Shown: piece after piece, positions 1 through 7,826 of the stretch
Layout: each line of letters starts with the position of its first letter
How positions within the stretch are numbered: position 1 is the stretch's first letter
From: JAFGIT01 sp016929465 [NCBI: Candidatus Coatesbacteria bacterium]
Lineage (GTDB): Bacteria > B130-G9
Length of the DNA: 7,826 nt
Direction of reading: 5' to 3'
Assembly: GCA_016929465.1 (NCBI GenBank)
Contig: JAFGIT010000343.1
Location: 1 to 7,826, forward strand
Made by a program: the position numbers and the translations under genes
Notes under the pieces: generated by a model
What the model saw: only the letters and a program-made list of their open reading frames with translations
Database searches by the model: none
What the model was told of the DNA's origin: nothing

Positions 1-48
1 AGTAGCAAAGCACAAGTTGAAACAGAATCTATGAATGGAGACAGGATT

Positions 49-210
49 ATGCAGCGATATGTCTGCTCGGTTTGTGGATACCTATATGATCCGAAAAACG
101 GTGATCCCGATAATGGGGTCAAGCCTGGGACGGCCTTCGAAGACCTCCCGCCGAATTGGACATGCCCGATCTGCGGCGCCGGCAAGGAAGCCTTCGATCT
201 GGATGAATGA
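49..210 (+). CDS. Rubredoxin
   Basis: A 53-residue protein of normal rubredoxin length. Two CxxC knuckles, C6-x2-C9-G-Y and C39-P-x-C42-G, supply the four cysteine ligands for one mononuclear iron. The aromatic core (Y4, Y11, Y13, F30, W37), the DP-NG-PGT-F stretch (residues 14-30) and the LPxxWxCPxCG block are all typical. Rubredoxins are small cytoplasmic one-electron carriers, mostly of anaerobes, serving oxygen or peroxide reductases and other oxidoreductases. The start at 49 is chosen because GGAG at 37-40 lies 8 bases upstream; an in-frame ATG at 31 would add six residues without a comparable ribosome binding site. The stop overlaps the next start as ATGA, so the two are probably translationally coupled. 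Its place at the head of a metal(loid) operon suggests an electron-donor role there, but the partner is not identified. Confidence 0.95.
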
Positions 211-1034
211 GGACTGACTTAAAGAAGAACGTTCTAGAGCAACTATACGAGAAATACAATAGGCGGGAGTACGTTCATCCCGACCCCATTGAATTTCTAT
301 ACTACTTCGACACCGTCGGAGACCGCGAGATCGTTGGTTTGATAGCCTCGTCGCTCGCCTACGGAAGAGTTGTGCAGATTCTGAGGAGCATCAAGATGGT
401 TCTCGACAAGATCGGGCCGTCGCCCCGCGAGTTCCTCCTGAATGTCTCCGAAGAAGAACTCCGTCGGAGGCTATTGCGATTCAAGCATAGGTTCACGACC
501 GGCGAGGAAATGGTTGAAATGCTCCTGAGTGCCAAGAGCTTGATCGAGCGGCATGGTTCACTGCACGAGTGCTTCACAAGCGGTCTGAATGACAAGGAGA
601 CAACGGTATTGCAGGCCCTTGAGAGGTTTTCTGACAAGTTGATCTCGCGGAATGGCGATAGAGAAGGTGCCAAGAACAGCTTGATCCCTTCCCCTGGCCT
701 CGGGAGCGCCTGTAAGCGAATCAACCTCTTCCTGAGATGGATGGTGCGCGAGGACGAGGTCGATCCAGGAGGATGGGACGGTGTACCGAAATCGAAGCTG
801 ATGATCCCTCTGGATACACACATGCATCGAATCGGCCTGGCTCTGGGACTCACCGGCAAAAAATGCGCCGACGGTCGCTGCGCCGCCGAGATAACGGAGG
901 CATTCCGCAAAATCGAACCAGATGATCCGGCGCGATATGACTTTGCTCTAACCAGGCTTGGGATAAGGCCAGATTGTGATATGGCTGCATTCTTGAATGA
1001 ATTGGCGGGCTCCAAGGAGTTAGGTGATGATTGA
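207..1034 (+). CDS. TIGR02757/DUF2400 family protein (HhH-GPD glycosylase-like)
   Basis: A 275-residue protein matching the TIGR02757 (DUF2400) family by recalled motifs: an N-terminal DPIEFxYxF segment near residue 26, the helix [17 protein letters not shown] (42-58), FKHRFT (92-97), an [16 protein letters not shown] block (200-215) and [15 protein letters not shown] (239-253). The LDTH motif (D203) resembles the VDTH motif carrying the catalytic aspartate of HhH-GPD DNA glycosylases such as endonuclease III, so a DNA-repair or nucleic-acid role is conceivable. The family is not biochemically characterised as far as I know. There is no obvious four-cysteine Fe-S loop at the C-terminus. The start overlaps the rubredoxin stop (ATGA) with only a weak upstream GGAT, consistent with coupling. 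The stop overlaps the permease start by 8 bp. Why such a protein sits in an ars-like operon is unclear. Confidence 0.85.
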
Positions 1035-2295
1035 TGCTCTTCTCGGCATCGTGGCCGAATTCTGGGATGTGTTGGGAGCGATGTCCCCTTATCTGCTATT
1101 CGGCTTTCTTGTGTCAGGGATTCTCTCGGTGTATATTTCGCCAGAGGTGGTCCGCAGACACTTAGGGGGCAAGGGACTAGCCCCGGTTCTGAAAGCGTCC
1201 CTGTTCGGTGTTCCCTTGCCGCTTTGCTCATGCGGCGTGATTCCAGTCTCAGCATCGCTTCGAAGACAGGGTGCAAGCAAGGGGGCGACGACAGCATTCC
1301 TGCTTTCCACTCCGCAGACGGGTGTGGACTCGATATTCGTGACCCTGAGTCTTCTTGGCCCCGTGTTTGCAATATTCAGGCCATTAGCGGCGCTTCTTAC
1401 CGGATTTATAGGTGGCTCGATAGTCTCAATTGGTGATAGGGAAGAAGGAGATTCGTGCGAGGGTGAGAGCTGTACATGTGCGACTGGGGCCTGCATGATC
1501 CATCAGAAGAACCGCAAGTTCTCCCATATCTTCAAATACGGCTTTGTCACGCTGGCAGGGGATATTGCCAAGCCGCTCTTCTTTGGGCTTCTCGCTGCAG
1601 CGTTAATCTCAGCTCTTGTGCCCGAGAACTTCTTCGCAGGTTCAATCGGTCAGGGCTTCTGGGCCAAGGTCCTGCTGATGGCGCTTGGGATACCTGTCTA
1701 TGTCTGCGCTACAGCTTCCGTTCCGCTAGCTGCGGCGTTAATCGCGATCGGTGTATCTCCGGGGGCGGCGTTCGTCTTCCTGATGACCGGACCTGCAACG
1801 AATATCGCCACGATTGCCACCGTGTGGAAGGTGATGGGCAGAAGGGTGGCTATCACCTACCTGGCGACGACAGCGGGATGTGCCCTCTTATTCGGCTCGC
1901 TTCTGGATCTCATCTATGTGAGGGCTGATATGGCGGCGGAGCCCTATATGCCCTGGATGATGCCCCCATTTCTCAAGGTGATCAGCGCAATTGTTCTCCT
2001 TGCCGTGCTTGGATGGTCTAGCTACGTTCACAACCATCCACACCACGAGCCAATACTAAATGAAAGGAAAGAGAAGATGCTCACTCTAAATATAACTGGA
2101 ATGACATGCAGTCACTGCGTAGCGGCAGTCAAAAAGGTTCTCAAAGATGGAAAGGGCGTGAAGGCCGTCGATGTCGATCTGAAGAACGGCAAGGCAATCG
2201 TTGATGGTGAAAACCTCGATCACGATGCGCTATGTAAATCGGTCGATGCACTCGGTTATGGTTGCTCGCTGCACGCCGACAAAGAAGACAAATAA
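1027..2295 (+). CDS. SO_0444-type metal/metalloid permease with C-terminal HMA domain
   Basis: A 422-residue polytopic inner-membrane permease. The first half has GVPLPLCSCGVIP (61-73, C67/C69) and STPQTGVDS (94-102); the second half repeats this architecture with GIPVYVCATASVPLA (221-235) and MTGPATN (253-259). This is the two-repeat layout of the DUF318/ArsP permease superfamily, closest in my recollection to the SO_0444 Cu/Zn efflux group. A cysteine cluster (C144, C149, C151, C156) lies in the central loop. After a histidine-rich linker (HNHPHH, 335-340) comes an HMA domain with GMTCSHC (358-364), which binds soft metals such as Cu(I) or Zn(II). ATG 1027 is preferred because AAGGAG at 1014-1019 is 7 bases upstream; GTG at 1024 is only 4 bases away. 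Likely role: efflux of a thiophilic metal, or of arsenite/organoarsenical given the arsC downstream. The substrate cannot be settled from sequence. Confidence 0.9.
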   Translation: MIDALLGIVAEFWDVLGAMSPYLLFGFLVSGILSVYISPEVVRRHLGGKGLAPVLKASLFGVPLPLCSCGVIPVSASLRRQGASKGATTAFLLSTPQTGVDSIFVTLSLLGPVFAIFRPLAALLTGFIGGSIVSIGDREEGDSCEGESCTCATGACMIHQKNRKFSHIFKYGFVTLAGDIAKPLFFGLLAAALISALVPENFFAGSIGQGFWAKVLLMALGIPVYVCATASVPLAAALIAIGVSPGAAFVFLMTGPATNIATIATVWKVMGRRVAITYLATTAGCALLFGSLLDLIYVRADMAAEPYMPWMMPPFLKVISAIVLLAVLGWSSYVHNHPHHEPILNERKEKMLTLNITGMTCSHCVAAVKKVLKDGKGVKAVDVDLKNGKAIVDGENLDHDALCKSVDALGYGCSLHADKEDK

Positions 2296-2312
2296 TCAGG
2301 ATTTTCACCGCA

Positions 2313-3026
2313 ATGGCAAGAATCTCTAATACTGCGCACAAGGAAGTCCTCGCGAGACGTTCCAGGACCAGGCGGATCCTCCAATCCTCGCTCTGGATAA
2401 TCGTAGTCGTAGTCATTGGCCTTGGGTGGCGCTATCCCCTTTTGGGATATGCAGTGCCGATCGTTATGCTCATCGGAGTGGTCGGCGGCTTCATTCGGGG
2501 CAGGTACGTTTGCGGCTGGCTTTGTCCCAGGGGAGCCTTCTTCGACAGGGTGATGACCCATATCAGCCCGAAGAAGAAAATCCCCGAGTGGCTCAGGAAG
2601 CCCGTCTTCAGGTGGATCGTTTTCTGCCTGCTCATGGGCTTCATGGTGTGGCAAATTAGCATCAATCCTGGCAGTTTCCGTCACTGGGGAACGGTCTTCT
2701 TCAGAATGTGCGTCATAACAACCGGTATCGGAGTGATCCTCGCCATTTTTATTCACCCGCGGACCTGGTGCGCGTTTTGCCCAATCGGGACCCTTCAGAG
2801 CTCAGTTGGGGGACACAAGCACAAGCTCCAGATCGAGGATGGCTGTACCAACTGCAGAGTGTGTGAGAAGGCGTGCCCGAAGAACCTCAAAATCCCAAGC
2901 AACATGAAGGACGGCGAGTTTCAGTCGAAGGACTGCCTGAAGTGCCCAGAATGCCAGCTCGCATGTCCGTTGGGGCTACTGAAATTACCGGACCAGAAAA
3001 GCGAGGCAAATGCACCCCAACGCTAA
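2313..3026 (+). CDS. NapH-like membrane 4Fe-4S ferredoxin-type protein
   Basis: A 237-residue membrane protein with about four hydrophobic segments (24-39, 43-61, 99-115, 131-149). Two membrane-proximal cysteine pairs, CGWLCP (C67, C71) and CAFCP (C153, C156), are the hallmark of NapH/NosR/CcoG-type polyferredoxins. The cytoplasmic tail carries two ferredoxin motifs, C178-x2-C181-x2-C184-x3-C188-P and C208-x2-C211-x2-C214-x3-C218-P, each expected to bind one [4Fe-4S] cluster. The likely role is electron transfer between quinol or ferredoxin and a partner. ATG 2313 is chosen because it lies 17 bp after the permease stop and begins a plausible N-terminus, although only a weak AGG at 2298-2300 precedes it. 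An in-frame TTG at 2262 would overlap the HMA-coding sequence and add 17 basic residues. The 3' end overlaps arsC by 17 bp. Proteins of this type often sit beside SO_0444-like permeases in my recollection; the coupling is inferred. Confidence 0.88.
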   Translation: MARISNTAHKEVLARRSRTRRILQSSLWIIVVVVIGLGWRYPLLGYAVPIVMLIGVVGGFIRGRYVCGWLCPRGAFFDRVMTHISPKKKIPEWLRKPVFRWIVFCLLMGFMVWQISINPGSFRHWGTVFFRMCVITTGIGVILAIFIHPRTWCAFCPIGTLQSSVGGHKHKLQIEDGCTNCRVCEKACPKNLKIPSNMKDGEFQSKDCLKCPECQLACPLGLLKLPDQKSEANAPQR

Positions 3027-3441
3027 TCTGCTGTTTCTCTGCGGAAGCAACTCCTGCCGCTCACAGATGGCCGAGGGGATCCTCAGGAGCCTTGCGGGAG
3101 ACAGGTTCGACGTAAAAAGCGCCGGCGCGTCAGCCTCCTACGTGCACCCGATGGCAATAAGGGTAATGGACGAGATTGGGATTGATATCTCGAACCAGCG
3201 CAGCAAGTCGCTCGATGAGTTCATCGGTCAGAGATTCGATTACGTCATAACAGTCTGTGCGAATGACAGGAAGAGCATCTGCCCCTTCTTCCCCGGCAAA
3301 ATCGGTCAGCGGATCAGTTGGGGCTTTGAGGATCCTGCGGATGCCGATGGTGACGAGGACGAGCGGCTCGCTGTCTTTCGGAGAGTAAGAGACGGACTCA
3401 TACAGAATATCAAGCAGTTTTTACAAACACATCCCAATTAA
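3010..3441 (+). CDS. arsC: Arsenate reductase, thioredoxin-coupled (LMW-PTP fold)
   Basis: A 143-residue cytoplasmic enzyme reducing arsenate to arsenite. The N-terminus has the LMW-phosphatase P-loop CX5R as C11-GSNSC-R17-S followed by QMAEG, which is diagnostic for ArsC rather than for tyrosine phosphatases. The redox relay cysteines of the thioredoxin-dependent class are present as C83 (TVCAND) and C91 (ICPFFPG), eight residues apart instead of the usual seven. The WGFEDP block (104-109) holds the general acid D108, followed by the EERL-xxFRRVRD helix found in many bacterial ArsC. GAGG at 3003-3006 is only 3 bases from the ATG, and the start overlaps the upstream gene by 17 bp, so translational coupling is likely. 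As last gene of the operon it implies that the permease may remove its product arsenite. An ordinary LMW protein phosphatase is much less likely given C83/C91. Confidence 0.93.
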   Translation: MHPNANLLFLCGSNSCRSQMAEGILRSLAGDRFDVKSAGASASYVHPMAIRVMDEIGIDISNQRSKSLDEFIGQRFDYVITVCANDRKSICPFFPGKIGQRISWGFEDPADADGDEDERLAVFRRVRDGLIQNIKQFLQTHPN

Positions 3442-3464
3442 TCATAGTGTTCCGGATCCCCGGG

Positions 3465-3481
3465 CAATATTTATGATATTG
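3465..3481. repeat. AT-rich inverted repeat downstream of arsC
   Basis: CAATAT and ATATTG form a perfect 6-bp inverted repeat around a 5-base spacer (TTATG), 23 bases after the arsC stop. It is too AT-rich, and lacks a T-run, to be a good terminator. It may be a protein-binding dyad or chance. Confidence 0.2.
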
Positions 3482-3580
3482 TCGGAGATCAGCTCTATTT
3501 CCACCCAATAATCCCCCATCTCGCAATCGCTGAAATGTGGCTCTAATAGCCTAATTACGCGCACCTCTCTTGGCCAAAAC

Positions 3581-3609
3581 TTGACGGTTTTCCAAAAATT
3601 GGTAATAAT
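3581..3609 (+). promoter_or_regulatory. Sigma70-like promoter upstream of peptide 1
   Basis: TTGACG (3581-3586, five of six bases of the -35 consensus) is separated by 17 bases from AATAAT (3604-3609, five of six bases of the -10 consensus). The spacer and flanks are AT-rich, unlike the GC-richer genes upstream. Two CCAAAA repeats (3574-3579 and 3592-3597) flank the -35 element and might be activator or repressor contacts. It points towards the peptide at 3996, with no better gene between. Start-site use is inferred only. Confidence 0.5.
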
Positions 3610-3995
3610 TTAGACGTGCCGCCGCCTGGCAGGAGTGAAAGGACTCTTGCTTTGAGCACGAAGGTTTCGTTTGATTGTGGCGCAAGTCCACGGCCTGTGG
3701 GCAAGCCCCAAAGCTATATTGAGCCTGTTATTGCGCGTTGTGAGTTCGACGACATCCGCCGATTATCGCGCCAATATTGGCCGTCGGCTGAGCCCGGATC
3801 GTCTTCCGTAGCGCCATCTCGCTCTCAGGTCGGGCACATCTCACCCCTTTATACCTCACGATTATTCTATACATGGGCGTCGTTTCATGCAAGCACGTTC
3901 CATGCATTAAGTCTGCCGATGCTAACACATCCCGACGGCGGAATTTCGCATCGCTGGGATGCTGAAGCGGTTCACCAAATATTCAGGAGGGCACC

Positions 3996-4115
3996 ATGAG
4001 GGCAAGGGAAGCCTATGAGTCACCGCGCGTGATCACGGTTAATTCCGCTGCGATCATGAACGTCATTGGTCCCAGTGTGTCATGCACTGGGTTCGGTGGC
4101 TCTGCTAGCTGCTAA
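3996..4115 (+). CDS. RiPP-like 39-residue precursor peptide, copy 1
   Basis: A 39-residue ORF with an excellent ribosome binding site (AGGAGG, 3985-3990, 5 bases before ATG) and a TAA stop. Residues 1-23 form a charged, leader-like part containing YESPRV (7-12); residues 24-39 are IGPSVSCTGFGGSASC, identical to copies 2 and 3. It is the most divergent copy: about 10 of the first 23 residues match copy 2, and 11 of 16 core codons differ from copy 2 without any amino-acid change. This points to a real, selected peptide. The core is rich in Ser, Gly and Cys (C30, C39) and ends in Cys, like substrates of peptide-modifying enzymes (thioether or disulfide formation). It lacks Asp, Glu and Lys, which argues against a lasso peptide. 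It has no signal peptide. No modification, protease or export gene is in the window, so the class is unknown. Confidence 0.8.
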   Translation: MRAREAYESPRVITVNSAAIMNVIGPSVSCTGFGGSASC

Positions 4116-4209
4116 GTGAATAGAATTTGAGATCGAGGATTGTCGAAGAGCGTACCTACTTACGGCAGGAACTGCAGAGGGACCAGCGTGGGGCAAATGG
4201 TCGGACAAT

Positions 4210-4233
4210 AGCCCTACGTTAGGTCAGGGCTTT
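4210..4233 (+). terminator. Weak terminator-like hairpin after peptide 1
   Basis: AGCCCT (4210-4215) and AGGGCT (4226-4231) form a perfect 6-bp stem with a 10-base loop, followed by only TTT. It lies 95 bases past the peptide 1 stop. The short T-run makes termination uncertain. Confidence 0.25.
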
Positions 4234-4304
4234 CGAGCTACCGTGCATGCTCCTGTCTGGGCGGAGCCCTTCGCGGATCCGGAAAAGTCGCGGCTTCGTT
4301 CGTA

Positions 4305-4325
4305 CGCGAGCTCATTTCGCTCGCG
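4305..4325. repeat. GC-rich hairpin-forming inverted repeat
   Basis: CGCGAGC and GCTCGCG form a perfect 7-bp stem around a 7-base loop (TCATTTC). There is no following T-run. Function unknown; possibly an RNA structural element or a remnant of a lost mobile or coding element. Confidence 0.3.
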
Positions 4326-4506
4326 CTGAGTTGATGAGCGGCGATCTGTTCCTAATCGTCGATCCCAAGAGACTCGCTGATGGCTGAGGATGGAGATTGT
4401 TGAGGGAGTTTGATTGGACCACATGGGAGGTCTAATGGCCCATATAGAGAGATTGGACAGGGAGGAACTTGCTGTATGACCGGCAGGGGATTAATTGGCC
4501 TTGTGT

Positions 4507-4536
4507 TTGTCAGACTGCTAACAATATTTTTATAAC
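4507..4536 (+). promoter_or_regulatory. Sigma70-like promoter upstream of peptide 2
   Basis: TTGTCA (4507-4512, five of six -35 bases) is followed after 18 bases by TATAAC (4531-4536, five of six -10 bases). A perfect TATAAT lies just downstream at 4548-4553 but has no good -35. The region is strikingly AT-rich. It would drive the remnant at 4595-4774 and peptide 2 at 4803, and possibly the genes beyond. Confidence 0.45.
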
Positions 4537-4552
4537 CACATCATAGTTATAA
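4530..4552. promoter_or_regulatory. Operator-like inverted repeat TTATAAC-N9-GTTATAA
   Basis: TTATAAC (4530-4536) and GTTATAA (4546-4552) form a perfect 7-bp inverted repeat with a 9-base spacer. It spans from the proposed -10 element to about the transcription start, the classic position for a repressor site. Centre-to-centre distance is 16 bases, somewhat over one helical turn. No regulator gene is in the window. Confidence 0.4.
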
Positions 4553-4594
4553 TACGAATACTACGTTAATAGAGATGAAGAAAATAATATATCA

Positions 4595-4774
4595 ATCACC
4601 TGGGAGACGGGGACCGAGATCGACAACGCCGGTTTCGACCTTTACAGGCCCGAGGCCGGCGACCGCACGACACCAACGGGGATCGATGACCGCCTTATCC
4701 CAGCAAAGGGAAGCCCGGCCGGGGGAGCCAGCCGCACATTCGTCGATGCTGACGTCCGGCCGGGAATTACCTAC
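4595..4774 (+). pseudogene. Remnant of a beta-helix protein C-terminal domain gene
   Basis: These 180 bases align with 7260-7436 inside the large beta-helix gene, with about 20 mismatches in 177 aligned bases (hand count) and one extra codon. Two blocks of 45 and 36 bases are identical. In its own frame it encodes ITWETGTEIDNAGFDLYR, then a DRLIPAKGSPAGGAS block and FVDADVRPGITY, i.e. most of the FnIII-like domain seen at residues 638-698 of the intact protein. It has no in-frame start, no signal peptide and no beta-helix body. Downstream, about 187 bases present in the intact copy are missing before the peptide ribosome binding site; upstream, homology fades near 4571-4595. A gene caller could read a 115-residue ORF from 4575 through this region, but that is out of frame with the domain and only its last 39 codons are meaningful. 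Confidence 0.85.
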
Positions 4775-4802
4775 ACCCAATCCGGAGAAGAGGAGAGAAG
4801 AG

Positions 4803-4922
4803 ATGAGAAAGACGGAGATGTATGAGAAGCCGCAGGTGCAAACGATCGGCAGCGGAGGAATTATTGCGATCATCGGCCCTAGCGTGTCGTGCACCGGCTT
4901 CGGCGGCTCGGCGAGCTGTTGA
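4803..4922 (+). CDS. RiPP-like 39-residue precursor peptide, copy 2
   Basis: A 39-residue ORF starting at ATG 4803, with AGGAG at 4791-4795 seven bases upstream, ending in TGA. The N-terminal part contains MRKTEMYEKPQVQTI (1-15) and SGG (17-19); residues 24-39 are the invariant IGPSVSCTGFGGSASC. The YEKPxV motif resembles the YxxP leader signatures recognised by RRE (RiPP recognition element) proteins in lasso and related systems. The SGG before the hydrophobic stretch IIAII could be a double-glycine-type cleavage site, giving a 20-residue product, but copy 1 has SAA there. Copy 2 differs from copy 3 at three leader residues (6, 16, 22) and at six synonymous core positions. It follows a decayed beta-helix fragment and so may depend on the promoter at 4507-4536. 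The longer frame opening at 4575 is not the real gene, because its extra residues are an off-frame reading of the remnant. Confidence 0.82.
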   Translation: MRKTEMYEKPQVQTIGSGGIIAIIGPSVSCTGFGGSASC

Positions 4923-4978
4923 TCGGGCTTTGAATTCGGAAAGAGAGACAAGGCTTTGATTAGGCGAAGAACACCAAT

Positions 4979-4999
4979 GCCAGGCCGAAGGCCACTGGC
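4979..4999 (+). other. Possible hairpin between peptide 2 and the signal-peptide gene
   Basis: GCCAG (4979-4983) pairs with CTGGC (4995-4999) and GCC (4984-4986) with GGC (4990-4992) around a GAA loop, with a 2-base bulge. There is no T-run, so it is not a clear terminator; it might attenuate or protect the transcript. Weak evidence. Confidence 0.2.
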
Positions 5000-5029
5000 T
5001 ATGGTCTGATTACAGAGAGAAGAGAAGGG

Positions 5030-5344
5030 ATGATGGTACGGCAATTGATTTTCGCAATTGTTTTCGTCGCGATTCTCTTGGCTTTGACGCTGGTATCCGC
5101 CTATGCCGACGATGGCCGGCGGATTGACGGTCCACTGGGCGGAGACAGCCGATGCGAGGAAGCGGGAATGAGCACGGTTCATCACCACTGGATGCACATC
5201 TGGACGACGAGTAATGGCGGGAGAGGTGACGGAAGAGCCGTCCATTCTGGCTATTACTGGAACCCGGTCCGCGACGGGAACGGCCACGCCTTTGTCCAGT
5301 CCAATGCATCCAAGAGAGAACATATATCTGAAAGAAAGCGATAG
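5030..5344 (+). CDS. Small predicted secreted protein, unknown function
   Basis: A 104-residue ORF that I do not recognise. It begins with a classical signal peptide: a short basic start (MMVRQ), a hydrophobic core at about 6-22 and a likely cleavage after AYA (24-26), giving a mature protein of about 78 residues beginning DDGRR. The mature part is Gly/Arg/His-rich, with HHHW (51-54), HIWTT and GYYWNPVRDGNGH (74-86), one cysteine (C42) and a basic tail. A purine-rich GAAGGG (5024-5029) lies directly before ATG 5030 and suits the adjacent ATG 5033 slightly better. The stop is 4 bp from the beta-helix start, so co-transcription is likely. It could be a genuine exported partner of the beta-helix protein, or the 5' end of a decayed secreted gene; the low-complexity C-terminus leaves this open. 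Confidence 0.5.
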   Translation: MMVRQLIFAIVFVAILLALTLVSAYADDGRRIDGPLGGDSRCEEAGMSTVHHHWMHIWTTSNGGRGDGRAVHSGYYWNPVRDGNGHAFVQSNASKREHISERKR

Positions 5345-5348
5345 TGAA

Positions 5349-7619
5349 ATGAACAACAGAAGAATGATCTTACCGATTATTGTCTGCGCGCTAGCGTCGA
5401 TTATATTTCATGGCGTGTCCTCGGCACAGCAAGAGTATTGGGTGGATGCGGACGACGGCCATGATGGCTTGATGCACACTGGTTCGGACACTGATCCCTG
5501 GCTCACGATCACCCATGCGTTGGGGCGCACGGGTGGATCGTCCGGGAATCCTCTGATCATCCACGTGAGGGCCGCCTCCAATGCCTATGACACGACTCTG
5601 GGCGAGAGTTTCCCGCTCCAGCCTGGCAGTTACACAACGCTTCTCGGAGAAGGGGCCTCAGGCACGATTATCGACGCTGATACATCGGAAGCGTCGGCGA
5701 TAAGGATCGCCTCGCAGCTCAATGTCTCCATTGAGGGGCTCACAGTCAGAAACGGTGAGCCAATCGGGATGGGCGTCGGGGCGGGACTGATGTGCTCGTC
5801 TAGCAGCTACATCACGATAAAGGACTGCGTCGTGACACTCAATGACGGTAATAAGGGCGGCGGCATCTACTTCGGGGATTGCGATTATGCGACTGTCGAG
5901 TCCTGCGACATCACTGACAACAACACGGGTGGATTTGGCGCCGGAATCTCATGCTCCGGCAGTTCGCCTGTCATTAGATCATGCACGATTGCGGGCAATG
6001 CCGTCTCGGCGGGATTCTCAGGCCTCGGAGGAGGGATCTGGCTTGAGTCGGATTCATATCCGATTATCGATGAGTGCGTGATTAATGGCAACAAGGCGAG
6101 GGAAGGCGCCGGGATCGGGTCTTCTGAATGCGCCTCTGGCGGATCATCGATTGAGATCATCGATTCGGACATCATCGGGAATATCGCATACAAGAGCGGC
6201 GGGGCCGGCGCAAGACTAGAGGACTCCAATGTCCGCTTCATCGGAGGGTCAATCAAGGACAACGTCGATGCTAATTACGGCGCCGGAGCATACTTGGAGG
6301 CGATCAATCACGACTGCTCTGTCACGTTTGAGGGAGTCGTCATTAGCGGGAATAAGACACATGAATACGACTCCTATTATGGAGGAGGCATCTATGCCAG
6401 CGGGGGACGTCTGAGTGTCTCACTCGCCGATTGTGAGATTGAGAATAACACCGCATTGCACAGCGGGGGGGGGATATGCGCCGAATATGCGAAGCTGAAT
6501 ATCGAATCGAGCGTGTTTTCCATAAATAAATCGAATGAGAGTGGAGCTGGCATTTATTATAATTCCAATTACACATATCGTATCGAGCCGGATGACGCCA
6601 AATTCTCGCATTGCGTATTCTCGGGAAATGAGTGTTCGGGCAATTACGCCTATCCCGGAGGCGCTGCATTATACCTTTATCATTACATCTCGCCCAGCAT
6701 CTTCAACTGCCTAATTGTTGGGAACAAACTTGGAAATTCGGCTGAAGGTGGAGGCGTCTATCTGTGGGATCAGTCCTCGCCCGAACTTGTCAACTGCACC
6801 ATCGCCGACAATGAGAGTGATGGCTTATATGCGGATAGTAGTAGCTGTAAGCCAACCCTGACAAACTGCATCCTATGCAACAACGACGACGACATCGAAA
6901 ACATCGCCTGCTCATATATCAGCCATTGTGACATCGGGGACGGCGACTGCGAAGGCAGCGACGGCAACATCCAGGCTGATCCGCTCTTCGTCCCACGCGA
7001 TCCCGACGATATAGATGTCTATACCGGTTATTATTTGGCTCAAGTGGATACTCAGGCCGAAGACAGCTTGTGTCTTAACGCCGGAGATGATCAATCCACC
7101 GCGTACGACCTCGACGGCTACACTACTTGCACTGACGGTCGCTATGACGAGGGCATCGTCGATATGGGATACCACTACCCCGAAGGCTACGGCGGCGATG
7201 ATGACACCTACATCGAGCTCATTTCGTTCGATGCGAAGGCGAGAGATGGAATTATTCAAATCACCTGGGAAACGGGCACCGAGATCGACTGCGCTGGTTT
7301 CGACCTCTTGAAGGCCGAAGCCGACCGCACGACACCGAAGAAGATCAACGACCGCCTTATCCCAGCAAAGGGAAGCCCGGCCGGGGGAGCCAGCTACAGA
7401 TTCGTCGATGCTGACGTCCGGCCGGGAATTACCTACTCCTACTATCTAATCGACATCGAAACGGCCGGCAGGGAGACCCGGCACGGTCCGGTCGAGGCCG
7501 TCGTCATCGACAAGAACATGCTCATTGACGATGGCGGTTCACGAAGGCCGGCTGTCATTGATGATCTTTTTAGATCTCATATTTCATCAATCTTGAGCCA
7601 TATATACCTATATTTATAG
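5349..7619 (+). CDS. Secreted parallel beta-helix protein with FnIII-like C-terminal domain
   Basis: A 756-residue exported protein. Signal peptide: MNNRRMILP, a hydrophobic core to about residue 20, likely cleavage after SSA (24-26). The mature start (EYWVDADDGHDG...DPWLTITHAL) is the usual entry to right-handed beta-helix proteins of the DUF1565/PbH1 type. Residues ~105-530 hold many helix coils with recurring GGGI/GAGI and C-x-I-x-x-N motifs (DCVVTLN, SCTIAGN, ECVINGN, NCTIADN), forming Cys and Asn ladders. Residues ~574-610 (LCLNAGD, DLDG, GIVDMGYHY) resemble the 'choice-of-anchor Q' motif. Residues ~621-720 form an FnIII-like domain (ITWETGTEIDCAGF, FVDADVRPGITYSYYL, HGPVEAV). ATG 5349 is chosen because the frame's upstream extension to 5214 would bury the signal peptide. 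The tail after 720 is AT-rich and unlike the rest. Likely location is the cell surface or outside; substrate or adhesion role unknown. It precedes peptide 3 by 32 bp. Confidence 0.88.
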   Translation: MNNRRMILPIIVCALASIIFHGVSSAQQEYWVDADDGHDGLMHTGSDTDPWLTITHALGRTGGSSGNPLIIHVRAASNAYDTTLGESFPLQPGSYTTLLGEGASGTIIDADTSEASAIRIASQLNVSIEGLTVRNGEPIGMGVGAGLMCSSSSYITIKDCVVTLNDGNKGGGIYFGDCDYATVESCDITDNNTGGFGAGISCSGSSPVIRSCTIAGNAVSAGFSGLGGGIWLESDSYPIIDECVINGNKAREGAGIGSSECASGGSSIEIIDSDIIGNIAYKSGGAGARLEDSNVRFIGGSIKDNVDANYGAGAYLEAINHDCSVTFEGVVISGNKTHEYDSYYGGGIYASGGRLSVSLADCEIENNTALHSGGGICAEYAKLNIESSVFSINKSNESGAGIYYNSNYTYRIEPDDAKFSHCVFSGNECSGNYAYPGGAALYLYHYISPSIFNCLIVGNKLGNSAEGGGVYLWDQSSPELVNCTIADNESDGLYADSSSCKPTLTNCILCNNDDDIENIACSYISHCDIGDGDCEGSDGNIQADPLFVPRDPDDIDVYTGYYLAQVDTQAEDSLCLNAGDDQSTAYDLDGYTTCTDGRYDEGIVDMGYHYPEGYGGDDDTYIELISFDAKARDGIIQITWETGTEIDCAGFDLLKAEADRTTPKKINDRLIPAKGSPAGGASYRFVDADVRPGITYSYYLIDIETAGRETRHGPVEAVVIDKNMLIDDGGSRRPAVIDDLFRSHISSILSHIYLYL
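6465..6473 (+). repeat. Run of nine G inside the beta-helix gene
   Basis: An uninterrupted G9 tract encodes the GGG of HSGGGIC (residues 371-377 of the beta-helix protein). Alternative glycine codons used elsewhere for the same motif break up such runs. A tract of this length can slip during replication and switch the gene on or off, as known for poly-G tracts in chlamydial pmp genes. In this window the frame is intact. Confidence 0.6.
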
Positions 7620-7771
7620 AGAAACCATATCCAGGAAAGAGGAGAGAAAAGATGAGAAAGACCGAGACCTATGAGAAGCCACAGGTACAAACGATCTGCA
7701 GCGGAGGGATTATCTCGATCATCGGCCCAAGCGTATCGTGCACCGGCTTTGGAGGGTCGGCGAGCTGCTAG
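7260..7771 (+). repeat. Intact copy of the 'beta-helix C-terminus + peptide' module
   Basis: This is the full-length counterpart of 4595-4922. It covers the FnIII-like domain end of the beta-helix gene, its AT-rich 3' tail, the 32-bp spacer with the peptide ribosome binding site, and peptide copy 3. The two modules lie about 2.7 kb apart in direct orientation with the signal-peptide gene and the beta-helix body between them. Confidence 0.85.
7652..7771 (+). CDS. RiPP-like 39-residue precursor peptide, copy 3
   Basis: A 39-residue ORF with GGAG at 7641-7644 seven bases before ATG, 32 bp after the beta-helix stop, ending in TAG. The leader has MRKTETYEKPQVQTI (1-15) and SGG (17-19); residues 24-39 are the invariant IGPSVSCTGFGGSASC. 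It differs from copy 2 at residues 6 (Thr for Met), 16 (Cys for Gly) and 22 (Ser for Ala), so it has a third cysteine, in the leader. The close spacing makes co-transcription with the beta-helix gene likely. All three copies keep the same length and the same C-terminal Cys as last residue. Any maturation genes may begin beyond the right edge of the window. Confidence 0.82.
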   Translation: MRKTETYEKPQVQTICSGGIISIIGPSVSCTGFGGSASC

Positions 7772-7799
7772 TTCAGGTTTCAAAATAGAAATGTGAACT
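7770..7799 (+). other. Hairpin overlapping the peptide 3 stop codon
   Basis: AGTTCA (7770-7775) pairs with TGAACT (7794-7799) and TTTC (7778-7781) with GAAA (7788-7791), around an AAAATA loop and a small internal loop. It starts within the TAG stop codon. No T-run follows, so it is not a standard terminator; it might stabilise the 3' end of a short mRNA. Only one copy shows it. Confidence 0.3.
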
Positions 7800-7826
7800 C
7801 TCGCTGACCATGCCTTGGGGCGCTAT

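Follow-up and report, generated by a model that had tools for sequence, protein, structure and literature searches.

Dispersed two-cysteine peptides beside secreted-protein genes: probable RiPP precursors modified in trans

Three short open reading frames (ORFs) on a contig from a Candidatus Coatesbacteria genome probably encode precursors of a two-cysteine RiPP that would be modified in trans by a single, unlinked set of enzymes. A preliminary description of this DNA had proposed a multi-copy precursor family for a RiPP-like peptide. The genomic evidence supports that proposal: a YxxP leader, PqqD/radical SAM loci in genomes of the same family, precursors with the same leader in homologous loci elsewhere, and selection on the core. 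RiPP precursors usually adjoin their enzymes. In this family, a single genome can have as many as 15 near-identical cores dispersed beside secreted-protein genes, the likely enzymes are encoded elsewhere, and the enzyme locus includes a PorU-like peptidase. If the pairing with secreted proteins is functional, it would give a RiPP a role in making or anchoring the surface proteins of poorly known bacteria. Mining tools that require linkage or longer ORFs would overlook such families.

A family of short precursors

The window, meaning the whole stretch of DNA that was analysed, is one complete contig (C73, 7826 bases) of a genome assembly with 423 contigs and an estimated completeness of 86%. 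Its relevant features are as follows.

3996..4115, + strand: precursor copy 1, 39 aa (translation; profile match E 2e-21)
4571..4777, + strand: Ig/fn3-like C-terminal-domain fragment left over from a secreted-protein gene (78.2 bits to profile A4, covering positions 9-75 of 98)
4803..4922, + strand: precursor copy 2, 39 aa (translation), 26 bases 3' of the C-terminal-domain fragment
5349..7619, + strand: secreted protein with a right-handed beta-helix, paired with copy 3 (PF13229, 88.2 bits; ORF list)
7212..7505, + strand: Ig/fn3-like C-terminal domain of the beta-helix protein (profile A4, 144.4 bits)
7652..7771, + strand: precursor copy 3, 39 aa (translation), 147 bases 3' of the C-terminal domain of the beta-helix protein

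The start of the beta-helix protein was set at the signal-peptide-like MNNRRMIL... (5349); the ORF as called begins at 5214. Translation confirms that the three 39-residue ORFs share Y7-E-x-P-x-V12 and an identical end, IGPSVSCTGFGGSASC, within their last 16 residues. Purine-rich stretches resembling ribosome binding sites lie 5' of all three starts, in agreement with the good sites reported earlier, and copy 2 would indeed be merged by ORF calling, into a longer ORF that starts at 4575. Pairwise comparison of the last 16 codons gives 11, 13 and 6 base differences but 0 amino-acid changes. That 6-13 bases differ while these residues stay the same indicates that selection, and not very recent copying, lies behind the identical end.

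The preliminary description had treated an absence of homologues outside this locus as fatal to its proposal, and homologues are in fact found throughout the window's own genome and in three family-level relatives. The own genome has 15 places on seven contigs, so the short-ORF family is not a product of chance, and the relatives add 14 (29 places in four genomes). The leader is conserved as YExPxVxTLxSxxIMSxLG and the core is nearly fixed as GPSLSCTGFGGSxxC. Degraded homologues had also been named as a point against the family. Most copies are intact, including 24 of the 27 leader-bearing copies that keep both cysteines; the exceptions are three copies that have lost one cysteine and two leaderless remnants. 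By comparison of 26 copies, the precursor core is under purifying selection: the core has pS 0.65 and pN 0.09, the leader 0.70 and 0.35, with the caveat that these copies were chosen by a pattern fixing eight positions, six of them among the eleven core positions, which lowers core pN.

The precursor profile (A1) was built from 26 of the 29 family places, omitting the leaderless remnants (C354 and G001 C74) and one copy without the Tyr (C209:7675). Seven matches at E 0.33-2.2 in the profile search were disregarded. A search with a single sequence missed the precursor of one genome from another family (G044), which means that such a search overlooks distant precursors. NCBIfam and Pfam contain no match to the precursor. 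One copy is carried by a tailed phage, beside a gene of the phage's structural region. This copy has no PHROGs match, and a search of viral contigs with the neighbouring protein returned only the same phage.

Unlinked enzyme loci and their homologues

All four family genomes have one locus in which genes for PqqD and for a PqqD-radical SAM-SPASM protein stand in tandem, unlinked to the precursors. In the profile search, the enzyme contigs of these genomes carry none of the 29 precursor places, and small ORFs ~0.4-1.2 kb upstream of PqqD have no YxxP leader by eye. Where the contigs extend, genes for an HprK-like kinase, a C25 (gingipain/PorU-like) peptidase and an SpI-type peptidase come next. 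Over all the enzyme loci read, in the family and beyond it, the SpI gene is present in three (L058, L060 and L099), and the C25 gene follows the kinase in four of the five with a complete kinase gene. Neither peptidase gene is seen in the window's own genome because its contig stops within the kinase gene.

The radical SAM CxxxCxxC motif and the SPASM cysteine pattern are intact in all seven enzymes. The best relatives of solved structure are radical SAM/SPASM proteins, namely an anaerobic sulfatase-maturating enzyme, 5wgg (which we take to be CteB) and SkfB. Maturases of sactipeptides and ranthipeptides have the same SPASM cysteine pattern. Among its best 25 matches, the enzyme passes no curated NCBIfam equivalog cut-off. 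The C25 peptidase matches PF01364, has a signal peptide and keeps the gingipain His and Cys positions in 4/4 sequences; the aligned residues are presumably catalytic. A structure model of the kinase is of moderate confidence (mean pLDDT 69.5), and PEPCK/HprK folds match it weakly, at TM 0.2-0.4.

Loci homologous to these occur in three genomes of other families (G044, G100 and G144), and each contains a secreted-protein gene as well as a precursor that has the same leader. The clustering of precursors with radical SAM genes that the preliminary description had asked about is present in 3/3 genomes of other families, whereas in the 4/4 family genomes precursors and enzymes are in the same genome but unlinked. 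The G044 precursor aligns with the family alignment (hhalign 92%, E 5e-7), and the partner protein in G144 has a T9SS type A sorting tail (Por_Secre_tail, 35.7 bits vs a cut-off of 23). By Pfam, the PqqD domain of the enzyme is sub-threshold in G100 and not found in G044, and the G100 locus showed no free PqqD.

Across 386 genomes, the enzyme (E<1e-75) and the precursor (E<1e-6) were each found in six, the same six, although this co-occurrence is only partly independent because the precursors of G044, G100 and G144 came from inspection of enzyme loci and were then included in the precursor search profile. The searches scored the best four or fewer enzyme candidates and the best 17 or fewer precursor candidates per genome. 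The distribution is patchy: the enzyme is absent from G101 and G102, which belong to the phylum of G044, and G280, from the genus of G144, gave no precursor match in the 386-genome search. Weak precursor matches in G163 and G158 overlap other genes when their loci are read, and were judged to be due to chance.

How would such a pathway work? The PqqD domain would bind the YxxP leader; discrete RREs bind this motif in published systems. The radical SAM/SPASM enzyme would modify the core, probably at or near the cysteines, and the HprK-like kinase would phosphorylate Ser or Thr. The SpI-like peptidase would cleave off the leader. The C25 (PorU-like) peptidase would have its substrate, either the peptide or a partner protein, outside the cytoplasm. 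One enzyme set would serve all precursor copies in trans.

Pairing with secreted proteins

At 21 of the 29 places, the precursor lies immediately 3', on the same strand, of a gene for a protein ending in one Ig/fn3-like C-terminal domain, where 0.045 such pairings are expected by chance. The passengers of these proteins vary and include a beta-helix, a papain-type protease and a C25 propeptide. Within the window, the fragment at 4571..4777 matches the intact domain at 7215-7616 with 81% identity over 63 residues, and a domain search found no C-terminal-domain match upstream of copy 1.

What might the peptide do? First, it could be a conventional RiPP, made in trans and exported as an antimicrobial or a signal, whose secreted-protein neighbours are there only through duplication of whole gene pairs. 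This is a serious contender, somewhat short of an even chance. Several loci, such as C209 and G001 C14, resemble tandem duplications of a domain gene and a precursor, the leader and the kinase/SpI/RRE set are like those of known RiPP systems, and two-cysteine cores accompany an enzyme related to radical SAM/SPASM peptide maturases. However, secreted-protein genes are also present in the enzyme loci of the three other-family genomes, and a core that hardly varies over as many as 15 copies does not resemble the diversified sets of antimicrobials. Nor was an exporter seen in the enzyme loci read (those of the family genomes, G044, G100 and G144) or an immunity gene noticed there.

Second, the mature RiPP may work with, or be joined to, the neighbouring secreted protein, with the C25 peptidase acting as a sortase that links the core as a surface anchor or cap. 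We consider this unlikely, and attachment of the peptide to its neighbour is a conjecture. The pairing across differing passengers is consistent with it, as are the secreted-protein genes and sorting tail in the other-family enzyme loci and the position and conserved His and Cys of the C25 peptidase. In addition, Arg or Lys is the last residue in 18 of 23 domain proteins, compared with 19 of 97 other ORFs. On the other hand, the C25 peptidases score 267 and 284 bits against the PorU model, under its cut-off of 420, and for 33 of the 54 C-terminal-domain places the 600 bases downstream contain no precursor. The pairs could also stay together simply through tandem duplication, and the neighbour of the phage copy has no recognisable C-terminal domain; that copy would use host enzymes. 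The complete scheme, a protein-conjugating RiPP with one radical SAM/HprK/SpI set, many cargo-linked precursors and a PorU-like sortase that joins the peptide to the domain protein, is similarly doubtful.

Third, a small unmodified peptide with a structural or chaperone-like role beside the secreted protein is improbable: the tight gene pairing and the precursor-free enzyme contigs of the window's family would suit it, but the precursor has no signal peptide by eye, its leader matches precursors within radical SAM loci, and it shares its six genomes with the enzyme.

Comparison with known systems

Literature searches listed no paper whose title or abstract opening describes this combination. 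The nearest published relatives of the putative trans-modified RiPP are linear polyphosphorylated peptides (LPPs) and lasso peptides, and the system here lacks defining features of both. It resembles LPPs (PMC13381572) in its YxxPxV leader, discrete RRE, HprK-like kinase and archaeal-type SpI peptidase (Ser/His/Asp), and differs in its PqqD-radical SAM-SPASM enzyme, C25 peptidase and paired secreted-protein genes. The LPP leader is given there as YxxPxVLxHQxIxFETxxS; the precursors here share YxxPxV and lack HQxIxFET. Neither the NTP transferase nor the MsbA-like transporter of LPP systems, as that text describes them, was noticed in the loci read, some of which are incomplete. In the same paper, LPPs are described as restricted to Bacillota.

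The system has features of T9SS PorU and its C-terminal-domain cargo: a C25 peptidase with a propeptide, secreted domain proteins and the G144 partner that passes Por_Secre_tail. Unlike that cargo, most partner domains here are Ig/fn3-like. A search for the T9SS protein SprA found it in 0/4 family genomes, although control genomes gave no match either. Similarity to the maturases of sactipeptides and ranthipeptides (SkfB, 5wgg) lies in the radical SAM and SPASM cysteines, the N-terminal RRE fusion and the cysteine core; the differences are an enzyme under the NCBIfam cut-offs for its best 25 matches and, in the window's family, unlinked precursors. SynChlorMet/HPr-rel-A systems likewise combine PqqD-like, HprK-like and radical SAM proteins, but scores fall below the cut-offs for membership (ScmE 126/400, ScmD 36/100, HprK_rel_A 54.6/200 and PqqD_rel_X 27.3/35 bits). 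Lasso peptides share the YxxP leader motif and a PqqD-type RRE. Their Asn-synthetase-like cyclase and B2 peptidase are not in the enzyme loci read, and the cores in the window have no Asp or Glu. Separately, one relative has a lasso-type locus of its own (L059).

The putative precursor family and its conserved core

The three short ORFs of the window each encode 39 residues and, as the preliminary description stated, their translations share an identical C-terminal end. They lie among the following features.

1024-3441: genes, in this order, for an ArsP_1-type permease whose C-terminal part is a heavy-metal-associated domain, for a 4Fe-4S protein and for a low-molecular-weight phosphatase family protein (Pfam)
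3996-4115, forward strand: precursor copy 1
4571-4777: C-terminal-domain fragment, upstream of copy 2
4803-4922, forward strand: precursor copy 2
5030-5344: ORF of 104 aa that begins like a signal peptide and is unmatched in Pfam; it separates copy 2 from the beta-helix gene
7652-7771, forward strand: precursor copy 3, downstream of an intact beta-helix gene

The genes at 1024-3441 look like a cluster for handling metal or arsenic.

How strongly is the core conserved? Across their last 16 codons, the window copies differ pairwise by 11, 13 and 6 bases without a single amino-acid change, a comparison that is free of pattern-selection bias. Among 26 leader-bearing copies from four genomes, pS is 0.70 and pN 0.35 in the leader; in the core, pS is 0.65 and pN 0.09, the latter being lowered because the copies were chosen by a pattern that fixes 6 of 11 core positions. 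The same pattern excluded the copy at C209:7675 from the test. Both cysteines are kept in 24 of 27 leader-bearing copies, the first being missing in two and the last in one. In these variants (L016:5622-5735, L018:7483-7617 and L039:1283-1402), the first cysteine is replaced by His or Tyr, or the last is gone; such copies may be decaying or may specify separate products.

The source genome, a 3.19-Mb assembly of 423 contigs of which the window is one complete contig (C73), has 15 places on seven contigs. A single-sequence search of 98 genomes found the family in four, namely this genome and three of the same family (with 7, 5 and 2 places), and in none of the remaining 94. Two of the 29 places hold a core without a leader (L021:4180-4260 and L040:540-632) and are apparently relics of earlier copies.

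Pairing with genes for secreted proteins

Most precursor copies adjoin long ORFs for secreted proteins that carry one Ig/fn3-like C-terminal domain, found by profile search at 54 places in the four family genomes. At 21 of the 29 precursor places, the same strand carries such a domain with its end under 600 bases upstream, where random placement would give 0.045; precursor/domain pairs are not independent events, given tandem duplication. The eight other places include the two leaderless remnants, four where the next large gene downstream is a domain gene (C209:13762, C328:121, contig C57 of G001 and C27:47897 of G002), one with the domain 700 bases upstream (C209:5619) and, last, window copy 1, upstream of which the domain profile has no match. 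A precursor lies downstream of 20 of 33 domain matches of at least 125 bits versus 1 of 21 weaker ones. Among the passengers are beta-helix proteins, a protease of the papain type and a protein with a C25 propeptide. Across the four genomes, the last residue is Arg or Lys in 18 of the 23 domain proteins whose ends are complete, compared with 19 of 97 other called ORFs, and these endings are perhaps part of a sorting signal.

The enzyme loci

A PqqD family search found, once per family genome, a free PqqD in tandem with a PqqD-fused ORF. The latter encodes a radical SAM/SPASM enzyme, which was itself matched once in each of the four at E<1e-250. An extra PqqD in G001 belongs to a lasso-type locus (L059:1132-4815, contig C54), with an HprK-like protein, a B2 peptidase and an Asn-synthetase-like cyclase.

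Where contigs extend far enough, genes for an HprK-like kinase, a propeptide-bearing C25 peptidase and an SpI-type peptidase come next. Of the seven loci read, five have the whole kinase gene; in L056 (the source genome) and L109, the contig stops within it. The C25 gene directly follows the complete kinase in four of these five (L057, L058, L060 and L099); in L104, a secreted-protein gene does so, and the contig stops inside it. SpI follows C25 in L058, L060 and L099, while the L057 contig stops just beyond C25. Scores for SpI are modest: the archaeal-type model gives 46.5 bits, below its cut-off of 51.85, and Peptidase_S24 is above cut-off in L058 and L060 and below it in L099. The radical SAM and SPASM cysteines are intact in all seven enzymes; His and Cys align in all four C25 proteins, and Ser/His/Asp in all three SpI proteins.

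Are precursor and enzyme linked beyond the family? The preliminary description proposed looking for homologues near RRE/PqqD-like and radical SAM genes. This association holds in three genomes of other families (G044, G100 and G144), each with a precursor in its enzyme locus, and fails in the four family genomes, where none of the 29 places is on an enzyme contig. The G044 precursor (56 aa) sits between PqqD and a secreted-protein gene. That of G144 has PqqD on one side and, on the other, a protein bearing a T9SS type A sorting tail. In G100, where no free PqqD was noticed in the locus, the precursor adjoins the enzyme gene, and the locus encodes an FG-GAP secreted protein whose C-terminal end is, by eye, similar to the Ig/fn3-like domain. 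The three leaders contain YxxPxVITY, D(D/E), LG and xAC in order, resembling the family's YEAPKVITLDSxxIMSALGPSLSC. By hhalign, the G044 precursor matches the family at 92% (E 5e-7), its C-terminal domain at 98.5% and its kinase at 97%.

At E<1e-60, the enzyme profile matches 5 of 98 genomes, of which G044 is the one outside the family. It also matches 2 of 4 genomes in G044's phylum and, at E<1e-75 and with no more than four candidates scored per genome, 6 of 386. A joint precursor profile matches the same six of 386 genomes at E<1e-6; since the G044, G100 and G144 precursors were located via the enzyme and included in that profile, the independent part of this agreement is that no further strong precursor match occurs among the 386. 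The two sets of 386, for enzyme and precursor, were drawn around different centres and may not be identical. Two weak precursor-profile matches were judged to be chance. The distribution is patchy: the enzyme is lacking in G101 and G102 (G044's phylum), and G280 (G144's genus) has no precursor-profile match.

A proposed pathway

The precursor family, the selection on it, its pairing with secreted-protein genes and its co-occurrence with the enzyme are seen in the sequences. How might the peptide be made? Work on linear polyphosphorylated peptides (LPP) describes YxxP leaders bound by discrete RREs, Ser polyphosphorylated by an HprK-like kinase, and a leader cut by an SpI peptidase aided by the RRE (PMC13381572). 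PorU is reported to cleave C-terminal domains, with cargo being joined to lipopolysaccharide. Here, the radical SAM enzyme would modify the core at or near the cysteines, the precursor may be phosphorylated, SpI would remove the leader, and the C25 peptidase could perform a step outside the cytoplasm. We lean towards a peptide product that is free or loosely associated, rather than attached to the neighbouring protein.

The individual parts are all of known kinds. Searches of an open-access library listed no description of all of them together: many unlinked precursor copies that pair with secreted proteins, a PqqD-radical SAM/HprK/SpI set with a PorU-like peptidase next to it, and carriage by a phage.

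A phage-borne copy

A further family copy, of 36 aa, lies at L066:10010-10120 (also L067:5010-5120); it is present on a 67-kb contig from a bin named Deltaproteobacteria and on an IMG/VR record. Six of ten proteins scanned match PHROGs (portal, head protease, major head, terminase, DnaB helicase and, weakly, tape measure), and the contig is thus that of a tailed phage. In the structural region, the start of the copy and the stop of a 950-aa ORF overlap; this long ORF has no family match. The enzyme search gave no match in the phage record and a partial generic one (E 5e-28) in the bin; we conjecture that the phage host supplies the modifying enzymes.
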